Source of the DNA: Muribaculaceae bacterium
Lineage (GTDB): Bacteria; Bacteroidota; Bacteroidia; Bacteroidales; Muribaculaceae
Direction: 5' to 3'
DNA length: 64,000 nt
NCBI GenBank assembly: GCA_022509085.1
Contig: JAFLTW010000006.1
Location: 1 to 64,000 of the forward strand
In this document: piece by piece, positions 1-64,000 of the stretch
Numbering within the stretch: position 1 is the stretch's first letter
How the letters are laid out: each line of letters starts with the position of its first letter
The notes under the pieces: generated by a model
The model's database searches: none
What the model was told of the DNA's origin: nothing
The model's input: the letters and a program-made list of their open reading frames with translations, nothing else
Made by a program: the position numbers and the translations under genes

Positions 1-13
1 GACAATGAGGACT

Positions 14-82
14 GTTAAAAAAGGTTCTGCGATTTAGCTGTTCTGCGATTTTCTGTTCTGTTAAAAAGGTTCTGCGATTGTC
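14..82 (-). repeat. AATCGCAGAAC repeat cluster at the 3' end of the epimerase gene
   Basis: Three copies of AATCGCAGAAC, read on the minus strand, are separated by short A/T-rich spacers. They begin just after the epimerase stop codon and run in the same direction as that gene. The same 11-mer recurs at 1158-1400, 1628-1776, 6749, 9803 and 12803. Function is unknown. It is intergenic and not a CRISPR: spacers are short and not unique. Confidence 0.7.
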
Positions 83-1137
83 TATTTGGAGGTGTGGGAG
101 CGGAACCAGGCGACGGTGGCGTCGATGCCGCGCTGGAGCGGCGTCGACGGGAGGAAGCCGGTGGCCTCGGCGAGAGCCGAGGAGTCGGCGAAGGTGCGGT
201 AGACGTCGCCGGGTTGCATGGGGAGGAACTCCTTCCTGGCCTCCCTGCCTATCGATTTCTCGATGGCCCGGATGTAGTCCATGAGTTTTACGGGGCTGGA
301 GTTACCGATGTTGTAGACCCTGTAAGGGGCGGGTGACGTAGCCGGGTCAGGGTGCTGCTCATCCCAGGCAGTGTTCCCCTGCGGGATGACGTCGGCTATC
401 CTGACGACGCCCTCCACGATGTCGTCGATATAAGTGAAGTCGCGATACATGTCGCCGTTGTTGAACACCTTGATGGGTCGGTCGTTGAGGATGGCGTCAA
501 TGAAGAGGTAGGGAGACATGTCGGGACGTCCCCAGGGACCGTAGACGGTGAAGAAGCGCAGGCCGGTGGTGGGAAGGCCGTAGAGCTGCGAGTAGGCGTG
601 AGCCATGAGCTCGTTGCTCTTCTTCGTGGCGGCATAGAGACTCACGGGATGGTCGACGGGATCGCTCTCGGAGAAGGGCACCTTGCCGTTAAGTCCGTAG
701 ACGCTGGAGGAGGAGGCGTAGACGAGGTGGGACACCTTGTAATGGCGGCAGCACTCGAGGATGTTGATGAAGCCGTCGACGTTGCTTTGGATGTAAGCGT
801 GGGGATGGTCGATGGAATAGCGGACGCCGGCCTGGGCGGCGAGATGGATCACGCGGTCGAAGGCGCCGTTGGCGAAGAGCATGCGCATGGCGTCGGTGTC
901 CTCAAGGTTCATGCGGATGAATCGGAGGCGCGGGTCGGCAGAGCTGGTGGAGAGCCGGTACCAGTCGATGTCGGCTTCGGAGAAGCCGAGGAGGGCGAGG
1001 CGCCCGAACTTGAGGACGGGGTCGTAGTAGGAGTTGATGTTGTCGAGGCCGACTACCTCGACATCGCGGCTCTGCAAGAGCCGGCGGCAGACGGCGGCGC
1101 CGATGAACCCGGCAGCGCCGGTGACTAAGTATCGCAT
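82..1137 (-). CDS. NAD-dependent epimerase, UDP-glucuronate 4-epimerase type
   Basis: This is a short-chain dehydrogenase/reductase of the extended class. A Rossmann GAAGFIG motif lies at residues 7-13 and the catalytic Tyr-x-x-x-Lys (YAATK) at 168-172. The later stretch with RFFTVYGPWGRPDM and the MYRDFTYIDD motif is characteristic of UDP-glucuronate 4-epimerases, which convert UDP-GlcA to UDP-GalA in the cytoplasm for surface polysaccharide synthesis. The length of 351 aa is normal. It is the last gene of the minus-strand polysaccharide cluster but is separated from the kinase gene by 650 bp of repeats, so it may have its own promoter. The exact sugar specificity (glucuronate versus another UDP-hexose) is inferred from motifs only. 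Confidence 0.9.
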   Translation of the reverse strand: MRYLVTGAAGFIGAAVCRRLLQSRDVEVVGLDNINSYYDPVLKFGRLALLGFSEADIDWYRLSTSSADPRLRFIRMNLEDTDAMRMLFANGAFDRVIHLAAQAGVRYSIDHPHAYIQSNVDGFINILECCRHYKVSHLVYASSSSVYGLNGKVPFSESDPVDHPVSLYAATKKSNELMAHAYSQLYGLPTTGLRFFTVYGPWGRPDMSPYLFIDAILNDRPIKVFNNGDMYRDFTYIDDIVEGVVRIADVIPQGNTAWDEQHPDPATSPAPYRVYNIGNSSPVKLMDYIRAIEKSIGREARKEFLPMQPGDVYRTFADSSALAEATGFLPSTPLQRGIDATVAWFRSHTSK

Positions 1138-1157
1138 AACAGTGGGGGTAATGGGGT

Positions 1158-1450
1158 CAATCGCAGAACTTTTTTATCGCAGAACTCTTTATATGTTAGC
1201 ATGTTCGAACGCATTTAACGAGCGGAACGACGCGGAGGATATGGGGACTCTCGCACATTGAGTTTAATCGCAGAACTTTTTTATCGCAGAACTCTTTATA
1301 TGTGAGCATGTTCGAGCGCAAGTAACGGGCGGAACAACGCGGTGGATATGGGGACTCGCGCACATTGAGTTTAATCGCAGAACTCTTTGATCGCAGAACT
1401 CTTTATATGTTAACATGTTCGAGCGCAAGTAACGAGCGGAACAACGCGGA
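1158..1450 (+). repeat. Three tandem ~107-bp intergenic repeat units
   Basis: Three consecutive units begin near 1159, 1266 and 1374. Each opens with two copies of ATCGCAGAAC separated by a T-run, followed by a stretch containing CATGTTCG, AACGAGCGGAAC and a GCGCACATTGAG-like end. Units differ by scattered substitutions. The third runs directly into the structured element at 1481. Related single units occur at 6749 and 9803. No convincing gene lies in 1138-1787. Confidence 0.85.
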
Positions 1451-1480
1451 GGACATCGGATGGGAGGATAGCGCTGTCAT

Positions 1481-1589
1481 ATCATAGACATGCTCTTCGA
1501 GCAAGCCTCCTTGCGCTCGGCTTACCCCACGAAGCTCGCTTGCGCTCGCTTATCGTGGGGATAACCATAGGAGAAGCTCTCCGAGCTAA
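1481..1589 (+). ncRNA. Structured intergenic element, copy A (candidate RNA)
   Basis: The 109-bp stretch starts ATCATAGACAT and ends CCGAGCTAA. It can fold into three hairpins: 1492-1502 (GCTC/GAGC), 1525-1560 (CCCCACGA paired with TCGTGGGG around a 20-nt loop) and 1570-1582 (GGAGA/TCTCC). A second copy at 9901-10009 keeps the flanks and folds the same way, with base changes on both sides of the first two stems. That favours conserved structure over coding. It may be a small RNA, or a REP-like DNA element that only looks structured. Confidence 0.45.
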
Positions 1590-1627
1590 CAGCCACATCA
1601 GCAGCCTTTTAAAGGCAAGGAAGTTTG

Positions 1628-1776
1628 TTAAAATAGTTCTGCGATTGAGCAGTTCTGCGATTGAGCAGTTCTGCGATTGTGTATTCTGTTAAAAAGGTTC
1701 TGCGATTGAGCAGTTCTGCGATTGTGTATTCTGTTAAAATAGTTCTGCGATTGAGCAGTTCTGCGATTGTCTATTT
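1628..1776 (-). repeat. AATCGCAGAAC repeat array at the 3' end of the kinase gene
   Basis: About seven copies of AATCGCAGAAC on the minus strand, arranged in nested units with GCTC and TTTTAACAGAATACAC spacers. The array starts within 12 bp of the kinase stop codon. It is the same family as the repeats at 14-82 and 1158-1450, and is again oriented with the gene it follows. Confidence 0.8.
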
Positions 1777-1787
1777 TTGGGAGGGGG

Positions 1788-4226
1788 TTAGGAGTCGGAG
1801 TCGGAGTGGTACTCGTAGCCGTAGCCGTAGCCGTAACCGTAGCCATACTTGTAGGAGTAAGTGTAGCCGTAACGACCCTTCTCGTTCATCGTGCCGTTGA
1901 GTATGAAGGCCATGCGGTTGAACTTCTTCTCCGTATACAGTTTTTCGAGAACCGGCAGCATGGTGCGCTCGAGCAAGCCGGCACGTATTACGAAGACCGT
2001 GCGGTCGGCAAACTTGTCGATAATCTGCGCGTCCGCAACCACCTCGATGGGAGGACAGTCGATGAGAATAAAATCAAACTCCTTCTTGAGGTGCTCCATC
2101 ATCTCGCCAAACCGTCCGCTCTCAAGGAGCTCCGTCGGGTTGGGCGGTATCTTGCCAACAGGCAGGATGTAGAGATTATCGATATCCTGATAGGGCACGA
2201 GGAGGCTGTCGATATTGTTCTCGTTGCCGGCAAGATAGTTGGCCATACCGACCTTCGGCTTGTCGATGTAGGCCGAGGCGGAGGCGTGGCGCATGTCGCC
2301 GTCGATAACAAGCACGCGGTGGTGCTTGAGAGCGAGCGACACACCGAGGTTCATCGCGATGAACGACTTACCGCTGGAGGGATTGAACGAAGTGATGGCC
2401 ACCACATCGCAGCCCTCCTTATTGAGGCGCGTAAAGTCGGTATTGGTGCGGAGCACGCGGAAAGCCTCGTTGACACTGTCGCGCTTGCCGGACTTAACGA
2501 GAGTGACACGCGGAGCGGACGACTCGCCGGCCTTCTTCTTATTGAGTTTAAGCTTGGTGCCGAAAATCCTGGAGGTGATGCCCTTACGCTTGCCAACCTG
2601 AGGAATCTCACCGAGCATGGGGATAGCCAGATCCTCCACATCCTTACGGCCGCGCACCTTGGTATCGGTCATCTCCTTACCGTAGACGATAGCGAAGGGC
2701 ACAAACAACCCGAAGAGGAAGCATCCGGTAAGGATAAGGCTGCTCTTAGGCGAAGTCGGGGCACCCGAGCCGCCCGGGCGTTTGATAACGCGCGTGTTGT
2801 AGGCTGTAAACGCCTGATTGAGCTCATTGTCCTCGCGCTTCTGGAGAAGGAAGAGATAGAGGTTTTCCTTCACCATCTGCTGGCGCTCCACAGAAAGAAG
2901 ATACTTCGCCTGAGTGGGATTGGCTGCCAGGCGGGAAGTAGCTGCACCGCGGGCGCCCTGCAGGCCCTTCATCTGGGTCTGGATATTGAGGATGGAGTTG
3001 TCGACCGAACCGATGATGGCGCTGCGCATGGCATCGAGGTCGTGGTCCATATTCTGCACGAGGGGGTTCTTCTCCGACGACTTAGCCACGAGCGCGTTAC
3101 GCTCGAGGAGCTTGGCGTTGTACTCCCCTATCTGGGACTGGATATCAAGGTTTTCCACACCGGTGTTGGTGGGGAGGGCCTTGTCGTTGCTGCCGTCGGA
3201 GTTTAGATAGCCCTTGATATAGCGGGTCATCTGCAACTGGTTGTTAAGGGCGAGGAGCTGCTGGCTGAGGTCCTGGCTCTCGGCGAGGTAGGAATGAGCG
3301 GCGGCACTGAGGTCGGGAATGGCGTTCTCGCTCTTGTAGGAGGAGATGTCGGAGTCGACATGGCCCAGCTCATCCTCAATCACGTTGAGGCGCTCATTAA
3401 TGAAATTGGAGGTAGAGACCGCAATCTGGTTCTTGTCGCGGATCCAGTTTTCGTTGTAGACACCGATAAGGAAATTGAGCACCTCGTCGGCGCGCTGTAT
3501 GTTCTGGTCGGAGAATGAGAGGTTGATGATGGTGCCCTTCTTGTCGTCGAGTTTCACGGCGAGGCGCGACTCGTAGCTGTTGACAGTAGACTTGAGGGAG
3601 CCCTTGAACACCTCCATGGAAACACCCTTACCCTTATGGTAGCTTGCCGAGGGGGTGACGACGAAGGGACCCATGGGAGAGGGTACGGTGTCGCCGAGCA
3701 CACCTGAGAACGACTTCTCGTAGGCCGTGCCGTAGGTGTTCTGGTTGAGTCTGATGTTTGAGACGGAGTATTTTCCGTCAGCATCGAGCCGGAAGTTGAA
3801 CTGAGTGGCCTCGTTGTCGGGGAAGTCGGGCATCGAGATGCGCACGGGGTTGGTGGTGCCGTAGGCCACGACCTTGTGGAACGTACCGGGGAGGTAGTAG
3901 TTCATCATCAGGTCGAGGCGCTTGACGACCTCTTCCATAAGGTCTGGCGACTTGAAGGATGTGACTTCGTTTTGGATGTTGGTGTTGGTCTGGAGCAGAC
4001 CGAGGTCGCCGAAGTCGTTGATGTTGGTAGCTGTGGACTTTCCTTTGGAGTCTTCCTTGATGAGGACGGATGCAGTCTCGGTGTAGACCTTAGGGGTCTT
4101 GAGGAGGTAGAAGACGCCGAAGAACATGCAGATGGCGATGGAGCAGAGGATCCAGGGCCAGTAGTGGAGCGTCCGGAAGAGGACGTCGAGGAAGGGTACG
4201 GAGTTGTCGGAGTTTTGATTGCTCAT
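1788..4226 (-). CDS. Wzc-type polysaccharide co-polymerase and tyrosine autokinase
   Basis: This 812-aa inner-membrane protein has a transmembrane helix at about 20-40, a long periplasmic Wzz/GNVR-type coiled-coil region, a second membrane helix just before the cytoplasmic part, and a bacterial tyrosine kinase domain. Walker A (PSSGKS) is at 616-621, Walker A' (VIDGDM) near 640, and Walker B (LIDCPP) near 720. The C-terminus, about residues 786-806, has eleven tyrosines at strictly alternating positions followed by DSDS, the autophosphorylation cluster of this family. It lies 14 bp downstream of the Wza gene in the same operon. The family controls chain length and export of extracellular polysaccharide. 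The tyrosine tail is encoded by near-perfect short DNA repeats, so it could change length by slippage. Confidence 0.95.
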   Translation of the reverse strand: MSNQNSDNSVPFLDVLFRTLHYWPWILCSIAICMFFGVFYLLKTPKVYTETASVLIKEDSKGKSTATNINDFGDLGLLQTNTNIQNEVTSFKSPDLMEEVVKRLDLMMNYYLPGTFHKVVAYGTTNPVRISMPDFPDNEATQFNFRLDADGKYSVSNIRLNQNTYGTAYEKSFSGVLGDTVPSPMGPFVVTPSASYHKGKGVSMEVFKGSLKSTVNSYESRLAVKLDDKKGTIINLSFSDQNIQRADEVLNFLIGVYNENWIRDKNQIAVSTSNFINERLNVIEDELGHVDSDISSYKSENAIPDLSAAAHSYLAESQDLSQQLLALNNQLQMTRYIKGYLNSDGSNDKALPTNTGVENLDIQSQIGEYNAKLLERNALVAKSSEKNPLVQNMDHDLDAMRSAIIGSVDNSILNIQTQMKGLQGARGAATSRLAANPTQAKYLLSVERQQMVKENLYLFLLQKREDNELNQAFTAYNTRVIKRPGGSGAPTSPKSSLILTGCFLFGLFVPFAIVYGKEMTDTKVRGRKDVEDLAIPMLGEIPQVGKRKGITSRIFGTKLKLNKKKAGESSAPRVTLVKSGKRDSVNEAFRVLRTNTDFTRLNKEGCDVVAITSFNPSSGKSFIAMNLGVSLALKHHRVLVIDGDMRHASASAYIDKPKVGMANYLAGNENNIDSLLVPYQDIDNLYILPVGKIPPNPTELLESGRFGEMMEHLKKEFDFILIDCPPIEVVADAQIIDKFADRTVFVIRAGLLERTMLPVLEKLYTEKKFNRMAFILNGTMNEKGRYGYTYSYKYGYGYGYGYGYEYHSDSDS

Positions 4227-4240
4227 ATGTCAGGAGTAGA

Positions 4241-5059
4241 TTAGCGGGTGAGGGTGATGACCATGGTGGCGATGGTGACGGCGAGAGAGCCGACGGAGAT
4301 CCAGAAGGAGGGTTGGAAGGGAGTGTTGCCGGCGGAGGTCGTCTCGCGCTTTGCGCGGTCGTTGGGCTCGACGTAGATGACGTCTTCCTGCTGGAGGTAG
4401 TAAGCGGGGCTCATGGCCAGGGAGCGACCGTCGGTCATGTCGATGATGTAGGTCTCCTTCTTGTCGCCGAGTTGGCGGATCACCATGACGTTGTCGCGAC
4501 GGCCGGTATTTTTCATGTCGCCGGCCATTGTGAGGGCGTCGATGATGGTCATACGGTCGCGGTTGAACTCATAGCGGCCGGGGCGCGCCACCTCACCGAG
4601 TACGGAGACACCGGTATTGATAAACTCGACTGTGACGACGGGCTGCTTCACGAGGTCTTCCTTGATGAGGCGGCTCTCGATAAACTCGGCCACCTCATCG
4701 CGGCGCATGCCGGCGATGTGGAGTTTGCCGAGGACGGGGAAGTTGATGTTGCCCTGCTCATCGACGGTGTAGTAGGAGACGCGGGAGTCGTTCTGGTATT
4801 GGGCGTTGCCGGTGACGTTGCCGGCGTTAAGGCGCGTCTGGGTCTGCACGAGGTTGAGCAGCGAGGAGAGGGCAGCGTCCTGGGTGCTGACGATGATGGA
4901 GAGCTTGTCTTCGGGACGTACGCGGATGTCGTAGACCTTCTGGGGGAGCATCTGCTCGCCCTGGGCGAGGTCTTGGAAGTAGGCGATGTTTTTGGGTGTT
5001 GAGCAGGAGGAGAGGAGGATGATGGCGGCGGAGGCCGCGAGGAGGTTAATCTTTTTCAT
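4241..5059 (-). CDS. Wza-type polysaccharide export lipoprotein
   Basis: This 272-aa protein has a lipoprotein signal peptide (lipobox LLSSC, mature Cys about residue 19) followed by STPKNIAYFQDL, typical of Bacteroidota export proteins. The polysaccharide-export domain (residues about 40-130, with VRPEDKLSI) precedes an SLBB-type region (GEVARPGRYEF), and a hydrophobic helix ends the protein (about 250-270). The family forms the outer-membrane/periplasmic exit for capsule or exopolysaccharide. It sits between the NusG-like fusion regulator (31 bp upstream) and the Wzc kinase (14 bp downstream), which fits one operon with kinase and exporter acting together. Confidence 0.93.
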   Translation of the reverse strand: MKKINLLAASAAIILLSSCSTPKNIAYFQDLAQGEQMLPQKVYDIRVRPEDKLSIIVSTQDAALSSLLNLVQTQTRLNAGNVTGNAQYQNDSRVSYYTVDEQGNINFPVLGKLHIAGMRRDEVAEFIESRLIKEDLVKQPVVTVEFINTGVSVLGEVARPGRYEFNRDRMTIIDALTMAGDMKNTGRRDNVMVIRQLGDKKETYIIDMTDGRSLAMSPAYYLQQEDVIYVEPNDRAKRETTSAGNTPFQPSFWISVGSLAVTIATMVITLTR

Positions 5060-5090
5060 ATGTTAGCAGGTTCGGTATATAATCGCAGGG

Positions 5091-6512
5091 TTAGAGGAGG
5101 GGGCGGACGAGGGAGGGGTCGGTGAAGCGCCACTCGATGTCGTTGGCGTCGCCGAAGATGCGGAGGCGATAGACGGTGCCTTTCTTGCCGTGGGAGAGGT
5201 CGATGACCTCACCGGAAAGACCCAGGAAGGGTCCGCCAATTACAACCACCTGAGTGTCGGGGAGCAGAGGCAGCGAACCGGCCGGCGCCACCTCGACCTC
5301 GGGTGTGAACGACTCTACCGTGAGGCGGAAGAGCGCCATGGAGCTGTCGGAGATGACGGCGTAGGAGCCCGCGGAGCGGTAGCACCACGCCACAGAACCA
5401 ATGTGGCGGAAAAGCGCCGGGATATCGGAGATGCGATAACGGAAAAACACGATATCGCCTATGACGGGTTTCTTGCGGAAGAGCAATCTCCCCCCTATCC
5501 TGTCGGAAATCTCCTCGTAGGGGTAGAAAATCTCGGGTTTCGGCATCCCCTCCCCGACGGCGTCGGCCAGGGCCTTCTCAAGCCGCGGGAAGCGGACACC
5601 CAGACGCATCTTCATCGCAAACCAGCGGAGCGGGTTGGAGAGGAAGAACCGACCGACAGTCCGCACGATGGAACGCCTGAGGTCGGCAGGGAGCTCCACA
5701 TCCTCCGAACAGAGCGAGAGGACCGGGAGCAGCGCCGGGAAACGGGGCACGACGGCCAGAGCCGCGTGGGGGGCAACGCCACAGGAGAGCGCGGCCAGCA
5801 CCCAGACAGCGATGAGCACCGACTCCGCATCGGAGCCAAACGCGAGGAGACGGGAGGCAAGCAGTGCCTGCACCTTCTCCCCTACCTCCTGCGAGAGCTG
5901 ACGGGGTGTAAGGCGCGACTGTGAGAGCGGAAAAACGTATTTGCGCGATGTGGAGACGAACGGCTCGAGCCATTCGCGCGTGGCCTTGTCGAACGAGGGA
6001 ACGTCTTCCTTACGGATGCCGGCGACCTCGGAGAGCGGGCAGGCACCGTTTAGAAGGGAGACGAGCATCAGAGCGAACGGAAGGCGGTCTTTTGCCGGCA
6101 CTCCCCTCTTTATGAAGGCAGAGAACCGGTTAAGGTCGGCCAAGGAGATACGTGCCGACCAGACGTCAGGGAGCAGGCTGAGGAGACGGGCCTTGACCTG
6201 CTGGAAGTCGCCGGCCGGGAGGGCCGGGTATTCGGTGCGGGCCCGGCTATAGAGGGCGGAGATGATGTCGAAGTAGTGGATGGCGGTCTTGGATGAGAGG
6301 CCGTCGAAGAACATGTAGACGAGCCACTGCTCGAGGCACAGGCGCGAGCCGACGACGAGGTTGTCGGGGGCTGAGGCGAGGAATGCGGAGAAGCAGCGGA
6401 GGGCCTTGAGGTAGTTGGGGCGTGAGCGCTCGGCGCGCGACTCTACGGCCGACCGGAAGAAGTCGAGGAGTTGCGTAGAGGTAACGGGTTGAGTGTTAGC
6501 AGACTGGCTCAC
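5091..6512 (-). CDS. Fusion of an integrase-like domain with a NusG/UpxY-like antiterminator
   Basis: This 473-aa protein appears to have two parts. Residues 1-250 resemble a tyrosine recombinase: a SAM-like helical N-terminus (about 15-95), then a core-like stretch (LLNGACPLSEVAGIRKED, 153-170) where active enzymes carry a catalytic Arg that is absent here. No R-H-x-x-R-Y set is visible. Residues about 335-473 resemble the NusG N-terminal domain and a KOW motif (GPFLGLSGEVIDL, about 427-439), as in UpxY capsule antiterminators. It is the first gene of the exopolysaccharide operon, where such regulators usually act on the leader of their own transcript. My inference is a dead recombinase fold reused for DNA or RNA binding in transcription elongation control. 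The NusG part is the surer call. Confidence 0.75.
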   Translation of the reverse strand: MSQSANTQPVTSTQLLDFFRSAVESRAERSRPNYLKALRCFSAFLASAPDNLVVGSRLCLEQWLVYMFFDGLSSKTAIHYFDIISALYSRARTEYPALPAGDFQQVKARLLSLLPDVWSARISLADLNRFSAFIKRGVPAKDRLPFALMLVSLLNGACPLSEVAGIRKEDVPSFDKATREWLEPFVSTSRKYVFPLSQSRLTPRQLSQEVGEKVQALLASRLLAFGSDAESVLIAVWVLAALSCGVAPHAALAVVPRFPALLPVLSLCSEDVELPADLRRSIVRTVGRFFLSNPLRWFAMKMRLGVRFPRLEKALADAVGEGMPKPEIFYPYEEISDRIGGRLLFRKKPVIGDIVFFRYRISDIPALFRHIGSVAWCYRSAGSYAVISDSSMALFRLTVESFTPEVEVAPAGSLPLLPDTQVVVIGGPFLGLSGEVIDLSHGKKGTVYRLRIFGDANDIEWRFTDPSLVRPLL

Positions 6513-6680
6513 GCAGAGGTTTTAACTTTGGGGGAAAAGGAGAGTACAATTATTGACTCCGCGAAAGCCGGGGGTTATGGCCCTGGATGTCGGGGAGCTG
6601 TAAAGAGGGAGGGTTGTGGTCCTCCAGGCGGTTAGTTCATACGTCATTACAATCCGCGCGCGTGCGCGTGAATTATGTTG

Positions 6681-6711
6681 CAAAGTTAATAAAAAAAAAT
6701 GAGATGGGAAA
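6681..6711 (-). promoter_or_regulatory. Promoter of the exopolysaccharide operon
   Basis: On the minus strand a -7 element TAACTTTG (6681-6688) has a near-consensus -33 element TTTC (6708-6711) 19 nt upstream. The predicted transcript starts near 6675, leaving a leader of about 160 nt before the fusion regulator's ATG. The leader can form GGAGG/CCTCC hairpins. An alternating CG/TG tract lies at 6653-6670. Confidence 0.6.
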
Positions 6712-6748
6712 GCCCGGATCGCGGTGGGTTGGACTCGCGCACTTCGAT

Positions 6749-6827
6749 TAATCGCAGAACTTTTTGATCGCAGAACATTTTTCTAAGGCTGGTTCGTGCG
6801 CAAGTAACGAGCAGAACAACGCAGTGG
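6749..6827 (+). repeat. Single AATCGCAGAAC-type intergenic repeat unit
   Basis: Two ATCGCAGAAC copies in tandem are followed by a GTTCGTGCGCAAGTAACGAG-like stretch and CAACGCAGTGG. It matches the units at 1158-1450 and 9803. It lies between the fusion-regulator promoter and the terminator of the OmpA operon. Confidence 0.75.
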
Positions 6828-6840
6828 ATACGGTGAAGAG

Positions 6841-6870
6841 AGACCCCGGCTCCGGGAGGAGTCGGGGTCT
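6841..6870 (-). terminator. Terminator-like hairpin after the OmpA gene
   Basis: AGACCCCG-x-CTCC pairs with GGAG-x-CGGGGTCT around a GGGA loop, 27 bp past the OmpA-family stop. It is GC-rich. The minus strand continues TCTCTT rather than a clean T-run. Confidence 0.6.
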
Positions 6871-6897
6871 ATGGGGATATAAGGATTTTGCTTTAGG

Positions 6898-8763
6898 TTA
6901 CTTGACGTAGTGGATCTTCACTTTCACGCCGCGGTTGAGCTTGGCGTCGAGGCCACGGGTGCTCTTGTCGGTGACGGTGTTGATTGAATTGTTGCCACCG
7001 GTGATGTAGCTTTCGGTGAGAACGCCCTGGAGGTTGGGGTTCTGCTGGAGCCACTTGAGCACGGACTCAGCACGGTTTTCGGAAAGGGCGCTGTTGCGCT
7101 CGATACCTACCTGGTTGGCATTGGCACCGGTGTAGTTGTCCTGGCTGGTAGCCATACCTTCCGTCATGATGAGAGTGATCGTGCCGTTGTTGAGGATATC
7201 CTTGATGCGGGCAACAGTTGCGGGATCGGTGAACTGGGAGATGTAGCCTTCGTTGCCGTTGACAGCAGCGTAGACATCAGCGAAGCTGACGAGTTCGTCG
7301 TTGCCAACCTCGAAGTTTTCGCGGAGGATATCGAGACCGCTGTGAGCGTTAAGACCGAAGGAGGTGGACTCCGCATAGTTGGCGTCGCTGAGGAGGGTCT
7401 GACCCTGGGTAGCGTCGTCGATACGATACTGCCAAGTGTGGCGACCGTCGTAGATTGGAGCATAGAAGAAGCCTTCCTTCTCCTCAAACGCCTCCATATC
7501 AGCGGGAGCGAGGCTCAGAGAGAGCGGAGTGGTGTTGGACATCTCATAACCACGGGGCACGTCGAGACCGAAGGTGAGGTTTTCGGCAAGTTCGGTGGGG
7601 ATATCCTCGGTAGCGAGACCGTTGAGCGAGCGACCTGCCTCAAGACGAGCGGCTGCGGCGTCGGTATCGGCATACTTCTTCTGGGTGTAGAGACCACCGG
7701 CGAGGTAGTCGATAGTATTCACGTCGGCATCTGCGATGACGGGAGCATCGTTGCGGCCGGAGTAGTTGTTGGGATAGAAGACATAGAATGTCATAGTGCC
7801 CTGCTCGGCTACACCGTGGGTAGGAGCGGCACCTTCGCGTTCGCGGATAACGAGGACGTCGCGCTCGCGGTAGTCGGTCTGATAGATAGTGGTCGGGGTC
7901 TTTGCCCAGCCGCGGTAGCGCTTGCCACCGAGGTAATAGGTAGCACCGATAGCGATACCGAGGTTTACGTCAACCTTGGAACCGTTGTGAGCACCCATAC
8001 CAGAAGACTGAAGGTCGTGGTTGGTCTGATAGAAAAGACCACGGGCCTTGAAATCAAGCGACCAAGCCTTGGCGGGGGTGAAGAATCGGCTGTACTGGAG
8101 TTCGGCATGGAAGCTGAGCTCATTGTCGGAATACTCAACCTTACCGAAGCCCATGTGGTGAACCATACCCACACCGAGAGCGAGCATAAACTGGTTCATC
8201 AACTTCTTGTTGTCCACACCCTCATATCCGCGGATAAGACGGGACAGGTTGAGGATACCGCTGATGCTGAGGTCCCACCAGTTGGTTTTCATTCTCTGGT
8301 AAGCGAAGGATCCATCGGGGTTGTAGACGGGATAGCCGTCGCCATAGATACTGTTGGGGTTGCGGGTAAAGCCACGGGAAGAGGAGCGCTCGAACTCAAT
8401 CTTGGCACCGACACCGGGGGTGAACCATTTACCAACACCTATAGATACATCGGGAGACAGAGTGTAAGCGAAGTTACCGAGCTTGGACTGCTCAGTGAGG
8501 AGTGTATGATAACCGAAAGTGGCGAAAACAAACCAGTTTTTCTTGAAGTTGTTTTCAAGCACGACGGGAGAGTTGTCCTGAATCTGAGTTTCCACGAGAA
8601 CTGTAGTGGGACCCTGATAGGTGATAGTGTCGCGATAGATTTCCTTGAAATTGTCGCCTGCGGGCACACCCTTATGCTCGGCATACTCAATCTGAGCCTG
8701 AGCGAGTGCGAAAGAGCCAAGGCAGGCGAGGGAAAGAAGTGCTTTAGCAGTAAAATTTCTCAT
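6898..8763 (-). CDS. OmpA-family outer membrane protein
   Basis: This 621-aa protein has a signal peptide (cleavage after AQAQ, about residue 24). The large middle part reads as outer-membrane beta-strands with alternating hydrophobic residues and aromatic ends. A C-terminal OmpA-like peptidoglycan-binding domain spans about 490-621, where NSALSENRAESVLKWL matches the family helix. It likely anchors the outer membrane to peptidoglycan. The DUF5683 gene lies 27 bp upstream in the same direction, probably co-transcribed. A terminator-like hairpin follows. No truncation is seen. Confidence 0.88.
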   Translation of the reverse strand: MRNFTAKALLSLACLGSFALAQAQIEYAEHKGVPAGDNFKEIYRDTITYQGPTTVLVETQIQDNSPVVLENNFKKNWFVFATFGYHTLLTEQSKLGNFAYTLSPDVSIGVGKWFTPGVGAKIEFERSSSRGFTRNPNSIYGDGYPVYNPDGSFAYQRMKTNWWDLSISGILNLSRLIRGYEGVDNKKLMNQFMLALGVGMVHHMGFGKVEYSDNELSFHAELQYSRFFTPAKAWSLDFKARGLFYQTNHDLQSSGMGAHNGSKVDVNLGIAIGATYYLGGKRYRGWAKTPTTIYQTDYRERDVLVIREREGAAPTHGVAEQGTMTFYVFYPNNYSGRNDAPVIADADVNTIDYLAGGLYTQKKYADTDAAAARLEAGRSLNGLATEDIPTELAENLTFGLDVPRGYEMSNTTPLSLSLAPADMEAFEEKEGFFYAPIYDGRHTWQYRIDDATQGQTLLSDANYAESTSFGLNAHSGLDILRENFEVGNDELVSFADVYAAVNGNEGYISQFTDPATVARIKDILNNGTITLIMTEGMATSQDNYTGANANQVGIERNSALSENRAESVLKWLQQNPNLQGVLTESYITGGNNSINTVTDKSTRGLDAKLNRGVKVKIHYVK

Positions 8764-8790
8764 CTTTATAATTGAAATTAATCTTGATTT

Positions 8791-9687
8791 TTAGAAAGTG
8801 AAATCGAGGCCGAGGCCGACGTTAAAGCTACCTGAGATGGGGTCGGGAGTAACGACGGGTTGCCACGAGAAGGAGGCATTGTAGGTGTTGGGACGTGAGA
8901 TCTCGACGCGGCGAGAAATGGGGCAGAACGCGGCGTCAAAGATGTTGTAGACCCAGAGACCGGCTGCTGCAATCAGCGAGAAAGCGCGGAGCTCCTTGAA
9001 AGTCGTGATTTCGTTGTGCCATTCAGGGCTACCGGTTTTGTCGCGGAGGTCCTTATAGTGATGATAGCGGTTGACCGACATAGCGAACACACCCCAGAGA
9101 GCGATATCCGTACCGAAGAAGATCCAACCCTTAACATTCTGGCCCTTATAGACCTGACCCATACCGGGGATGATGGACCAGAGGGTAGCCTTAGCCTTAT
9201 TGTAGCTGCGGGTGACGGTGAAATCGTCGAACTGCGGTTTGTCGACACCGGGCTCGGAGATGGCGTAAAGCTGGTAATAGTTGTATTCAAAATGGTTGAG
9301 CACGAAGTCGTCGAGCTGTGTGAACTGGTCGACGCGCTGCGCGTAGACGGTGCGGGGCTGGCCGGCATCGTTGAAAGAGAGGGTGTAGGTAGTGCGGCCA
9401 TTGGAGGCGTCGGCGATGGAGTCGAGCGTCATCGGGGTATTGGCCGGGAGGTTGTAGGCGGAATCCACATAGGAGATGAGCGGAGCGAAGCGGTCGAGGA
9501 CCAGGACTCCCTCATCGGGGTGTTCCATATGGAAAATGCGGAATTGATAAGTGTCGTTAAGGCGTTGGTTATTGAGTTCCTTAACTCCTTTTTTGACCCA
9601 ACGGGGTTTAGACTGGGCGTAAACACCTGTAGAAAGAGCGAGCGCCAAGAGGAGCAGGATCAACCTACACATCTTACTAGTCTTCAT
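8791..9687 (-). CDS. DUF5683-type envelope protein
   Basis: This 298-aa protein has a signal peptide ending at VYAQ (about residue 25). The stretch LWSIIPGMGQVYKGQNVKGW followed by a hydrophobic helix is the signature of the DUF5683 family, common in Bacteroidota. A second hydrophobic segment (about 235-255) and a strand-rich end ending in Phe suggest envelope location. No enzyme motif is visible, so the role is unknown. It is the first gene of the two-gene unit with the OmpA-family protein. Promoter-like elements lie directly upstream. Confidence 0.7.
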   Translation of the reverse strand: MKTSKMCRLILLLLALALSTGVYAQSKPRWVKKGVKELNNQRLNDTYQFRIFHMEHPDEGVLVLDRFAPLISYVDSAYNLPANTPMTLDSIADASNGRTTYTLSFNDAGQPRTVYAQRVDQFTQLDDFVLNHFEYNYYQLYAISEPGVDKPQFDDFTVTRSYNKAKATLWSIIPGMGQVYKGQNVKGWIFFGTDIALWGVFAMSVNRYHHYKDLRDKTGSPEWHNEITTFKELRAFSLIAAAGLWVYNIFDAAFCPISRRVEISRPNTYNASFSWQPVVTPDPISGSFNVGLGLDFTF

Positions 9688-9713
9688 AATGTTAAAAATC
9701 CTAAAATGTATTA

Positions 9714-9739
9714 CAAAATTAAAAAACTGTGCAAAGTTA
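9714..9739 (-). promoter_or_regulatory. Two -7-type elements upstream of the DUF5683 gene
   Basis: On the minus strand TAATTTTG (9714-9721) and TAACTTTG (9732-9739) both match TAnnTTTG. The nearer one would give a leader of about 20 nt. A clear -33 TTTG was not found for either. Confidence 0.45.
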
Positions 9740-9802
9740 ATAAAAAAAATTGGAACGGCGAAAAAAAGCCTCGCAGGCGCGGGGCCTCGCGGGCTCTTGG
9801 AT

Positions 9803-9884
9803 CAATCGCAGAACTTTTAAATCGCAGAACTTTTTTCAAAGGCATGTTCGCGCGCAATTAACGAGCAGAACAACGCGGTGGTGT
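9803..9884 (+). repeat. AATCGCAGAAC-type repeat unit before structured element B
   Basis: Two tandem ATCGCAGAAC copies, then CATGTTCG, AACGAGCAGAAC and CGCGGTGG, as in the units at 1158-1450 and 6749. It runs into the structured element at 9901, which repeats the order seen at 1374-1589. Confidence 0.8.
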
Positions 9885-9900
9885 AAGATAACGCAATCGT

Positions 9901-10009
9901 ATCATAGACATCCTCTCCGAGGAAGCCTGCATCAGACCGCAGTTACCTCACCAAGGTCGCTTCGCTCCCTTATGGTGAGGTTAACCATAGGAGAAGCTCT
10001 CCGAGCTAA
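9901..10009 (+). ncRNA. Structured intergenic element, copy B (candidate RNA)
   Basis: The second copy of the element at 1481-1589, with the same start (ATCATAGACAT) and end (CCGAGCTAA). The first stem is CCTC/GAGG (9912-9922) where copy A has GCTC/GAGC. The second is CCTCACCA/TGGTGAGG (9946-9980) where copy A has CCCCACGA/TCGTGGGG. The third hairpin (9990-10002) is identical. It lies upstream of parE on the same strand, but no promoter for it is obvious. Confidence 0.45.
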
Positions 10010-10137
10010 ATCACAGAGCGGGGATTGTCGCGCGGGGTAGCGGAGCGGAGGGGAAGGGACATGATGAAGCATGAGTTATCATGATTAAGCATGTGGAAAC
10101 ATGAAGGGGGATTGAAAATGAGCTGGATGACGGGGGG

Positions 10138-10169
10138 TTTGGGGGATTGGGGAAAAATTGCTAATTTTG
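10138..10169 (+). promoter_or_regulatory. Promoter of parE
   Basis: TTTG (10138-10141), a 20-nt spacer and TAATTTTG (10162-10169) match the Bacteroidota consensus exactly. Transcription would start near 10176, which excludes in-frame ATG codons further upstream and makes ATG 10178 almost leaderless. Confidence 0.7.
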
Positions 10170-10177
10170 TCGAAGAA

Positions 10178-12343
10178 ATGGCAACAGAGGAAATTTTATT
10201 CGAAGAAGAAAGAGATCTGCCAACTCCCGACGGCAAGACTCAAACCATAACTATCAAAGATGCAGCGACCTACGATGCAGCAGGTAGCGAAGCTGACGGC
10301 AAAGCCGGAAGCGCAGCGGACGGGTACGCTGAAAGCAACGCGCACGGCGGGACCCATACCAACATGGAAGAGGGTGAGGCGAAGTATTCCGCCGGAGAAA
10401 GCGGCGGATATAACGACGACGCCATCAAGAGCCTGGAGAGCACGGAGCACATCAGGCTGCGCCCGGGTATGTATATCGGCAAGCTCGGCGACGGTTCGCA
10501 CGCCGAAGACGGCATCTATGTGCTTGTAAAAGAGGTGGTGGACAACTCCGTGGACGAATTCAACATGGGAGCAGGCAAGCGGATTGACATCACCATAGCC
10601 GACGACGGCGAGGTGAGCATCCGCGACTACGGGCGCGGCATACCCCTCGGGAGGGTGCGCGACGTGGCCTCGAAGATCAACACCGGAGGCAAATTCGACG
10701 ACAAGAACTTCCAGAAATCCGTAGGACTCAACGGCGTGGGTCTCAAGGCCGTAAACGCCCTCTCGCGCCACAGCGAAGTGAGGAGCTTCCGCGACGGCAA
10801 GACATCGGGCGTAAAATTCGAACGCGGCAAGCTCACCGAAGAGGACCTAATGGAAGACACGCGGGAAGAGAACGGAACGCTGGTGCGTTTCCTGCCCGAC
10901 AACGAGCTCTTCAGAGACTACAAATTCCGCATGGACTTCGTGGAGACCCTCGTGAACAACTACACCTACCTCAACACGGGGCTCCAGATCTACCTCAACG
11001 GCCGTAAATACGTGAGCCGCAACGGCCTGCGCGACCTGCTCAAGGAAACCATGACCGCCGAGCCCCTCTACCCCATAATCCACCTCAAGGGTGAAGACAT
11101 CGAGGTGGTGCTGACCCACACGGACCAATATGGAGAGGAATACTACTCGTTCGTAAACGGGCAGCACACCACCCAGGGAGGCACGCACCTCTCCGCCTTC
11201 AAGGAGCACCTGGGGAGGACCATAAAGGAATTCACCGGCAAGGGCTTCGAATACAGCGACATAAGGAACGGCATCGTAGCCGCCATCTCTATAAGGATAC
11301 AGGAACCCGTATTCGAGAGCCAGACCAAGGTAAAGCTCGGGAGCAAGGAGATAGCCCCCAAGAGCACCATAACCGTAAACAAATTTATCGGCGACTTCAT
11401 AAAGAAGGAGCTCGACGACTACCTGCACAAGAACCCCGACACGGCCGCCACGATGCTCAAGAAGATAAGCGAGAGCGAGAAAGAGCGGAAGGCCCTGGCG
11501 GGAGTGACAAAGCTGGCCCGCGAGAAAGCTAAGAAAGTTAGCCTGCACAACCGCAAGCTCCGCGACTGCCGGATACACCTGAACGATCCCGCCGGGAAAA
11601 AGACCGAGAAAGAGGGATTCGACCTGCGCGACTACAGCTCGATATTCATAACAGAGGGCGACTCCGCCTCCGGAACCATAACAAAAGTGAGGGACGCGCA
11701 GACACAGGCCGTATTCTCACTGCGGGGAAAGCCCCTCAACACCTACGGCGCCACGCAGAAAACCCTATATGAGAACGAGGAATTCAACCTGCTACAGGCA
11801 GCGCTCAACATAGAGAACGGCCTGGAGGGACTGCGCTACAACAAGGTGATAATAGCGACGGATGCCGACGTAGACGGCATGCACATCAGACTCCTGGTGA
11901 TAACCTTCTTCCTGACCTTCTTCCCAGACCTCGTAAAGAAAGGGCACGTCTACATCCTGCAGACACCGCTCTTCAGGGTGAGAGACAAGAGCGCCACCAA
12001 GCGGAAAGCCGTAAAAAAAGTAAAAAAGGAGATCGGAGAAGAGGCCGGAGACGGGAGCAAGAAAGAGCCCGACACCGTCTACTGCTACAGCGACGAGGAG
12101 CGCATAGCCGCCATTGAGCGCTTCGGCGACAAGGCAGAGATAACACGATTCAAGGGACTGGGCGAGATCAACGACCATGAATTCAAGGAATTCATCGGGC
12201 CGGAGATGCGCTTGGAGCCCGTGACCCTCAAGAAAAACGACACGATAGAGAAGATGCTGGAATTCTACATGGGGAAAAACACCATGGACCGGCAGAACTT
12301 CATAATAGACAACCTCGTGATAGAAGACGACAGCGAGATATGA
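10178..12343 (+). CDS. parE: DNA topoisomerase IV subunit B
   Basis: This is a type IIA topoisomerase ATPase subunit. It pairs with ParC to unlink daughter chromosomes using ATP. The GHKL ATPase begins at [18 protein letters not shown] and carries the NSVDEF and [11 protein letters not shown] motifs. The TOPRIM region shows EGDSASGT and DADVDGMHI. The C-terminus (RFKGLGEIN, then MDRQNF) is family-typical. The frame stays open to ATG 10091, but the consensus promoter ends at 10169, so I choose ATG 10178. ATG 10364 would give the usual family length. The 62 residues between 10178 and 10364 are Ala/Gly/Glu-rich and are not part of the known fold. The stop overlaps the coaD start by 4 nt. Confidence 0.93.
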
Positions 12344-12804
12344 AAACCGTATTCTACCCCGGAAGCTTCAACCCCTTCACGCGCGGGCACGCCGACATCG
12401 TAGAGCGGCTTGCGGCACTTGCAGGGCACGTAATAATAGGAGTAGGCATCAACATCAGCAAGCCGGCCTCGGCCGAGCAGGGCGAGCGCAACGCCGGCGA
12501 GATACGCCAATACATAAGGAGGCGCGGGCTGGAGGAGCGCGTGGAGGTGACGACCTACAGCGGGCTGACGGCCGAGAAAGCGCGCGAGCTGGGAGCCGAC
12601 TGCATGGCACGCGGCGTAAGGAGCGCGGCCGACTTTGACTACGAATGGCAGCTCGCGGCCATAAACCGCGACGCCTTCGGAATCGAGACGCTGCTGCTGC
12701 CGGCAGACCCGGCGCTGAGCTTCGTGAGCAGCAGCGCGGTGAGGGAGCTTGAGGCGAACGGCGCGGAGGAAATCGCGGCGCGATATCGCGCAAGTCGGAT
12801 TTAA
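12340..12804 (+). CDS. coaD: Phosphopantetheine adenylyltransferase
   Basis: The enzyme makes dephospho-CoA from 4'-phosphopantetheine and ATP in the cytoplasm, the fourth step of CoA synthesis. The nucleotidyltransferase motif [10 protein letters not shown] (residues 8-17, T-x-G-H form) and the late [10 protein letters not shown] motif are both present. 154 aa is the usual length. ATG overlaps the parE stop as ATGA, implying translational coupling. The stop codon TAA is itself part of an AATCGCAGAAC repeat. Confidence 0.95.
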
Positions 12805-12825
12805 TCGCAGAACTCTTTTTTGACA
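12801..12825 (+). repeat. AATCGCAGAAC repeat overlapping the coaD stop codon
   Basis: TTTAATCGCAGAAC followed by CTCTTTTTT. The first TAA is the coaD stop. It is a single half-unit of the repeat family. The T-run could act in termination, but no strong stem precedes it. Confidence 0.6.
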
Positions 12826-12869
12826 CTAAGCTACTACAGGAAACAAGCAGAACTAAGGGGAGATAAATT

Positions 12870-14489
12870 ATGAAGAAGAGGATAGAGAGATACAGGAGGA
12901 GGATGGCGGGAGCCACGGCGGCCGCCATAATGACGGCGGGAGCCATAGCGAGCTGCATGGCGCTGCCACCTGGTTACTTCGACGCACAAAACAAGCTGCG
13001 GATGGCCGAGCAGGCCATCAAGCAACTCTACGTGGACACCATCAACGAAGACAAACTCGTAGAAGACGCCATACGCGGCATGCTCGACAACCTCGACCCG
13101 CACTCCAGCTACAGCAACGCCGAAGAGACAAAAGAGCTCAACGAACCCCTGCAAGGAAACTTCTCGGGGATCGGCATCACCTTCAACATGAACCAGGACA
13201 CCCTCTACGTGATACAGACCGTCTCGGGGGGTCCGTCGGAGAGAGTGGGCATCCTCCCCGGCGACAGGATAATAGCCGTAAACGACACATCGATAGCCGG
13301 GCAGGGGATGAAGAACTCCCAGATAACCAAAAAACTGAGAGGGCCGAAGGGTACGGAGGTAGACGTGACCGTGCTGCGCACCAGCGACACCATCCCCTTC
13401 AGGATAAAACGAGACGACATACCCATCTACAGCGTAGACGCCTCCTACATGGTAGACGACAAGACAGGCTACATTCGCCTCAACAAGTTTGCCGTAGACA
13501 CCCCCGAAGAGGTAAGGAAAGCCCTGAAAGACCTCAAGAAGCAGGGAATGAAGCAGCTGATTCTCGACCTGACCGACAACGGGGGCGGCTACCTGCAGGC
13601 AGCCGTAGAGCTGCTCGGAGAGTTTCTCGAGCCGGGCTCGCTGGCCGTCTACACCGAGGGCACCAACAACCCCCGTCTGAACCACTTCGCCCACCCCAAA
13701 GGGAGGAAGCCCCTATTCGATGAGGGAAAGATGGTGGTGATGCTCAACCAATACAGCGCCAGCGCCTCCGAGATAACCGCCGGCGCACTGCAAGACTACG
13801 ACCGCGCCATGACCGTAGGGAGAAGGAGCTTCGGGAAAGGCCTCGTGCAGCGACCCATCCCCTTCCCCGACGGGTCGATGATACGCCTGACCGTAGCCCA
13901 CTACTACACCCCCACCGGCCGGGACATACAGAAACCATACGAAAAGGGTGACAAGAAAGCATACAACAAAGACATTGAGGAGCGATTCGAGAGCGGAGAA
14001 CTGATGCATGCCGACTCGCTGAAATATGTGGACTCACTGCGTGTGGCAACACTCAGGCTCGGGCGCGACATATACGGAGGGGGCGGAATATACCCCGACC
14101 GGTTTGTGGCCCTCGACACCACGGAATACACCAAATATTACCGCAACATCATGGCCAAGGGGCTGCTGAACCGCTACGTGATAAGATACGTGGACAGCCA
14201 CCGCGCCGAACTGCTCAAGAAATACAAGACAGACGACGCCTACGTAGAGCACTTCGAGGTGAGCCCCGAGATGCTCGAAGGGATAAAGGAACTCGGCGAC
14301 GCCGAGGGAGTGGACTTCAACGAGGAGGAATTCGAGAAGTCGGCGCCCCTCTTCAAAAGCGTAATCAAGGCCCTGATAGGCAGGGACGTGTATGAGAACG
14401 CCACCTACTTCAAGGTGTGGAACCGGCACGACCCCATATTCCGCGAAGCATTGCGGGTGATAAACTCCGAGGAATACCTATTCCACTGA
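12870..14489 (+). CDS. S41 family C-terminal processing peptidase
   Basis: This is a serine protease of the CtpA/Prc family that cleaves near protein C-termini in the cell envelope. A signal sequence ends in a possible lipobox (AIASC, about residue 29). A PDZ domain (about 95-175, with GIGITFNM and GPKGTEVDV) is followed by the S41 core. The core has DLTDNGGG, the catalytic Ser in QYSASASEI and the catalytic Lys in SFGKGLVQ. 539 aa is normal for Bacteroidales. It starts 65 bp after coaD and is followed at 38 bp by the DUF3078 gene. Confidence 0.93.
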   Translation: MKKRIERYRRRMAGATAAAIMTAGAIASCMALPPGYFDAQNKLRMAEQAIKQLYVDTINEDKLVEDAIRGMLDNLDPHSSYSNAEETKELNEPLQGNFSGIGITFNMNQDTLYVIQTVSGGPSERVGILPGDRIIAVNDTSIAGQGMKNSQITKKLRGPKGTEVDVTVLRTSDTIPFRIKRDDIPIYSVDASYMVDDKTGYIRLNKFAVDTPEEVRKALKDLKKQGMKQLILDLTDNGGGYLQAAVELLGEFLEPGSLAVYTEGTNNPRLNHFAHPKGRKPLFDEGKMVVMLNQYSASASEITAGALQDYDRAMTVGRRSFGKGLVQRPIPFPDGSMIRLTVAHYYTPTGRDIQKPYEKGDKKAYNKDIEERFESGELMHADSLKYVDSLRVATLRLGRDIYGGGGIYPDRFVALDTTEYTKYYRNIMAKGLLNRYVIRYVDSHRAELLKKYKTDDAYVEHFEVSPEMLEGIKELGDAEGVDFNEEEFEKSAPLFKSVIKALIGRDVYENATYFKVWNRHDPIFREALRVINSEEYLFH

Positions 14490-14527
14490 AAAAAACAGGA
14501 AAACTAACCCATAAGAATAAAAGAGAT

Positions 14528-15949
14528 ATGAGGAAAGCGGCATTGACAGGAGCCGGAATCATGCTGGCGCTCAGCGCCACGGCAGGAGACAGGATGGCGA
14601 TACTGGAGCAGTATAGAGACCTGCAGCAGCGACAGGAGGCCGTAGAGAGATATCAGGAACAGCTGAGAGAGGAATGGCTGACCGACAGCCTGCTCAACAG
14701 CATCACCATAGACAGCCTGACCCGGGACACCTACAGCAAGTTCGCCCCGAGCCTCATTGCCCCGCTCACCATAGACGGCTTCCCCGAAGAGAGTCCCGCA
14801 GATAGAATAGAGGCTCCAAACTTCGCACGGACCGTAGGGGTAGTGTACATGCCAAACGACAGCACAACAGAGACTCTGCATCCTGCACCGGCCACTCCCC
14901 TGCTGGGCAATCCCGTACCGGAATGGATGGAGAAGAGCCTGCGCTTCAAGACCCAGATGCGCAACGCACGGCTGCGCATGATGCTCAACGACCCCAGCAC
15001 CATAGAATATACCGACTGGGACCTGCCCACACCGCCGCCCATCTACTACCCCGACTTCAGCTTCCACGGCTACCTGAGACGGCTTACCCTCCCCGAGCTG
15101 CCGCAGGCCGAGACACCCAAGCCCGAGGGAGAGATCAAAAGGAGAAACTGGCTACACTACTTCAACGTGTCGCTGCAGGTGAGCCAGGCATACGTAAGCC
15201 CCAACTGGTATCAGGGCGGCAACAGCAACCTCGCCGGGCTCTTCAACTTCACCTGGAACGTGAACCTCAACGAGAACTTCCACCCCAAGCTCCTGTTCCA
15301 GAGCTCGCTCGAATACAAGCTCGCCGTAAACTCCAACCCCAAGGGGAGCCTGCACAAATACAACACATCGCAAGACCTCTTCCAGTATACACTCAAGACC
15401 GGTCTCAAGGCCTTCAACCACTGGTTTTACTCTCTCAACCTGCTCTTCAACACGCAGCTATTCAACGCCTATCCCGACGACTCGATGCAAAGAAGCTCGA
15501 CGCTGCTCTCGCCGGGAACATTGAACCTCGGCGTCGGTATGACCTACACGCTGACGAAAAACGGCCTCAGCATGACGGCCTCCATCTCACCGCTGGCATA
15601 CAACCTCAAGACCTGCCTTGCCTCAGACATAGACCACGAGCAATTCAACATCAAGCCCAACAGAAAGACCGTATCGGAGGTAGGTTCGAGCGCCGAAGTG
15701 AACCTCACGTGGAACTTCAACAGCAACATCTCGTGGAAGAGCCGCCTCTTCCTCTTCACCGACTACAAGTACTTCCTCGCCGACTGGGAGAACACCCTCA
15801 ACTTCCAGATAAACAAGCTTCTCTCCACGCAGATATTCCTGCATCCCAGGCTCGACACCTCGGCCGAGACCGACGGCAAATGGAAACACTTCATGCTGCA
15901 TGAGATACTGAGCTTCGGCATCTCGTACACCTTTGCCACCCCTAAATAA
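14528..15949 (+). CDS. DUF3078 outer-membrane protein
   Basis: This 473-aa protein has a signal peptide (MRKAALTGAGIMLALSATAG). The N-terminal third is low in secondary-structure signal and Gln/Glu-rich. The C-terminal part is strand-rich and carries AYVSPNWYQGGNSNLAG, the hallmark of DUF3078, and reads as a beta-barrel. Function is unknown in the family. The frame is open further upstream to 14417, inside the protease gene, but only ATG 14528 puts the signal peptide at the N-terminus. The stop TAA shares a base with the next start (TAATG). Confidence 0.82.
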   Translation: MRKAALTGAGIMLALSATAGDRMAILEQYRDLQQRQEAVERYQEQLREEWLTDSLLNSITIDSLTRDTYSKFAPSLIAPLTIDGFPEESPADRIEAPNFARTVGVVYMPNDSTTETLHPAPATPLLGNPVPEWMEKSLRFKTQMRNARLRMMLNDPSTIEYTDWDLPTPPPIYYPDFSFHGYLRRLTLPELPQAETPKPEGEIKRRNWLHYFNVSLQVSQAYVSPNWYQGGNSNLAGLFNFTWNVNLNENFHPKLLFQSSLEYKLAVNSNPKGSLHKYNTSQDLFQYTLKTGLKAFNHWFYSLNLLFNTQLFNAYPDDSMQRSSTLLSPGTLNLGVGMTYTLTKNGLSMTASISPLAYNLKTCLASDIDHEQFNIKPNRKTVSEVGSSAEVNLTWNFNSNISWKSRLFLFTDYKYFLADWENTLNFQINKLLSTQIFLHPRLDTSAETDGKWKHFMLHEILSFGISYTFATPK

Positions 15950-16518
15950 TGCTCAGGAGAGCGGTAATACTCGCAACGGCGATAGCAGCGGCCGCATTGA
16001 GCGCCGCAGCAGCGCCATTCACACCTCCAGCCGACATCCTGGAGGCCAGGGAGCTATGCGACCACGCCGACCTGCGCCCGATAGAGGGACTGTGGAGCTA
16101 CCCGGAAGACGACGTGACAGTGCTCGTATACCGCAGCGACGAGAAAAAAGGGACGTATGACATCCATGTGGTGGAGGCAGCCGACTGCTCCTTGAAACCC
16201 GGGATGAAGCTCGGCGAACTCGCCTCGACCGCCGACCCCGACAAATACACCCTGCGCCTCTTCACCAGGGTGAAAAAAGGGATACTCACGGCTCCGAGCG
16301 AGGCGCTGGCCACATACTCGGAAAACAAGGAGGCACTGACAGTGAAACGCACCAACAAATTCAGTCTCAGATTCAACCCTACCCGGCTGCTCCCCTCCTT
16401 CTGGCGCCTGATAAGCGTAAACATACGGCCCGGCGACCCCGCACCGGAGGGGTTGATAAAGGTGTACCCGTCGTATGACGGCAACAACTCCACACGCAGA
16501 GGACCCCGATACCTATGA
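15949..16518 (+). CDS. Small secreted protein of unknown function
   Basis: Not recognised. The 189-aa product has a signal peptide rich in Ala (about residues 1-22). After it, residues about 45-95 (IEGLWSYPEDDVTVLVYRSD) suggest a small beta-rich domain of the kind that binds ligands. There are no membrane helices after the signal. The start overlaps the DUF3078 stop by one base and the stop overlaps the next start by four, so three secreted proteins are translated from one message. Confidence 0.75.
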   Translation: MLRRAVILATAIAAAALSAAAAPFTPPADILEARELCDHADLRPIEGLWSYPEDDVTVLVYRSDEKKGTYDIHVVEAADCSLKPGMKLGELASTADPDKYTLRLFTRVKKGILTAPSEALATYSENKEALTVKRTNKFSLRFNPTRLLPSFWRLISVNIRPGDPAPEGLIKVYPSYDGNNSTRRGPRYL

Positions 16519-17081
16519 GAACAGCGAGAGCCATCATGATACTGCTGCTGGCCGCGGCCGCAGCCTTCGGGAGCGACGCCCGGAGAGTAAAGACACGCCT
16601 TGCGGCCCCGAAAACCGACAAAAAAGAACTGAGGCAGAAGCTCAAGACCAACGCCGGCCACGGCGAGGAATTCGACAGGATAAAAGAGCACCTCAACTTC
16701 ATGGCCTACGACAAAAAGGCCAGCGCCGACAAGGAGACATTCTTCGTAGACAACGGCTCGACCACCAACCTCAAGGCCATCGAGATAGAGATAACCTACT
16801 ATAACGAAGCCGGGAAACAGATACACCGGCGCACCGTAGAGATAGAGGAGAGCTTCCCGGCCAACGAGACACGAAAGGTAGACATAACCAGCTGGGACCG
16901 CCAGAAAAGTTTCCACTACATCAACAGCGTGCCCTCAAAACAAGGAAGCACACCATATACGGTGCGCTTCCGGGTGGTATCTTTCACTCCCGAGGGATCC
17001 CCGGGACCAGCGACCTCACTTATGGGTCATGATATGGAGCACATGGCGGTCGGTGGCCGACATGGCGTCCTTTCCAATTGA
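16515..17081 (+). CDS. Small secreted protein of unknown function, 3' end antisense to a convergent gene
   Basis: Not recognised. The 188-aa product has a signal peptide (about 1-20) and a region (about 60-150) whose alternating pattern (KAIEIEITYYNEAGKQIHRR) suggests an immunoglobulin-like beta fold. The last 22 codons lie inside the 3' end of the convergent desulfidase-like gene, so that tail is likely to have been gained by loss of an earlier stop. It is the last gene of the parE-led run. Confidence 0.75.
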   Translation: MRTARAIMILLLAAAAAFGSDARRVKTRLAAPKTDKKELRQKLKTNAGHGEEFDRIKEHLNFMAYDKKASADKETFFVDNGSTTNLKAIEIEITYYNEAGKQIHRRTVEIEESFPANETRKVDITSWDRQKSFHYINSVPSKQGSTPYTVRFRVVSFTPEGSPGPATSLMGHDMEHMAVGGRHGVLSN

Positions 17082-18308
17082 CGTAAGATTATGAATTGTG
17101 CGGTCGACGTCGTCGCATACGATGCCTTCGGCCTGCGACACGCAGCGGCCCTCCATAGCCAGGATGGCGGACATCATGGCCGTGCCCACACCTGAAGAGA
17201 TCTTCATGGAGCACGAGGGCTTGGCACCGTCGCAGATCATACCGGTAAGATTAGCCACCATATTCTTCACGGCCGAGCACACCTCATCGTAACCGCCCCT
17301 CATCAGATATACGAGGGCCGCGGAGGCACCCGTAGAGGCCACCACGCAGCCGCACAGGGCACTGAGCCGGCCGAGATTCTGCTTGATATAGATGCTCGTA
17401 AGATGGCTGAGCATAAGGGCGCGGGCAAGCGTCTCCTCGGAGGCACCGATGTCTTCGGCAAAGGATACGACAGGCATCGTGGCCGTGATGCCCTGGTTGC
17501 CGCTGCCGCTGTTGCTCATGACGGGCACCGTAGCGCCGCCCATCCTGGCGTCGCATGCGGCAGAGGTGGCGCTTATCATGTTGGCCAGATGGCCCGCGCC
17601 GAAATAGAACACCCCACGCTCGCTGACAATCTTACCCAGACCGTGGCCATACTTGCCCTGCATGCCCACCTCGGAGGCAGCCTTATTAAGGTCGCGCGCC
17701 TTCAGGATAAACGAGATCTCGCTGAAGGGCGACTCCGTGGCAAACTCCCACACCGTAGCCATATCGAGAGCCACGTCATCGTCGGCAGGAGCCGGAGCGC
17801 CGGCATCATCGCAGCCGGTGGGAGCCTCGTCAAGCCGGGAGACACCGTCGAGAGAGGCATGGACAAAATTGGTGTGGAGGCCCGAGATGACGGTGTGAGC
17901 GGAATGGGCGCCGGCCGAGGCCACCACGTCGATATACAGATTGGAGGAAGAATCGGGCACGAGACTGATCTCGATGCGACCCTCCGCGATATATTTACGG
18001 CCGGATTCGACAGCCTCCGGGGAGACATCGCGGAGCACCTCGAGGCCGTAGGCAGAGCGGCCGATAAGGGCACCGAGAGCCACGGCGATAGGGAGGCCGA
18101 TCATGCCAGTGCCGGGGATGCCGACGCCCATTGCATTCTTAAGCATATTGCCGCTCAGGCCGACAGAAATTTTTTCGGGGAGGCCGCCCAGGAGCTCCGT
18201 GGCCTTTGCCACGCAGAGCGAGACGGCGGCAGGTTCGGTGCAACCGATAGCGGGGACCACCTCGCGTTGCACAAGAGCGATGATAGATTCGCGTTTATCT
18301 TTATTCAT
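17016..18308 (-). CDS. L-cysteine desulfidase / serine dehydratase alpha-like protein (UPF0597 type)
   Basis: This 430-aa cytoplasmic enzyme has the family start VPAIGCTEPAAVSL, a central SGSGNQGITATMPV and a late CDGAKPSC pair. The conserved cysteines bind a [4Fe-4S] cluster in characterised relatives, which release sulfide, ammonia and pyruvate from cysteine (or ammonia and pyruvate from serine). Length is normal. The 3' end overlaps the convergent secreted-protein gene by 66 bp. Thymidine kinase lies upstream on the same strand, 61 bp away. Cysteine versus serine as substrate cannot be read from the sequence. Confidence 0.85.
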   Translation of the reverse strand: MNKDKRESIIALVQREVVPAIGCTEPAAVSLCVAKATELLGGLPEKISVGLSGNMLKNAMGVGIPGTGMIGLPIAVALGALIGRSAYGLEVLRDVSPEAVESGRKYIAEGRIEISLVPDSSSNLYIDVVASAGAHSAHTVISGLHTNFVHASLDGVSRLDEAPTGCDDAGAPAPADDDVALDMATVWEFATESPFSEISFILKARDLNKAASEVGMQGKYGHGLGKIVSERGVFYFGAGHLANMISATSAACDARMGGATVPVMSNSGSGNQGITATMPVVSFAEDIGASEETLARALMLSHLTSIYIKQNLGRLSALCGCVVASTGASAALVYLMRGGYDEVCSAVKNMVANLTGMICDGAKPSCSMKISSGVGTAMMSAILAMEGRCVSQAEGIVCDDVDRTIHNLTSIGKDAMSATDRHVLHIMTHK

Positions 18309-18369
18309 GGCAGTATAAAATAAGGTTCTGAAAGAGGTTTGGTGAGATAATTAAAGTCTGGTGAGGGAA

Positions 18370-18990
18370 TCAAAGGGGAAGGCGACCCCGGGAGGCCTTC
18401 TCGACGGCCTTGTTTCGCCAGCACCGGCGGCAGAGGGCCATATAGCGTTCGTTGCCGCCAATCTCCACCTGCTCGCCCTCCATAAGGACATTACCGTCGG
18501 CCCCGATACGGGCGTTGATGATGGTCTTGCGGCCGCAGGTGCATGTAGACTTGATCTCGTCGATGGTGTCGGCAATCTCGAAAAGGCGTTTGGAGCCTTC
18601 GAAAAGATGGCTCTGGAAGTCGGTGCGCAGTCCGTAGCAAACCACATTGCATCCGAAATCGTCGACCGCCTGGGCCAGCTGGTCGACCTGTTCGGCGGTG
18701 AGGAACTGGGCCTCGTCAACCAGGATCCAGTGGGGCACATCGAGCGTCTCCTCGAAGAGTTCCCTGACGGCCAGATAGAGGTTGGTGTCGCCGTGGATCC
18801 AGGAGCATTCCCGCTCGATGCCGATACGGGAGCGGATCACGTTGCGTTTCTCGCGGATATCGATCACAGGCTTCATGCAGATATACGACAGACCGCGCTC
18901 CTCAAAATTATACGCCTGAGTGAGCAGCATGGCAGTTTTTGCACTGCCCATAGTACCGTATCTGAAATAAAGTTTTCCCCTTCTGTCCAT
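18370..18990 (-). CDS. tdk: Thymidine kinase
   Basis: This type II thymidine kinase phosphorylates thymidine to dTMP in the salvage pathway. The P-loop GTMGSAKT lies at residues 12-19. The Walker B/catalytic stretch is WILVDEAQFL. Zinc ligands are the CTCGRK pair and the CRRCW pair near the C-terminus. 206 aa is the normal size. It is transcribed with the desulfidase-like gene downstream. A bare A/T-rich stretch upstream probably holds its promoter. Confidence 0.94.
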   Translation of the reverse strand: MDRRGKLYFRYGTMGSAKTAMLLTQAYNFEERGLSYICMKPVIDIREKRNVIRSRIGIERECSWIHGDTNLYLAVRELFEETLDVPHWILVDEAQFLTAEQVDQLAQAVDDFGCNVVCYGLRTDFQSHLFEGSKRLFEIADTIDEIKSTCTCGRKTIINARIGADGNVLMEGEQVEIGGNERYMALCRRCWRNKAVEKASRGRLPL

Positions 18991-19111
18991 TTATACAAAA
19001 AAATTTTCTTTTTTCAATTAAACCTTTTTACATTACTGTTGTCAACACCTACAGATAGAATTTCAATGTATTGATATTCTCAGTATGGTTCATAAATTTC
19101 TCATTTACAAT

Positions 19112-19507
19112 TTAAGTTTCTTCAGTTATTGATATGTTGGTTAATGAGGTTTGTCCGTTGTGAAACGCACAAGCCTCCTTTTTTTGCATTTTCTCGAGTT
19201 TTTTACGGTAATAATCCTTTCGGGCGGGGTTCATGGGAAACCAGCCCTTAAGCACGCGCCGCGTCTGATGGTTTACCTCCAGGATGCTCCAGAAGCAAGA
19301 GAAGGCCACGACGGCGAGGATGCCCGACCAGAAAAGGGAGCCGGAGAACAGGGCTGCGGCCAAGGCAGCGATGCCCGCCAGGAGGAAAGCCCAGTTGATT
19401 CGCGAGCCGAAATAGTATTCCCCCTTGATAACGAGGGGGTGGAAAACTCCTATGATAAGGAAGGTGACAAGACCGATGGCCAGACCTTCGAGATTGATTG
19501 CGTCCAT
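19112..19507 (-). CDS. DUF4491 membrane protein
   Basis: This 131-aa protein has three to four membrane helices (about 8-25, 38-55, 58-78) followed by a basic cytoplasmic end (KGWFPMNPARKDYYRKKLEK). This layout and the EVNHQTRRVLKGWFPMNP stretch match DUF4491, a Bacteroidota family of unknown function. A -7 element TAACTTTG (19527-19534, minus strand) lies 20 bp upstream of the start. It is divergent from the carboxyltransferase gene. Confidence 0.8.
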   Translation of the reverse strand: MDAINLEGLAIGLVTFLIIGVFHPLVIKGEYYFGSRINWAFLLAGIAALAAALFSGSLFWSGILAVVAFSCFWSILEVNHQTRRVLKGWFPMNPARKDYYRKKLEKMQKKEACAFHNGQTSLTNISITEET

Positions 19508-19569
19508 TGGAAAACGATATTATATGCAAAGTTACGAAAATAATTTGGGGATAAAAAAATGAAAACGCT

Positions 19570-19599
19570 TTTGCATATGGAAAAAAATAGTTAAATTTG
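19570..19599 (+). promoter_or_regulatory. Promoter of the biotin-dependent carboxyltransferase gene
   Basis: TTTG (19570-19573), an 18-nt spacer and TAAATTTG (19592-19599). The predicted start near 19606 gives a leader of about 56 nt before the GTG start codon. Confidence 0.6.
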
Positions 19600-19661
19600 A
19601 CCCAAAATAGAGACCATCTGACAAATAAGAGACAAAAAACACTTAAATCTAAAAAAATATC

Positions 19662-22019
19662 GTGAACAAAAAACTTAAAATCAGAGACTTGACGCTCCGC
19701 GACGGCCAACAGTCGCTATTTGCAACGCGTCTGAAGCAAGAGAATGTAGACAAACTTCTTCCGCTCTACAGGGAAGCCAAGTTTTATATCATGGAGGTAT
19801 GGGGCGGCGCCGTGCCCGACTCCGTAATGCGCTATCTGGGCGAGAGCCCGTGGGAGCGCCTGCGCGAATGCTCGAAAGCCATGAAGGGAATCTCGCTTCT
19901 GTCGGCGCTCTCGCGCGGCAGGAACCTCTTCGGCTACGTGCCCTACCCCGACAGCGTGCTCGAGGGATTCTACAAGAAAGCCATCGAGAACGGCCTCAAC
20001 GTGATGAGAATCTTCGACGCCCTCAACGACATCAAGAACATCGAGGGATCGATAAGGATGATCAACGAGCTCGGCGGCATAGCCGACACGGCCGTATGCT
20101 ACACCGTTGACCCCAAGGGCACTCCGGAGGAGGAGAAGATCTTCACTGACGAATACTTCGTAGACCTTGCCCTCAAGATGGAGGCGCTGGGCGCCAAGAT
20201 GGTGACCGTGAAAGACATGGCCGGCCTCGTAAGCCCCTCGCGCATCTACTCGCTGATGCCGAAGCTTAAGAAGGCGCTGAAGGTGCCCGTAGACTTCCAC
20301 ACCCACTGTACCCCCGGCTACGGTCTGGCATCGGTTTTGACGGCCATCATCCAGGGCGTTGACATCGTAGACACCAACATATGGTGGTTTGGCGGCGGCT
20401 CGGCGGCTCCCGCCATCGAGCTCGTAAACATCTTCTGCCAGAAGCTGGGAGTGGAGCTCGAGGCCGACATGGAGGCAGTGGCAAAGATCCGCGAGGCTCT
20501 CAAGGAGGCACGCACAGCCCTTTCGGAATTCGACCTCAACAAAGACAAATGGCCGGAAGACTTCGACGAGGCCTACGCCAAGATGCCGAAAAAGATCGAC
20601 AAGGAATTCGACCGCGCCATCAAGGCAGCGAAGAAGAACGACGAGGAGACCCTGCTCGACGCCTGCCACAAGATAGAGGCATACTTCGGATTCCCGAAGC
20701 CCAACGAGCTGGTGAAGAACGCAGAGGTGCCGGGCGGCATGTACACCAATATGGTGGCCAACCTCCGCGCCCTTGGCGCCGAAGACATGCTCGAGGCAGC
20801 CATGGAGCTGATTCCGAAGGTGCGTCGCGACGCAGGACTGGTGCCCCTGGTGACCCCCACCAGCCAGATTGTGGGCTCGCAGGCAGTAGCAGTGGCCGTA
20901 GACCGCAAGAACGGCAAGCCCGACTATACCAACAAGAACAACCAGTTTATCGCCCTGGTGAAGGGTGAATACGGCACAACGCCCGTAGCCGTCGACCCCG
21001 AGTTCCGTCGCCAGATTACGGGCAGTCCCGAAGAGAAGCCCTACGACGTAAACTCCTACAAGGCACCGGAGAACCCGACCCTCGACAAGTTTGGAGGCCT
21101 GAAGCTTGCCGCCAACGAAGAGGAATACCTGCTGCTCGAGTTGCTTCCCACCGTTGCCAAGACCTTCCTCACCAATCTCCGCAAGAAAGAGTTTGAGGGA
21201 GGCAAGACGGCCGCTCCGGCAGCTGCAGAGGCCAAGGCCGCACCGGCAGCCGGAGGCGACGTGACGGGACCGGTGATGAAAGCTCCGATGGGCGGGACCG
21301 TGCTCGAGGTGAAGGTAAAAGCCGGCGACACCGTGAAACCGGGTGACGTAGTGCTTACCTACGAAGCCATGAAGATGGAAAACAATCTCGAGGCAGACAA
21401 GGGAGGCGTAGTGAAACGCGTACTTGTGAGCGACGGCGACGTGATGGCCACCGACCAGCCCATCATAGAATTCGCAGCCGAGGGCGCAGCCGCACCTGCA
21501 GCACCGGCAGGAGGCGTGCAGGCCGACGGCCCGATGATGAAAGCCCCGATGGGCGGCACCGTGCTCGAGGTGAAGGTGAAAGTGGGCGATGCCGTGAAAG
21601 CCGGCGACACCCTGCTGACCTACGAAGCCATGAAGATGGAGAACAACCTCGTAAGCGAACGCGACGGCGTGATAGCCAAGATAATGGTAGAGGACGGCGA
21701 CGTGATGGCCACCGACCAGCCCATCTTCCAGTTTGGCACGGCATCGGCAACCCCGGCAGCCAAACCCGCCGCTCCGAAGCCCGCACCGAAGGCTGCAGAG
21801 CCCGTAAAACCGGTAGAAGACAAGAAATATGACGTGAAACCGGTGGAGGGCTACGACGTAAACCGCGCCCTCGCTCCGACAGAGGGAGGCACAGCTGCCA
21901 AGGCCGTGCTGCCCAACGTGAAGCGCAAAGGCGACGCCATCCAGATTGCCGAGGGCACCACGCTCGAGATCAATATCTCGCCCGACGGCGGCATCAACAT
22001 CCGCATCACGAAGAACTAA
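19662..22019 (+). CDS. Biotin-dependent carboxyltransferase (oxaloacetate decarboxylase/pyruvate carboxylase type) with two biotinyl domains
   Basis: The 785-aa protein starts at GTG. The carboxyltransferase TIM barrel (about 1-290) has LRDGQQSLFATR, the metal-binding HTHCTPGYG and the FGGGSAAPA loop. The conserved carboxylase domain extends to about 510. Then come two biotinyl domains (about 530-600 and 630-705), each with the biotin-attachment motif EAMKMEN, separated by an Ala/Pro-rich linker. An Ala/Pro/Lys linker and an 80-residue tail follow. Relatives transfer CO2 between oxaloacetate, or pyruvate, and biotin. Most have one biotinyl domain. The tandem copy looks like an internal duplication, since the two DNA segments are nearly identical in places. 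A terminator follows at 22041. Confidence 0.9.
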   Translation: MNKKLKIRDLTLRDGQQSLFATRLKQENVDKLLPLYREAKFYIMEVWGGAVPDSVMRYLGESPWERLRECSKAMKGISLLSALSRGRNLFGYVPYPDSVLEGFYKKAIENGLNVMRIFDALNDIKNIEGSIRMINELGGIADTAVCYTVDPKGTPEEEKIFTDEYFVDLALKMEALGAKMVTVKDMAGLVSPSRIYSLMPKLKKALKVPVDFHTHCTPGYGLASVLTAIIQGVDIVDTNIWWFGGGSAAPAIELVNIFCQKLGVELEADMEAVAKIREALKEARTALSEFDLNKDKWPEDFDEAYAKMPKKIDKEFDRAIKAAKKNDEETLLDACHKIEAYFGFPKPNELVKNAEVPGGMYTNMVANLRALGAEDMLEAAMELIPKVRRDAGLVPLVTPTSQIVGSQAVAVAVDRKNGKPDYTNKNNQFIALVKGEYGTTPVAVDPEFRRQITGSPEEKPYDVNSYKAPENPTLDKFGGLKLAANEEEYLLLELLPTVAKTFLTNLRKKEFEGGKTAAPAAAEAKAAPAAGGDVTGPVMKAPMGGTVLEVKVKAGDTVKPGDVVLTYEAMKMENNLEADKGGVVKRVLVSDGDVMATDQPIIEFAAEGAAAPAAPAGGVQADGPMMKAPMGGTVLEVKVKVGDAVKAGDTLLTYEAMKMENNLVSERDGVIAKIMVEDGDVMATDQPIFQFGTASATPAAKPAAPKPAPKAAEPVKPVEDKKYDVKPVEGYDVNRALAPTEGGTAAKAVLPNVKRKGDAIQIAEGTTLEINISPDGGINIRITKN

Positions 22020-22040
22020 GACTACATTTGATAAGAAATG

Positions 22041-22073
22041 TCCGGCGCTTTAGCAAGAGCGCCGGATATTTTT
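22041..22073 (+). terminator. Rho-independent terminator of the carboxyltransferase gene
   Basis: TCCGGCGCT pairs with AGCGCCGGA around TTAGCAAG, followed by TATTTTTAT. The stop codon is 22 bp upstream. Confidence 0.85.
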
Positions 22074-22127
22074 ATGCCCCGAAATTCGGGAGCGTATTTT
22101 TATGCAGCGGAAGGAGGGGATTCTTAT

Positions 22128-23018
22128 TCAGGAGAGGGTGGTATGTGTGCGGCGGTATTCGGTGGGCGACTTTCCCTTAAGCCTCTTGAAAAACTTGGAG
22201 AAGGTAGCCTGGTCGGCAAAGAGGAGTTGGGCAGCTATCTCCTTGACACTCATCGTGGTGGTGAGCAGCAGGCATTCCGCGCTCGACATGAGGAGCTGAT
22301 TGACGTGCTGGATTACGGTAAGACCCGTGACACCCTTCACCACACGCGAGAGATAGACAGGCGAAACCTGAAGAAGGTCGGCATAGAAGTCCAGACTCCG
22401 ATGGTGGAGGTAATATTTGGGAAGGATGTGAAGAAACTGAATTACCTGGTATTCCTGGCGGCTGGCCACGGCATTCATGTTGGTTTCGGCTTTCAGCGCA
22501 TTGTAAAGGTCGATAAGGAAGAGGGAGAAGAGCATGAGGGAAGCCTCCGTCTTGAGGAGCAGGTCGGAATTCTGGTAACCGATAATCTCATGGAAATGAC
22601 CTTTGAGACGCCTGAACACCTCCTTTGGGAGGGGGATGTTGGGCCGGCGGTCGTGGATCATGGGGAAATAGGTAGCCTTGATGAAGTCGCGCGCGAATCG
22701 GTTTTCGAGAATAATATCGTTTTTGATAAGGAGTGTAACGGCCTGATAATCTTCCGACACAGAGAGAATCTCTACCGGCAGCCCGGGATTGTAGACAAAG
22801 ATTTCATAAGGACTAAGCGCGAGCTCAAGCCCGTTGTAAACAATCCGGCATTCGCCGCGGCTCACCAGAGTAAAGGAGAAACTGTTGAGGTCCCACTTCA
22901 TCAGCATTGAGTGGGAGAGCAGCCTGTTGTCGCTCTCAAAACAGTAAATCTTATCGGAAGCTGACTCAGCAACTTCCAAACCGACAATCTCCGTAAGGAA
23001 CCGTTTGATGGAATACAT
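22128..23018 (-). CDS. AraC-family transcriptional regulator
   Basis: This protein has a cupin-like sensor N-terminus and a C-terminal pair of helix-turn-helix motifs. The HTH region (DFYADLLQVSPVYLSRVVKGVTG, then VKEIAAQLLFADQATFSKFFKRLKGKSPTEYRR) fits the AraC/XylS family. I start it at ATG 23018 (MYSIKRFLTEIV), giving 296 aa. The longer reading to 23108 adds a Cys/Leu-rich stretch unlike the family. It is divergent from the ferritin-like gene at 23166, with a 147-bp shared upstream region, so that gene is a possible target. The ligand is unknown. Confidence 0.85.
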   Translation of the reverse strand: MYSIKRFLTEIVGLEVAESASDKIYCFESDNRLLSHSMLMKWDLNSFSFTLVSRGECRIVYNGLELALSPYEIFVYNPGLPVEILSVSEDYQAVTLLIKNDIILENRFARDFIKATYFPMIHDRRPNIPLPKEVFRRLKGHFHEIIGYQNSDLLLKTEASLMLFSLFLIDLYNALKAETNMNAVASRQEYQVIQFLHILPKYYLHHRSLDFYADLLQVSPVYLSRVVKGVTGLTVIQHVNQLLMSSAECLLLTTTMSVKEIAAQLLFADQATFSKFFKRLKGKSPTEYRRTHTTLS

Positions 23019-23165
23019 ACATAAATAAGACAGCGGGAGAGAAGATATGTTTAATTTCAGACAACACAATATCATTTTAAGACAACATCCAACTGAATAT
23101 AAACACATAAATTTGCATATTCTAACCTGTCATATCAATAGAAAGAAGGAAAAGAGCAACGACTT

Positions 23166-23612
23166 ATGGACAAGGATACACAACACGAAATAACGACAAA
23201 ATACGTAAAAGAGCTCTACTCCAAGGCTACTCACCATACTGAGCAGGCCCGCATATTCGGCGAGGAAGGGTTCGGACAGCTCAGCATCATATTATATCAG
23301 CTTGCGGAGAGGGAGTCAGACCTGAGAGAGAGGCTTGCGGCCACGGTTGGGCTGGCAACAATCCCGACAACGGAAGAGTTGCTGACGCTTCGGGAGCCGG
23401 AGGAATACGTAAATTACTATCTGGAGAACTCTCTGCGCGAGATCGATGAGCTCAGGCAGGCCATAACGAGCCTTGAGGGAGCGGGCAGCACAGCAGCAGG
23501 CATACTGAAGGAATACCTGGCGCTTCGGGAGGAGGGGCTGACCTGGCAGGACGCCCAGATAGACACGATAAACGAGAGCGGAGTAGAGAAATGGCGCGAA
23601 CTCATGAGATGA
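23166..23612 (+). CDS. Small all-helical protein, possibly ferritin-like
   Basis: This 148-aa product looks all alpha-helical and has no signal or membrane segment. The first helix region (KATHHTEQARIFGEEGFGQLSI) and the last (AGILKEYLALREEGLTWQDAQID) resemble helices A and D of ferritin-like proteins, but I cannot line up a complete di-iron site. It is divergently arranged with the AraC regulator. Its last codons form one arm of a hairpin that also serves as the probable terminator. The function call is tentative. Confidence 0.45.
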   Translation: MDKDTQHEITTKYVKELYSKATHHTEQARIFGEEGFGQLSIILYQLAERESDLRERLAATVGLATIPTTEELLTLREPEEYVNYYLENSLREIDELRQAITSLEGAGSTAAGILKEYLALREEGLTWQDAQIDTINESGVEKWRELMR

Positions 23613-23622
23613 GTCGCGCCAT
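23591..23622 (+). terminator. Hairpin overlapping the stop of the ferritin-like gene
   Basis: ATGGCGCGA-a-CTCAT (inside the coding sequence) pairs with ATGAGTCGCGCCAT downstream, with a single bulge. The trailing bases AAAAATTT are not a perfect T-run. Confidence 0.55.
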
Positions 23623-23704
23623 AAAAATTTGTTGGAGGTAACGCTGTCTGAGTTGGGGAAAGCTTCTCTACATTGAGTTGGGATTGCTTTGGTTTGTGGA
23701 GAGG

Positions 23705-25450
23705 CTATAGCCTTATTTTTTTACCACCAACGATATATAACCCTTTGGGGAGCGACAGGAGATCAGAGGGGTCTGAAATCTTCTTGACGGGAATACCTTG
23801 GAGAGTATAGACCGTTACGGGCTGCATGTCGGGAACTACGGTGGAGACACCATCGATATCGGGATTCGGGTCGGGATCGGGAGTGGGGTCAGGATCTGGT
23901 TCCGGTTCAGGTTCCGGATCGGGTTCCGGATCGGGTTCAGGGAGTGCGGGCTGCATAGTGACGGGGAGAAAATCCATCGCATACAGATGGCCTGTATAGA
24001 AATCGTAGACCTTGGCAAATAGCTGTACGTCACTCGAGACGGCCGGCATCATTGGAGAGATTATGGCTGAAAACTCGCGTTCGTCCGTCTCACCCGGGTC
24101 GAGAGTAACCATGAAACCATCGGAACGGCCTACAGTAGAGTAGAGTGTCGCAGTTACGGGTTCCTGAAGCACTACGCCTATGCGCCCGGTAAGTTGGGCA
24201 CCGGTATTATTCGTCAGAGAGACGCGGAATGTAGCCGGCGAGCCGTAGTGTAAGGGCGATAGAAGTTCGAGCGAATTCACGGAGAGCATCCCGGCGGCGG
24301 GAGCCGATGGCTCAAGGGGAGAGAAAGAGGGTTTTCCGGACCCGGGAGGGATAATACCGAAAACGGCGTCCTGCTCCACGAGAAAACCGTCGACATAGCC
24401 ATCGTGGGCAATACGGTCGGGACTGATGGCGTCGAGCAGGTAGAAACCGTCGTAAGCCCCTCCCCAACCGAAATTGAAATGAAAGTAACCGTTGCCGTCA
24501 TAACCGTCGCAAACGAAAGCATGGGCAACAGTGTATAGGGCGTCGGCACCCGCATAAAGCACGGGGCCATACGTCTTAAGATTGTCATAAATCATCGCTG
24601 CCCAGTCGGAATAAGTGTAGTTTTCGCGCGACAGCATGACAGCACCGGAATCATAATCAAAATGATTTTTCAGAGCTACGGGCACCTTGGCTGTAGGCGT
24701 GGCCGAGCCCTCGACGGTATAACCCATTTCAAGAGAATAGCCGACAGCCTTCATCAGATAGGCAACGGCGTCGGCCTGTTGTCGGGTGTAAGCGCCTTCG
24801 GAATAATCGGCGAGAATATTGGCCCAGTCGAGGGGTTGCTCGGCGAGATCCATGGAGAGCATTCCCAGGCCGGGGCAACTGTAGGAGACGTAGCCCGTGG
24901 CGCGTGCAGGATACTGATGGTAGCGCATAATCTGAGCTGTCGCAGTTGCCACACACCCGGTGACACAATGCTCGCCGTTTACTTCAGGGCAGAAATTGAA
25001 GTATGGTTCACTCTGCCACCATGTGGTCTCCATAAGGGGGGCTATCGGCTGCCAGGAGGACGGGAGCACGGACGGGGCTTTAGCAGGGGCCATATCACCC
25101 TCCTTCCGCAGCTGCTGAATCTGACGGCAGTAACCGTCGACCCAAAACCTGAGCTGCGAGGGAATTTCTGCAGGATTGAACGAGCCTGAATATGAATAAC
25201 CGAGCACCGGGAGCACTGCATCATCGGCACTCACGAGAAGGAACCCGTCGCCGTTGCTGAAAGCGTAAACGGCCGGGATCTCATCGGGTGAAGTAAAGGT
25301 ATGGGTGAGTTGTAGAGAGCCGGAGCCCCTAAGCCTGTAAGGCTGACTTTGGCTTGCTCGGGCAAGAGCCTCTTCAGGGCTCAGCGGCGCTGCCAGAGCC
25401 GCCGAGAACGCCACGGCAAGAAAAGGAATTGATAAAAGAAAACGTTTCAT
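23705..25450 (-). CDS. C10-family (streptopain-like) cysteine protease, secreted
   Basis: This 581-aa protein has a signal peptide (about 1-20) and a propeptide with the family inhibitor features (about 20-130). The C10 catalytic domain has its nucleophile in VTGCVATATAQIMRYHQYP (Cys about 166) and its His in TVAHAFVCDGYDGNGYFHFNFGWGG (about 310). A beta domain follows, then a Pro/Glu/Asp repeat linker (about 500-535). The C-terminal tail (YTLQGIPVKK, then KGLYIVGGKK) looks like a short type IX secretion sorting domain. Relatives include streptopain and interpain. It probably acts outside the cell on host or dietary protein. Promoter elements lie at 25555-25585. Confidence 0.9.
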   Translation of the reverse strand: MKRFLLSIPFLAVAFSAALAAPLSPEEALARASQSQPYRLRGSGSLQLTHTFTSPDEIPAVYAFSNGDGFLLVSADDAVLPVLGYSYSGSFNPAEIPSQLRFWVDGYCRQIQQLRKEGDMAPAKAPSVLPSSWQPIAPLMETTWWQSEPYFNFCPEVNGEHCVTGCVATATAQIMRYHQYPARATGYVSYSCPGLGMLSMDLAEQPLDWANILADYSEGAYTRQQADAVAYLMKAVGYSLEMGYTVEGSATPTAKVPVALKNHFDYDSGAVMLSRENYTYSDWAAMIYDNLKTYGPVLYAGADALYTVAHAFVCDGYDGNGYFHFNFGWGGAYDGFYLLDAISPDRIAHDGYVDGFLVEQDAVFGIIPPGSGKPSFSPLEPSAPAAGMLSVNSLELLSPLHYGSPATFRVSLTNNTGAQLTGRIGVVLQEPVTATLYSTVGRSDGFMVTLDPGETDEREFSAIISPMMPAVSSDVQLFAKVYDFYTGHLYAMDFLPVTMQPALPEPDPEPDPEPEPEPDPDPTPDPDPNPDIDGVSTVVPDMQPVTVYTLQGIPVKKISDPSDLLSLPKGLYIVGGKKIRL

Positions 25451-25554
25451 AATATCGGCTTGTTATGGTTTGGTGAAACCAACTTTGTCTTTTTCGGTGA
25501 TTTTCCGTACTCCTCGAAAAGAAATTATCGGTTGGTTTTTCAGAATAATTTGTA

Positions 25555-25585
25555 CAAAATTACAAAAAAATTTCATTGAGAGAAA
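25555..25585 (-). promoter_or_regulatory. Promoter of the C10 protease gene
   Basis: Minus-strand TAATTTTG (25555-25562) with TTTC (25582-25585) 19 nt upstream. The leader would be about 98 nt. Confidence 0.5.
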
Positions 25586-25715
25586 GAGTGATTACGAATA
25601 ACCCGGAAGAGTACTTGAATTTCAGAGAAGAAGGGAAAATAGGGAAGCAGAAAAGATGAACCAAAACGGGATGGAGGGGGTTTTAAAGATGAAATACCTG
25701 ACAGGAAAAACCTAA

Positions 25716-26048
25716 ATGATTGTAATCAGAAACAAAGTGTTGCCGTTTGGGAGGCATTATTATGCCATTAATCTTTTCGGTGTACTCTTCGCGAAGGGTC
25801 CGGTAGATGCGGAAACCATGAACCATGAAAAGATACACACTGCCCAGATGCTTGAGCTTCTCGTGCTGTTTTTCTATGTGTGGTATTTGGTGGAATGGCT
25901 TATAAAGTGGGCCATTTACCGCGACCGGTATGAAGCCTATCGCAATATCTCATTTGAGAGGGAGGCCTATGTCAACGACCACAATCTCCTATATCTGAAA
26001 AAGCGCCGGAGGTTCAGCTTCGCAAGATACTTGCGCAAGCGTGGGTAA
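25716..26048 (+). CDS. Small membrane protein with an HExxH motif
   Basis: The 110-aa protein contains NHEKIHTAQMLELL (about residues 37-50), an HExxH motif of the zinc-protease kind. One strong membrane stretch follows (about 48-70, LLVLFFYVWYLVEWLIKW). Then come SFEREAYVND, which offers a further Glu, and a basic end. Similar short proteins are widespread in Bacteroidota without known function. The layout suggests a minimal membrane metalloprotease, or a degenerate one. It stands alone, with A/T-rich DNA upstream. Confidence 0.65.
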   Translation: MIVIRNKVLPFGRHYYAINLFGVLFAKGPVDAETMNHEKIHTAQMLELLVLFFYVWYLVEWLIKWAIYRDRYEAYRNISFEREAYVNDHNLLYLKKRRRFSFARYLRKRG

Positions 26049-26089
26049 AGGAGGCACAGAATAAAGTGCCAACTCCCCTACCGCGGGGT

Positions 26090-27094
26090 TCAGGCAGTCC
26101 CGGTCTTTCCCAATAAAAGAGCAGAGGTAATCTTGGTTTGCTCCAACAATTTCACTGTTAAGGTGCAGATGATTAGAGCAATGAGTGCAATGGCCGGAGT
26201 AACCACCAGGTTGTAAACCAGTGGGTTTAATGTGTCTAAATTCAATGTGCGGGCTAAGATAACCTCAACCAGGAGCGACTGGACAAGGTATATTCCCAAC
26301 GTTCTGACCCCTACAAACTGTAATCTTTTTTTTATTTTTTCCGACAATAACCGGTCAACGAGGCTGATGAAAGCTGAAAAGAAGAAAATGGTGCCTGCAA
26401 TTCCAATAGCAAGCCTGTAAAGCGTCTTCCCCCAGAATTCCGTAAAACTTTGCGATGCAACATTGACCGTAAATTCCGGCATATCCCAAAAAGATCTGTC
26501 CCAGAATAAAAGCATAGCCACGAAAATACAACCTGAAATCATCATTATTTTCAGAGAGTTACATTCAATATATGTCCTAAATGAATGAAGGAAATATCCC
26601 AATACAAAACAGGGATACATAATATTTACGGGCCAATACCACAAATGGATAAACTGGCTTATTATCAGCGAGATTATAATTCCGGCAGGGCGAAATTTTC
26701 TATTGAAGGCAAAAACGTAAAACAAGACCGTGCAAAGGAAAGCCACCTTAAGAAACCAAAGATTGATTACGATAAGCTTAAAGAAATGGATCAGACCGTT
26801 TACGGCATATCCTTGCACAAGGCATATAAAGGCAATCATTACGACAGCCGGAATTAGAAGTTGACGGCATTTCTTCCATACAACCTTAGCAAAAGAATTT
26901 ATACAGAGTAGCGACGTGGCAAAATATCCGACCAAAGCCATAAAAAGCGGCATATGGAAGGAATAGATAATCCGATAAAGGGGTTGTTCGGCATAATGAG
27001 TGGAAGACAGGTATTGAATACAATGTCCCCACAACACAAGAAAAATGGCAAATGCCTTCAAACAATCCAGAGCGATGTCTCTTTGTTTCTGCAT
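26090..27094 (-). CDS. Acyltransferase 3 family membrane protein
   Basis: This 334-aa integral membrane protein has about ten hydrophobic helices. The N-terminus (RDIALDCLKAFAIFLVLWGHCIQYL) carries the conserved R-x-(10)-H arrangement of acyltransferase 3 proteins, which add acetyl or other acyl groups to surface sugars. It ends with a polar tail. It has a well-formed promoter at 27122-27152 and is not in an operon. The acceptor cannot be predicted; cell-surface polysaccharide is the usual one. Confidence 0.88.
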   Translation of the reverse strand: MQKQRDIALDCLKAFAIFLVLWGHCIQYLSSTHYAEQPLYRIIYSFHMPLFMALVGYFATSLLCINSFAKVVWKKCRQLLIPAVVMIAFICLVQGYAVNGLIHFFKLIVINLWFLKVAFLCTVLFYVFAFNRKFRPAGIIISLIISQFIHLWYWPVNIMYPCFVLGYFLHSFRTYIECNSLKIMMISGCIFVAMLLFWDRSFWDMPEFTVNVASQSFTEFWGKTLYRLAIGIAGTIFFFSAFISLVDRLLSEKIKKRLQFVGVRTLGIYLVQSLLVEVILARTLNLDTLNPLVYNLVVTPAIALIALIICTLTVKLLEQTKITSALLLGKTGTA

Positions 27095-27121
27095 GTCTCG
27101 AATAACGCTACTGAGTTTTTA

Positions 27122-27152
27122 CAAAGATACGAGAAAATTAAGAGAAATCAAA
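27122..27152 (-). promoter_or_regulatory. Promoter of the acyltransferase gene
   Basis: TTTG (27149-27152, minus strand), a 19-nt spacer and TATCTTTG (27122-27129): a full consensus match, 28 bp from the start codon. Confidence 0.7.
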
Positions 27153-27244
27153 ATTTGAGCACTTTAAGACTGCATCTGATAAGAAATATTAATAGAACGA
27201 CCCCTCTCGATAAGAAATATTAACATTGACGGTAGTTTTGAGAC

Positions 27245-29116
27245 CTAAATTCTCACCTGGAAACCACCCAGGATGTTGAATCCGGGCATGTCGTAGCCGC
27301 GGTTGATCACATAGCGGGCATCGGTTATGTTGTTCAGGCGCAGGAACAGGCTGAAGTAGCGATTGAAGGTGTATTCGGCGCGAAGATTCAGCAAAGCATA
27401 ATTTTGACGTTTTATATTTTCTGCCACAAAGAGTCCACCCACGCCTTTCAGCTCGACGCTGACGTTAAGCGGTTTGATAATCTGCCAGTCAGCACCAAGA
27501 AAATATTGGTTTTTCGGTGCTCCGGTAAGGTTACTGAGCGAAGTGTACAACCACGAATAGGAGGCCGAGAGGGTAAGGCAATTGAGAGGATGACTGGACG
27601 CGCTCACCTCAATTCCCTTGTTGATGAATTTCCCGGTGTTTTCATTTTTCATATGCACCACTTGAATCATATTGGTGCCTCGACTATAGTAGCCTGTGAC
27701 ATCAATCTGGAAATATCGCGAGAACCGTTTACCCACGGATATTTCGTAAGTCCACATATTTTCCGGCTTGAGGTCGGAGTTTGCCATGCGATAGAGATAC
27801 AGCTCCTTAAATGAGGGATTGCGATAACCGTTGGATGCAGAAAGCTTGATTGTAAGCAAATGGGCAGGATTAGCTACGATACCGGCTTGAGGAACCAATT
27901 TGGTGCCGAACATGTTGCTGTTGGCCACCCGAAGACCAGCCGAGATGATCAGCTGCTCAGAGAAGAGTGACTGGGCCGCAGTTACATAGGGTGAATACTC
28001 CGTTATCCGCTTACGGCTGATAGTGCTCATGGAGCCTTCCGTATGCTGGTTGCCTCCCGAGATTGGTATTTCACCGGAATAGGTATTGAAATCAAAACCT
28101 ATGGTTACGTCGGTGTTTGACCTGAATGAAAGGTTCTGGTATAGGAGCGCACCCAACCGGTCGTCGGTGCTGTGGAAATGGCGCGGGTCATCGATAAAGT
28201 GGTTGCCCCAGCTGTAGTAAACCCTTGCGGCACCGTTGGTTGTACCGTAATTATTGAAAAATGCCAGGGATGTCTCGCCGCGAGTCACGTCCTGATAATA
28301 AATATCAGTTGATTCGGGATTGGAGAGGGTGGCGTAGACGGGATCCTCACCCTTGAAATTCATAAGAGTCAGGTCGAGGGCAGTCCTCCAGTTGGCTGAA
28401 ATCTGATAGCCTACTTTGGCGAAACCATCCCATTGACGGTATTTCAAACCCTTGATCTGTCCATCCGTGCGGTCATAACTCACGTTTGCGAAAGCTGAGA
28501 ATCTGCCATAGTTGGTGGTAGCATTGAGAGTAGAGAGCCAGGTGTTGTAGCTTCCGTATTGTGACGACAAGGCTGCATGGACACCGGGGACATTCGCATT
28601 CTTCGTGATTACATTTATAACGCCTCCCATAGCGTTAGAACCGTAGAGAACCGAGCCTGGGCCACGAAGCACCTCTACACGCTCCACATACTCCTTTGAA
28701 TAGAAATCCGCTATATGATGAGAATAAATACCTGCAAACTGTGGTTGGCCGTCGACCATCATAAGGACACCGCCGTTGTCTCCAATACCACGTATCTTTA
28801 TGCCACCGGATCCACCGTTGCTGACCCCGAAACCCATAAGGGCGCGTTCAGTCACGAAAAGACTCGGCACCTGGCCGGATATTGCGTTCAGAAGTTGACT
28901 GGAGCCCGATTCCTGCAACTCTTTTTCTCCTACCACAGAAACGGTATAAGGAATCAGATTTTTTCCAACCGCCGTATTCGAGCCTGTGACTACAACCTCA
29001 CTGAGAATATTGGTGGCAGAGTCTCTTTTCTGAATGTTGATATCGGAAGAAGTGGTTTGAGAGTATAGATTCCCGACAAAAACAACTGCTGTTAAAACAG
29101 CTATTAATTTTCTCAT
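27245..29116 (-). CDS. TonB-dependent outer-membrane receptor
   Basis: This 623-aa protein has a signal peptide ending near LYSQ (about residue 20). A plug domain (about 45-165) carries VVVTGSNT, then SSQLLNAISGQVPSLFV and GIKIRGIGDNGGVLMMVDGQ. A 22-strand barrel follows, ending in GFQVRI with the family-typical charged/aromatic last strand. The size and the NRGYDMPGFNILGG end are closer to BtuB/siderophore receptors than to SusC proteins, and no carboxypeptidase-like N-terminal extension is present. A cobalamin or iron-chelate ligand is likely, but the exact ligand is unknown. Confidence 0.9.
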   Translation of the reverse strand: MRKLIAVLTAVVFVGNLYSQTTSSDINIQKRDSATNILSEVVVTGSNTAVGKNLIPYTVSVVGEKELQESGSSQLLNAISGQVPSLFVTERALMGFGVSNGGSGGIKIRGIGDNGGVLMMVDGQPQFAGIYSHHIADFYSKEYVERVEVLRGPGSVLYGSNAMGGVINVITKNANVPGVHAALSSQYGSYNTWLSTLNATTNYGRFSAFANVSYDRTDGQIKGLKYRQWDGFAKVGYQISANWRTALDLTLMNFKGEDPVYATLSNPESTDIYYQDVTRGETSLAFFNNYGTTNGAARVYYSWGNHFIDDPRHFHSTDDRLGALLYQNLSFRSNTDVTIGFDFNTYSGEIPISGGNQHTEGSMSTISRKRITEYSPYVTAAQSLFSEQLIISAGLRVANSNMFGTKLVPQAGIVANPAHLLTIKLSASNGYRNPSFKELYLYRMANSDLKPENMWTYEISVGKRFSRYFQIDVTGYYSRGTNMIQVVHMKNENTGKFINKGIEVSASSHPLNCLTLSASYSWLYTSLSNLTGAPKNQYFLGADWQIIKPLNVSVELKGVGGLFVAENIKRQNYALLNLRAEYTFNRYFSLFLRLNNITDARYVINRGYDMPGFNILGGFQVRI

Positions 29117-29133
29117 ATAGCAAATGATACGAT

Positions 29134-29250
29134 TTATTTTCCTAATGCATTATATTCCTCGTCAGTAACGAGGTCAAGCCAGATGTTTGAAGTGTTTTCT
29201 CCCTCGATTTCAAAAGCGAGATGGATGAACTCAGGAGCGAATTCACCGAG
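29134..29250 (-). pseudogene. C-terminal fragment of a cupin-domain protein
   Basis: The minus-strand frame reads GEFAPEFIHLAFEIEG, NTSNIWLDLVTDEEYNAL and then a stop. This resembles the end of the small cupin proteins that accompany carboxymuconolactone decarboxylase-like genes. An in-frame stop precedes it and no start codon is available. It is probably the remnant of a deleted gene of the neighbouring hydrolase cluster. Confidence 0.5.
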
Positions 29251-29340
29251 CTACTCGCTCCCTGCCGTCTGGTTTTTTTGGTCTGTGCCATGAGATTCAA
29301 TTAAATAAAATCGAAACCAATAAATCCTTAATCTATCGTT

Positions 29341-30429
29341 TTATTCCGTAGCACCTTTGGCGAACCAGGTGGTGAAGAATGTGGCTATTTGGTTGAACGG
29401 TATCTTTTCGAGGTTATCGTAGAGGTCGACATGATTGGCATCGGCTACGATAAGCAGCTCTTTATTGTCGACGTGAAGTTTTTTGAAAGTATCTTCACCA
29501 AAATAGAGGGAATGGGCTTTTTCTCCGTGAACTATCATTACGGCGCTTTCAAGTTCTCCGGCATATTCGAAGAATTTGAAATTCATAAACGGAAGATTAG
29601 AAGTTATATTCCAGCCATCTGTGGAATTACCCGAACGTTCATGATATCCTCTTGGAGTCTTGTAATAATCGTAATATTCCTTCACGAAAAGGGGTGCATC
29701 ATCGGGCAGAGGATCCACAACGCCACCGGCACGGGTGTAGAAACCATTACGGTAATCTACGGTACGCTGTTCTGCCATAGACTTACGCTTTGCGTTGCGC
29801 TGTTCCGGAGAGTCTTCCGAATCATAATAACCATTGGCGTTGACTCTTGTCATGTCGTACATTGTGGAAGCGACTGTAACTTTGATTCGAGGGTCGTTGA
29901 TAGCGGCCTGGATAGCTATTCCTCCCCATCCGCATACGCCTAAAATGCCAATGCGATTTGTATCCACATTAGGTTGAACCTCAAGGAAGTCAACAGCAGC
30001 GGAGAAATCCTCCGTATTGATGTCGGGAGATGCCATACGGCGAGGCATTCCACCGCTTTCTCCGGTAAAGGAGGGGTCAAATGCTATAGTAAGGAATCCA
30101 CGCTCGGCAAGTTGCTGGGCGTACAGACCGCTCGACTGCTCCTTTACTGCGCCGAAAGGTCCGCTTATGGCTATGGCCGGAAGTTTGCCGGATGCATTCT
30201 TCGGCGTGTACATGTCTGCCGCGAGCGTTATGCCGTATCGGTTAACGAAGGTTACCTTCTTATGGTCAACCTTGTCGCTTTTCGGGAATACTTTGTCCCA
30301 CTCCTGCGTCAGTTGTAGGTTTTCAATGGGAGCGATCGAAGTGTTGGTGTTGGAATTATTCATAGTTTGAGAGTTTATTACCGAAAATGATGTTATCAAT
30401 AATATCAATGATACAATACTCTTTTTCAT
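29341..30429 (-). CDS. Secreted alpha/beta hydrolase (dienelactone hydrolase-like)
   Basis: This 362-aa protein has a signal peptide (about 1-20). The alpha/beta-hydrolase fold shows the nucleophile elbow GVCGWGG (about 165-171, Cys in place of Ser), an Asp-containing strand (SAVMIVHGEKAHS) and a late His (DANHVDLYD). Cys nucleophiles are known in dienelactone hydrolase-like enzymes. The preceding gene overlaps its start by four bases, so it is co-translated with the cyclophilin-like protein. The neighbours (MFS pump, AraC regulator) suggest a detoxification or small-molecule processing operon. The substrate is unknown. Confidence 0.82.
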   Translation of the reverse strand: MKKSIVSLILLITSFSVINSQTMNNSNTNTSIAPIENLQLTQEWDKVFPKSDKVDHKKVTFVNRYGITLAADMYTPKNASGKLPAIAISGPFGAVKEQSSGLYAQQLAERGFLTIAFDPSFTGESGGMPRRMASPDINTEDFSAAVDFLEVQPNVDTNRIGILGVCGWGGIAIQAAINDPRIKVTVASTMYDMTRVNANGYYDSEDSPEQRNAKRKSMAEQRTVDYRNGFYTRAGGVVDPLPDDAPLFVKEYYDYYKTPRGYHERSGNSTDGWNITSNLPFMNFKFFEYAGELESAVMIVHGEKAHSLYFGEDTFKKLHVDNKELLIVADANHVDLYDNLEKIPFNQIATFFTTWFAKGATE

Positions 30430-30986
30430 TTTACTATTACTTTTTTATTGTTTATAATATAAAGGCCGGGAAAGAGAGGTCTGTTTGTGACTTCGGTTCC
30501 GTTAAGAGAATACACGCGGTCTTTAGTGTAAGCGTCTACGTTTACACCGACAATTCCGGTTGAAGTATCCAGGGATATGGTCACCTCCTTATTACCGCTG
30601 CCGACGAAGGAGCTAATCTCAGAAGAGTCCGTCGTTTCAAGAACGCCGAGAGGTGTGTAAGCCCAAGAGTTTTGTCCGTAAAAAATGACGATGTTATTGC
30701 TGTTGTAAAGCATTATGTCGCCCGGTTTGGTGGTAATCTGCGTATCGGCTGATGGCAGCGACCAAGGCAGAGCACCTACTTTTTCAAAGCCGCCATAATT
30801 GTTCATAGTTATGGTAATTGGTCCATTCGCTAAGTTCTCGACCAATGCATTTGTGGCAACATTGTCGGCAAGTATGGCCGACATGCTGTGTCCATCCACT
30901 GTGATATTGATTCTATTTTCAGATTTTCCCATATTAATACAGGTCATTATCAGTGTTAGTGTAAATATCGCTTTATTTATCATCAT
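30426..30986 (-). CDS. Secreted cyclophilin-like fold protein with a type IX-like tail
   Basis: This 186-aa protein has a signal peptide (about 1-22). The segment INITVDGHSMSAILADNVATNALVENL and the later DIMLYNSNNIVIFYGQNSW match the cyclophilin-like fold family often found near hydrolase/MFS genes in Bacteroidales. The C-terminal tail (VYSLNGTEV, then PGLYIINNKKVIV) resembles a short type IX secretion sorting signal, unusual for this family. Its stop overlaps the hydrolase start (ATGA). No enzymatic activity is implied. Confidence 0.78.
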   Translation of the reverse strand: MMINKAIFTLTLIMTCINMGKSENRINITVDGHSMSAILADNVATNALVENLANGPITITMNNYGGFEKVGALPWSLPSADTQITTKPGDIMLYNSNNIVIFYGQNSWAYTPLGVLETTDSSEISSFVGSGNKEVTISLDTSTGIVGVNVDAYTKDRVYSLNGTEVTNRPLFPGLYIINNKKVIVK

Positions 30987-30996
30987 TTAAATATAA

Positions 30997-32409
30997 TTAT
31001 GATTCAACAATTCGAGGTTTTGCCAATGATTTGAATCGGCTAATACTAAAAGCTCCCGAAATAATCGCACAGCAAAGAGCGATAATCAGGCAAACATGTA
31101 CACCGGGTGCACTGTTGGATAGAGAGCCGGCGTCGGTAGGCTTGGCCATCCATGCGAAAATCAACGTAACGAGCGTGGCGCCGAAGGTCTGACCCCCAAT
31201 TCTTGCCGTACTTTGAAAACCTCCGGCTGCACCCGAACGGCTTACAGGAGTAGCCGAGATCATAACGGTGGCATTGGGCGTCTGGAATATGCCGAATCCG
31301 CAGCCGCAAAGGGCCATTCTCCAGGCGATGTCCCATTCGGGGACCCCGGATCCAATGGGAATACTTAGCAGCAGCAAGAGACCAGCCGCATATACAAGCA
31401 TACCGAAAGCTGCCGTGGCTCCAGCGTTGTGCTTTTCTATAAACCTTGCGGCGAATGGTGATACTATCATTGTAGCCAAGGGCCAGGGAGTCATCAACAG
31501 ACCTGTGGTAAGTTCCGACAGTCCAAATCCGTTGAGAAAAAGGAACGGCAACGCAATCATCGCTATATTCTGAGCGATGAAGGAACTGGTATAAGTGAAA
31601 ATGCTTAGCGAGTAGAGTTTACTGTGGAGCAAATCTATGGGGAGCATCGGGTCTTCATGTCCGTGTAGATGCCTAATATAGAAAACGCCAACCACAATAC
31701 CGCATATCAAGAGAAGAATATTGGTGAGTTGATCGCCTCCTCGAGCGAAATTACCTAAGGCATAGAACAACGAACCGAACACGATCACATTGGCGATTGC
31801 ACCGATTGTATCAAACTTTATCTTGTGGTCACGTTTCGGATTCGGGGGCAGATACCTGTAAGCCATTAGGAAAGCTGCAATTCCCAAGGGAATGTTGATA
31901 AGAAAGAGCCAATGCCAAGAGGCGATAGAAAGGATAAACCCTGCAAGCGATGGGCCTGCAGCTGAGGCTATTGCGATAACCATGGTATTGACGGCAAGCC
32001 CGCGGCCTAAATATTCCGGAGGATAAATCAGCCTTACAAGAGCCACATTTACGGCCATAACCATAGCAGCCCCAACACCCTGGATTGTTCGCGCCACGAT
32101 TATCGTCTGAAAGTTTGGCGAGAGACCGCAAAGAGCCGAGCCAAGAGTGAATACAATAATCCCTATAATGTAATTCCTTCTATAGCTGAATATGTCTCCT
32201 AACGACGACACCGGTAGCAAAAGCATGGTAATGATTAGCTGATATACTGTCACTATCCATACAGCGCTTGAATCGGAAACGTGAAACTCCTTGGCCAGAA
32301 TTGGTAAGGCCACGTTGACAACAGTGCCGTCAAGCATTGTCATGGCCAACACTAAAAGCACTGATCCGATGGCTATGTATCTGTGTATCGTATTTCCTAT
32401 TTGAGACAT
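30997..32409 (-). CDS. MFS drug:H+ antiporter, DHA2 (14-helix) type
   Basis: This 470-aa inner-membrane protein has about 14 hydrophobic helices. The N-terminal motif LDGTVVNVALPILA and the loop GDIFSYRRNYIIG (motif A) are typical of EmrB/QacA-like exporters. Motif C appears in helix five. It lies 10 bp upstream of the cyclophilin-like gene and about 100 bp downstream of the AraC gene, all on the same strand, which suggests one regulated efflux/processing operon. The substrate is not predictable. Confidence 0.9.
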   Translation of the reverse strand: MSQIGNTIHRYIAIGSVLLVLAMTMLDGTVVNVALPILAKEFHVSDSSAVWIVTVYQLIITMLLLPVSSLGDIFSYRRNYIIGIIVFTLGSALCGLSPNFQTIIVARTIQGVGAAMVMAVNVALVRLIYPPEYLGRGLAVNTMVIAIASAAGPSLAGFILSIASWHWLFLINIPLGIAAFLMAYRYLPPNPKRDHKIKFDTIGAIANVIVFGSLFYALGNFARGGDQLTNILLLICGIVVGVFYIRHLHGHEDPMLPIDLLHSKLYSLSIFTYTSSFIAQNIAMIALPFLFLNGFGLSELTTGLLMTPWPLATMIVSPFAARFIEKHNAGATAAFGMLVYAAGLLLLLSIPIGSGVPEWDIAWRMALCGCGFGIFQTPNATVMISATPVSRSGAAGGFQSTARIGGQTFGATLVTLIFAWMAKPTDAGSLSNSAPGVHVCLIIALCCAIISGAFSISRFKSLAKPRIVES

Positions 32410-32506
32410 ATTCTTTTAATGATAGACTTGGCTAATTAATATTACTCCATACGGGAAAGAATAAATGTCTTTGAAATCAAGCTTGAATCGCAAGGTTTTT
32501 ATGGCT

Positions 32507-33406
32507 TCAATTCAAGCTATTATTCGTTCTGTATTCCTTCGGAGTCATTCCCACCAGTCGCTTAAACATCCGGGTAAAATGAGCCGGATATTCAAACCCA
32601 AGGCGGTATGCAATTTCACTTATGTCGTCTGGTGTTTCCACCAGTCTGCGTTTCGCTTCCTCAATCATGAATAAGGAAATGAAATCTTTGGGGTTGGATC
32701 CAGTCTCCTTACGGATAAGATCGCTGAAATAGCTTGGAGAGAGATTTGCCTTTTCGGCGAAATAGGCCACGGAAGGAATGGTATCGGGATAATCCTCCGA
32801 GAAATATTGTTTCAAGTTGTATTCAAATTGATTTACAATATCAGAGTTTTCTTTATGACGGGTCGTGAACTGACGGTCGTAAAACCGTTGAAGATGTTCC
32901 AGTAAAAGCTGGATATTGGTGGAAATCACGGCTGCCGAATGGGAATCTATAGGATGTTCGATTTCTTCCTTAATGATATTGTAGTAAAACTCGAATTTTT
33001 CCCTCTCTTTATCTGAAAGATGTAGGGATTCAAGTTCTGCGTAATTGAAGAAGCTGAATTGCTTGATTGTTTCAGAAAGCGAAGTTCCGAAAAAAAGGTC
33101 GGGATGGAAAATGATACCTATAGCATCGAAAGAAACGTCCTCCGGGTCAAGATCGGTAATTATGGTTTGTCCCGGGGCGATGCTGACTACAGTGCCGGCT
33201 TCAAAATCATAACTTTTCCTCCCGTATTTAAGCCTGCAATTAGGAGCATTTTTCAAAAAGAGACTGTAAATCTCGCCTTGCATCTCTACATGATTGGCAA
33301 AGCGAGCTGCTTCGCGCATATCTACGGTGGCCACAAGAGGATGTTTGGTAGGCAGTCCATAAAGTTTGTTAAACCTACAGACCGAATCAAGATATATTTT
33401 TTCCAT
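32507..33406 (-). CDS. AraC-family transcriptional regulator
   Basis: This 299-aa protein has an N-terminal cupin-type sensor and a C-terminal double HTH (SVAYFAEKANLSPSYFSDLIRKETG, then ISEIAYRLGFEYPAHFTRMFKRLVGMTPKEYR). It is the first gene of the minus-strand run leading to the MFS pump, cyclophilin-like protein and hydrolase, which it probably controls. A -7 element TAACTTTG ends only four bases before its ATG, so its mRNA may be leaderless. Confidence 0.88.
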   Translation of the reverse strand: MEKIYLDSVCRFNKLYGLPTKHPLVATVDMREAARFANHVEMQGEIYSLFLKNAPNCRLKYGRKSYDFEAGTVVSIAPGQTIITDLDPEDVSFDAIGIIFHPDLFFGTSLSETIKQFSFFNYAELESLHLSDKEREKFEFYYNIIKEEIEHPIDSHSAAVISTNIQLLLEHLQRFYDRQFTTRHKENSDIVNQFEYNLKQYFSEDYPDTIPSVAYFAEKANLSPSYFSDLIRKETGSNPKDFISLFMIEEAKRRLVETPDDISEIAYRLGFEYPAHFTRMFKRLVGMTPKEYRTNNSLN

Positions 33407-33410
33407 AATA

Positions 33411-33418
33411 CAAAGTTA
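33411..33418 (-). promoter_or_regulatory. -7 element touching the AraC start codon
   Basis: TAACTTTG on the minus strand, then TATT and ATG. No TTTG was seen at the -33 position. If it is used, transcription begins at or beside the A of ATG. Confidence 0.45.
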
Positions 33419-33638
33419 CAGATAATAGATGGAAAAAAATAATTATTAATGAAAATGGTAAGAAAATCAAAAGTTAAGGTAAGTATAAGCTGCTGACTAA
33501 ACAGTAATTTTGTTGCAGAAATTTTATCTTCATAGAATTTAAAGATTAAAAAAGTTATTTATAGCAGGATTTTTACGCTTCAGATGGACTTTAATGCTGA
33601 CCAAACATTAAAATTATCAAAGTAGATTTCAGGAAGGG

Positions 33639-33796
33639 GGTGTGTCAAAATGAGGAATTTTGATGCAGCCCCTTAAGGTGCGTTAAAATGCGTAAGATGC
33701 TAGGCGCTGAGGATGAGCTCGCAGGGAGTTTACTCCAGTAAATGACCAAGAGCGAATTCCGATAGCAACGCCGCAGATTGCGTATTTTTACACACC
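33639..33796. mobile_element. 158-bp MITE-like element
   Basis: Terminal inverted repeats GGTGTGTCAAAA and TTTTTACACACC match at 11 of 12 positions. The interior has no open frame. It lies in the 437-bp gap between the AraC and DUF362 genes. A target duplication was not identified. It could be the end-to-end remnant of a larger insertion sequence. Confidence 0.45.
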
Positions 33797-33843
33797 GCCT
33801 TTCTATGTAAAGCTATAAACGAGATCGATATTATTATTTAAGG

Positions 33844-34962
33844 TCAGTTGATAACCTGTTTCTTACCATTTACAATATATAGACCGGGTTCAAGGGATTC
33901 CAGAGTTTTGCTTCGGTCCAATACTTTTTTCCCGTCAAGGGTAAAGACATTGTAAAGGATTCTTCTACGGTCAGTCGGGTTAGCGATTCCAGTTGTATTT
34001 TCCTCTTCTTTTTCCTCTTCTTCCATATCATCCAGAGAAACAAGAGTGTATTCACGTGTACCCAAACCTATTTCTTCACCATAATCAACAATATGGGTAC
34101 CATGCATGCTATTTATTCTGTTGATGAGGGGAGATGCGTTGTCACCGGCAGTCGACTCATGATTGAAAACCAGATCAAGGCATGCCTTGTCCAAGGCCAC
34201 CGGGTCGGTAGAAGCCAAAATACCCATATCTTGGAGCTGAGGAGCGGCGGGGCGACCGTTGCAATCACAGTCAACAGACATATTGTTCATCACGTTTATA
34301 TAAACAATGTCCTTACCCTCCTGTTTGAAATAATTGTGAACAGCCTGGGCAGCTGCAGCCATGGATTCTATAAAAGAATCCTGGTTGTTGTTGCCGCTGT
34401 TGGTCTCGGAACGACCCGCGGAGTGGATGTAGTTCTTTCCTGCGGAAGAGGCGACTCCGATACTTGCATTCTTAAGCACACCACCGAAACCACCCATCTG
34501 ATGGCCCTTGAAATGTGCCAGATTAATCATGAAATCGTAGTTTTGGATGTGTGAGCCGACAAGGTCGTATTGCAACCATCTCGTATCGCTGACCGGGATC
34601 CGGATTGATCCTTCCTCATCCATGATGTCAACGGTTGCGATTTGGTCATATCCCCTTTCAGCAATAGCCGCTCTATGGGCTGCTGTATTGTTGCGGTTAC
34701 CCCAGTAGGCAGTGTTGCATTCAACGAGAGTGCCCTCCACATCGTCAACAAGGTCTTTGATAAATTCAGGACGAAGGTGGTTTGACTGGGCCGACTCACC
34801 TGTAGAGATCTTAACGGCGACCCGTCCTGAAGGTTCCACGCCCAGAGCGTGGAATATTCTGACTAAGGATTCAGGGGTAATTTCTGAAGTGAAATATACA
34901 GTAGACTGACTATAGCCGTTCAATGCGAAGACAATGGCGATAAGTAGAAATAAATGTTTCAT
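33844..34962 (-). CDS. Secreted DUF362 protein with a type IX-like tail
   Basis: The 372-aa product has a signal peptide (about 1-18). The DUF362 core (about 25-300) has RVAVKISTGE, INLAHFKGHQMGGFGGVLKNASIG and a conserved Asp/His-rich pattern. In other family members this core is cytoplasmic and often joined to ferredoxin domains; none is present here. An acidic Glu/Asp linker follows, then a tail (VFTLDGKKV, PGLYIVNGKK) like that of the C10 protease. It has a consensus promoter at 34988-35019. The biochemical role of DUF362 is poorly known. Confidence 0.82.
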   Translation of the reverse strand: MKHLFLLIAIVFALNGYSQSTVYFTSEITPESLVRIFHALGVEPSGRVAVKISTGESAQSNHLRPEFIKDLVDDVEGTLVECNTAYWGNRNNTAAHRAAIAERGYDQIATVDIMDEEGSIRIPVSDTRWLQYDLVGSHIQNYDFMINLAHFKGHQMGGFGGVLKNASIGVASSAGKNYIHSAGRSETNSGNNNQDSFIESMAAAAQAVHNYFKQEGKDIVYINVMNNMSVDCDCNGRPAAPQLQDMGILASTDPVALDKACLDLVFNHESTAGDNASPLINRINSMHGTHIVDYGEEIGLGTREYTLVSLDDMEEEEKEEENTTGIANPTDRRRILYNVFTLDGKKVLDRSKTLESLEPGLYIVNGKKQVIN

Positions 34963-34987
34963 AATATTTAATACTAAAAAGTTATTG

Positions 34988-35019
34988 CAAAGATAATCAT
35001 AAAGAAAATAAAACCCAAA
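34988..35019 (-). promoter_or_regulatory. Promoter of the DUF362 gene
   Basis: Minus-strand TTTG (35016-35019), a 20-nt spacer and TATCTTTG (34988-34995), a full consensus match 26 bp from the start codon. Confidence 0.7.
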
Positions 35020-35134
35020 ATAATATATAAAACTGGTAATTATTTCTGCAAAATAGGTAATTACCCATTTTTATTACGACCATAATTAAAAATATGAATA
35101 TCCACTAAAAGGCGCTCTATGAAGATAATGGGGT

Positions 35135-35863
35135 TCATTCGGGAGTGATTGTCTGGATTATTTCTATTGGATTATGGTTTTCGTCATACTGTTTTTCGTG
35201 CTTTTCTATAATCTCTTCAAAACCGATATCAGTCTTTATGAATTTTCTTATCCACCACTCACATCCTCCACTTATTATGCTGATTTTAGTAATGGTCTTA
35301 TTGTCAAAATCTATCTCCGTTAGACTGTCGAGAGATAGAAACGGCTTTTCTCTATAATCAAGATTGCCATAGTAATTATTATCTTCCAGATTTATTACTT
35401 CAAAAGCCGCTTCTCCTCTCTGACCCATTCCGAAATGATTTATCAATAATTCCTTCATTCCGTCAAAATCTACATCAAGAAAGAAGAAAGGGACGTATCG
35501 GAAAGTATCAAGTCTTACAACTCCTGTATCGTTTACAATCGGGGTTTTATAATTGGCTGTAATTATGGAATTATTCTCATATTCAGATAATTTTTCATCC
35601 GGCAAAAAGAAATCAGGATGGAATATCTGAGAGATTGCCTTCCCTCCTTTTGAGAAATCAATAAAAGCTCTATAAGGTCTGGAGTGTACTGTATCTAAAG
35701 AGACCTTAACTTTTATATCATAACCTTCAATTGGTTCTGAATATTGAATGTAAACATATTCCTCATTAAAACATAAGAATTCCCTTTCCTTATAATTCTT
35801 AGATTGGTTATTACAGCCAATAAGGAGCATTGAGAGGATAAGCACTGAAAAGTTTTTCATCAT
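35135..35863 (-). CDS. Lipoprotein of unknown function (cargo next to repeat unit 1)
   Basis: This 242-aa protein has a lipobox (LLIGC, Cys about residue 17). The rest is strand-rich, with an acidic stretch VPFFFLDVDFDGMKELLINHFG that reads like a calcium-binding D-x-D-x-D loop (DVDFDG) of the kind found in surface lipoproteins. No family was recognised. Its ATG lies 6 bp after the stop of an 18-codon mini-ORF carried by the adjacent ~370-bp repeat, so the repeat probably supplies its promoter. Its A/T content is higher than that of the genes before 34 kb. Confidence 0.7.
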   Translation of the reverse strand: MMKNFSVLILSMLLIGCNNQSKNYKEREFLCFNEEYVYIQYSEPIEGYDIKVKVSLDTVHSRPYRAFIDFSKGGKAISQIFHPDFFLPDEKLSEYENNSIITANYKTPIVNDTGVVRLDTFRYVPFFFLDVDFDGMKELLINHFGMGQRGEAAFEVINLEDNNYYGNLDYREKPFLSLDSLTEIDFDNKTITKISIISGGCEWWIRKFIKTDIGFEEIIEKHEKQYDENHNPIEIIQTITPE

Positions 35864-35869
35864 AATTAT

Positions 35870-35926
35870 TTATGAATTCGCTTTTGATGAGCCTTTGCAC
35901 GGATTTGAAACTAAAGAATCTCTCAT
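35870..35926 (-). CDS. 18-codon mini-ORF of repeat unit 1
   Basis: It begins with M-R-D-S-L-V-S-N; the copy in unit 2 begins M-S-D-S-L-V-S-N. It is preceded by a purine-rich AGAAAGGG site and the shared -7 element. It stops 6 bp before the lipoprotein ATG, an arrangement that would couple translation. It may be a leader peptide, or the truncated start of a lost gene. Confidence 0.35.
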   Translation of the reverse strand: MRDSLVSNPCKGSSKANS

Positions 35927-36010
35927 AATCTAACCCTTTCTAACTGCAAAATTATCTATATTATCCTACACTTTAATTCTTGATTAGAATGTTTGTATGA
36001 AAAGGGATGC

Positions 36011-36205
36011 TCATTGTATGAAATCCTTTCGGTTGTCACCACCCCATGGGATATAGGAAAGGTCTTCATTTACGATTACAGGAATGATGTTTGCTTCATC
36101 CTTGAATACCGATGCAGAGTTTACTGTGAAGGCAGCTCTCGCCTGAACACCGGGAAGGTCTTCGACAGAAGAAAGGTTGAGATTGGGTTGTAAAGAAAAA
36201 TCCAT
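36011..36205 (-). pseudogene. N-terminal fragment of a phage-like protein, copy 1
   Basis: 64 codons: MDFSLQPNLNLSSVEDLPG, then VFKDEANIIPVIVNEDLSYIPWGGDN, then it diverges and stops. Copy 2 at 60693 shares most residues but has a stop in place of the Trp codon. The sequence reminds me of the start of a Bacteroides prophage structural protein, but that is recall, not a search. Confidence 0.45.
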
Positions 36206-36229
36206 AACTTGCTGATTTATTCAGCGAAG

Positions 36230-36922
36230 TTATGGAGTTATCATAGTTCTAGAAAAGACGCTAGAATTATCTAATAAATATTCAAGTACTTCAATAGTTA
36301 AACCTTTTGCAGGATAGCATTTTTCGTAGATGTCCATACTCCAAAACCAATTTTCAATCCCGAACTCATAACGTAATGAGTTAGGTCTGAAATTTGATTG
36401 CAATCTTGCGAGAAGATATCTTAAAACGAAAAGAAAAAATTCTCCCTCTTCACGAGTTATTTTAGTAACCAAATCATTTTCATAGGGTCCAAATCCATCT
36501 TTTACTCTTTCATCTTGGAGTTTGATTTCACATAAATTACCTTGAGACTCTAAACTAAATTGATTGTAATTTGCGATTAATTTAAATTCATTATATGAAT
36601 TTGAACAAAATTGAATATCACGTCCTCCACTGAACCACCACCATAGCAGTCTATGAGTATCGGAAAGAATAAATTTTAAAATTCGTTGTTTAAGACCATT
36701 AGTGTTAAAATTAAATCTGCGATAGGAACCTATTTTAAAAAAGTTATGAAAGTTATTTATGAAAGCATCCTTATGTTCCGGGCGTATTTCATAACTTTGA
36801 ATTATATTACCTTGGCAAAATAGATCTGCATACATTTTAGAGGAAAATAATTTTTTTTCCTCTCTAATGAACAATTCGTACAAGAAGGGTTCACACCTTA
36901 GAGTTGCTATGTTATTTATCAT
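36230..36922 (-). CDS. Protein of unknown function beside repeat unit 1
   Basis: Not recognised. This 230-aa product is rich in Phe, Tyr, Asn and Lys, without signal peptide or membrane segment. Its start (MINNIATLRCEPFLYELFIR) and helix-rich composition suggest a soluble cytoplasmic protein. The stop codon lies inside the hairpin of repeat unit 1. The upstream -7 element TAATTTTG leaves only four bases before ATG, predicting a leaderless mRNA. The gene next to the other repeat copy (60911-61624) is of similar size but not similar in sequence. Confidence 0.65.
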   Translation of the reverse strand: MINNIATLRCEPFLYELFIREEKKLFSSKMYADLFCQGNIIQSYEIRPEHKDAFINNFHNFFKIGSYRRFNFNTNGLKQRILKFILSDTHRLLWWWFSGGRDIQFCSNSYNEFKLIANYNQFSLESQGNLCEIKLQDERVKDGFGPYENDLVTKITREEGEFFLFVLRYLLARLQSNFRPNSLRYEFGIENWFWSMDIYEKCYPAKGLTIEVLEYLLDNSSVFSRTMITP

Positions 36923-36926
36923 AGTG

Positions 36927-36934
36927 CAAAATTA
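36927..36934 (-). promoter_or_regulatory. -7 element touching the start codon of the 36230-36922 gene
   Basis: TAATTTTG, then CACT, then ATG: the same TTTG-CACT-ATG string as at the toxin gene (46194). No consensus -33 element is visible. Confidence 0.45.
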
Positions 36935-37169
36935 CAAAAAATTTAGAGGAATACAGATCGGCGATTGAGGCGGAAAATACATGATATGAAATACAATACC
37001 GAAAACTCCGTACTGTTTCTCAGCACCTAACCTTACTTATGTCCTATTATTATGAAGATTAGGAAAAAGAAATTGAGTGTCTGCATTTAGCGCTTGTCGG
37101 CTGAAAGCCGGTGCGCGATGCCGAAGGCAAAATGACCGAACTCAAATTGCTAAGAAGATATAGCAAAGG

Positions 37170-38299
37170 TCATGACCCCACTTCATTTTGCATATTCTCT
37201 AAGCCTTTTTCTAACTCATCTATAGTAGGAATGGTACCTTCTAATTTCTCCGGATAAATTTTTGATAACTCATATTCAGAAATCCCAAGAGGAAGATTGG
37301 AAGGTTCCAATGCGTATTGAACTATTAGGTTATTCTTATCTCTGCATATTAAAAGGCCGATGGTACGGTTATCTCTTCCTTATTTCTGAGAATATGATTA
37401 CAGGCAACAACATAACCTTCTGGTTGTCCGGTATCTTTAAAATCCAAAGCACCAATCTTTACTTCCGCAACTACATAAGCCGAGATATTCAAATTATAAA
37501 ACAATAGGTCTATATATTTTTCAGTTTCTCGTATCTTTATACGATATTCTTTCCCTACGTATGCGAAGCCGGTTCCCAGTTCAATTAGGAATTGAGTAAA
37601 GTTATTTAAAAGTGCATCCTTTAATATGCGTTCATTATTCCGTTCCGTTATGCCTGTGAATGCAAAATTGTATGGATCTTTTGTCTATTCTTTTGCAAGG
37701 TCACTTGTTATCTCAGGCAGTGTAAGACTAAAATTCGTTAATGCTTTGCCTTGTCGACTATATAAATCAGTATCAATAAAATTTCGGAGAACATCTCTAC
37801 TCCAACCATTTTTAACTGTTTCTCGTATGTAAAAGATAGCCTTCTCTGGTTCTTCTGAAAACTTATCAATTAAAACCAGTTGATGGCCCCATGGAACCTT
37901 AAAAATATAGTTTTACAAATCTGCCACAATTTGTGGCAGATTCTCATTTAACATGTTTTTCGGCATATTGTCAATCGAGTCTAAATCTTCAGCAAGTTGC
38001 TGAAAATTTGTTTTCCCTAAATCTTCAACAACTTGCTGAAGATTTGATAAGGCATCTTGATAAAGTAAATAAAATCGTTTTGCATTTTTTATATTTGAAG
38101 CCGACAATCCTTGAACGTCCGGCATTTCACTTTTCAAATCTCGACTTAAGGTAGCAAAGAAAGCCGATCCGTATTCATTTTCTTCTTCACGCTCCGAGAT
38201 ATCCTTTCCGAGATTCCAATAATAGCGAAGTATCTCTTCATTTACCTTCACAGCAGCCTTAAGTTGGCTTCGCCGGTAACGAATACACAATGATTGCAC
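37170..38299 (-). pseudogene. Broken DUF1016 (YhcG-type) PD-(D/E)XK nuclease
   Basis: The N-terminal DUF1016 domain (128 codons, VNEEILRYYWNLGKDISE) ends at an in-frame stop. The same frame resumes with FKVPWGHQLVLIDKF, hits a second stop (DLAKE*TKDPYNF), continues through the nuclease motif (IDLLFYNLNISAYVVAEVK), and then needs a frameshift near 37360 to finish with QYALEPSNLPLGISEYELSKIYP. All family blocks are present, so this is a recently inactivated full-length gene with two stops and one frameshift. Relatives act in restriction or DNA processing. Confidence 0.85.
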
Positions 38300-38364
38300 C
38301 CATTTTATTATAGCACCATTTTAGAGTAATAGATTAAATTATAAACATTATTAATATCATATAA

Positions 38365-38396
38365 TTTGTAAAACCGGTTGAGAAATTGTAATTTTG
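38365..38396 (+). promoter_or_regulatory. Promoter of the 38431 lipoprotein gene
   Basis: TTTG (38365-38368), 20-nt spacer, TAATTTTG (38389-38396): full consensus. The leader would be about 28 nt. Confidence 0.75.
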
Positions 38397-38430
38397 CGGA
38401 ATTAGAAACACCTAAAAACTGAGCCTTATT

Positions 38431-39402
38431 ATGATGAAATTTATTAAGATAAAAAAACTTTTTTTGTCAGCTCTTATTGCAACAATTTGTATTCAAATTT
38501 CTACATTTGCTGTTTCCTGTAAACAGAATAACGTTGAAAATACACCGGATGTAGATCCGGTTCAATTAATGAGAGAATACGGGAAGTGGATATGCAATCA
38601 GGATACTGTTCTTTTCAAAGATATCAATTATGTATATCGAGATGACTCACTCGCTATAATCCATGCCGTTTTGATGGGTGCCCCAGGAAAATCTTATTCC
38701 ATAAATTCATTTCCAATAGAATATGTATGGCTTAAAACGGGAGTGGATCAATATGAAGTGATTAATTTTAGGAATGATCATCAGATATACCTTGAAAAGG
38801 AAGAATGGGGAAATAGGAAATCCGGAGAAATGTATGAACCTTTAAACTATGTTGAGACTCTGAGATACCTAGCGATGAAAGATATAATTTTTTCGGGAAA
38901 GCGAGCCGGATGGAAGAGTTATGGAGCGCTTAATCTTCCTATCTTGGTGGAAACGGGTTATTGGGATATCAATAAATATAAAAACACGGATGATCCGTAT
39001 ATAGAGATATTAGGAGCCGGTGTTAAAAACCATTTACATGAACCTATAAAAGGCTGTATGACTGTAAACGATAAAGAATTCTTCTTTAATATTTATGGTG
39101 AGGATCTTTCTCAAGCCAATAGTTTGGGATTATTTTTTGTAGATATTAGATATAAAAAAGACGGGGAGTCTAAAGATATAGGTCAAGACTCATTTATTTT
39201 AATGAATGTTTCCAATACTCTCTGTCTGTTAAACTATATGTATCCTGAGGAAGATTTTAATAAATTTATAGATCATATTAAAGACGCCGATTACACTACT
39301 GTAAATATAAATGACGGACAATATATATTATCATTTAATGTGAGGGGATTTGAAAACACTATGCAACGAGCATTCCCTCAAGTCTTATCAAAATACCGAT
39401 AA
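38431..39402 (+). CDS. Lipoprotein of unknown function
   Basis: Not recognised. This 323-aa product has a hydrophobic N-terminus that ends at TFAVSC (Cys about residue 30), consistent with a lipoprotein or secreted protein. The rest looks beta-rich with many aromatic residues. It has its own consensus promoter and stands alone. The coding end lies about 20 bp from the truncated IS66 remnant, so the insertion landed just past its stop. Base composition is A/T-rich like the surrounding island. Confidence 0.7.
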   Translation: MMKFIKIKKLFLSALIATICIQISTFAVSCKQNNVENTPDVDPVQLMREYGKWICNQDTVLFKDINYVYRDDSLAIIHAVLMGAPGKSYSINSFPIEYVWLKTGVDQYEVINFRNDHQIYLEKEEWGNRKSGEMYEPLNYVETLRYLAMKDIIFSGKRAGWKSYGALNLPILVETGYWDINKYKNTDDPYIEILGAGVKNHLHEPIKGCMTVNDKEFFFNIYGEDLSQANSLGLFFVDIRYKKDGESKDIGQDSFILMNVSNTLCLLNYMYPEEDFNKFIDHIKDADYTTVNINDGQYILSFNVRGFENTMQRAFPQVLSKYR

Positions 39403-39421
39403 GAATTTTTTCAAGTTATGC

Positions 39422-39613
39422 GTGATACTTTCCTTGCTGGGCACCGCCAGGAATCATGACGTCAACCCGAGACTTTATCTAAATGACATCATAACCAGAA
39501 TGCCATATATGTAGAAAGCCTCCCCGGAAGAACTTTTGGAACTGCTCCCATACATGTGGATTAAAAGTCATCCAGAGGCACTCTGCAAGGACATCTGCTC
39601 CAAAGCCAAATAA
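39422..39613 (+). pseudogene. C-terminal remnant of an IS66 transposase (older element)
   Basis: 64 codons reading LSLLGTARNHDVNPRLYLND and, after an in-frame stop, ELLELLPYMW. This matches the end of IS66 TnpC proteins (helper stretch NPxxxLxDI). Its right terminal repeat survives at about 39690-39716 plus 42452-42455, now split by the IS66 copy at 39717. The 5' part is gone. Confidence 0.7.
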
Positions 39614-39638
39614 GTTGTTACTACAACCATAATACAGC

Positions 39639-39670
39639 ATCAGCGACAACCCGCATAAGTTGTCGCTGAT
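39639..39670 (+). terminator. Hairpin after the IS66 remnant
   Basis: ATCAGCGACAAC and GTTGTCGCTGAT form a perfect 12-bp stem around CCGCATAA. The following CTCTTTATAA is weakly T-rich. Confidence 0.5.
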
Positions 39671-39793
39671 CTCTTTATAAGTTGTACCTCTTCAAAAGGT
39701 GTACTTCAGTTAATGCGTAAACGTCCCAAACTCCGCGTGGAGGCCTGACAGATAAGGCTTACCTTTGTCGCCATAATCCTAAAACGACAGATT

Positions 39794-40156
39794 ATGGCGA
39801 CAATTGATTTTAGTCAGTTCCACGAGCTGGCGGAAGAATTCAGGGGTGAGATGTCCCTTGTAAAGATTTGCGAGATGGAAGGTGTCGATTACCGTAGCTA
39901 CATCTCATGGCGCTCCAGAAACGGCCTGTGCGAGCGCCGCCGTCATCAGAGTCCGGTCCCACCGTCCGGAAGCATGGTCGAGATGGAGGTGGAGCGCGTA
40001 AAGGTCCGGCATCAGGCATCCCCGGGTCCCTCACCGAAGGCCCTGCGTGTAGGCATCGAGTTCGAGAACGGACTTAAGTTCGTTCGCGAGGGTATGGACA
40101 TTGACACCCTGATTGATTTTCTGACCAAACTCCGGCCTGCCTTATGCTTGGGTTGA
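39794..40156 (+). CDS. tnpA: IS66 accessory protein TnpA
   Basis: The 120-aa product begins with a helix-turn-helix-like region (EEFRGEMSLVKICEMEGVDYRSYISWRSRNGL) typical of the small IS66 orf1 protein, and ends with a segment resembling LRVGIEFENGLKFV. It lies 57 bp inside the left inverted repeat and overlaps tnpB by 13 bp. It appears intact. Confidence 0.85.
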   Translation: MATIDFSQFHELAEEFRGEMSLVKICEMEGVDYRSYISWRSRNGLCERRRHQSPVPPSGSMVEMEVERVKVRHQASPGPSPKALRVGIEFENGLKFVREGMDIDTLIDFLTKLRPALCLG

Positions 40157-40506
40157 GCGAGGTACTGAGGTTCTACCTGTTCACGGGCAAGGTGAACTTC
40201 CGTATGGGCTGCATCTCGCTGTGCGAGGTGATACGCACGCAGATGAACGCCAGCCCCGAAGACGAGCGCAACGTCTTCGTCTTCATGAACGCATCGCGAA
40301 CCATAGTTAGAATCATTCATTACGAAAGAGGATTCTATGTTATGTATGAAAAGCGTCCTGGGAAAGGGCGCTTCAGAAAGCCCGTCTACGACTCAAGGAG
40401 CGGAAAATACAAAATTTCCTATTCGGATCTTGTATGTCTTACAGAGGGGCTCCTAAGGACCGAGGTGAGGCTTTCGGAGATCGACAGCAAAGCTTTAATC
40501 AGCTAA
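40144..40506 (+). CDS. tnpB: IS66 accessory protein TnpB
   Basis: This 120-aa product matches the IS66 orf2 family: a RFYLFTGKVNFRMGC-like start and FVFMNASRTIVRIIHYERGFYVMYEKRPGKGRF in the middle, the usual order for this protein. It is probably translated by coupling from tnpA. It appears intact, although transposition also needs TnpC, which is broken here. Confidence 0.88.
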   Translation: MLGLSEVLRFYLFTGKVNFRMGCISLCEVIRTQMNASPEDERNVFVFMNASRTIVRIIHYERGFYVMYEKRPGKGRFRKPVYDSRSGKYKISYSDLVCLTEGLLRTEVRLSEIDSKALIS

Positions 40507-40570
40507 TATTCAATATAATAATTGCATTTTTCGCTTGCAAATATCGATTATTTTTATTAATTTTGTAATC

Positions 40571-42361
40571 ATGAAAGCCAAGCGTTCAGACCTTGAATTC
40601 TATCAGAACATGATAGACATGCTGCAGCAGGAGAAAGCTACTTTTGCCTCCCTGCTGGAGGTCCAACGCGCCTCTGCCTTCCGTCGGGAGGAAAGCTTCC
40701 GGCAGGAGACTGCGGCTCTGAGGGAGACGGTGGCCGAGCTTACGGAACAGCTCCGTAAAAAGGAGGCTGTGGAAACCGGCAAAGACAACCAGATAAGGGA
40801 GCTGATGAAGCTTGTGTCGGACCTGAACGAGAAGCTCTCGACCGCGCTGGCCTCCGGAGCTCTGGCCAGGGGGGAAGCAGTTTGCACCGACTTCGGAGAA
40901 AACCGTTCCTGGGAAAGCGGACAAGGAAGACGTGCGCGCCAAAGAAAAGGATGATTTTGACGGCACCCCTCCACCTGCCTCCACTCCCGGGACAGGAGCG
41001 CTGACATCGGCGGATGTCGCAAGTGCCGCTTCCTCGAAGAAATCAACCCCAAAGGTCAAGAAGAAGTCACAGGGACGCAAGCACTCTCTGGAGAACTACG
41101 AGTGTGACGAGGTGGTGGTGCATGAACTTGAAGAATATATCGAGTTGCCGGAAGGAGCCCTCTACAAGACAAGGAACGGTAAAATAGAGATGCACGAGTA
41201 CGTCAGCATAGAGTCCTGCCGGCAAAGGTGGTGAAGCATGTCTGGAAGACGGCCACCTATATGGACGCCACGGGAGACTCCCACAACACTTTGCCTGTGG
41301 AGGAAAGGCCCAATCCTGTTGCCGGCTGCCCGTTTTCGGCCGAGATGCTGGCCTTCATAATGATGGAGAAATATGGCTACAACACTCCCAAGAACAGGAT
41401 AAAGACTAAGCTTAGGGAAATGGGGGCGAAGTTCTCCAAATCCACCTTTGTAAGACACTATCGTCTGGCCATAGGATAGCTTCGTAAATTGCTCGAGGAC
41501 ACGATGTATAAGGCGATCCTGGAGGGAAATTATCTGATGGTGGACGAGACCTGCGAGCTTGTCGGGGTCATAGACGAGAGCACCAACATCTCCGAATATA
41601 AGAAACGTTATCTGTGGGCCTTCCACGACAAGGCTTCCAAACTTGTAAGTTATCTATACGAGAAAGGAAGCAGGGCCCGGGATGCACTGCTGGACTTCAT
41701 CAAAGGCTTCAAAGGGACACTCTCGACAGACGGATATGCCGCTTATCAAATCTTTGACGGCGAGGGGTATCCCGACATACTTCACTGCAGATGCTGGGCG
41801 CATGTGAGAAGAAAGTTTAAGGAAGCTATGGATGTGGCCACAGAAGCCTGTATGGATATCCTGCAGGATATTAACGCCCTGTTTGTAAACGAGCAGCTGA
41901 TTGCCGCAGAGAAGATTTTCCGGAGAGAGAAGAAACGCAAAAAACTCTCACGACCTATAGTGAACCGTATCTTTGATAGGGCCTCCCTCCTGGCAAAGGA
42001 TACGGTTCTGATGGGAAGAGATCTTTTTAAGAAAGCCGTAAATTATCTGATGAATCAGGAGCAGAGTCTGAGAAACTTCCTCAAGGACGGAAAGGCCGAA
42101 CTCTCGAACAACCTGTGCGAGCAACAGATGAAACCCATAAAACTCGACCTCAAGAACTGCCAGAACATCGGGAGCGAGGATGCCGCCCGAGACTCGGCTT
42201 TCATGCACTCGATGGTCCAAAGCTGCAGGCTCAACGGCAAGAACCCCTATCAGTATCTGTTGCATCTATTCCTGAATCTCAAGGAACCTCTGGATGATAT
42301 CCGAAAACGGAATCTGCTTCCCGACCGGTGGATGTCGGAGCCAGAAATGTTAAAATCCTGA
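40571..42361 (+). pseudogene. tnpC: Disrupted IS66 transposase TnpC
   Basis: Starts at ATG 40571, with a -7 element TAATTTTG five bases upstream. The Glu/Gln-rich N-terminus is followed by a frameshift near 40930, a second near 41230, and an in-frame TAG at 41477. The rest, with DDE-type motifs VDETC and LSTDGYAAYQIF and the DAARDSAFMHSMVQSCRLNGKNP end, is then uninterrupted. It is therefore inactive unless the shifts are assembly errors. Most family blocks remain. Confidence 0.9.
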
Positions 42362-42387
42362 CAAAAGCATTTTTTCTTACAAGTGCT

Positions 42388-42410
42388 CAGCCCTGACAGA
42401 ATCAGGGCTG
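42388..42410. terminator. Hairpin near the right end of the IS66 element
   Basis: CAGCCCTGA and TCAGGGCTG around CAGAA, 27 bp after the transposase stop and just inside the right inverted repeat. Confidence 0.5.
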
Positions 42411-42627
42411 AAGAAATCCGTCGCGGAGTTTGGGACGTTTACAGTTAATGCTTACCGTTCATTTCTGAACAAACAATTCAACAGCCATACAAAAAATCAC
42501 GATTAAGGAGATCGACAGGTACAAATTTTTGCGATTATAACCGCAATTTTTACAAAAAAACTGAGTTTATAAATTATATTAACATTTAATCAAAGAAGTC
42601 ATCGTAGTTGCATGTAGTGTGACTGGA

Positions 42628-43512
42628 TTAACACTGCCTCAATTTTTTTTTTATATAAAATATTGCAATCGATCTATACGGGGGATAAGCCATGAATCTT
42701 TCCTCATTATTTGTTATAGGGTTTAGGTAGTCGACAAATTCACTCATGGTCGAAAATTTTATTAATAGTCTTTCCCACCATGCTCGGTGACTACCATACT
42801 TTTTTGCTTGTGTCTGTATAGCTTTTATGACTGATGCACGATTTATCCTTAAAATCCTATGGTTTAGATTTAAGACATTATCGTCGTGTTCTATATTCAT
42901 AGGGGCAATTTCATTTTGAAGATTTACTAAAAGTTGTCCAGAATGTCCAGCGTCCCAACCTCTTCGGTTTATATCAAGCCAATCTTTCTCATCAGATTCT
43001 GGTGTATGAACAAAATTATCTTCGATCATAATTGCGCCAGCTAGTGGAGATTTCATATTGGTTATATACCTAAATTTATCTCCTAGATTTCGCTGAAATA
43101 TATTAAGATGCAAAACGCGTGACCCCTTTCTATGATCACAATGAGAAGAATATAAATTTGCCTTTTTATTATTTCCTATTCTTGAAATAAACCCTGGACA
43201 ACAAGCTATAAGATTTGCGTACACCATACGTTCTTCCGGAGTCTTCAGGAACTTTCTTGGCCAAAAATGTTCCACATGCATAGTATCAGTTCTATGATTG
43301 ATTGTATGTTCATCTATATCATTTTCTACATTTTCTTTATTATCAGAAAGGGGATCAGAACAAGGAATTCTTCTTCCACAATATGCACATACAAACCCAC
43401 CTTCTCTTAAAAGTGCAAATTTAAGTTCTGGTGTAGCTGAAAAATCAGCACCCGGCGTATTTCGGAAATTTTCCCAAGCTGTAGGTTCGGGTCCTTTATT
43501 TACAGTTTCCAT
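42628..43512 (-). CDS. HNH endonuclease, PtuB-like (Septu-type defence)
   Basis: This 294-aa protein has a zinc-finger HNH fold. CAYCGRRI (about residues 38-45) supplies the first Cys pair, MHVEHFWPRKF the His/Asn region, and ANLIACCPG the closing part. It ends in a helical domain. An ATPase gene lies 3 bp upstream on the same strand. HNH proteins of this kind paired with a RecF-like ATPase form Septu (PtuA-PtuB) systems that degrade DNA or tRNA on phage infection. I did not see a reverse transcriptase nearby, so a retron is unlikely. Confidence 0.8.
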   Translation of the reverse strand: METVNKGPEPTAWENFRNTPGADFSATPELKFALLREGGFVCAYCGRRIPCSDPLSDNKENVENDIDEHTINHRTDTMHVEHFWPRKFLKTPEERMVYANLIACCPGFISRIGNNKKANLYSSHCDHRKGSRVLHLNIFQRNLGDKFRYITNMKSPLAGAIMIEDNFVHTPESDEKDWLDINRRGWDAGHSGQLLVNLQNEIAPMNIEHDDNVLNLNHRILRINRASVIKAIQTQAKKYGSHRAWWERLLIKFSTMSEFVDYLNPITNNEERFMAYPPYRSIAIFYIKKKLRQC

Positions 43513-43515
43513 GCA

Positions 43516-44817
43516 TCAAGAATTGATAGTAAGAAGAGTCTCAGCTTCTGTTATATCAGGGAGTGTGTCACCATAGCGGGTACGAAGCTCTTTTATTTTT
43601 TTTCTCGCTTCCTCATTTTTACCATCATCAACTAATTGGAAAAGTTCTTCTAGTTCTTTCTGTGTGCCTGAGTCCCTAATAGAGATGCCTAATAACTCCA
43701 ATATTGAATTTACGTCTAATCCGAAAGTTTGGAAAGATTGCCTTGAAATGAGACCATCTGATTCTTTTTGTATTATTACAACCTGATCTTTTGAAGAATT
43801 TTCTAATCCACTCATTACTCTGGGTGCATGAGTAGTAATGATAAACTGAAGGTTTGGAAATGCTTTTGTTAATCCCTCTACCACCAATGCCTGTAAGGAT
43901 GGATGAAGATGTAAATCAATCTCATCTATGAGCACAACGCCTTTAGTGTATAGAGGAGCTTCTTCTCCGTACATTTCTCCGTTAAGCAGGAGACACCGAA
44001 AGGCAAGGTTTACTACAATATCAATTAGTCGCAGATAACCGTCGGGAAGCAAATTATATGTAATGATTGTTCCATCAACGCAATTAATGAATATTTCATT
44101 CAAGCTAATAATCGGCTTAATGCTGTCAATTATATTGCAGCCAGTCGGGCCCAAAGATCGGTTAATTGTGGATTGGATTCCATTAATTTCCCAGAGTCTT
44201 TTATTTGTCTCCGCAAGAACTTTTATACGTTGCCACCAATGTGTAGCCAGCCCACCTCCGGTCAGGCAGCCCAAATAGCCCAGAGAAGGAACCGGTGACA
44301 AGGAAAGAAACTTACGTTTGTTAATTTTTTTATCAACATGAGTATATACCGTAGAAATAGAATCAAATAAGGGAAGTGGGAGTTTACGGATGCATTTACC
44401 GTTTTCAGTCGAATACATTTTTTCCTTTAAGGATTGGCCAAGGTCACGCAAGGGGACTAATCCACCTACAAGTGTTCTGCAATTCTTTGGGGAGTTCTTC
44501 CTGACCAACAACTCTTTGTCAGATATGCCATTAATGCTAAATAAATCGTCATATAATGTAAAACCAATTTCAATCGGCTCTAATGGAGTTGTCCAGTCAT
44601 CTGTAATAAATTTGCTGAAGTCCTCATTGGTGGGTGATTGCCATTGGGTATTCTCGTCACTAAACCCACAGAAAAAAGAGCTCAGCGCATATTTTGCAGC
44701 CTTGAGCAACGAAGTTTTACCTGAGGAATTATCTCCGACTAATAACGTAACGCCAGGAGTAAAATCCATCTCAAAATGGCGAAATCCTCGAAAATTCTTA
44801 ATAACTATTTTTTTCAT
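43516..44817 (-). CDS. AAA/ABC ATPase, PtuA-like (Septu-type defence)
   Basis: This 433-aa protein begins KNFRGFRHFEMDF, then Walker A GDNSSGKTS (28-36), the RecF/SMC-type arrangement. A central domain leads to Walker B VVLIDEIDLHLHPSLQ (about 285-300) and the H-loop FIITTHAP. A C-terminal helical part (KNEEARKKIKELR) follows. It is 3 bp from the HNH gene, and together they resemble Septu. PtuA proteins sense infection and license the nuclease. It is one of a cluster of defence genes from 42.6 to 56.5 kb. Alternative: an OLD-like ATPase, but no TOPRIM domain is visible. Confidence 0.82.
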   Translation of the reverse strand: MKKIVIKNFRGFRHFEMDFTPGVTLLVGDNSSGKTSLLKAAKYALSSFFCGFSDENTQWQSPTNEDFSKFITDDWTTPLEPIEIGFTLYDDLFSINGISDKELLVRKNSPKNCRTLVGGLVPLRDLGQSLKEKMYSTENGKCIRKLPLPLFDSISTVYTHVDKKINKRKFLSLSPVPSLGYLGCLTGGGLATHWWQRIKVLAETNKRLWEINGIQSTINRSLGPTGCNIIDSIKPIISLNEIFINCVDGTIITYNLLPDGYLRLIDIVVNLAFRCLLLNGEMYGEEAPLYTKGVVLIDEIDLHLHPSLQALVVEGLTKAFPNLQFIITTHAPRVMSGLENSSKDQVVIIQKESDGLISRQSFQTFGLDVNSILELLGISIRDSGTQKELEELFQLVDDGKNEEARKKIKELRTRYGDTLPDITEAETLLTINS

Positions 44818-44888
44818 TAGATCATTTAGATATTACGTTACTTACGTTAGAAAAATAATCTTATTTGTATGATTTTAACCTTTGGTTT

Positions 44889-45839
44889 TCAATAGTGATT
44901 TAGCGCAAAGGCATCCTGATATGATATAGCAGAACTATTATCTTTATTTTCAATCCAACCCTTTTCAAGATGGCTCGTCTGAGATATTTCTCCAGCACTC
45001 ATATTTGAAAATAACGTGCAGACTTTTTCAATGGTCCTTAGTTCAGATTCGTTGAGTACATTGTCAGTATTCTCAATAGCTTCCAACTTAATTCCACTTT
45101 GACCACTTGGATATACAAATTCTTCCATATCAATTCCGGGGAGGGAGCTGTATAACGTACCCCAGTGTTCTGGTACAGGACCAAATTGCAATGCCTTATA
45201 TGTAATACCGGTAATGCCATATCCATGTTTCTTATAATGAATGAAATCGGCATAGAACAGCAGTTTATTCATTTTGGTTACAAAGGTCGAGCCAATAGTC
45301 GAGATGATCAATCGTACCACACTCGCAACCTTATCGGTAGATAGAGAGCGAAATCCTGTATATTCCGACGGCCGCACGATAGATTTATAATCGCCATCAA
45401 CTGCTTCAACTTTCTTTTTGATCCGCTGATATTCCTGCTCGCTCATCTCGGATTTTGAAGCCTCGACAAAAGTCATGAACACATCTCTTTCACGTGCAGC
45501 AATGATTGTACGGGCATTTGAAACACTCGGCACCTCACCATCTTCATACTTACGGTATTGGTTTATACCGAAACCAAGTATCTGAGCCATTTTTGCTGCT
45601 GATAGCCCATAGTGTTCCCTTATTCCGGTAATCTCGTCGGGAAACGGGATTCCATGTTTAAGGCGATATTGATTATAAACCTGAAATATGTTTGCTTCAT
45701 CCATTTCGGTAGAGGTCCACATTTCTCCGTCCTCATCAATAATACCGGTGTGAATGTATTTAAACTCCTCCTTTCGGAAAGTAATGGTTCTTACTTCTTG
45801 AAAGTATTTTTCTCCGGGTAATAACTTATTATTTTCCAT
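44889..45839 (-). CDS. Panacea (DUF4065)-type antitoxin with HTH
   Basis: This 316-aa protein has an N-terminal segment with EEFKYIHTGIIDEDG, an XRE-like HTH (GLSAAKMAQILGFGINQYRKYEDG, about 85-110), and a C-terminal Panacea domain. The Panacea domain carries KMNKLLFYADFIHYKKHGYGITG and YKALQFGPVP. Panacea domains neutralise partner toxins directly, while the HTH part would repress the operon. Its start overlaps the 3' end of the toxin gene by 11 bp. Toxin first, antitoxin second is the order seen in many such pairs. Confidence 0.85.
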   Translation of the reverse strand: MENNKLLPGEKYFQEVRTITFRKEEFKYIHTGIIDEDGEMWTSTEMDEANIFQVYNQYRLKHGIPFPDEITGIREHYGLSAAKMAQILGFGINQYRKYEDGEVPSVSNARTIIAARERDVFMTFVEASKSEMSEQEYQRIKKKVEAVDGDYKSIVRPSEYTGFRSLSTDKVASVVRLIISTIGSTFVTKMNKLLFYADFIHYKKHGYGITGITYKALQFGPVPEHWGTLYSSLPGIDMEEFVYPSGQSGIKLEAIENTDNVLNESELRTIEKVCTLFSNMSAGEISQTSHLEKGWIENKDNSSAISYQDAFALNHY

Positions 45840-46194
45840 AGCTATCGTTCTTTAAGGGATATGACATCGGATGTTTCGCTTTGTGGAACGAAATACATAT
45901 CGTATGAGCGTTGGGCTTTCCGAGGGTGATCTTGATGTAAACTTCGTTACCTCTCACATCTTTACCAAACACCCACATTTCACCCTGATTATTCAGTGCA
46001 TCCACAATCGGACCTTCTGAATAATCATAGCAGCTGAGGTTTATTATCACCTCCATTCGTTGATTAGGAGTAATACCTAACTCAACAAGACTATTCTGGT
46101 TTTTCTGACGATCATCACGGAAACGTATCCCGAATATTTTGACCTTCAGGCTGAAATCCTCTAAGAATTTTTCGACTTGCTCTTTCGTAATCAT
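45829..46194 (-). CDS. Toxin of the Panacea-type pair (MqsR/RelE-like)
   Basis: A 121-aa protein from ATG 46194 (MITKEQVEKFLEDF). The C-terminal half, MWVFGKDVRGNEVYIKITL and HTICISFHKAKHPMSYPL, has the strand pattern of MqsR/RelE-type ribosome-dependent RNases. The N-terminus is helical. The pairing with the antitoxin (11-bp overlap) is the strongest evidence for the toxin call. A longer reading to 46227 adds a hydrophobic stretch but would start upstream of the -7 element (46199), so ATG 46194 is preferred. The mRNA may be leaderless. Confidence 0.78.
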   Translation of the reverse strand: MITKEQVEKFLEDFSLKVKIFGIRFRDDRQKNQNSLVELGITPNQRMEVIINLSCYDYSEGPIVDALNNQGEMWVFGKDVRGNEVYIKITLGKPNAHTICISFHKAKHPMSYPLKNDSYGK

Positions 46195-46198
46195 AGTG

Positions 46199-46230
46199 CA
46201 AAGATAATAAATCTTTATCAACAACACAAC
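46199..46230 (-). promoter_or_regulatory. Promoter of the toxin-antitoxin operon
   Basis: Minus-strand GTTG (46227-46230), a 20-nt spacer and TATCTTTG (46199-46206), then CACT and the toxin ATG. It predicts a transcript that begins at the start codon. Confidence 0.55.
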
Positions 46231-46298
46231 TTTATCGTTGTATTTGTTCTTTTGGGCACTATTTATAAGCTCTTAGAGGTGTGTCGGCTCGTGTTTGC

Positions 46299-46365
46299 GT
46301 CGGTTTTGCGGTCAGAGGGTGACGGTGAACCGTAGTTCATTGACACCCTCTGACCGCAAACCGAC
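46299..46365. other. Long imperfect hairpin between the toxin gene and the mobile-element remnant
   Basis: A 22-bp stem with one bulge (GTCGGTTTTGCGGTCAGAGG pairs with CCTCTGACCGCAAACCGAC). The loop of about 22 nt itself contains ACGGT-ga-ACCGT. It lies on the edge of the PcfK/PcfJ segment. It could be a transfer or recombination site or a structured RNA; no single-strand nicking motif was recognised. Confidence 0.5.
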
Positions 46366-46789
46366 TATTGGAACGGACTGAAAACCGACTTCCTTAACGC
46401 CCTGTGAGGATGCGACAGGGATGTCGCCTCACCGGACTCTCATCGTCAGTCCGTGTTCTTAACGCCCGTTCTTGGTTTGGATTTGAGCCGCCACGCCACT
46501 CCCGTTTACTTACGCTCCACGGGAGTAAGAAAGTGATTTCCTGCGATCATTCCGCTGGCTTCATGTACGCTTGCAATCACATCCTTACTCTATCCGAGGG
46601 TAGCATCACAGCATTTTACCGATAATCATTTTCGTATGTCTGTCGTCCAGTGTCACCCTATGGGGCTGCGCCGGGCTCTACTTTCATGCCGGTTATAAGC
46701 GGAGTTCAAAGTGGGTTCGCTCGTGGCGATGAACGTGCCGGAACGGGATATTCTTTGCCTTTTGGCTGAAAAAATCTCCAGGCTTCCCG
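46366..46789. other. Gene-free stretch with short open frames only
   Basis: The longest frame here (73 codons, 46404-46625) has no recognisable motif and an unusual Cys/His/Ser composition, so I do not call it. GC content is higher than in the flanks. Confidence 0.4.
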
Positions 46790-47044
46790 GTGGTCAGCTT
46801 GTATTATTTAAGCCGTGAGGCGAACATCCCTCTGCTTCCGTCACGCTGTGGTTTCATCGAGCGAACAAACTTCAAACTGCGATTATACGCATTAAAAAAG
46901 ATTTCAAGGGTGGTTGGAATAGTTCTCGCAGCAATGGTCGGTCTGCTCCTTTGGGTGATAGTAAAACCGATAATCCGAGGTGTGGGTTGGATAATATCAA
47001 TCATTACCGCAGTTATGATAATCTTTTGGCTATTAACCCTCTAA
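46790..47044 (+). CDS. Small membrane protein (mobile-element associated)
   Basis: 84 codons from a GTG start. Two hydrophobic helices (VVGIVLAAMVGLLLWVIV and VGWIISIITAVMIIFWLL) follow a basic segment. It lies 11 bp before the PcfK-like gene. The start is uncertain because no ATG lies in a good place. No function assigned. Confidence 0.4.
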   Translation: MVSLYYLSREANIPLLPSRCGFIERTNFKLRLYALKKISRVVGIVLAAMVGLLLWVIVKPIIRGVGWIISIITAVMIIFWLLTL

Positions 47045-47055
47045 AAATTACGACT

Positions 47056-47481
47056 ATGGCAAACAACGGAATGAACGGAACAAGGGCGTTCGAAGACACA
47101 ATCGCCCAGTACCTTATGAAAAGGGCGGAGAATGACCCTCTTGTAGCGGTCAAGTTGGCAAACCCCTCAAAGACGATTGAGCAATGTTGCGCCTACATTA
47201 TCGAGGAGGTGAAGAAAAGCGGATGTTGCGGATTTACCGACTATGAGATTTTCGGAATGGCAATGCATTATTGGGAAGAACCGGAAATCGAGGTAGGTAA
47301 TACTACTGTAAATTGTAGAGTTGGGGTGAACCACGTTGTGGAACTTACCGAGGAAGATAAGGAACAAGCACGGCAGGAAGCAATCGCCAAACTCCGAAAC
47401 AAGGAAATGGCAAGAATGAAGAAAGCCAAGACCACCGAGAAGAAAGTAAAGGAAGTTCAACCAAGTCTATTTGACTTTTAA
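47056..47481 (+). CDS. PcfK-like protein
   Basis: This 141-aa product matches the PcfK-like family of conjugative elements: RAFEDTIAQYLMKRAENDP near the start, SKTIEQCCAYIIEEVKKSG in the middle, and a Lys/Glu-rich end finishing with PSLFDF. PcfK and PcfJ genes travel together on Bacteroidales mobile DNA; their function is not established. It overlaps the PcfJ-like start by 11 bp. The ATG at 47056 gives the family-typical N-terminus. Confidence 0.85.
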   Translation: MANNGMNGTRAFEDTIAQYLMKRAENDPLVAVKLANPSKTIEQCCAYIIEEVKKSGCCGFTDYEIFGMAMHYWEEPEIEVGNTTVNCRVGVNHVVELTEEDKEQARQEAIAKLRNKEMARMKKAKTTEKKVKEVQPSLFDF

Positions 47482-48826
47482 TCCGAAGAATGCAATGAAA
47501 CCCAAGAATAAATTACAGAATGAAGTGGCAAGGCTGTCAGCCACACTAAGCCCCATCACAACGGCACAAAAGGAATGGGCATACAACAAGTGTGTTGAGC
47601 ATATCGCATACCGCACCAAGAGCGTGACAATGACCTGCTCCGTATGCGGACACCAATGGAAAAGTACCGATGGCTCTCTCTGCGATACCCTTTTAGGGTG
47701 CAAGTGCCCCCACCGTGGAGAGGATCTGAAGGTGGAGAACACACTGAAACGCAAGACGCAACAGATAGGTTACTACAGCGTAATATCAACTTGTGGCGGA
47801 TTTCAGATTATCCGTGTGTCACAATTCAGATATGTCAGCCGAAAGGGTGAGCCGATGAAATTCTACTCGCACGAGGTTGTTCAACGCTGGTTTTCTACCT
47901 ATGGCAAGGTGACCGATATGGCATTGCTTCGCGGTTTTTCCTTCTGCTACTGCGACCTTTGGGCACTTGACAGCGATATGGAAATCAGACCCCACAACCC
48001 TCTATATGATGATGTATGCCTTTGGGGATATGTCTATCCGAGAATGAGGGCACTCCCACAGCTCAAACGCAATGGTTTCTATGGACACTTCCACGGGATT
48101 TCCCCTGTCAGTCTTTTCAAGGCTCTGCTATCCAACCCCAAAATGGAGACGCTGATTAAGGAAGGCAAGATTGAGGTACTGAAATACTTTATCTCCAATC
48201 CGAACAATGCCGACGAACTTTGGGCATCCTATCTCATCGCCAAGCGTCATAACTACCACATAAACAATATCGGTATGTGGTGTGACTACTTCCGTATGTT
48301 GCTCAATCTCGGTGAGGATATTCGCAACCCCAAAAACATCTGTCCGGATGATTTCATTGAGGTACACGACAGGGTAATCCGCAGAATTGAAGCCAAACGG
48401 GAGAAGGAAAACGCCAAGCATCAGTGGTTATACGAGATTGAACGCAGGGAACGTGAGCAACAGAGGTTACTCCAAGAGAAACAGCGTGAGGAGAACATCA
48501 TCGCCCAAAAGTCCAAGTTCTTCGGATTGGTAATCTCCGATAATGAAATCTCGGTCAAGGTGCTTGAAAGCATTGACGAGTATTATCAGGAAGGCAAGAC
48601 ACAGAACATCTGCGTTTTCGGTTCAGGTTACCACAGGAAGCCCAATATATTGATTTTATCCGCAAGGATTGACGGTGAGATTATTGAGACCGTAGAGGTG
48701 GACTTGAAGACACTCCGGGTTATTCAATGCCACGGCAAGAACAACAAGGACACCGAGTATCACAACCGGATTATAAGCCTTGTCAATGACAATGCCGACC
48801 AAATCCGAAAGAGAATGACAGCATAA
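47471..48826 (+). CDS. PcfJ-like protein
   Basis: This 451-aa protein has a zinc-ribbon-like pair near the N-terminus (TCSVCGHQW, CKCPHRG) and the PcfJ core (KTQQIGYYSVISTCGGFQIIRV, then LLRGFSFCYCDLW). A charged helical region (EREQQRLLQEKQREENI) precedes the last domain. It is mobile-element associated, with unknown activity. Translation is coupled to PcfK; ATG 47495 is an alternative start. No relaxase, TraG or integrase is found in the segment, so it is a remnant or a hitchhiking module. Confidence 0.85.
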   Translation: MTFNPKNAMKPKNKLQNEVARLSATLSPITTAQKEWAYNKCVEHIAYRTKSVTMTCSVCGHQWKSTDGSLCDTLLGCKCPHRGEDLKVENTLKRKTQQIGYYSVISTCGGFQIIRVSQFRYVSRKGEPMKFYSHEVVQRWFSTYGKVTDMALLRGFSFCYCDLWALDSDMEIRPHNPLYDDVCLWGYVYPRMRALPQLKRNGFYGHFHGISPVSLFKALLSNPKMETLIKEGKIEVLKYFISNPNNADELWASYLIAKRHNYHINNIGMWCDYFRMLLNLGEDIRNPKNICPDDFIEVHDRVIRRIEAKREKENAKHQWLYEIERREREQQRLLQEKQREENIIAQKSKFFGLVISDNEISVKVLESIDEYYQEGKTQNICVFGSGYHRKPNILILSARIDGEIIETVEVDLKTLRVIQCHGKNNKDTEYHNRIISLVNDNADQIRKRMTA

Positions 48827-48853
48827 ATGTTTAATCCGACCACCGACTGAAAG

Positions 48854-49138
48854 ATGCCGGCGGTCACAATCCCAAACAAGGTGAAGGTAATATTTGAACA
48901 TCCGACCATTATTTTTGAAGACAAGATAGCCGAAATCATCATTGAGTTTGTAAATCATATCCTATATGCGGACTATGAGGAGAACCGAAGACGTATAGAA
49001 ACCAACTTTGTTGATACTTACGACCTTGACAGGTACTTTGTGTATGGTTTCGGGAGTCATCATCTATGGTTGAAGCAGAGAAAAATAACTGACCCACAAA
49101 AGGTATTTGATTATCGTATTTTGTTTGTAAATTTCTAA
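48854..49138 (+). CDS. Small protein downstream of PcfJ
   Basis: Not recognised. 94 aa with a helix-rich middle (IAEIIIEFVNHILYADYEENRRRI) and an aromatic C-terminus. It follows PcfJ by 27 bp and precedes the DUF3873 gene by 12 bp on the same strand, so it belongs to the same operon. Confidence 0.6.
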   Translation: MPAVTIPNKVKVIFEHPTIIFEDKIAEIIIEFVNHILYADYEENRRRIETNFVDTYDLDRYFVYGFGSHHLWLKQRKITDPQKVFDYRILFVNF

Positions 49139-49150
49139 ATTTATAATGAT

Positions 49151-49366
49151 ATGGCAACGAAAATGACCGCCAACGGAGTAAGCACAACCACTGCTCCCGG
49201 CACTGAACAATATGAAGTTTTCTACATCGGCTTCCGTAATCGGAGCAAGCGATGCCAATGCGATTACCGACACACTGACGGAGAGTTATTCTCTTGTGTC
49301 GCTCCAACCTTTACGGAGTGCCGCAGAAAACGTGATGAATGGCTCCGTCGGAAAGCCAACAACTGA
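49151..49366 (+). CDS. DUF3873 family protein
   Basis: The 71-aa product carries NGVSTTTAPGTEQYEVF and YDYRHTDGELF-like CDYRHTDGELFSCVAP, the pattern of DUF3873, a family of short proteins on Bacteroides conjugative elements. No known function. It is the last gene of the PcfK/PcfJ run. Confidence 0.75.
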   Translation: MATKMTANGVSTTTAPGTEQYEVFYIGFRNRSKRCQCDYRHTDGELFSCVAPTFTECRRKRDEWLRRKANN

Positions 49367-49502
49367 AAATATAGCCAAGTCGTAATATAGCCAGAGCGGT
49401 GTGACCTCGTGATGAAGTCGCACCGCTCATTTTTCTAAAAATTTCGGCCGCCAAAAGGCGCCATTTGGATTTCTTTATAAGTTTTCTAATGAGTATTGTA
49501 TG

Positions 49503-50477
49503 CTATTCTGAAAAATCAATACTCAATTGTTGAACAAACTGTAAATCAGCTAAGTTGATAATAGAATAATTTATTCCATTGGAATTACAAAATTTCTCTA
49601 TGCTCGTTCTGTTCTGGTCTTCATAATCACTAAATTCCCAGTATGCATCTTTAAACTTTGACGCAAAGTATTCAAGATAAGGCTTGTCTACATCAGAGAT
49701 AGATAACCCATAAACATGAACATGTTTAACTGCTTTTATTAAATCAAAGAACGGAGAATATCGACTTATCAATTCGGCTACCGGTTTCTTCTGAGACGCA
49801 ACTCCATTAATTGCAGCTCTGATGGCAAACTGTTCATGTATTTCATGACCTTTCTCATAATTTTCTTCATAAAATTCGGCTATATCCTCAGAAGGAAGAT
49901 CATCTGGAAGTTCAGGAAAATCCTCTTTGTTTATTTGCTCCAATTCCTCATAGCTTTTACCATGACCAAGTATGAAGTCCTCATCGCAGTCTATACATCC
50001 ATGAATATGCAACACTCTATCAGGATTGACTCCATACAAATCTTCTAAGGTCTTAGTATAGTTAAAATTGATGAAAATCGAATCTTTGATTTCAATTTTC
50101 ACCTTTTTTTCTCCTTGTGGCTTATTCAATTGCTCAATCCAGTCATGAAAACAATCCCTTAGATTAAAATATAAAGACTCTAATTGTTGCTCAACCTCTA
50201 TTTCTGCATCATTCCAGATACTGTCACAATGGTCAGATATTAAGTCAGGTGGATTTTCGTATGCAATTTGCGCCCCGAATCTTATAGCGTCCAATGAGGC
50301 CAATTGATTTTCAAAATCGGACCACCAAACTTCATTACAATCTCCATAAGTCTCCTCAATGGAATCCATTACATACGGATTGGTTTCTGACATCCAATTT
50401 CGGAAATTTTCATAGGAACAGTTTACCTTATGATGAAGATCAAAACCATTGCCTATAATATACAAATGTGCTGCCAT
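49503..50477 (-). CDS. AbiH-family abortive infection protein
   Basis: The 324-aa protein begins AAHLYIIGNGFDLHHKV, the nucleotide-binding-like GNGFDL motif of AbiH proteins. The FINFNYTKTLEDLYG and HVHVYGLSISDVDKPYL motifs are also typical. AbiH confers abortive infection against lactococcal phages; the mechanism is unknown. It lies 6 bp downstream of the broken acetyltransferase gene and is likely co-transcribed with it. Confidence 0.85.
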   Translation of the reverse strand: MAAHLYIIGNGFDLHHKVNCSYENFRNWMSETNPYVMDSIEETYGDCNEVWWSDFENQLASLDAIRFGAQIAYENPPDLISDHCDSIWNDAEIEVEQQLESLYFNLRDCFHDWIEQLNKPQGEKKVKIEIKDSIFINFNYTKTLEDLYGVNPDRVLHIHGCIDCDEDFILGHGKSYEELEQINKEDFPELPDDLPSEDIAEFYEENYEKGHEIHEQFAIRAAINGVASQKKPVAELISRYSPFFDLIKAVKHVHVYGLSISDVDKPYLEYFASKFKDAYWEFSDYEDQNRTSIEKFCNSNGINYSIINLADLQFVQQLSIDFSE

Positions 50478-50483
50478 ATCCTC

Positions 50484-51205
50484 TCATTTAAATTTTCTAA
50501 GCCAATCTGACAAGTTGGTATTAAAATAAAGCAATCCGTAATACTGAAATTTATAATCGGTAAAAAATCTCTTACAGATGCCCTTCTTCAGAGTTTTCCC
50601 ATCTTCTCGAAATTCCACATACGCTTCTGAATTAACTATTGAAATAATCGGATTAAATTCCATCATATCATCTATACGATAAATTTGTGCTGCTTCTTTT
50701 TGATTATTCCAATCATGCCATATAAACATTTCATATCCGGCATCGGATTGTTGGATCTGTAGTCTGTTAGGACGTAAAAATTTATAAAATAGCTTTGTGG
50801 AATAGCCATAATCCGTATCACATAAGGCTCGAAAGCCAATAGAATCAGACATTCCACAACCCTCAGGAGTAGCTGGTTCTACCAAAATATAAAAAATATT
50901 TTTCTTTAAAATTCCTGATAAACAAGTTGAGCAAAAAGACGTCCTAATCCTTGCTTCCTAAAATTAGGGTGTAACCATTTATAATCAACTATAACCCACT
51001 GCATTTCTCCACGCCATGACGTGAAACCGATAGGTTCACCATCAGCATACATTACAACAAATCTATTATTCTCAAATGATTCGCAGATGCGTTTGCGGTC
51101 ATGCGGTTGGGTTATATTGTCGGAAAAGCCATGTTTATCTAATTGTGAAATCAATATGTTGAAATCAAAGATGTTTGGATTAAAACTTATACGAAATTTA
51201 TTCAT
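50484..51205 (-). pseudogene. GNAT acetyltransferase split by a frameshift
   Basis: The first 99 codons (51205-50906) carry the acetyl-CoA-binding motif FRKQGLGRLFAQLV and stop in an A/T homopolymer (AATTTTAAAGAAAAAT). The following frame continues KNIFYILVEPATPEGCGMSDSIGFRAL, the next GNAT strand, and about 120 further residues, without its own ATG. A one-base indel would restore a ~240-aa protein. It may be a real loss or a homopolymer sequencing error. Confidence 0.7.
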
Positions 51206-51254
51206 ATCTATCTAATTTTCACCATTCATAGTCTCAGCCCACAATTGATAGTTC

Positions 51255-53093
51255 TTATTCAACTATATCAATATTATTCGGATTTACAGGATAGAAACCT
51301 TGTCTGCCGTCGGATGAAAATTCGATATAGTTGATGTTGGAAAGGTTCGTTCTGTCTTCTGGTTTGGGAGACTTATTATCAATTACAATTAATTGATAAT
51401 CCGTGACCTTATCGTTGATATATTTAAAGAATTTATATTGTGTCGTTTCCTCAGCGGGTAACTTTTCATCAGAGAAATGGGCCGTAATGGGGGAATCTAT
51501 AACCAATGTCCGGGTAAAAGGTATATCGTGATTAATACAAAACTCAACTAAGGTCATAAGAATTGCTGTACATGTCACTCCTCTTGCTCCTTTACCACAT
51601 GACAGTCGATCCTTGCCTCCCAATACAAAGTCAAATTTGCTCTCATTAAAAACTACGGTCTGAGAATCATCCAATTCCCATTCCTGTAGTTTTTGCTTTA
51701 ACTGGTTACAAAATTCATCCTTAATATTTGATTCTTTATTATATGGCTCCTGTTTTTGTGAAACGCCCTTAAGGTCATTTTCAAGTTTTTTATACTCTGT
51801 CCTTAAGTTCTGCGTTTCTACTTGAAGATCATTTAACCGGGTTTTATTTTCAATGTTATGTTGGTATCTTAGAAGTGTCTCTCTGATACCATCAATCTTG
51901 AATTTAATATTACGTATTTTATCAATTAAGAACGATAATTCAGAAGAAAGAGACTGAATTGAAAGAAGAAGTTCTTCTAATTCCTGCTCTTTGCAACGAA
52001 TCATGGCAGCAGACTCTTCTTTACGCTGAATAAGATTTGAAAATTCCAACTTAAGAGCTTCAGCAAATCCTTCCTCAATATTTTGAGCTTCAATATGGGA
52101 CTTGCATAATGGACAAATGGAATTGCTACCGATTAATTCAATAACTTGGTGTCCTTGATAAATAAAATCATAACGGTCAATATCGAGTTCATAGTGCTCA
52201 TGTAAAAGCTTAAGGCGATTTATAAATGACTCCACAAAAATCTTTTTCGACCTAAGCACATCAATCTTAGATTCTAAATCTCGCCTTTGCACATTCAGTT
52301 TATCAAGTTCTTTTGCCGTTTTATCAAATGTTTTTTTATATTCCTTGATGAAAGAAGGATCTGAAAAATCAGCATAGTCTACATCCCCGATTTCTATAAT
52401 CTGATTTTCTTTACTCTTTATCACGTCATCAATAATCTCCATCTTTCCTTGAATCCGGGCTCGTTTTATTTCAGGCTTTTCAGGAGGATTGAAATTCGCA
52501 TCATCCTCCCCCGAAGTCAGAAAATAAATAATACTCTTCTCAAGGGTTGTATCAGTACGCTGATTTGTGGGATTAAAAATAGGATTTTCAGAAACTACTC
52601 GATTTTCGTTTGCAAGTATTAAATGGCGAATATAAGTATAGCTTAACGAAGTTTTATCATGGGTGCTTTTCTTCAAAGATATTACAGGCTGAAAACCGCT
52701 CAATCCCAAAAGGAATGAGGAAAGAGTCATCCTATTCTTGGTGGGAGAAATAAAATAATCTTCTCCTTTATTATTTTCTTCATGAAAGACGTCATAGGAT
52801 ACAGGTTTAATTGTGGCCTTATTTTCATTAAGTTTCCGTTGAATTGTGAATATATTTTCATCAGAGTATTCCGCAATCTCTAAATAATAACAGTCATATT
52901 CTCGACCCTCTACAACAGTGGCATCTAGTTTCTTTTTGCCTAAAAGGTACTCTAGAAGGTGTAAAATATGAGATTTGCCCGTATCTGATTTACCAAAGAT
53001 AAGGTTACACCCTTTGGTAAAATCAATACGAGCTTCAGCCACATTTCGTCCCGTGGCAACAAGCGATTTGATATAAAAGCCTTTATTCGTCAT
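51255..53093 (-). CDS. DUF3732 ATPase of an ABC-three-component system
   Basis: This 612-aa SMC/Rad50-like ATPase has Walker A FGKSDTGKS (33-41), followed by the family's Q-loop region. Two coiled-coil arms (about 215-300 and 340-480) flank a CPLC zinc-hook-like pair (327-330). The C-terminal DUF3732 part shows SCGKGARGVTCTAILM (signature) and TLVIDSPITAHF (Walker B). It is the ATPase of ABC-3C conflict systems. Its start overlaps the middle-component stop by 11 bp. It presumably senses a trigger and controls the nuclease two genes upstream. Confidence 0.86.
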   Translation of the reverse strand: MTNKGFYIKSLVATGRNVAEARIDFTKGCNLIFGKSDTGKSHILHLLEYLLGKKKLDATVVEGREYDCYYLEIAEYSDENIFTIQRKLNENKATIKPVSYDVFHEENNKGEDYFISPTKNRMTLSSFLLGLSGFQPVISLKKSTHDKTSLSYTYIRHLILANENRVVSENPIFNPTNQRTDTTLEKSIIYFLTSGEDDANFNPPEKPEIKRARIQGKMEIIDDVIKSKENQIIEIGDVDYADFSDPSFIKEYKKTFDKTAKELDKLNVQRRDLESKIDVLRSKKIFVESFINRLKLLHEHYELDIDRYDFIYQGHQVIELIGSNSICPLCKSHIEAQNIEEGFAEALKLEFSNLIQRKEESAAMIRCKEQELEELLLSIQSLSSELSFLIDKIRNIKFKIDGIRETLLRYQHNIENKTRLNDLQVETQNLRTEYKKLENDLKGVSQKQEPYNKESNIKDEFCNQLKQKLQEWELDDSQTVVFNESKFDFVLGGKDRLSCGKGARGVTCTAILMTLVEFCINHDIPFTRTLVIDSPITAHFSDEKLPAEETTQYKFFKYINDKVTDYQLIVIDNKSPKPEDRTNLSNINYIEFSSDGRQGFYPVNPNNIDIVE

Positions 53094-53577
53094 AGAGATG
53101 AGAGTTTAGTATGCTTTCGTTATTGAACTCAGAACCCCAGGATTCGAGGTGCTCACATATACATGCGTAAATTTCATTGTCAGATCTGTCATTGAAATGA
53201 TTATCGACTTCTTTGATCGAATGAACGAGCTTGGATTTGTATGTTCCTGCTATAATTTCAAAACAATTTTTTCCAAGATCGTTAACCATAAACTTTATCC
53301 CATTATCGTTACTAAGACACGTAAGTAACCCTTTTGTTATAAGAAGATGAAGAGCCGGGTGTAATATTTTTTCGGTTCCAATATAATTGTTGAAACGAAA
53401 TGGCAAACTAGGATGAGCGCTCATCTTCGTTTTATCTAAATCTGATAAATGTATAGCAAAATAAGAATATGCTCGTAATCTTTGCTCTGAGAACGAATAT
53501 CCACATACCGACATAATAGCAAGAAAACGCAATGCCATTTCTAACGTACTATTTAGTATTTTCATTCTTTTACCCAT
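53083..53577 (-). CDS. Middle component of an ABC-three-component system
   Basis: This 164-aa helical protein starts with LNSTLEMALRFLAIMSVCG and has LRAYSYFAIHLSDL and PFRFNNYIGTEKILHPALHLLITKGLL. This pattern is seen in the small middle components that link effector and ATPase in ABC-3C systems. It overlaps the nuclease gene upstream by 16 bp and the ATPase gene downstream by 11 bp, so all three are made in fixed proportion. Confidence 0.75.
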   Translation of the reverse strand: MGKRMKILNSTLEMALRFLAIMSVCGYSFSEQRLRAYSYFAIHLSDLDKTKMSAHPSLPFRFNNYIGTEKILHPALHLLITKGLLTCLSNDNGIKFMVNDLGKNCFEIIAGTYKSKLVHSIKEVDNHFNDRSDNEIYACICEHLESWGSEFNNESILNSHLYDE

Positions 53578-54665
53578 ATCAGCCTATTATCATTAGATAA
53601 GTGATAACATGCGCCTATTTTCTCTCCAGAGCTAATTTCTCCGCTAATAATTCTTTCTGATTTAGGCGTAAAACTCCTTGAATCTCCGATGACCGCTTTA
53701 TTTCGCTCAAATCCGTTTTCAAAGTCACTTTCATAGGTATCTGACACATGATACTCCATATCTGTTATAAATTCCTCAAACTCATCTTTATCTCCTGGCG
53801 AGTTCTCTTCACTCATTTTGCGGAGAGATTCTGCTAACCAATAACATTCTCTTGCCCTTGAAAAATGTTTATGATATGATGTTGAAGAAATATTGTCTAC
53901 TGTTACCTTGATTTCATCTGACGCACTATTATACGCGTTGACCAGATGGGTTATATATGTTGCTTCCCCACTTTGAACATCGTTAGGCGTTGGAGTCTCA
54001 ATCCTCCGAATATTTTCTCTTCTTACTCCGAAGTATTGATGATATAAATTCTTGTTCTCACGTAATTTTTCCAAGAAACTATCCGGAGATACGACTTCGA
54101 ATTTACGAAACTCAAATTCGTTAATGAATGCTTTTAAATCTTCAGTAAGTTTAGTATTCAACTTCTTAGAAATCTTATCAGAGTATATGTCCCAATTATC
54201 TAATACTTCATTTCTTATGGAATCAGGATTGGAAACAGTCGTAAGCATACTTGCATTAAGACCTTTAGGCGCAACGAAAAAATATTTTTGAGGCATAGGT
54301 ATTTCATTGAGATAAATAAAATACAATATCTTACATATCTCAGGTATAACAACTGAAATGCCTAAAGCAGAACTGTAATGCTTGCATTGATAAATATCAA
54401 ATGCATCGGATGTAGATGATCTTGCCAAGACATCTACCCCGTGATCCCCTGCACCTCCAATTCTATATACTTCACTATATTTCTCCCTTAAACACAAAAA
54501 GGCCCATGAAGCCACCAGTTCCTCATAGGTATCCTCATCCATTGAAAAAAGTATTTGCTTTTCAGTCCTGTCCCGTATAAATAGTTGCTGTGGAGAAAGA
54601 ACATGGTTTCTCTCCACAGGGCCTATTGGGTTGATTTTAAGATGTGCATCTTTATTATTCAGCAT
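53562..54665 (-). CDS. PD-(D/E)XK nuclease effector of an ABC-three-component system
   Basis: A 367-aa protein from ATG 54665. The N-terminal third has a Mrr-like restriction fold: YEELVASWAFLCLREKY (Glu), GAGDHGVDVLA (Asp 74/78) and IYQCKHY (Q-x-K, 93-95). A helical middle region and a C-terminal domain, likely the interface with the middle component, follow. ABC-3C effectors with this fold are predicted DNases. Its start overlaps the HTH gene by 11 bp; ATG 54695 is also possible. The system probably destroys foreign or host DNA on activation. Confidence 0.8.
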   Translation of the reverse strand: MLNNKDAHLKINPIGPVERNHVLSPQQLFIRDRTEKQILFSMDEDTYEELVASWAFLCLREKYSEVYRIGGAGDHGVDVLARSSTSDAFDIYQCKHYSSALGISVVIPEICKILYFIYLNEIPMPQKYFFVAPKGLNASMLTTVSNPDSIRNEVLDNWDIYSDKISKKLNTKLTEDLKAFINEFEFRKFEVVSPDSFLEKLRENKNLYHQYFGVRRENIRRIETPTPNDVQSGEATYITHLVNAYNSASDEIKVTVDNISSTSYHKHFSRARECYWLAESLRKMSEENSPGDKDEFEEFITDMEYHVSDTYESDFENGFERNKAVIGDSRSFTPKSERIISGEISSGEKIGACYHLSNDNRLIWVKE

Positions 54666-54864
54666 ATTCCTGTATAAGCTCCTCCATAGGAACATTTAAC
54701 AATTCCGCAATCTTGGAAAATGTAAATATATCTGGCTGACTTGAATTTGTACACCATTTAGACACTGTTGTTTGATTCACATTCAAGCATTCGGACAGCC
54801 ATTTATTAGTTCGATGCTTTTCAACCAAAAGTAACTTGAGTCTATTTTTAGGTTTATTATCCAT
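54655..54864 (-). CDS. XRE-type helix-turn-helix regulator
   Basis: The 69-aa product is a single HTH domain (NKWLSECLNVNQTTVSKWCTN, then TFSKIAELLNVPMEELI). It is the first gene of the ABC-3C operon, with TATCTTTG (54887-54894) as -7 element 22 bp upstream. It probably represses the operon so that the toxic nuclease stays low until needed. It is fused to nothing else. Confidence 0.85.
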   Translation of the reverse strand: MDNKPKNRLKLLLVEKHRTNKWLSECLNVNQTTVSKWCTNSSQPDIFTFSKIAELLNVPMEELIQEYAE

Positions 54865-54894
54865 GAACGTGTTTTATTTATTGCTGCAAAGATA

Positions 54895-55245
54895 ATGAAT
54901 AAAATTCAAATAAATGGTATTTTTTCAATAATAAGTTTTATGACGCATTAACTAGAATGATTCATCAGCATAAATTGGGTGTCCTCTGTCAAGGAAACTC
55001 TAATACTTCAAGTTTGTTAGCCTACGATTACATAAGCCTTAGCGAGAACGGCGTTGTGGTGAAGCGACCATGAAACACTTTCTAAAGAGAAATTTTCTAC
55101 TTACATAAAAATGTCATATCGAAATATTAGCACGCTATTTGCAAATTTAAATGTAGATAACGGAATTTCTACCCCAATTAATTTTTAAACTGTCGGTGGA
55201 TTTTGTCCATTGAATTTGTAATACGTCCTGGTATTGGACTATTTC
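54895..55245. other. Gene-free stretch between the ABC-3C operon and the HNH gene
   Basis: 350 bp, A/T-rich. The left end holds the ABC-3C promoter region. No other feature was recognised apart from a short GTCCA/TGGAC pair before the HNH gene. Confidence 0.4.
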
Positions 55246-56499
55246 ATGATGACTATGACCAGAAATATTTGTATTATTTGCCGGACAAAAGGCAAGGAGA
55301 TGAGTGACGAACATATTATTCCGGAGGCTCTGGGCGGAAAAATTCACTCTTTCTGCGTTTGTAAGGAATGCAATTCTAAATTAGGTAGCAATGTCGATAA
55401 TCATCTTATCGATCATTGGTTTGCACAGGCTTTCCGACATCAATTCAAACTAAAGGGTTACTCGGGGAAAATCCCCAATCCGCTGCTTGGTGACGGCACT
55501 TTGGCCGACGGTACCAGAGTCAAGACGATTGCTGACACGTCGGGGGTAATCGCAGTCAAGCATATTCCGACCAAACCGGAGATAAGCGACGATGGAATGA
55601 GTTTTTCTTTCTCGGTTGATGCCGCCGATGCCAAGGAAATTGACAAGATTAAGGCAAAGATGATCAAGCGTCTCGGAATTGACTTGTCTAAATATCAGTT
55701 TAAAGAGGAGGTGAAGCATATGGTCATCGAAAAACCGGAAGTAAAAAGTTCCTTCAAAATCGATATTCTGAATTATAAGATTGGTTTGCTAAAGATTGCC
55801 TACGAATTTTCATGTGAGAGAATTCCTGAATATTTCGAGAGCAAGGACGCCGAAACCATCTCAACGATTTTGCATGATGCCGATATCGCAAAAATGAAAG
55901 GTCTTTGTCTTGTGAGCGATTCCTTTCCCGGTGTTGATAATCATTTCTTTGAGGATTATATTGATTACGGCAAAGAGAATCGCCATGTTCTGATTCTGCT
56001 CAACGTGGACGGCAAACTGTATTGCCTCGTTAAAATCGGTAATTACTTTGAATCTGTGGTTTTGCTGGCTAACTCGGAATTTCCTATTGCTGAAGAGGCC
56101 ATAATCTGTATCAATGACCTTGACAAGAGCACTCCTCAAAGCTTCACTTTAACTAATCTGATTAATAATGCGGTAAGAAGTAGCAGTCTTTTGTTTAAGT
56201 TTGACGACAAAATCGCCCCAGAGGTTGAATCTTTGCTGAAATGCGGGCGAATAGGCATTTCATGTAATCGATATAACGATAACATTATTTACAATGCATA
56301 CGGCCATCCAGTCATTTCCACTCAGGATTTCCTCTTTCAATCCTCTGCTATCGGAGCTTATCAGTCATCCAGAGATGATAAAGGGAATCTCATAACAACA
56401 TATCCGTTGTCAGGCTCCCTTTTTTACAAAGGTATGCCCGGTGACTATCTCATTCCTATTGCTGAAATCATAGAACTTCAAGAGATTGAAAAAATCTGA
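55246..56499 (+). CDS. HNH endonuclease-type protein
   Basis: This 417-aa protein begins with an HNH zinc finger: CIICRTKGKEMSDEHIIPEALGG, then CVCKECNSKLG and NVDNHL. The remaining 340 residues are a mixed alpha/beta region I did not recognise. The frame is open from TTG 55234; ATG 55246, 55249 and 55255 are all plausible, and I use the first. It stands alone on the plus strand at the edge of the defence island, so a role in nucleic acid defence is an inference from position. Confidence 0.75.
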   Translation: MMTMTRNICIICRTKGKEMSDEHIIPEALGGKIHSFCVCKECNSKLGSNVDNHLIDHWFAQAFRHQFKLKGYSGKIPNPLLGDGTLADGTRVKTIADTSGVIAVKHIPTKPEISDDGMSFSFSVDAADAKEIDKIKAKMIKRLGIDLSKYQFKEEVKHMVIEKPEVKSSFKIDILNYKIGLLKIAYEFSCERIPEYFESKDAETISTILHDADIAKMKGLCLVSDSFPGVDNHFFEDYIDYGKENRHVLILLNVDGKLYCLVKIGNYFESVVLLANSEFPIAEEAIICINDLDKSTPQSFTLTNLINNAVRSSSLLFKFDDKIAPEVESLLKCGRIGISCNRYNDNIIYNAYGHPVISTQDFLFQSSAIGAYQSSRDDKGNLITTYPLSGSLFYKGMPGDYLIPIAEIIELQEIEKI

Positions 56500-56645
56500 T
56501 GAAGCAAGTCCTAAGAGGCGTTCACCGTATTTGTAGCTATTGGTGGGAATTTATGAGTCGTAGCGTTTTTTTGAAACCTACCAAGTAATAATAGCAATTT
56601 TTTTGGTATGTGATTACCAACTATTATAACGTCGATTTTTAGCAT

Positions 56646-56786
56646 CTATTTTGTTATCTCACTGAAAATTGCTAACTCGTCAGCCTTCCTAAGATAGCTC
56701 CTCGTGACGGACTTACCGATACCGAGGTGATAGAGTTTCCCGCCATGAGCTTCCATCGCAACGATTAAATCCCGTAAACGTGTCAT
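56646..56786 (-). pseudogene. Fragment of an IS4-family (DUF4372-type) transposase
   Basis: The minus strand reads RLRDLIVAMEAHGGKLYHLG, IGKSVTRSYLRKADEL and ends in a stop. It resembles the N-terminal region of IS4-type transposases in Bacteroidales. Nothing of the DDE core remains. Confidence 0.55.
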
Positions 56787-56805
56787 TTTGAGCCGTGATT
56801 TTCTT

Positions 56806-56836
56806 AACGCCTGATAATTCGGGCGTTTTAATTTTT
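56806..56836 (+). terminator. Hairpin with a T-rich tail
   Basis: AACGCC and GGCGTT around TGATAATTCG, followed by TTAATTTTT on the plus strand. It lies 300 bp after the HNH gene, so it may belong to the transposon debris. Confidence 0.4.
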
Positions 56837-56873
56837 CACCAGCTTGAAAAAAAATTCAGTGCTAGTGGATTAT

Positions 56874-57338
56874 TTAACACTTTACGGGGTAATGGTTGGG
56901 CAAAGGTCCCCGCAGGTCTTCGGGAGAGAGCCGGGAGCGTGCACTTGAGAACAGACAGATAAAATAGTCCTGGATATTCACCGAGTTAAGCCGGCAGCTT
57001 TCGGCCAGGGAGTACATGAAGGCATGCAGCACCCTCTCGCTCCCCTGACCGAAGTGTGCCCTCAGTCCGCTGGGTAAGGCCAGCGTCACACCGGGTAACC
57101 CGACACCGCCCAAGGTGGTTTCTGCATTGCTCCCTTGAGCCTCCCTGATAGTGATGGGAGCCATGGGGTGGGGTTCCTGCTCTGATCTGGTCTTCCTTAA
57201 CCAATAGTTATAGGTTGAATAGGCGATGCCTTCGGCCTTTAGGAAGGACTTTAAAGTTTCTACTCTTGTCTTGGCTCTATTCCTTAGAGCTTCAAATTCT
57301 TCTCTTGTCATATATGTTGAAGGTTTAGATCGGTGCAA
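56874..57338 (-). pseudogene. Internally deleted IS66 element: TnpA start fused to TnpC end
   Basis: The 154 codons read as one frame. The first part (EEFEALRNRAKTRVETLKSF, then AEGIAYSTYNYWLRKTR) is the start of an IS66 orf1 protein. The last 50 (HAFMYSLAESCRLNSVNIQD and then LPNHYPVK) match the C-terminal end of TnpC, as in the intact-order copy (HSMVQSCRLNGKNP). A deletion of about 2 kb has joined tnpA to tnpC in frame. An IS66-type terminal repeat lies 44 bp upstream (57382-57405). It is unlikely to function. Confidence 0.65.
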
Positions 57339-57381
57339 CTTGCACCGGGTGCAAAGTTACAACTCAACTCAAACCTCCAAA

Positions 57382-57405
57382 AGGTATACTTCAGTTAATG
57401 CTTAC
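57382..57405. repeat. Terminal inverted repeat of the deleted IS66 element
   Basis: GTATACTTCAGTTAATGCTTAC, read on the plus strand, differs at one base from the split end at 39698-39716 + 42452-42455 (GTGTAC…). It marks the outer end next to tnpA. The matching right end near 56.8 kb was not found. Confidence 0.7.
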
Positions 57406-57728
57406 GAATCTTACAGTTACCATATATTTCTGATAAACTAACTAATTAAATTTTACGGGTAACAGATTATATGTTTCATCCGGTGATAGACTTATTATTA
57501 ATTCTCTCTTAAGAGATGACAAGATTATTAACAACCTCCTATTCAGAAGCAAAATTCATCAAATGATTCTGTTTTAACAAATGTATTAGTAGACCGCCAG
57601 AATCTCTTCTACATTTTTTATGTATTCCTTTCGTTCCTTAATCTGTTCGACAATTGTAGCTTTCATATTATTCTGCGTACATTTTTTATATTGCATCTAT
57701 GAGAATAAAAACATTCCAAAAATGTACA
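57406..57728. other. A/T-rich stretch without a gene
   Basis: I saw only short, motif-free frames and no promoter with both elements. Confidence 0.4.
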
Positions 57729-58733
57729 TTATTGAAGGGATGAAATTACGTTTGACAACCTTACTAATAGTTCCCCTGTATGTAGATTCAGTTCATTGCT
57801 TTGATTATCAGCGGCAAATGAGCTCACCTCTTTGCGTTTTGCTATCCAATTATCAATTACTCCCGGTAAATTTTTATAAGCGGTGATTAAGGCATCATAA
57901 TCTGACTTAAGAGATTCTTGATCCTTGGGCTCATAACTACTGAGATAGTACTCACTTTCTTTTATCAAGCCATTAATACAAAATGAGAGTAAATCTCTTC
58001 CTCCTTCCGGAATTACTCCATAATCTATGGAAGTGTAAGGGAAATTAGTCAGTAGGCTATAATCTCTTTTGTAAATATTGATATGAGCCATAAGAATTTT
58101 TGAGGAACTATTGCCATTCATAACACCCCTAATCGATCCTCCATGATAGAGGATGGAACTAAGATTGAAAGCTATTTCTTCAATAATCATCTGCAAATCC
58201 TGCCATGCTGCAAATTCTTCTTCCATGGCTTTAGTGTATTCTGGAGATTCCGACAACGAGAGGAGCTTTTCAAAATAATTGAACTCTTGAAATTGTCTTC
58301 TGGTGTATGTGGATCCATCATTAACGACCATTCCCATTGTAGACTCGTTATTATCTAAAGCCCATAGTCTGTCTGCTGTTAATATTACTAAATTTGCTTT
58401 ATCTAACAATGAAACACTATCCGGGCCTAAATGCTTTCTGTTATAATATCCTCCCAACTTATTGCGGTAATTCTCCATCCATTCTCTTTTCTCTGAAAGA
58501 TTAATAGAAGGGTAATCCTCTCTTCTAACATATCGGTAAAGGGTATCCAGCAGAAGCACCAATTCCGGATTAGTCTTTTTAATGGTATCGGCAGTCCAAA
58601 AAGGCAATCCTTCAGAGTCAGAATCTGCCATTAGTTGATTAACCAATGTTTGGTCTTCTAAAGATTGATTTGATTGATTGGAGCATCCAATCACAATCAA
58701 AATAAAAAGTAATATTAATGGAAATTTCCTCAT
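57729..58733 (-). CDS. Lipoprotein of unknown function (cargo of repeat unit 2)
   Basis: This 334-aa protein has a signal sequence with lipobox (IVIGC, Cys about 17). The mature part is mostly helical. It shares an arrangement with the lipoprotein at 58954: a -AW-x-L- segment (EEFAAWQDLQMIIEEIAFNL) and a later ERxx-like basic C-terminus (IDNWIAKRKEVSSF versus INQWIEARNKIASY). The two are probably distant paralogues. No family is recognised. It is the last gene of a four-gene minus-strand run. Confidence 0.65.
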   Translation of the reverse strand: MRKFPLILLFILIVIGCSNQSNQSLEDQTLVNQLMADSDSEGLPFWTADTIKKTNPELVLLLDTLYRYVRREDYPSINLSEKREWMENYRNKLGGYYNRKHLGPDSVSLLDKANLVILTADRLWALDNNESTMGMVVNDGSTYTRRQFQEFNYFEKLLSLSESPEYTKAMEEEFAAWQDLQMIIEEIAFNLSSILYHGGSIRGVMNGNSSSKILMAHINIYKRDYSLLTNFPYTSIDYGVIPEGGRDLLSFCINGLIKESEYYLSSYEPKDQESLKSDYDALITAYKNLPGVIDNWIAKRKEVSSFAADNQSNELNLHTGELLVRLSNVISSLQ

Positions 58734-58734
58734 A

Positions 58735-58905
58735 TTAGTCTTTCGGTAATTCGTTGTTTTTCTTTCTTTCTACTTTATGAATGAAATCCATAGCACTGGA
58801 GAGGACATAAATTAAGGAAACTGCCATCCCGATAAAAAATAGTCCTATTCCAAGAAGTAATATTATATTCCACCAAATATTAAATGGGCCAAAGAATATT
58901 ACCAA
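58735..58905 (-). CDS. Small membrane protein (56 codons, TTG start)
   Basis: The short frame reads a hydrophobic stretch, IWWNIILLLGIGLFFIGMAVSL, then a charged end with DFIHKVERKKNNELPKD. No ATG lies upstream of the helix, so TTG 58905 is used here. It ends one base before the lipoprotein ATG at 58733, with a gap of 48 bp from the gene upstream. That spacing favours a real gene in the run. Confidence 0.45.
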   Translation of the reverse strand: MVIFFGPFNIWWNIILLLGIGLFFIGMAVSLIYVLSSAMDFIHKVERKKNNELPKD

Positions 58906-58953
58906 TATATGTTATGTCGTCTTACTTATAGTTTATGTCTGTATAGGATAGTA

Positions 58954-59913
58954 TTATAGAGGTTCGCGATATCTTATATTATGTAGGGTAATATGAATAT
59001 AACGTAATAAAGAGGACGTATTATTATCATATTCTTTTTTGTTTTTTACATAGGATGCTATTTTATTCCTTGCCTCTATCCATTGGTTAATATAATTAAT
59101 TGTAAAAGCCTTGCTCTCAACAATATCCTCATTTACCTGATAATTCTGGCTTATGTCATTATACCTAACAATATTTAAACTGTTTATTTTTTCCATTAGG
59201 TAATTCAGTATTTCATTTAAATCTTGGGCATCTTCATTTTGAAATGGAAAATTTAGGAGTATGCCAAGATCTTTCATTACTATGTTCTTTCTAGATTCAA
59301 TAATCTTAGAATAAGTTATTGGTGTATCATATGCTGCGCTGCTTCCGGTTGTATCTTCAATTTCATATTCTATCACTTTCGATAAGAAGGCCCATAACTC
59401 TAACCAGGCATTGTTCTCTTGTGTGAAAAGTTCTTGAAGGTTCATATCTTTTACGGTGAAGAAGGGCTTTGAAACGATAGCTAGCGATGAATAAAGGTTC
59501 CAGCCATACTTTAGCCATGAACGTTCAGAAATAGAAGCATTGCATCCTTGTCCATATTTTCTAATAGATTCTACCATCTTATCTATTAAATCCGAAATTT
59601 GACTATATGACAATCCGTTCAAGCGGTGGTTAGACTTTATAATAGTGTTTACTTTATTATACCAGGTTACATAAGACTTCATGTCAATGAGTTCATCCAC
59701 TTTAAGCAGTTCTACCGAAAGAAGATAAATGTCTTTGTCTCCAATATAGATATCGGGTAAGTATGTTATATCATTATTGAAAATCGTGTCATACATACAG
59801 TGATGTTCACAATCCAAATCTGGTTGATTATTTTCATGGCATCCACAAAATATTGACAACCCTATTATAGGGAATAAATAAAGTCTTATCAAGGGAGCTA
59901 TATTTAATTTCAT
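58954..59913 (-). CDS. Lipoprotein of unknown function (cargo of repeat unit 2)
   Basis: This 319-aa protein has a signal sequence and a Cys at the probable lipobox (SIFCGC, about residue 24). It is helical and A/T-rich in codon use. An -AW-x-L- segment (ENNAWLELWAFLSKVIEYEI) and the INQWIEARNKIASY end parallel the lipoprotein at 57729. It starts 5 bp after the 59919 gene's stop. Role unknown. An envelope protein under immune or phage pressure would be in keeping with its position. Confidence 0.65.
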   Translation of the reverse strand: MKLNIAPLIRLYLFPIIGLSIFCGCHENNQPDLDCEHHCMYDTIFNNDITYLPDIYIGDKDIYLLSVELLKVDELIDMKSYVTWYNKVNTIIKSNHRLNGLSYSQISDLIDKMVESIRKYGQGCNASISERSWLKYGWNLYSSLAIVSKPFFTVKDMNLQELFTQENNAWLELWAFLSKVIEYEIEDTTGSSAAYDTPITYSKIIESRKNIVMKDLGILLNFPFQNEDAQDLNEILNYLMEKINSLNIVRYNDISQNYQVNEDIVESKAFTINYINQWIEARNKIASYVKNKKEYDNNTSSLLRYIHITLHNIRYREPL

Positions 59914-59918
59914 AATTC

Positions 59919-60449
59919 TTATAAATCTTCAATATTAACAATTTGTTGTTTTTTGCAATGAGGGCAAATATGTAGATAGTCAAAATGTCCCCATGTTTCG
60001 TCCCATGGCCAATAGGGTTCAATCCCCTGAAAGGCTACCAGTTCTTTTCCACACACCTCACAGCTACCTTGTTGGAAATGCGTATGTTCCGGAAAGGTCA
60101 ATATGTAAGCTGCTAATTTTTGCCATGAATATGGTTGCTCCGGCTTATTTTCCCATCTCTTTATCTCATTTGCAAAATCTTGTATCCGACTATTTAATTC
60201 CGGTTCTTCCAAATACTGTCGGAGGATTCTGTTGAGAATGTAATCAAAATTACCCATTGAACCGGCTAAGAACCTTTTTTGATTCAATATCTCTTCGTCT
60301 GGCCCAACTTTATCTTCTATCATTCTTTGAAGTAAGAGTTGTTGAGCATATTCATGGATATAGCTTGTAATTGCTCTAATCTTGACCTCCCAATTGAGTT
60401 TTCCTTTTGAAAGAAGGTCATTTTCAAATTCGGTGAGTTCGCTAATCAT
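59919..60449 (-). CDS. Protein of unknown function with a C-terminal zinc ribbon-like motif
   Basis: Not recognised. The 176-aa product is helical at first (EFENDLLSKGKLNWEVKIRAI) and ends with two Cys pairs (CEVCGKEL, CPHCKKQ) that could bind zinc. It has no signal or membrane segment. It lies 61 bp downstream of the mini-ORF of repeat unit 2, so the repeat's promoter would drive it and the following lipoproteins. Confidence 0.65.
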   Translation of the reverse strand: MISELTEFENDLLSKGKLNWEVKIRAITSYIHEYAQQLLLQRMIEDKVGPDEEILNQKRFLAGSMGNFDYILNRILRQYLEEPELNSRIQDFANEIKRWENKPEQPYSWQKLAAYILTFPEHTHFQQGSCEVCGKELVAFQGIEPYWPWDETWGHFDYLHICPHCKKQQIVNIEDL

Positions 60450-60509
60450 ATGTGTGTTTTTTTATTTATGTCTCTTAATTATATTGAGAAGTTAAATTAA
60501 TCGTTGCAG

Positions 60510-60882
60510 TCAATTATACATGAACTCGTCTTTTGACGAATCTTTTATCTTATTTGAAACTAAAGAATCACTCATAATCTAACCCTTTCTAACTGCAAAA
60601 TTATCTATATTATACTACACTTTAATTCTTGATTAGAATGTTTGTATGAAAAGGGATGCTCATTGTATGAAATCCTTTCGGTTCACTCCTCCCTATGGAA
60701 TGTAGGAAAGGTTTTCATTTACGATTACAGGAACGATGTTGGTTTCCTCCTTGAATACCGAGGCGGACTTGACGGTGAAGGCAGCTCTCGCCTGAACACC
60801 GGGAAGGTCTTCGACAGAAGAAAGGTTGAGATTAGGTTGTAAACAAAACTCCATAACTTGCTGAAAAATCAGCAAGTTATGG
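60510..60882 (-). repeat. Repeat unit 2 of a ~370-bp dispersed repeat
   Basis: It matches unit 1 (35870-36236) along most of its length. Order on the minus strand: perfect hairpin CTCCATAACTTGCTGA/TCAGCAAGTTATGGAG, phage-like fragment, -7 element TAATTTTG (60596-60603), ribosome site, and a 21-codon mini-ORF (60510-60575, M-S-D-S-L-V-S-N). Similarity fades inside the mini-ORF and beyond the hairpin, where the cargo begins. Confidence 0.85.
60693..60854 (-). pseudogene. N-terminal fragment of a phage-like protein, copy 2
   Basis: 53 codons from ATG 60854: MEFCLQPNLNLSSVEDLPG, then IVPVIVNENLSYIP and a TAG where copy 1 (36011) has Trp. Otherwise close to copy 1. It is the same family as the 35.9-kb fragment, without its downstream part. 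Confidence 0.45.
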
Positions 60883-60910
60883 AGTTTTCCGGTTTCTGAA
60901 AAGACGTAAA

Positions 60911-61624
60911 TTAAATAGAAGTAGGATAAAGTTTATAATAATTTATAAAGTACTTCACCTCCCAAGGCACTTGGGCATTGAGGGATGTGGGGAAATATGA
61001 TATATATTTGTTATAACTGACTATATAAAAAAGAATATGAAGGTAGAGAGCAACTCTTAGACACAAGAAGAAATTTTTAGGTAATGAAAAGGATTTTGAT
61101 TGCATTGACTCCCTATAAGCATGATAATCTACTTTTAAAATCTGATTATTATTAATAATCTCTGTTTTATCAAGGTAGTAAGTCTCTCTTTCTTTATTAC
61201 CTAAGAGACAATAATCATCGGGAAAACTTTCTGAAGTTGGGTCAATTTCACCAGTGTGATGAAATTTGCATTCGTAATGATTAGTTTCAACAAATTTTTT
61301 AAACCAAGAAGAACCTTGAAAACGAATTAAAAAAGATAACCTTTCAAATTCTCCATTTTGATCTAAAATATACTTAAGTTCATCATAAGAAAGATATGAA
61401 GGATTAATCGAATTATAATATTGATAAAGCTTATTAAGAGTGTTGATTTTTTGTTGACATTCTGTTTTATTTGCAAACCAAAGGGTGTCAACTATATTTT
61501 TATTTTGATAGACAGTCCCTTTGGCATAGTTGCCAAAGTTTGTAAGTCGATTTACTTTTTCTATAATAACACCGAAATTAAGTAAACCTATGGATTTGTT
61601 AAACTGACAAATAATTTCACCCAT
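60911..61624 (-). CDS. Protein of unknown function beside repeat unit 2
   Basis: Not recognised. The 237-aa product has Asn/Tyr/Lys-rich composition, with a hydrophobic stretch near residues 195-215 (FFLCLRVALYLHILFYIVSY) that may be a membrane helix. It separates the prophage module from the phage-like fragment in repeat unit 2, so it looks like an insertion between them. A TAATTTTG element (61645-61652) lies 21 bp upstream. It does not resemble the protein next to repeat unit 1. Confidence 0.6.
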   Translation of the reverse strand: MGEIICQFNKSIGLLNFGVIIEKVNRLTNFGNYAKGTVYQNKNIVDTLWFANKTECQQKINTLNKLYQYYNSINPSYLSYDELKYILDQNGEFERLSFLIRFQGSSWFKKFVETNHYECKFHHTGEIDPTSESFPDDYCLLGNKERETYYLDKTEIINNNQILKVDYHAYRESMQSKSFSLPKNFFLCLRVALYLHILFYIVSYNKYISYFPTSLNAQVPWEVKYFINYYKLYPTSI

Positions 61625-61666
61625 ATCTATTTTGAAATTTTTTCCAAAATTACAAAAAAGATATGA

Positions 61667-61897
61667 TTATAAGAATACCGAAAGATTATTGACGCAGAAA
61701 ATACAAATAACGCGGATACGTCTACATTCTGCGAAGTTAATCAACTTCACGTTGCGCCAGCCACCGTAGAACGAATAACGGAGAGAAATGACGTTATGAA
61801 ATTCAAGGATTGAGCCGGCGGGTTTCCAAATGGAAATATCGACAGAATCCCCGGAATTAAGCATGACTCTTGCCGTGCTGATATGGATAAACTGCAT
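61667..61897 (-). CDS. Small prophage-type protein
   Basis: The 76-aa product (ATG 61897, or 61864) has GDSVDISIWKPAGSILEFHN and VISLRYSFYGGWRNVKL, a beta-rich pattern I associate with short proteins next to prophage tail-like genes in Bacteroides. It overlaps the 3' end of the frameshifted gene upstream by 41 bp. Function unknown. Confidence 0.5.
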   Translation of the reverse strand: MQFIHISTARVMLNSGDSVDISIWKPAGSILEFHNVISLRYSFYGGWRNVKLINFAECRRIRVICIFCVNNLSVFL

Positions 61898-63007
61898 AGT
61901 TAAGAGAATGGTAAAGCGTAGGGATTAATGAAGATATTACGAGAACTTGATAAGCGGACAATTTGCAGGTTGTGGTATGTTGCCAAGTGAACTTGACAGA
62001 ATTTGGTTGGTCGGAGTTGTCGGTGGTTTCGCAGGTTGAGTCGGTAATGAGTATGGTAACGTGAGAGAGTTCATCATCAGATGAAGTAGGATTGACCTCA
62101 ATACGCTTTACATCGTATGATGTGAAAAGCTGGTCAATCCATTCCGACTCTCCGAAAGTGAGAGGCCCGGTTTCTACATCGAAGGACTTATTGATTACCT
62201 GGTCATAAAACATCTTGGAGTTGTTGATTATGGCAAGCTGCCGGTCGGTTTCGGAATTGGCAGTGGTTTCCATCCGACAAGTAAAGAAATCCCAGACATT
62301 GAAACAGTTTCGGAAGAAGATGGAGTCGGTATGGCACAGGTTGGTGTCGATTAGAAAGTCATGGCACGTTGCCCTCCTTCCGCCGTAAAAGATATTAGGG
62401 TCATATCTTTTTTATTATATCCGGAAGATTTTGCAGCTTGTGTCAACAGAGTATCGCAAGCAATTTCGTACTGTAAGGTACGATGCGTGGATGATGTGCT
62501 GATGTAATACGGAGAATGAGTGTCGGGCTTGGTTTCACCCTCGGGAGTTCGGTAAGTATATTGGAATCGAAGATAAAGAGATTCCGAGGCTGTGACGTAC
62601 AGGAACAGCGAGATTGTGGCGTCCGGAGCAATGCGACGGTAGTCAAGAGTAGTCAGGAAGTTTTCTTTCAAAAGAGTTGAAATATCGTATGTAAGCAACA
62701 ACCGGTCGCAATAGAGGATCTGCAGAGTGCATGAATCAGAGACAGATGAACTACCGTTGGCATATACCGATAGAGTAAATGAGGAAATTGTATCGCCCAT
62801 TTTCCTCATTTGGGCCTCGATGAGAGAGGAGAGGTCGTGGAGGGTAATCTCGTTCCTGAACGAGTAATAACGTTCCTCCAAAATGACGATACTGCCAGTG
62901 GCAGTTAGTTTGACATCGACGAAAGAGGCATCGGAAGAAATGATGATATCTCCGATAGCGGAAGAAAGTATAGTCCCGGTTGGTTTGTTTGTAATCCTTG
63001 TAGCCAT
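61857..63007 (-). pseudogene. Frameshifted prophage tail-like gene
   Basis: The first part starts at ATG 63007 (MATRITNKPTGTILS), with a -7 element TACCTTTG ending four bases before it. It runs through AIGDIIISSDASFVDVKLTA to TLISFTAEGG and stops at 62351. The frame then shifts. Without a start codon, the continuation reads ATCHDFLIDTNLCHTDSIFF, CFNVWDFFTCRMETTANSET and DVETGPLTFGESEWIDQLF to 61857. The two parts together form one ~380-aa beta-rich protein. The frameshift inactivates it or marks a sequencing slip. Confidence 0.65.
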
Positions 63008-63019
63008 ACTACAAAGGTA

Positions 63020-63875
63020 TAAAAGAGCGCCGGTGGCGTAAAAGACAATTATACCACCCATACAATGCTCCATTATCAAACATACTGGAACTTCCAATGC
63101 CCATGTACGTATAACAAGTAAATTCTTTCCTCTTTTCACACGGACAAGGGCAGGAAGTTCAAACCACCATTGGGCGGTAAAAACCTCCCATGCGCACGAG
63201 GCTTGTATTTAGAAGCGCGAGCGTTCTCTGGAATACTTTGGTTGACGTTAACAAAAAGCAAAAATAATATGTTTATTCGAGACTTATGAACTAGACACTT
63301 TTAAAGCAGTCTTTCAGTAGCGAAGGACATTTTCTTTGTGCGAAGAAAATATTCTTTTCTCAATATATAAAATTAGAAATAAAAAGATATGATTTATTAA
63401 GAAAGTTTAAGTAAATGTCTCTTTGTCTGCATTGTTTTGCAATATTTATTGAGAATTTTTGAAATTTTGCAAAAATATCAAGAAATGGAATATTAAATAC
63501 TAAAAAAGAAGATAATTTTACTGCAAGTGACACTTGTTCCTATCATGCTAATAAGGTTATTACGGCAATCTAAATATGAATTCTTAGTTCAGTTTTACTA
63601 GTTTTATTAATTTTACAAACCAATTCTCATTAAATGAGATACCATATAATAGGGCTAAAATCATAATTTATACTTTTGGTAAGTCAACTCGAATCCGTTG
63701 TTTAAAGTCACAATGTAGATTGATTAATTAGTATTTGATTTCAACGAGAAGGTTATGGTTAATACGAAAAAAATTCCAAAAAAACTTAAAATCTCATAGA
63801 AATGTAATGAAATTTTCATAATAAATTACTAATTTTGCCAACTAGAGAAAAAACTAGAACTTGAAACTCTACCAA
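63020..63875. other. A/T-rich stretch without a recognised gene
   Basis: No long open frame with a plausible start was found. The right end has TAATTTTG (63830-63837, plus strand), a -7 element for the gene that starts at 63876. Confidence 0.4.
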
Positions 63876-64000
63876 ATGACATTTCCTTTTAATCTAAGAC
63901 AAGATAAAATCAAATTTAAATATACCTTTTTAAATGAGGTAGCATTAAAAATAGGTTTACCTGAGTCTATGGATAAAATAAGTTTTGAGAAGATGAAACG
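63876..64000 (+). CDS. Start of a gene cut by the window edge
   Basis: The 41 codons visible (M-T-F-P-F-N-L-R-Q-D-K-I, then VALKIGLPESMDKI) belong to a frame that is still open at the last base. TAATTTTG lies 38 bp upstream. The product cannot be named from this part. Confidence 0.5.
   Translation, partial: MTFPFNLRQDKIKFKYTFLNEVALKIGLPESMDKISFEKMK

Follow-up and report, generated by a model that had tools for sequence, protein, structure and literature searches.

What function does a recombinase-like domain serve when it is fused to the front of a transcription antiterminator? The question is raised by one gene in the DNA analyzed here (the window: 64,000 nucleotides of a Muribaculaceae contig), for which the earlier note had proposed that a dead recombinase fold recruits an antiterminator to a DNA or RNA site at the head of an exopolysaccharide operon. 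The gene is a 473-codon frame with a GTG start (5091-6512, minus strand), which is open throughout and intact. Its parts and its neighbors are as follows.

5091..6512, minus strand: fused regulator of 473 aa, a tyrosine recombinase module (dead, judging by its residues) followed by an NGN-KOW (UpxY/NusG-type) module
6174..6479, minus strand: core-binding (SAM-like) domain of the recombinase module, residues 12-113 (sequence match and AlphaFold model)
5640..6173, minus strand: catalytic-like remnant, residues 114-291, with the Lys beta-hairpin deleted and the Arg, His and Tyr positions replaced
5307..5633, minus strand: NGN domain, residues 294-402 (profile match and fold)
5094..5273, minus strand: KOW domain and tail, residues 414-473 (profile match and fold)
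4241..5059, minus strand: polysaccharide export protein (Poly_export/SLBB, Wza-like), 31 bp downstream of the fused gene
1788..4226, minus strand: chain-length determinant/tyrosine autokinase (Wzz-GNVR-AAA, Wzc-like)
82..1137, minus strand: NAD-dependent epimerase/dehydratase (the contig ends at the start of the window)

The structure of the whole protein was predicted and the two halves were searched separately. The AlphaFold model (mean pLDDT 90.8) revealed a tyrosine-recombinase fold in residues 8-291, with both the core-binding and the catalytic domain present, and a NusG/RfaH NGN-KOW fold in residues 292-472; both assignments were confirmed by structure search, so that the proposed fusion of the two modules in a single frame holds, including a structural match for residues 1-250, the stretch on which that proposal had been staked. 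The core-binding domain is built of five helices (residues 12-24, 31-47, 57-69, 74-94 and 103-113). On its own, the N-terminal half gave weak SAM-like integrase matches (E 0.29 and 0.094). In HHalign comparisons, which were run alongside a control, the recombinase module matched live Bacteroidales tyrosine integrases (E 6.4e-25, residues 11-268) and the C-terminal half matched UpxY (E 2.7e-15, 98.5%). In the PDB, the recombinase half matched best to chain 9i5v_14, which is labelled RaiA and has an integrase-like sequence, perhaps owing to a mix-up in labelling.

The UpxY model NF033644 matched residues 297-444 (hmmscan E 6.3e-13, model positions 1-142 of 164) with 49 bits, below its curated cut-off of 100 bits; one relative (locus L163) reached 104.4 bits. 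The score against the NusG model TIGR00922 was 13.4 bits, also below the cut-off (135.7). The RfaH model TIGR01955 gave no match to the window protein at E ≤1 and matched the relatives L163 and L168 below its cut-off.

As in the case of upxY genes, the fused gene is the first gene of a predicted exopolysaccharide operon: the Wza-like and Wzc-like genes lie downstream on the same strand, the first after a gap of 31 bp, as had been claimed from the sequence. We searched for the fusion at the start of other such operons and found that many fused genes head polysaccharide operons. Among 65 hand-picked complete first or second downstream genes compared with Pfam, the best 25 of 47 families included flippases (7), nucleotidyl transferases (7), export proteins (6) and aminotransferases (5). 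No match named UpxZ was obtained for ten small downstream proteins searched against Pfam and ten against NCBIfam (seven shared), libraries either of which may have no UpxZ model.

Sixty fetched neighborhoods and 48 named loci yielded 104 fused frames, 80 of them unique. One of these (L140) is the window protein re-read with Val for Met, and the collection thus comprises 79 distinct proteins, the one from the window and the others from 77 loci. For several frames the called start lies too far 5′, and in one locus (L119) the fusion is broken into two frames. In another (L087:3084-4301 and 4298-4783, plus strand) the same two modules occur as overlapping frames, which reflects either a later split or an error. 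Carriers include Duncaniella muris DSM 103720, a named strain (locus L092, fused frame 4117-5634), and the genome of the window contains one full-length copy. Of 297 genomes from the same family, the Muribaculaceae, 70 gave matches (12 of 30 genera), with matches to one half counted in. The 48 named loci bear Bacteroidales names, many of them Muribaculaceae, except for one titled Clostridiales, probably a mislabelled bin. Among the matches listed for 393 genomes of the order and 296 of the phylum, both halves were spanned only by the window's own protein; outside the family, the order-wide matches listed cover one half each and are either integrase-like (approx. 280-490 aa) or UpxY-like (approx. 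175-240 aa). An early contig scan with the window protein as single query confirmed no fusion. The UpxY model was matched at E ≤1e-8 in at least 115 of 119 genomes of the family, fusions included (at least 82 above the cut-off), and among the matches listed these are mostly frames of 170-250 aa.

The loss of the catalytic residues was assessed in an alignment of 80 fused rows (79 proteins, the window being counted twice) with eight live integrases. All seven catalytic columns are filled in all eight integrases. In the fused rows the catalytic Lys is never present (0/80) and its beta-hairpin is deleted in 78; the nucleophile Tyr occurs in one row, the first Arg in four, the second Arg in 16 and the GH His in 12. 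The window protein has G, a gap, S, I, A, R and S at the R-K-H/Y-R-H/W-Y columns, and the absence of a catalytic set, suspected by eye, is thereby established for this protein. Because these columns are lost, most completely those of Lys and Tyr, the recombinase module is, on the evidence of the alignment, catalytically dead.

The trees of both halves point to a common history. In the N-half tree the 42 fusions formed one branch apart from 17 integrases (support 98/97; 96 in a quick tree), and in the C-half tree they formed one branch apart from 20 UpxY-like proteins (support 86/84; quick tree 89); the samples of integrases and UpxY proteins were small and picked by best score. As both trees fit a single event, the fusion probably arose once, within the Muribaculaceae or in their ancestor. 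The protein of L163 was closest to the integrases in the quick N tree (80) and deepest in the quick C tree (82), with modest support and a long branch; by eye, it retains the hairpin stretch, has Cys in place of the first Arg and is the less eroded recombinase. In the C tree, four of five UpxY-like proteins extended at the C terminus by approx. 100-170 aa (L164:2073-3173, L165:2395-3420, L167:1433-2338, L169:1031-2035 and L170:2461-3618, all on the minus strand) formed a clade apart from standalone UpxY; the five represent a further class of multidomain UpxY in this family.

The likely source of the fusion is suggested by gene order. An integrase gene followed on the same strand by upxY, approx. 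425-850 bp apart, was found in three loci of two other families (L171, L172 and L173), and an integrase before upxY is described for capsule loci of Bacteroides xylanisolvens and Parabacteroides distasonis in the available part of a published study (PMC12118408). In three fused loci (L057, L060 and L069) a live integrase, with its catalytic residues recognized by eye, is followed by a stretch flanked by inverted repeats and then by the fused gene, which suggests that the fusion replaced upxY and that the dead integrase came along with it. The source genes were therefore probably the integrase and upxY that flank the invertible promoter of classical Bacteroidales capsule loci, and the two may have become fused by loss of the stretch between them.

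The region ahead of the fused gene contains two further predicted features.

6681..6688, minus strand: putative Bacteroidales-type -7 promoter element TAACTTTG (motif search, 74 family leaders)
6513..6680, minus strand: untranslated operon leader, approx. 168 nt if the predicted promoter is right

The promoter motif, TAacTTTGCa, emerged from an unguided motif search over the 74 family leaders and resembles TAnnTTTG, a Bacteroides promoter element; its copy in the window, TAACTTTGCA, lies 176 nt ahead of the start. Farther upstream, a GC-rich stem-loop (6841-6870) just past the OmpA-like gene is probably the terminator of that gene.

When promoter and repeats were masked, a further motif of width 12 was detected in the 77 leaders; its log-likelihood was 161.9, and three shuffled sets did not exceed 37.9. 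This motif, located mostly 45-75 nt before the called start, constitutes the 3′ arm of a putative hairpin (CCTCTGT, approx. 21 nt, ACAGGGG), whose flank differs between two clades (GGGTCGG versus GGGAAGAG). In 38 leaders selected for holding the motif, the 8-pair helix was 80.7% paired versus 72.2 after shuffling, and its covariation score was 0.412 versus 0.289 for shuffled (0 of 500 as high) and 0.18-0.25 for slid alignments. Seven pairs showed a double change, a number likewise reached by 22 of 500 shuffles; the slid control at -3 exceeded the hairpin in double-change cells (31 versus 28), and RNAalifold alone recovered the four outer pairs with a weak energy (-0.78). Because a slid control matches the double changes and RNAalifold finds four pairs, the evidence for pairing is regarded as moderate.

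A covariance model detected the hairpin in 37 of 59 loci, nine of which had not been used in building it. Every one of these matches lay at the 5′ end of a fused gene (of the split gene L087 in one case), and the rest of the 531,636 bases gave none. Another 29 loci, some of them repeat sequences, gave 11 matches, ten at fused genes and one within a gene. In total, the hairpin precedes 40 of the 77 fused loci, and 37 have none at E ≤1; six of the 38 leaders used to build the model are among these. In three loci not used in the model (L037, L039 and L032) the hairpin is followed after 35 nt by an in-frame start, an indication that these frames were called too long. Standalone upxY genes had the hairpin at none of 32 loci (0/12 and 0/20): in the set of 20 there was one 12.6-bit match away from the gene, with five pairs broken, and in the search of 12 the only match was L163, itself a fusion (15.6 bits, E 0.63). 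In 12 whole genomes four known fused loci ranked first (E 0.002 to 0.07) and the other sites were weak (E ≥0.29). We make no claim for the best extra site in genomes with orphan fusions (E 0.29) or in the rest of the window's genome (E 1.25). The window's own leader (6513-6680) has no hairpin, the best scores being 2.6 bits on the sense strand and 4.6 on the other. Rfam gave nothing at E ≤1 in window positions 4000-9000 and no match at the hairpins of L069, L061 and L050 (there were three matches elsewhere in L069). None of six fusions with a truncated module had the hairpin, versus 40 of 72 others (Fisher 0.011), a comparison of hand-picked lists that ignores relatedness and is to be taken as a lead.

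Taken as a whole, these data are best explained, with a probability that we put somewhat above even, by an operon-specific UpxY-type antiterminator that carries a dead recombinase as its recruitment or specificity module. The NGN-KOW half would join the transcribing RNA polymerase and suppress early termination in the long polysaccharide operon headed by the fused gene, and the recombinase half, descended from a tyrosine integrase like those that invert capsule promoters and stripped of its catalytic residues, would most likely tie the protein to nucleic acid of its own leader. That the fused protein acts in antitermination is very probable; in the available part of one account, UpxY prevents premature termination in the leaders of its own operons (PMC7819879). 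Recruitment through the dead module, the part of the earlier note that goes beyond the fusion, the dead fold and the operon head now supported, stands for us at about even. Another source, again in its available part, cites UpxY as a protein that forms a bridge to the DNA duplex upstream (PMC12691694). A recombinase-derived module beside the NGN would then presumably sit near upstream DNA, which makes recruitment plausible, and two proteins that retain the core-binding domain alone (L085 and L168) point the same way. The association of the hairpin with fused genes also favors recruitment; the low charge of the module and the lack of a hairpin in the window's leader are neutral or against. The hairpin itself may be the target of the dead module or of the NGN, a proposal that we advance with rather less assurance. 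The most detailed version, drawn by analogy, is speculative and we consider it unlikely as it stands: the dead recombinase would read the leader hairpin, as exposed non-template strand or nascent RNA, and deliver the UpxY half to RNA polymerase at no operon but its own, with a separate specificity for each of many paralogues.

The main rival, to which we assign perhaps one chance in a handful or slightly better, is that the dead module makes protein contacts, either covering the NGN until the proper complex is encountered (autoinhibition) or binding a partner. It is supported by the charge of both subdomains: the core-binding domain has a median net charge of +1.0 per 100 aa in 79 fusions (+3 in the window) versus +5.3 in eight live integrases, and the catalytic remnant +0.6 versus 4.9. 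These near-neutral values argue against strong or plain DNA binding, and for this reason recruitment is kept at about even. Autoinhibition is known in the NusG superfamily from RfaH, and entries named 'autoinhibited RfaH' were among the structure matches. However, the core-binding domain is a DNA-contacting part of recombinases, and it is this domain that persists where the catalytic domain is gone (L085:2963-3925, plus strand; L168:2607-3596, minus strand). Moreover, 75 of 79 fusions keep Thr or Ser at residue 76, which falls within a stretch aligned with Cre, and 64 keep Lys or Arg at residue 36, which likewise counts against the rival.

It is improbable that the fused protein is a dead invertase which binds and locks an invertible promoter, competing with the live enzyme and holding the operon in one phase. 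Among 76 upstream regions, 25 contain exact inverted repeats of at least 13 bases where 0.4 would be expected, which we count as a sign of inversion in favor of the main reading. The core that these repeats share, TCTCTTNNNAAGAGA (up to two mismatches), occurred in at least two copies in 24 of 80 regions, which fits the lock, and in one copy in ten, with 2.9 regions expected to have any copy (the 80 are those of 76 fusions and of L163, L168, L087 and L088); the live integrase beside the fusion in three loci fits as well. On the other hand, 46 of the 80 regions lack the core, among them that of the window, which has no inverted repeats either. The same pair is found before a standalone upxY with its integrase (L173) and before a C-terminally extended UpxY gene (L164), and it is thus probably the site of the live integrase. 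The core was absent from all 12 loci L150-L161. In locus L059 two fused genes (54-1463, minus strand; 1967-3442, plus strand) are arranged head to head around one inverted-repeat pair, an arrangement in which promoter inversion could switch regulators.

An equally small probability is given to the N-terminal half being a functionless vestige, with only the UpxY half of importance. The mean share of the major residue is lower in the recombinase module than in the NGN (0.34-0.36 versus 0.52), and the module is shortened in L072, L074, L115 and L123. Against this, it has a high-confidence fold and all or part of it is still present in 79 proteins. W237, the counterpart in the alignment of the Trp in the RHSW motif of integrases, is kept in 78 of 79 proteins, W63 in 75 and Y80 in 67; the residues retained in the dead module are structural ones. 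In the three closest pairs (dS <1) dN/dS was 0.13-0.20 for the core-binding domain and 0.04-0.15 for the catalytic remnant (residues 113-285), which had the lower value in two of the three; these ratios indicate that the module is maintained by purifying selection. Two fused proteins (L118:8001-9875 and L120:280-2433, plus strand) are enlarged by insertions with recurring wording common to both, perhaps translated repeats.

An active recombinase with an extra domain, which the fold match to integrases might suggest, is ruled out by the near-complete loss of the catalytic Lys (0/80) and Tyr (1/80), and the joining of neighboring genes by a sequencing or assembly error, for which the two-frame loci L087 and L119 might be cited, by 79 distinct fused proteins from many genomes, including that of D. 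muris DSM 103720.

With the active recombinases excluded, the protein belongs to the UpxY/NusG kind as a real, recurrent and apparently single-origin fusion. It shares with UpxY (NF033644) a homologous NGN-KOW, a place as first gene of polysaccharide operons and several paralogues per genome, but it is not a stand-alone protein: a recombinase module of approx. 290 aa precedes the NGN in its 473 aa (standalone UpxY frames here have approx. 170-245 aa), its score is below the curated cut-off, and the family hairpin is absent from all 32 standalone upxY loci. With the tyrosine integrases/DNA invertases of Bacteroidales capsule loci, as presented in the available text of PMC12118408, it shares homologous core-binding and catalytic domains (residues 11-268); unlike them, it has no part preceding the core-binding domain, its Lys hairpin is deleted, Arg, His and Tyr are replaced, and NGN-KOW is added. 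Thermotoga maritima NusG likewise has an additional domain, DII, not described as a recombinase in the available part of PMC7819879. A 2016 paper on Muribaculaceae notes capsule loci defined by UpxY, and its main text, as available, contains neither the word integrase nor recombinase (PMC4936053). Our literature search, of incomplete coverage, found no recombinase-UpxY fusion in print.

Integron integrases act on folded single-stranded attC hairpins; they are thus tyrosine recombinase folds that read a hairpin, yet they are catalytically active and have no antiterminator fused. In RfaH, a specialized NusG paralogue, the NGN reads the ops element and the protein is controlled by its own KOW; it has no recombinase module. 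RfaH is called the only well-studied specialized NusG paralogue in the available part of PMC12691694, and how most of the others find only their own operon is, in our reading, an open question. The fusion offers a case in which an antiterminator gained a whole DNA-recognition module, apparently in a single event, and this module then diversified within a gut bacterial family, the recombinase fold apparently being reused in transcription control. Capsule loci in which integrase, invertible promoter and upxY follow one another would here have reached an evolutionary end point. The relatives form a natural series between L163, whose recombinase is less eroded, and L085 and L168, which retain just the core-binding domain; together with the fusion-associated hairpin, this series makes recruitment directly testable by swaps of modules and leaders.

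Some fusions, a point against the main reading, are located away from polysaccharide operon heads (L129, L130, L133, L139 and others, as well as L114, L115, L123, L072 and L074). One clade of such orphans adjoins, for example, GH88 and GH106 genes (L129), and others lie near GidB, YceD or YchF genes. According to hand-made lists, the hairpin is present at 38 of 60 loci of the operon-head type versus 2 of 17 orphan-like loci. By analogy with RfaH, the orphan fusions may act in trans.
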